From an uncultured Rikenellaceae bacterium (GTDB taxonomy: Bacteria > Bacteroidota > Bacteroidia > Bacteroidales > Rikenellaceae), in assembly GCA_949284665.1 (NCBI GenBank), contig CASDWR010000035.1:1-9557 (forward strand): DNA of 9,557 nt, in the 5' to 3' direction. This document shows positions 1 to 9,557 of this stretch, piece by piece (position 1 is the first letter of the stretch; every line of letters starts with the position of its first letter). The position numbers and the translations under genes are program-made. The notes under the pieces are model-generated. The model worked only from the letters and a program-made list of their open reading frames with translations, was not told the DNA's origin and searched no databases.

Positions 1-2517
1 AAAGTAAACGTGTTCATCGGCTGGGGTAGTAACGTACTTGATGGTCCTGCGTGAAGCATAGGCTTCTGCCGGATCGCGATACATTGTTGCATATGTTTCG
101 AAACCAGGAAGTTGCATCCATCCTTCGATCCGGTCGTGCAAGAGGGCGGCCGAATCTTCGTCACAGACAATACCCTGGGAGTTTTGACCGCTTGCCTTGC
201 CGTCGACCTTCGACTTGATGATTACACGCTTGAGCAACAAGACCTGTAACCTCTTTTGCATGTCGGACATTCCCGAAGGTGTGTTCATCCGTCGTGTAAG
301 GTGGGCGATCAGGTCGTCCGTCGCCTCTTCCACGGTGTATGGGTCTGCTGCCTTGGATGCGAACATGTCCAATGTCTGGACTGATTTCGAAAGTTGGTTG
401 GCCACTTGCCGTTGTACGTATTGGGCTACCGTCACGTAGCCGAAGCACTCTTTTGCAATGGGTTGTCCGTCGAGCCACGAAAGATTCTCCGCAATGTCCA
501 ATACTTCTTTCAACGCTTGTTTCTGTATGGCTTTCGGTACGACCGTGTAGGTTGAGGTGCGGTCGCTTTGGTAGTGCGTCGATTGATAAATACCTCCGAT
601 GTGGGCGATCAACGACATACAACAACTCTCCACCTGTTTCGCTACGTCGTCCAGTATGCCGACACGGTACGTGTAATCCGGATCATACGGTGACAGCCAC
701 TCGAGATCGTCGTCCAGGATACGTTTGAGATTTTCGATGCGGTATGATACGCTGCGGAATATGTCGTTTCCGGGGACAGCCGTCGAAATCCTCGGATCAA
801 AACGATAAAAGCGCTCTCCATACTGATAAAATGGGTCGTTGCATTTCCCGTCGATGATTTCGGAGAGTATATCGCGCTCCTGCTCTGGACTTTGAGCGTT
901 GACGGGTGTGTAAAGCCATCGAATGACATGCCGATCGTAGACCCCCGGGGCATCTGCGATCAATTTTACGCCGCGCTCCTTGTCTCCCGGTTGGGCAATC
1001 GTGTTGTAACAGCGTCCGGTGATGATGGTGGGACAGATCCCATAGCGTGCCGTGAACGTTGGAGAACGTAACGAGTCGGTCGGATAAGCCGTTGCCGCGG
1101 CATAGTTGGGCAATATGCCAAGCGTCATGCCGACCCTCCCCGCAATCGTTGCCGCTACTGCATTCTCAAACAACCGATCGGGAATGTCGTAAGCACGTAC
1201 ATCCGGATCAACGGCCGACAGATCCAGCCATAATTGCGAACGAATTCGTTCGGCGATGTTGAAGGGGACCATGATGGTCGATCCGATGATTTCGCCGCTG
1301 CGAGGATCGGTTGTGATAGCAGGCAGCGGTGTTGTGGAAGGAGAAGCCGTGAATCGAATCGTCGAGAGGGTGGGATCGGAAAGATCGAAAGACGGGTCAT
1401 CTTTCGGGAGCGGACGAGTCTGAAGCACCTCTTTCAGCCCGATCTCTTCGAAGGCCTCATTCCACATGAGTACACCCCGTTCGATTGCGGCGGCAAGAGG
1501 GGCGGGGAATGTGGTATCGATATAGAATACGATCGGCTTGATATGCCCTTCGGAATCGAAAATATTGCGTCGCATGGCAAAATAGTCGACTTTCGTCCCC
1601 TGTTCTTCAGCTGAAAAACGCCTGATGGCGGTCGGATAGAGACCGATCCGTTCATCGCACAATCGGGGTTTCATCGTCGTTTCAGGTAACAGGGAGATTG
1701 TTCTACGGGCCGTAATGGTCGTCGGTTGATCCTTGCGGATGTAGAAAAATCCAAGGATGGCGGTGGTCATGTCGAAAGAGAGTTCGCTCAATACCGACAC
1801 GTTCCCTCGTCCTGCCGCTATATCCTTGATGAAAGAGCGGTTCGCTTTGTACGATGCGGTGCTGACTCCAAAACCGGCATATGCATTCCCACCCCAATAG
1901 TCGATCGGTTGAATCTTTTTATTGGAACCGCTCCATAACGATGTCGCATCGAAAACCACGGCCGAACTGTCACGGTTGCAGGCTTCGATCTTAAATGCAT
2001 TTACGATCGGTGAAAGATGGCTTTTGGCGGCAGCTGTTCGCATCCCGGGATCGTCGTCCGTGGCGACCATCGGAGCGATTTCATGAAGATAAATCGTAGA
2101 ATCGGCCCGTGAAAAAGCTATGATGTAAGGTTCGGCCACTGGCTGCCCGGCATAGCCATCGCCCGAATCCGACGTGCTTTCGATACGGGTGGTGATGACC
2201 ATTTCTCTGTCTAACAGACTGTCAGGTAGTTCGATGTATAGTTTGTCCTCGATTTTGTGGAGAGTCAGAAAACTCGAAACACTTTTAGATTTTTTATCCT
2301 TGAAAAGTTTGTCGTAGGGAGTGGTTTTTTTCGGCGGGACCGGTTTCCCATCCTCCTTCCCCCGCTTTCCGTTAGCCGATTTATGCGTTGTCTTGCGACG
2401 GACTCCCTCATTGGCCGCCCAGGCCAAATCCGTCGATTCGGATGCGGTCATGGGACCGAGTGGAAGTAATAGACAGACGAGTATCGGCAGAATAAAGTAT
2501 GAATATCTGGTCTTCAT
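1..2517 (-). CDS. Secreted Met-zincin family paralogue with destroyed zinc site (pseudoprotease), 3' end cut by window
   Basis: I translated this by hand from the ATG at 2517-2515; 839 codons are open to the left edge with no stop, so the C-terminus lies outside. Residues 1-26 look like a Sec signal peptide without a lipobox. A basic linker (about 40-64) leads to the YDKLF motif (68-72) shared with the upstream gene, then a DUF5117-like region with FKIEACNRDSSA, and a DUF4953/Met-zincin-like region with WNEAFEEIG, TDPRSGEI, DSLRSPTFT, AQPGDKERGVKL and WLYTPV. Where the sister has HEVGHCLGYMHN, this protein has GRVGMTLGILPN (460-471), so all three His ligands and the catalytic Glu are gone. 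The Met-turn SIMDY is TIITG (497-501). An intact frame this long argues for a retained function rather than decay. I infer a non-catalytic periplasmic or surface partner, inhibitor or binding protein; the role is unknown. It lies 12 nt after the active sister and is probably co-transcribed. Confidence 0.88.
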   Translation of the reverse strand, partial: MKTRYSYFILPILVCLLLPLGPMTASESTDLAWAANEGVRRKTTHKSANGKRGKEDGKPVPPKKTTPYDKLFKDKKSKSVSSFLTLHKIEDKLYIELPDSLLDREMVITTRIESTSDSGDGYAGQPVAEPYIIAFSRADSTIYLHEIAPMVATDDDPGMRTAAAKSHLSPIVNAFKIEACNRDSSAVVFDATSLWSGSNKKIQPIDYWGGNAYAGFGVSTASYKANRSFIKDIAAGRGNVSVLSELSFDMTTAILGFFYIRKDQPTTITARRTISLLPETTMKPRLCDERIGLYPTAIRRFSAEEQGTKVDYFAMRRNIFDSEGHIKPIVFYIDTTFPAPLAAAIERGVLMWNEAFEEIGLKEVLQTRPLPKDDPSFDLSDPTLSTIRFTASPSTTPLPAITTDPRSGEIIGSTIMVPFNIAERIRSQLWLDLSAVDPDVRAYDIPDRLFENAVAATIAGRVGMTLGILPNYAAATAYPTDSLRSPTFTARYGICPTIITGRCYNTIAQPGDKERGVKLIADAPGVYDRHVIRWLYTPVNAQSPEQERDILSEIIDGKCNDPFYQYGERFYRFDPRISTAVPGNDIFRSVSYRIENLKRILDDDLEWLSPYDPDYTYRVGILDDVAKQVESCCMSLIAHIGGIYQSTHYQSDRTSTYTVVPKAIQKQALKEVLDIAENLSWLDGQPIAKECFGYVTVAQYVQRQVANQLSKSVQTLDMFASKAADPYTVEEATDDLIAHLTRRMNTPSGMSDMQKRLQVLLLKRVIIKSKVDGKASGQNSQGIVCDEDSAALLHDRIEGWMQLPGFETYATMYRDPAEAYASRRTIKYVTTPADEHVYF

Positions 2518-2529
2518 TGTTTCATCGTA

Positions 2530-5175
2530 TTATTTCGTCAGAGCCTTTTCGATATTTCGCAACAGGAGTTTGTAGTGTGCAGCTGTGGACCCGTTTGCCG
2601 AGCTTGCCTTGCTTTTCAGCAGCGACTGGAGTCGAAGTACCTCAGCGAAGTTGTCTCCTTCTGTACTTTCCCGCACCGAATAACGGGCGCGCGGAGCACC
2701 ATATCCGGAGATGGGGCCGTTGTTCGGAGTATCTGCCTCCGTATGACTCGTTACGGCGGAATGGGGATAACAACAGGTCAGAGCCCGTTCTCTTTGGGCC
2801 ACTTTTTCGAGAGATTCCGGTAAAATGAGCGAAAAATTGTCGATGTTTTTGTCATTCGGAGTACTGCCCGATCCCGTATATTGCAACCCGGCCGAAGCAC
2901 AGCGTGTCTTGACGTATTCGCGTTGGAGCATCATGTCCGTTTCGGTCAGATCCATCCCGCGCATGGTCGGGCCCCAAATTGCTTCGTATACCTCCTTGCG
3001 GCACTCTTGGGGAGTATAGGCCGATCCGTGTGCCAGTTCGGCGCTTGTCCATAACTTGTCGGGGGCGGTCACTACGGCCGATACAATCACCGGGAGCAAC
3101 GTGTTTTTCGGCGAACCCATCAACGGAAGATTCTGCATCAGTTCGGCGTTGTCGAGCCAGTCCATATCTCGCAACTGTGCCAATAAAAACCGTATTGCAC
3201 GGCGTTGCTTCTCAGCCGGAACACTTTCGTATGCTTTTACCGGATCGCCTTCCAATTTTTCGTTGAGGTAGATCCCTCCGACATTGGCATACACGTGTCC
3301 GATGTAACGGAAATATTGCATGATGATCGCATCGTAAATCTCTGCCCGATGGCTGTAATCTTTGTCTTCGTCGGCAAGCCACTGATTCATGTGGCGAAGG
3401 ATGTATTTCAAGTTTGCGATGCCGTATTCCGATGCCTGGATCGCATCATCACCCAAATCCTCGGTCTGTGATTTTGGGTCTATCGTGCTTATCAACTGTT
3501 GTTTGCCATAACGATAAACCGGATCTTCGATCGCATTGGTTATCCATTTCGAGGTGATTTCGTATTCTTCTTCGATTGTTTTCGCTCCATATACGGGAGT
3601 ATACAGCCACTTGACCGCAAAATAGTCGTATGTGCCGAAACGCGGCGGGGTAAGTTTGACGCCGCGTTCCCGGTCACCGGGTTGAGCTACATAATTGAAT
3701 CGGGCGTAATCCATGATGCTGGTCGTTGTCCCGTGTTGTCGGGTAAAGGAAGGAGAACGGAGCGAATCGACAGGGATGACCGATGATGCGCTCATGTTGT
3801 GCATGTAACCCAGGCAATGGCCTACTTCGTGCGATATCACATAGCGTAATCCGTCGCCCATGACTTCCTCGGGAATGTTTACTTTTCTTACCCGTTCGTC
3901 CGTCTGGGCCGTTTGTACGAAAAGCCAGTTGTTCAACAATTTGATTACATCATGGTATACGTAGACCGATGCATTCAGAATCTCTCCGCTGCGCGGGTCT
4001 ACCCAAGAGGGCCCCATGGCATTCTCGATGGCGATCGGTGCATAACGGATACACGAATATTTAATATTGTCCGGATCGAATTCAGGATCGTCGGTCGGAT
4101 AGGGCCTGGCTTCAACGGCGTTCTTGAAACCGATCCGTTCGAACGGTTCGTTCCATTGCAATACGGCTTCGAAAATGTAGGGTTTCCATTGTGCCGGGAA
4201 GTCGGAATCGATGTAAAATACGATCGGTTTGACGGGCGTCACTTTCTCTCCTCGGGCAAAAGCGGCCGAATCGGAAGGTTCGAGACGCCAACGGTTGGCG
4301 TAGTAGATGACACCGACTTTTTGGCGTTCGGTACTGAAAAGGTATTTTCCGGTCGGGAAAACTGCCATGCGGCTATCCACACGACGCGGACGATATGGAA
4401 TCTTGTCGAGCAATACCAGCGATCGCGTCATGACAGCTGTCAGGGGTTTGTTCTCAATCAGCGTCGTTTTCCCTCGCCGAACCGTGAAATCGTAGCTGAG
4501 GGTACTCCGTATCATTACATTGTCGCTGAATGATTTGAACTCTCTGATAAACGAACGGTCCTTTTGGAAGGTGCGAGTCGGAGTGTAACGTGCATAAACT
4601 CCGTAATCCGAAAATGGAGACATCTCTTTGTCGTCACCTGCGAAAAGGGTCGTAACATCGAAAACCGATGCCGAACTGTCCCGGTTGTAAGCCTCGATCT
4701 TGAAATTGTAAATGATGGGCGCCAAGGTGTTTTTGCGGATCGCCTCCGTCAGGTCTCCCGACGGGTCGGAGTCGACGGTTACGTCGGAATTGATTTGGCG
4801 GAGTTGAATGTTTTCACCGCTCCGTGTGAAAAGGATGTGGCGGGGATCGCCTGATTTGGAACCGACGATACCCGAATAATTATCCGAAATTTCGGTAATG
4901 GTCGACCCCAACAACATCTCACGTCCCAACAGCGAATCGGGAAACTCGAAATAGAGTTTGCCTTTTACCTTGTGAATGGCGATCATGCCCGTTGTGTCGG
5001 CTTCGTGTTTTTCGCCGAACAGTTTGTCGTAAGCGCTCGGTTTGGGCTTGTCTGCAGCCTCTACCTCGGTTTTGCGTGATGTCTTCTTTCCGTTCGTCCG
5101 AACTTTCGGACGGGCCTCGGTCAGCGAGACGGAAACAGAGGCCAGCAGTAGAAGTACGAATAGTTTCTTAATCAT
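2530..5175 (-). CDS. Secreted zinc-dependent metalloprotease (DUF5118/DUF5117/DUF4953, Met-zincin type)
   Basis: The 881-aa protein starts with a Sec signal peptide (MIKKLFVLLLLASVSVSLTEA, probable cleavage after Ala21, no lipobox), so it should be exported to the periplasm or beyond. A charged linker (about 22-47) precedes a DUF5118-like stretch with YDKLF (49-53) and FPDSLLGREML. A DUF5117-like region follows, with FKIEAYNRDSSASVFD near 158-173. The catalytic Met-zincin-like region has WNEPFERIGF (341-350), VDPRSGEIL, the zinc site HEVGHCLGYMHN (449-460; ligands His449, His453 and His459, catalytic Glu450) and the Met-turn SIMDY (486-490), then AQPGDRERGVKL and WLYTPV. The C-terminal part is mostly helical by eye. 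An AGGA lies 4 nt before the ATG. The family is annotated as zinc-dependent metalloproteases; substrates are not known to me. It is first in a minus-strand pair with the inactive paralogue. Confidence 0.93.
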   Translation of the reverse strand: MIKKLFVLLLLASVSVSLTEARPKVRTNGKKTSRKTEVEAADKPKPSAYDKLFGEKHEADTTGMIAIHKVKGKLYFEFPDSLLGREMLLGSTITEISDNYSGIVGSKSGDPRHILFTRSGENIQLRQINSDVTVDSDPSGDLTEAIRKNTLAPIIYNFKIEAYNRDSSASVFDVTTLFAGDDKEMSPFSDYGVYARYTPTRTFQKDRSFIREFKSFSDNVMIRSTLSYDFTVRRGKTTLIENKPLTAVMTRSLVLLDKIPYRPRRVDSRMAVFPTGKYLFSTERQKVGVIYYANRWRLEPSDSAAFARGEKVTPVKPIVFYIDSDFPAQWKPYIFEAVLQWNEPFERIGFKNAVEARPYPTDDPEFDPDNIKYSCIRYAPIAIENAMGPSWVDPRSGEILNASVYVYHDVIKLLNNWLFVQTAQTDERVRKVNIPEEVMGDGLRYVISHEVGHCLGYMHNMSASSVIPVDSLRSPSFTRQHGTTTSIMDYARFNYVAQPGDRERGVKLTPPRFGTYDYFAVKWLYTPVYGAKTIEEEYEITSKWITNAIEDPVYRYGKQQLISTIDPKSQTEDLGDDAIQASEYGIANLKYILRHMNQWLADEDKDYSHRAEIYDAIIMQYFRYIGHVYANVGGIYLNEKLEGDPVKAYESVPAEKQRRAIRFLLAQLRDMDWLDNAELMQNLPLMGSPKNTLLPVIVSAVVTAPDKLWTSAELAHGSAYTPQECRKEVYEAIWGPTMRGMDLTETDMMLQREYVKTRCASAGLQYTGSGSTPNDKNIDNFSLILPESLEKVAQRERALTCCYPHSAVTSHTEADTPNNGPISGYGAPRARYSVRESTEGDNFAEVLRLQSLLKSKASSANGSTAAHYKLLLRNIEKALTK

Positions 5176-5252
5176 TTTTTCCTGTGGTTGGTTTTTAGCT
5201 GTTTATGTTATTTGTCTTCATTGTGGACTTGTTGTTCGCATTGCCAGTGATG

Positions 5253-5282
5253 CAAATATAGGGTTTTCGATCGAAGATCAAT
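5253..5282 (-). promoter_or_regulatory. Candidate Bacteroidetes-type promoter of the protease pair
   Basis: On the minus strand, TATATTTG (5260-5253) matches the Bacteroidetes -7 consensus TAnnTTTG exactly. ATTG (5282-5279) is a one-mismatch -33 box, separated by 18 nt, one less than the usual 19-21. This would give a leader of about 70 nt before the ATG at 5175. The spacer contains the perfect palindrome TTCGATCGAA. The assignment is by pattern only. Confidence 0.5.
5266..5275. repeat. 10-bp palindrome TTCGATCGAA in the promoter spacer
   Basis: The sequence is a perfect inverted repeat lying between the candidate -33 and -7 boxes of the minus-strand protease promoter. A palindrome there could be an operator. 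CGATCG-like strings are common throughout this window, however, so chance is a real possibility. Confidence 0.3.
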
Positions 5283-5330
5283 CGTTTTTCGTCATCGATT
5301 TGGTGGATGTAAGACGATTTCCTCGTAGAA

Positions 5331-5339
5331 GGGGGGGGG
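5331..5339. repeat. Run of nine G in the divergent intergenic region
   Basis: Nine consecutive G residues on the plus strand lie about 48 bp upstream of the candidate -33 box of the protease promoter. I see no other homopolymer of G or C this long in the window. Such tracts can vary in length by slipped-strand mispairing, but a fixed tract or an assembly error is equally possible. Confidence 0.9.
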
Positions 5340-5543
5340 AGTATGACCCGTTCCAAAGTTCGGCGGAGACATCTAACAATATGTAAAATCGGATGATCTT
5401 TTCAAGGGGAGGCATCGATGCGAAGGCTCGACCGACAGGAACCGCAAAAAGAAAATCCGCATGCCCGGATATCGAATCGAACAGCGACTGTCGACCGGGA
5501 TACAAATGAATTGAAACCGATTGGTTGTTAGTCGACTGAGAAT

Positions 5544-5568
5544 GTTCCCTTGCGTGTCTGCAGGGAAC
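5544..5568. repeat. Inverted repeat / hairpin upstream of the lipA promoter
   Basis: GTTCCCT (5544-5550) pairs perfectly with AGGGAAC (5562-5568). Two more inner pairs form if one T is bulged, leaving a loop of about 6 nt. No T run follows, so it is not a typical intrinsic terminator. It sits about 50 bp upstream of the candidate lipA -33 box and could be a protein-binding site or a fortuitous repeat. Confidence 0.4.
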
Positions 5569-5616
5569 GCGATATGCCGATGGCAGATTTCATCGCGATA
5601 TTTCTTGGTGCGAAAT

Positions 5617-5647
5617 ATTGGAAAAACAGGAAAAAATCGTATTTTTG
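5617..5647 (+). promoter_or_regulatory. Candidate Bacteroidetes-type promoter of lipA-lipB-recJ
   Basis: ATTG (5617-5620), 19 nt of spacer, then TATTTTTG (5640-5647) fits the Bacteroidetes arrangement TTTG-N19-21-TAnnTTTG, with one mismatch in the -33 box and none in the -7 box. Transcription would start close to 5654, leaving a leader of about 20 nt before the lipA ATG at 5674. Confidence 0.6.
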
Positions 5648-5673
5648 TGTCAATTGGAAAATAATGAACCTAA

Positions 5674-6558
5674 ATGTCTGAAATCTATGACGACAAGGTA
5701 ACGCGAAATATAAAACCCGACTGGCTCAAAATCAGGCTCCACCACGATGATGGGTATGCCGATGTGGCAAGGATTGTCGAAAAACATACACTCCATACCA
5801 TTTGTGAGAGTGGCCGATGTCCGAACAAAGCGGAGTGTTGGAGTAAGCGTACGGCAACCTTTATGATTTTGGGCGATGTGTGCACACGTTCCTGTCGGTT
5901 CTGTGCTACTGCTTCGGGTAGGCCGTTGCCTCCGGACAAAGGCGAACCTCAAGGTGTCGCCGACTCCATCCGGCTGATGGGGTTAAAACATGCCGTGATT
6001 ACCTCCGTGACCAGGGATGACCTGCCCGACGGGGGTGCTTCTCATTGGGCAGAAACGATTCGTGCCGTTCGTAACACCAATCCGAACACGACCATCGAGG
6101 TACTGATCCCCGATTTTGACGGGCAGGGAAAATGGATCGATACCGTCCTCGATGCGAATCCCGACATTGTCGGTCATAATATCGAGACGGTGGAGCGTTT
6201 GACACCGTTGGTGCGGTCGCGTGCGCAATATCGCACCTCACTCCATACGTTACGTTATATGGCTGATCGCGGTGCCTTGACTAAAAGCGGCCTGATGCTC
6301 GGTCTGGGAGAAAACGAAACGGAGATCATGCGGACTCTCGACGATTTGGCCGAGGCCGGGTGTCGTATTGTGACGATGGGGCAGTATCTGCGCCCTACAT
6401 TGAAACACTATCCGGTGGCCGAATACGTTACTCCTGAGAAATTTGCAGAATATCGGGATCGTGCATTGGCAAAGGGTTTCGCTTATGTGGCCAGTGCACC
6501 GTTGGTCCGTTCTTCCTATTTGGCGGAAGAGGCATTGAAGGCGTGTGGTGAAATATGA
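5674..6558 (+). CDS. lipA: Lipoyl synthase (radical SAM)
   Basis: LipA inserts two sulfur atoms at C6 and C8 of protein-bound octanoyl groups, completing lipoyl cofactors of the 2-oxoacid dehydrogenase complexes and the glycine cleavage H protein, in the cytoplasm. The 294-aa product is of normal family length. It has the LipA-specific auxiliary cluster motif CX4CX5C (Cys44, Cys49, Cys55), inside CESGRCPNKAEC, and the radical SAM motif CX3CX2C (Cys70, Cys74, Cys77), inside CTRSCRFC. The C-terminal RSSY (279-282) holds the conserved serine that ligates the auxiliary cluster. Other family landmarks are TSVTRDDLPDGGA, VGHNIETV, KSGLMLGLGE and MGQYLRP. The ATG at 5674 follows a good promoter and gives the usual N-terminus ending in KPDWLKIR. 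lipB follows 17 nt after the stop. All key residues are present. Confidence 0.98.
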   Translation: MSEIYDDKVTRNIKPDWLKIRLHHDDGYADVARIVEKHTLHTICESGRCPNKAECWSKRTATFMILGDVCTRSCRFCATASGRPLPPDKGEPQGVADSIRLMGLKHAVITSVTRDDLPDGGASHWAETIRAVRNTNPNTTIEVLIPDFDGQGKWIDTVLDANPDIVGHNIETVERLTPLVRSRAQYRTSLHTLRYMADRGALTKSGLMLGLGENETEIMRTLDDLAEAGCRIVTMGQYLRPTLKHYPVAEYVTPEKFAEYRDRALAKGFAYVASAPLVRSSYLAEEALKACGEI

Positions 6559-6575
6559 TATGAAATGAAAAAGGT

Positions 6576-7268
6576 ATGGAAGAGGTGATTTATAAAGATC
6601 TGGGGATGATCGATTATGCCGAGTGCTGGGAACGGCAACGGAACCTCTTCGATGCACTGCTGAAAGGGAAAAGAGAGAATCGGCCTGCAGAACAATACCT
6701 GTTGCTGTGCGAGCATCCGGCCGTATATACGTTGGGCAAAAGCGGTTCTGAAACCAATTTGCTGGTGGATGAAAGTTTTTTGCGCAACCGGGGAGCAGCC
6801 TTTTATCGTATCGATCGGGGTGGGGACATCACTTTCCATGGACCCGGTCAGGTGGTAGGATACCCGATTCTCGACCTTGAACGTGAAAAGATAGGGTTGA
6901 AGGATTACATTCATGCGCTGGAGCAGGCGATAATCGATACGGCAGCCGAATTCGGAGTGGTGTGTGGACGGTGTGAAAGTGCTGCGGGAGTATGGCTCCA
7001 CAATGGGTCCGAATGGCGGAAAATCTGTGCAATCGGAGTACGCAGTTCGCGTTTCGTGACGATGCATGGCTTTGCCCTGAATGTGAATACGGACCTCTCG
7101 TGGTTCGATTTGATTAATCCTTGCGGATTCCGTGATCGGGGGACAACCTCCCTGGCACGGGAGACGGGAACGACGATAAACCTCGAAGAGGTCAAGCGAA
7201 GGCTCGTCATACAATTGGGAAAGAATATAGATGTTAAAATAAAATATATTGAAGATTATGCCGATTGA
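6576..7268 (+). CDS. lipB: Octanoyl-[acyl-carrier-protein]:protein N-octanoyltransferase
   Basis: LipB transfers octanoate from acyl-carrier protein to the lipoyl-domain lysine of target proteins, providing the substrate for LipA encoded just upstream. The 230-aa product has the family blocks in order: LCEHPAVYTLGKSG (44-57), the signature RGGDITFHGPGQVVGYPILDL (81-101), KICAIGV with the catalytic Lys149, HGFALNVNTDL, and FDLINPCG with the catalytic Cys183. Length is within the usual range. The ATG at 6576 is kept because the residues that follow, VIYKDLGMIDY, match the conserved LipB N-terminus; a later ATG at 6606 would remove it. The 3' end overlaps recJ by 11 nt. No LplA-type ligase is visible in the window. 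Confidence 0.97.
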   Translation: MEEVIYKDLGMIDYAECWERQRNLFDALLKGKRENRPAEQYLLLCEHPAVYTLGKSGSETNLLVDESFLRNRGAAFYRIDRGGDITFHGPGQVVGYPILDLEREKIGLKDYIHALEQAIIDTAAEFGVVCGRCESAAGVWLHNGSEWRKICAIGVRSSRFVTMHGFALNVNTDLSWFDLINPCGFRDRGTTSLARETGTTINLEEVKRRLVIQLGKNIDVKIKYIEDYAD

Positions 7269-9018
7269 AAAACGTTGGGTAATCAAGCCCCAGGGAGACC
7301 GGACTACGGTGATGCGACTTGCTGCCGAGTTAGGGATTCCGGAGGTGCTTGCGAACCTGTTGGTACAAAGAGGCATAACGACTTCCGGTGAGGCTTCGGG
7401 GTTTTTCAATCCCAAACTTTCCGACTTGCACGACCCGTTTTTGATGCAGGATATGTACAAGGCCGTGCAACGTGTAGACGAAGCGGTCACGCGTGGTGAA
7501 AAGATCATGGTCTATGGAGACTACGATGTGGATGGAACCACGGCGGTAGCGTTGGTTTACACATTCCTGCGTAAGATCGGGCATACGAACCTGATATTCT
7601 ATATCCCGGACCGATATACCGAAGGATATGGAATTTCGATCAAGGGAATCGATTATGCAAAGCGCAAGGGAGTATCGCTCGTGATTGCGCTCGACTGCGG
7701 GATTAAAGCTACCGAGAAAGTCGCTTATGCGGCCCTTCAGGGCGTGGATTTCATTATCTGCGACCACCATCTGCCTGGAGATACGATTCCCGAGGCGGTT
7801 GCCGTACTCGACCCGAAACGACCGGATTGCAACTATCCGTTCGATGAATTGTCGGGTTGTGGAGTGGGATTCAAACTGGTGCAGGGGTATTGCCAGTACA
7901 AGCATATCCCGTTTGAGGAGATCGAATCATTGCTCGATCTGGTTGTAGTTAGCACGGCTGCCGATATTGTGCCGCTCGTGGGAGAGAATCGTGTCTTGGC
8001 TTATTACGGTTTGTTGAGGTTGAACGAAAAACCCCGGAAGGGCTTGCAGTCCATTATCCGAATATGCGGGTTGGAAGGGCACCAGATTACCATCGACGAT
8101 ATCGTGTTCAAGATCGGTCCCCGTATCAATGCTGCCGGGCGTATGGCGGTGGACCATGATGGGGAGCATGCTGTCCCGTCCGGCGGTCATTCGGCGGTCA
8201 ATCTGCTTATCGAACGTGACGAAAATGCGGCTGAAGAGTTCGGTAACTTTATCGACACTTGCAATCAGGACCGGAAGAATATCGACCGATCGGTAACCCA
8301 GGAGGCTCATGATTATATCGAGAGTAATCCTGAATTGAAATCACTCAAAAGTACCGTAATCTACAACCCGAAGTGGATGAAGGGAATTGTGGGTATCGTG
8401 GCTTCCCGGTTGATCGAGACTTACTATCGGCCCACAGTGGTATTGACCATGAGCAACGGTTATGTGACCGGTTCTGCCCGTTCGGTCCCGGGGTTCGATC
8501 TCTACCAGGCTGTTGAGTCGTGTGCCGACCTGTTGGAAAATTTTGGCGGCCACATGTACGCGGCAGGTTTGACCATGAAACCCGAAAAGGTGGAGGAGTT
8601 CATGCGCCGTTTTAATGCTTATGTCGAAGAACATATCGATCCTCAGATGCTTATACCGCAGGTCGACATCGACTCGGAGTTGCTTTTCAGCGATATAACC
8701 CCTTCGTTTCGGGCGACCCTGGCGGCGTTCCAGCCTTTCGGCCCGGGAAACAACGCGCCCGTATTCGTAACACGCGGTGTCAGCAATCGCGGGGATGCAA
8801 AACTGGTTGGAGCCGAACATGAGCACCTGCGTATGGATTTGACACAGAAGCAGAAACCCAATACGACCATTGCGTCGATCGCTTTTCAGCAGCCGACCCA
8901 TTACAAGTGGGTCAAAAGTGGGCGACCGATCGATGTTTGCTATTGTGTTGTGGAGAACCACTATCGGGGCGTTACAACACCGCAACTGCGTATCAAGGAT
9001 ATCAAGATCGATATCTGA
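7258..9018 (+). CDS. recJ: Single-stranded-DNA-specific exonuclease RecJ
   Basis: RecJ is a 5'-3' single-strand DNA exonuclease used in recombination and in mismatch and base excision repair. I start it at the ATG at 7258 (586 aa); an in-frame TTG at 7249 would add three residues. With the ATG numbering, DHH-family motifs are all present: DYDVDG (88-93), LDCG (145-148), DHH (169-171) and ADIVPL (235-240). The DHHA1 region has INAAGRM (290-296), KGIVGIVASRL, GSARSVPG and GGHMYAAGLT with GGH at 430-432. The C-terminal OB-like region contains FGPGNNAP (494-501). Length is close to the roughly 580 aa typical of bacterial RecJ. After INAAGRM there is a short extra stretch (about 297-313) rich in His, Asp and Gly that I do not recall from the usual sequence. 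The start overlaps the lipB stop by 11 nt, suggesting coupled translation. Confidence 0.96.
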   Translation: MPIEKRWVIKPQGDRTTVMRLAAELGIPEVLANLLVQRGITTSGEASGFFNPKLSDLHDPFLMQDMYKAVQRVDEAVTRGEKIMVYGDYDVDGTTAVALVYTFLRKIGHTNLIFYIPDRYTEGYGISIKGIDYAKRKGVSLVIALDCGIKATEKVAYAALQGVDFIICDHHLPGDTIPEAVAVLDPKRPDCNYPFDELSGCGVGFKLVQGYCQYKHIPFEEIESLLDLVVVSTAADIVPLVGENRVLAYYGLLRLNEKPRKGLQSIIRICGLEGHQITIDDIVFKIGPRINAAGRMAVDHDGEHAVPSGGHSAVNLLIERDENAAEEFGNFIDTCNQDRKNIDRSVTQEAHDYIESNPELKSLKSTVIYNPKWMKGIVGIVASRLIETYYRPTVVLTMSNGYVTGSARSVPGFDLYQAVESCADLLENFGGHMYAAGLTMKPEKVEEFMRRFNAYVEEHIDPQMLIPQVDIDSELLFSDITPSFRATLAAFQPFGPGNNAPVFVTRGVSNRGDAKLVGAEHEHLRMDLTQKQKPNTTIASIAFQQPTHYKWVKSGRPIDVCYCVVENHYRGVTTPQLRIKDIKIDI

Positions 9019-9055
9019 CCGATGAGTATCGTTCGGGTAGGCGATCCCCCATCGG
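9019..9055 (+). other. Possible nested hairpin immediately after recJ
   Basis: CCGATG (9019-9024) is perfectly complementary to CATCGG (9050-9055). Inside it, ATCG (9028-9031) pairs with CGAT (9042-9045), so a two-part stem can form directly after the recJ stop. It is followed by AAAATAT rather than a T run, so it may protect or end the transcript, or mean nothing. Confidence 0.3.
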
Positions 9056-9085
9056 AAAATATATGAGAAAAACTACTTTCCCGAT

Positions 9086-9111
9086 ACCGATCGTGACGAG
9101 TTTCGGTTTTT
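9086..9111 (+). terminator. Weak candidate intrinsic terminator of the lipA-lipB-recJ operon
   Basis: ACCGA (9086-9090) can pair with TCGGT (9103-9107), with a 12-nt loop and a run of five T at 9107-9111. The stem is only 5 bp, so this is a weak call, made because it lies about 70 nt after recJ. Confidence 0.25.
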
Positions 9112-9365
9112 CGTGGTGAAGGGGATCATTTCACGCGTGAGGGTTTTTCGGAAATGCAGCGTACGATAATGGGAATGTGCTCGATCGTTAATGCGAGAGA
9201 AGTGTTTTCAGTAACTTGAAAGAATGGTGCAAAGGGTGTTTCGCGGGGAGAGATCTTATCATGTTGTTTGTGAGTGTGAGTGAAATATTGTGAAGGATGT
9301 AAAGAATTTATGCATAGACCTTTAAAAAACGGGTTACGAATTGTTGAACAAAAATTGAAACAGGT

Positions 9366-9557
9366 ATGAAAGTAAGAGTTCTCGGGGCATCCGTTCTTTG
9401 GTTGTTGCTCCTTTCATGTGTGTCATGTGGAAAACAGAGTACGTGTTCTGTTATTTCATTGGGCAATACTGTCGGCGAAATTTCTGCAGGAGAAGCAATC
9501 GTGCCGAAAGCATGGCGTGCTGTTGAATTGCGTTGCGGAGATTCCATATTGTTGGGC
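9366..9557 (+). CDS. Probable secreted lipoprotein, N-terminal 64 residues only
   Basis: The ATG at 9366 opens a frame that reaches the right edge of the window without a stop. The first 21 residues form a lipoprotein-type signal: MKVR, a hydrophobic core LGASVLWLLLLS, then two candidate lipidated cysteines, Cys18 (after LLS) and Cys21 (after CVS). Export and lipid anchoring in the outer envelope are therefore likely. The remaining 43 residues, with VGEISAGEAIV, VELRCGD and SILLG, loosely resemble the first strands of Bacteroidetes beta-propeller (BF3164/TolB-like) lipoproteins. That is only an impression from a short fragment, and no function is assigned. Its AT-rich upstream region and the gap after recJ suggest a separate transcript. 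Confidence 0.7.
   Translation, partial: MKVRVLGASVLWLLLLSCVSCGKQSTCSVISLGNTVGEISAGEAIVPKAWRAVELRCGDSILLG

Follow-up and report, generated by a model that had tools for sequence, protein, structure and literature searches.

A Met-zincin paralogue without a zinc site was found to belong to a two-gene unit, in which it is encoded beside an active paralogue. This twin-gene arrangement is recurrent and conserved in Bacteroidales, and a literature search on such pairing of an active and an inactive member found no earlier description of it. The window, i.e., the whole stretch of DNA analysed here, is an entire contig of 9557 bases (G000:C35), which comes from an incomplete genome (77% complete, 1.89 Mb, 281 contigs). 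A sequence-only reading of this stretch had noted the replaced zinc site and interpreted the protein as a family member selected for a non-catalytic role. The observation was confirmed and the interpretation is supported, site-less relatives being present in several Bacteroidales genera. The two-gene unit was not visible to that reading.

The inactive paralogue and its active neighbour

The minus strand of the window carries two tandem paralogues, with the active Met-zincin upstream, the inactive copy downstream and a gap of 12 nt between them. Three further genes, which we take to be lipA, lipB and recJ, are encoded on the plus strand. The features of the window are as follows:

1..2517, minus strand: inactive Met-zincin paralogue with the domains DUF5118-DUF5117-DUF4953 (ORF and Pfam); signal-peptide-like N-terminus, C-terminus off the contig
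1015..1029, minus strand: former Met-turn, TIITG replacing SIMDY (alignment)
1105..1140, minus strand: former zinc-site helix, GRVGMTLGILPN replacing HExxHxxGxxHN (alignment; helix in the AF2 model)
1288..1308, minus strand: DPRSGEI block, kept in the inactive protein (sequence comparison)
2530..5175, minus strand: active partner gene, 881 aa, same three domains (ORF and Pfam)
3706..3720, minus strand: intact Met-turn of the active partner, SIMDY (alignment)
3796..3831, minus strand: intact zinc site of the active partner, HEVGHCLGYMHN (alignment)
within 5674-9018, plus strand: radical-SAM, lipoyl-ligase-type and RecJ-type genes, divergent from the protease pair

The frame of the inactive copy begins with an ATG at position 2517 and stays open through base 1. 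The 839 codons counted earlier are therefore correct as a minimum, since the frame reaches the contig end. A fuller copy of the same protein (P0001, 879 aa, 100% identical after rounding) was found in another assembly. The alignment of the two paralogues of the window bore out the claim that every zinc residue is replaced and the Met-turn is changed. In the numbering of the window's active protein, which is used throughout, H449, E450, H453 and H459 are replaced by G, R, M and P. The inactive protein retains none of the three histidines of HExxHxxGxxH and no glutamate, and its Met-turn lacks the methionine. Since many related proteins have lost the site as well, the loss is neither a chance event nor a sequencing error.

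Both paralogues matched DUF4953 (PF16313, 'Met-zincin'), DUF5117 and DUF5118 over the cut-offs. For DUF4953, the score was 193.7 bits for the inactive protein and 344.4 bits for the active one. The inactive protein scored 115.3 bits against DUF5117 and 48.6 bits against DUF5118 (curated cut-offs of 24.2, 27 and 27 for DUF4953, DUF5117 and DUF5118, respectively). NCBIfam gave no match for either protein. The DUF4953/DUF5117/DUF5118 proteins of Bacteroidota (PF16313, PF17148, PF17162) have the same domain order and full-length homology to the window protein. Some of their records are named 'zinc-dependent metalloprotease', and no paper naming DUF4953, DUF5117, PF16313 or PF17148 was found in the literature search. 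Both proteins of the pair have signal-peptide-like N-termini, and a lipobox is rare.

The fold had been thought to be probably intact, and a high-confidence AF2 model of P0001 (pLDDT 83) likewise predicts that it is kept. In this model, the former zinc block forms a helix at residues 447-465 (block pLDDT 97/96). Foldseek with the model of the inactive protein returned no match under an E-value of 0.001. In a phmmer search against solved structures, the best match of the inactive protein was to an antibody chain (E 0.06), and the active protein gave one weak match, to a metzincin (E 0.027). The conserved blocks which had been named around the site are indeed kept, but the NAMGPSW block, which active members conserve just before DPRSGEI, has disappeared along with the zinc site.

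Tandem pairs in Bacteroidales and their proposed function

The protein database search with the inactive protein gave 1605 matches from the 7995 scored candidates that share most words, and the best 120 were analysed. The site was readable in 118 of these, with HExxHxxxxxH absent from 71 and present in 47. The 71 include P0001, which is the window's own protein, and P0070, a borderline case with HQxxH and Asn at the third ligand. The 48 matches that follow P0001 among the best 120 (P0002-P0049) are all site-less and are 37-44% identical to the inactive protein over the aligned part. One of them, P0002 (1115 aa), has a long internal repeat, which is a genuine partial duplication or else an artefact of the assembly.

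A census of family loci was made from 60 relatives, 198 genomes of the order, 150 genomes of the family and 15 named loci, together with all copies in 11 genomes. A second draw covered 392 genomes of the order with a profile built from inactive copies only, and at most two candidates were scored per genome. The draws overlap, and those of the named loci and of the family were searched with inactive proteins; duplicates were removed. In Bacteroidales loci, 170 ORFs with HExxHxxxxxH and 42 ORFs without it were obtained, together with 12 fragments in which the site could not be read. Batch 1 contributed 172 ORFs (128 with and 37 without the site, plus 7 fragments), batch 2 a further 46 (39, 5 and 2) and batch 3 a further 6 (3, 0 and 3). 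Unlike the 170 active ORFs, which keep HExxHxxxxxH, the inactive protein of the window keeps neither the motif nor the Met-turn. Our statements on inactive copies refer to Bacteroidales; the phylum-wide search recorded the presence of the family with sites unread and found DUF4953 in at least 152 of 296 genomes.

All 42 inactive ORFs (37/37 and 5/5) adjoin another DUF4953 ORF on the same strand, at a distance of up to 70 bases or with an overlap, frames being taken from stop to stop, which overstates overlaps. Directly beside a readable HExxH ORF were 40 of the 42, and the window shows the same layout. At L117 (6274-8975), the neighbour of the inactive ORF seems to be part of an HExxH gene that a frameshift has split. 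At L036 (10482-13119), the inactive gene itself looks split by a frame change, and its first piece lies 3 bases from the HExxH ORF. For 115 of the 170 active ORFs, some of which reach contig edges, there was no family neighbour in the fetched DNA. The difference in adjacency, 42/42 for inactive versus at most 55/167 for active ORFs (counts before batch 3), corresponds to a Fisher p of 2e-17; the test takes no account of relatedness, and a few of the 55 are fragments that belong to one and the same broken gene. Arrays consisting of active copies only were seen in L118 (two copies), L142 (three) and L229 (two). In most pairs, the active gene precedes the inactive one; the inactive gene comes first in L044, L045, L144 and L228, and the order alternates in L037. 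The pair L038 is that of Bacteroides faecis and L039 that of B. xylanisolvens.

To describe what the inactive copies lose and keep, 31 inactive rows of clade I (see below) were compared with 33 paired active rows. Among 101 sites with a fixation of 97% or more in the paired actives, the inactive copies keep 36 (at ≥80%) and lose 24 (<20%). Sixteen of the lost sites fall in the zinc helix (445-459; Y445, V446, H449, E450, H453, M458 and H459), the strand 385-390 and the Met-turn (490-492); the remaining eight are dispersed. The excess divergence of the inactive side, determined for 28 matched pairs, peaks at residues 361-420, 441-460 and 481-500, i.e., at the cleft and the active site, which indicates that the cleft was released more than the rest of the protein. 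The conservation of residues 361-380 falls from 0.84 in active to 0.32 in inactive copies. Residues 41-60 at the start of DUF5118, which correspond to residues 60-78 of the inactive protein, are equally conserved in active and inactive copies (0.46 and 0.46), and this start of DUF5118 is a candidate contact segment. A search for a motif specific to inactive copies revealed four weak positions and no strong motif.

The lost site, the tandem layout, the co-inheritance, the selection and the release of the cleft are observations, and on them we favour, with confidence a little above even, the reading that the inactive protein is a non-catalytic partner in an obligate protease of two proteins, in which the adjacent active paralogue would cut. 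We infer mutual binding of the two proteins, most likely as a hetero-oligomer located in the periplasm or further out. The active subunit would cut, and the inactive one would shape, feed or control it, providing structure, substrate capture or control, possibly via its N-terminal DUF5118 segment. The complex would be exported, and the peptides it handles would be associated with the SusC/SusD importers found beside most pairs. Against this subunit reading stand the faster evolution and mostly higher dN/dS of the inactive side, the lack of a strong motif in it, its absence from congeners, the existence of unpaired actives and the split member in two pairs.

The nearest known arrangement is, by analogy, the M16B alpha/beta pair, which has an unrelated fold; the window protein does not belong to M16. 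M16B peptidases (the mitochondrial processing peptidase and prokaryotic two-gene pairs) combine a live zinc subunit with a homologue that lacks the zinc motif, and the bacterial pairs are encoded by a two-gene operon (PMC11266112). The pairs described here resemble them in having tandem genes for an active member and a zinc-less homologue. They differ in their metzincin-type domain with DUF5117/DUF5118, in their HExxH motif, in their predicted export and in their occurrence in Bacteroidales, mostly beside SusCD genes, whereas M16B enzymes carry HxxEH on another fold. In the active partner, neither an M16 domain nor HxxEH was found, and Pfam gave DUF4953, DUF5117 and DUF5118 only. The same account lists the inactive ADAMs of animals as metzincin pseudopeptidases (PMC11266112). 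As described there, these too are related to metzincins, have had their catalytic residues replaced and are retained for non-catalytic roles, but they are animal, multidomain proteins. We know of no inactive ADAM whose gene lies in tandem with that of an active partner.

The same adjacency and co-inheritance and the loss of the cleft would also be expected if the inactive copy were a dedicated inhibitor or folding helper, binding the live protease transiently and silencing or chaperoning it until export or until substrate is met. The frames of the partners touch or overlap in many pairs, which would fit balanced co-translation of such a helper. We consider this alternative unlikely, though a serious one, as the inactive copies keep the three-domain architecture and the 36 fixed core sites, which is more than an inhibitor seems to need.

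Genomic neighbourhood of the pairs

Matches to SusC or SusD were found by tblastn in the fetched stretch near 34 of the 39 pair loci. They lie on the strand of the pair in 32 loci and on the opposite strand in L113 and L115. This survey gave no SusC/SusD match at L037, L117, L130, L138 and L226; L130 has little upstream DNA. Many pair loci also contain DUF4843 and PKD-like genes, neighbour families being assigned with Pfam on representatives in L038, L041, L044 and L109 (two PKD_2 matches are below the Pfam cut-off). The window itself shows no SusCD gene beside its pair up to the contig end. The frequent SusC/SusD neighbours are what would be expected if the inactive copy worked apart from the protease, binding peptides or proteins as a part of SusCD import, with adjacency reflecting the operon only. 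We regard that as improbable, since the residues of the substrate strand are lost and the partner protease is present at all five pair loci without a SusC/SusD match. Unpaired actives are often located beside SusC-cluster genes too, so the SusCD link belongs to the family and not to the inactive partner alone.

The inactive gene was absent from all 22 congeneric genomes searched, four of which contain a single active copy. The four congeners that were inspected (L263-L266) have the lipA-lipB-recJ block but lack the protease pair beside it, and one of them, G012, has its single active copy elsewhere in the genome. Here, the pair is therefore an accessory unit that few lineages have gained or retained. 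The RecJ of the window is 77-83% identical to the RecJ found in 21 of the 22 congeners, which shows that the contig belongs to the genus. The sequence-only reading had looked to orthologues with an intact frame and the same GRVGM string. Site-less relatives with open frames do exist, but the string varies (ARRAAS, ARHTGA, TREVGA, etc. in other inactive lineages), and the absence from the congeners weakens a simple orthologue story.

The genome of the window contains a second pair (G000:C160, L141, 1-3799), which consists of a HEIGH copy followed by another family member. Of the latter, the first 369 codons are present, and it is cut by the contig end before the zinc site, so that its class is unreadable. 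In the same genome, the three active copies of L142 (G000:C93, 5567-12679) lie in a row downstream of SusC- and SusD-cluster genes.

Phylogeny, selection and variation at the zinc site

A tree of 102 rows was built with a quick method (SH-aLRT only), with the motif columns excluded and 22 random unpaired actives included. In this tree, the inactive copies need three changes. Clade I consists of 31 inactive copies and stands beside a clade of paired actives, clade II consists of three (Prevotella, Hoylesella and one further genome) beside their own partners, and clade III consists of two. In the AU test on a 47-row subset, a single clade of all inactive copies was rejected (p 0.007), and thus a single origin; of two groupings named after seeing the tree, I+II was rejected (p 0.007) and I+III was not (p 0.38). 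Since the test rejects one inactive clade and not I+III, we claim at least two origins and not three, and the trees support inactivation on at least two occasions.

The trees of the active and inactive members of 28 clade I pairs share 23 of 25 splits (maximum of 4 in 2000 permutations). The correlation of their distances is 0.915, and none of 10,000 permutations gave a value as high (maximum 0.29). The distances between inactive copies are 2.0 times those between active ones. Co-inheritance follows from linkage; the mirror trees show that the unit is unbroken and are no proof of binding. In a FastTree of 204 rows, the group of paired actives contains three unpaired rows (L042, L140 and L225). 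The main clade of paired actives is well supported and contains a single unpaired row, L042, whose contig ends inside the gene. L140 and L225 are unpaired actives at the poorly resolved base of the group, beside the active-only array L118.

More broadly, the pairs may represent a class of obligate hetero-subunit metzincin proteases in Bacteroidales, in which an active and an inactive copy have stayed locked to each other after an ancient duplication, invented at least twice and plugged into SusCD-type importers. We hold this broader proposal tentatively, at somewhat less than even confidence. Another metallopeptidase fold that reached such a pairing at least twice would mark the arrangement as a general solution. 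The proposal also provides a large family of uncharacterised proteases, encoded beside Bacteroidales nutrient importers, with a role that can be tested, and it cautions against annotating both members of a pair as zinc-dependent proteases.

The selection inferred earlier for the window's protein agrees with the dN/dS values of the inactive genes of relatives (0.04-0.30 in nine comparisons) and with frames of at least 715 codons in 40 of the 42 inactive copies. The single values for the inactive genes were 0.179, 0.116, 0.091, 0.128, 0.044, 0.197, 0.134, 0.199 and 0.299, and those for their partners, in the same order, were 0.116, 0.049, 0.000, 0.169, 0.043, 0.177, 0.083, 0.119 and 0.137, as determined by the Nei-Gojobori method on stop-to-stop frames with several synonymous distances near saturation. 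The inactive gene exceeded its partner in eight of the nine comparisons, in which L115 and L116 were each used twice and the inactive gene of L114 is cut at 596 codons. The genes compared are at most about 41% identical to the inactive protein of the window and come from species other than its own. Judged by these values (0.044-0.299), the inactive genes of relatives are under purifying selection and are conserved without catalytic residues. An ordinary tandem duplication with one decaying copy would explain the faster evolution of the inactive side, the split member in two pairs (L036 and L117) and the internal stops in other family copies (G027), but we rejected it as very improbable on the dN/dS well under 1 and the deep mirror-image trees, with the long frames and at least two independent inactivations also against it.

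All three zinc histidines are absent from 39 of the 42 inactive copies; one is retained in three copies, and two in no copy. The first ligand position is occupied by Arg in 23 copies, Gln in 7, Trp in 5 and Lys in 3, and the replacements vary widely across the copies. The structural Gly456 is kept in 42/42 and Asn460 in 40/42. The Glu position is kept in 11 copies and the methionine of the Met-turn in 19. These remnants, with the three single histidines, are what could be cited for a site rebuilt from other residues that binds metal or cuts; such a site is hardly credible given the loss of all histidines in most copies, the variety of the replacements and a window protein without His, Glu and Met. 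The copies with one histidine (L044, 7845-10400; L226, 8212-10851; L144, 4200-6812) are possibly less advanced stages of loss. The frequent Arg at the first ligand position (23 of 42) contrasts with the wide variation at the other ligand positions, and its charge perhaps substitutes for the metal.
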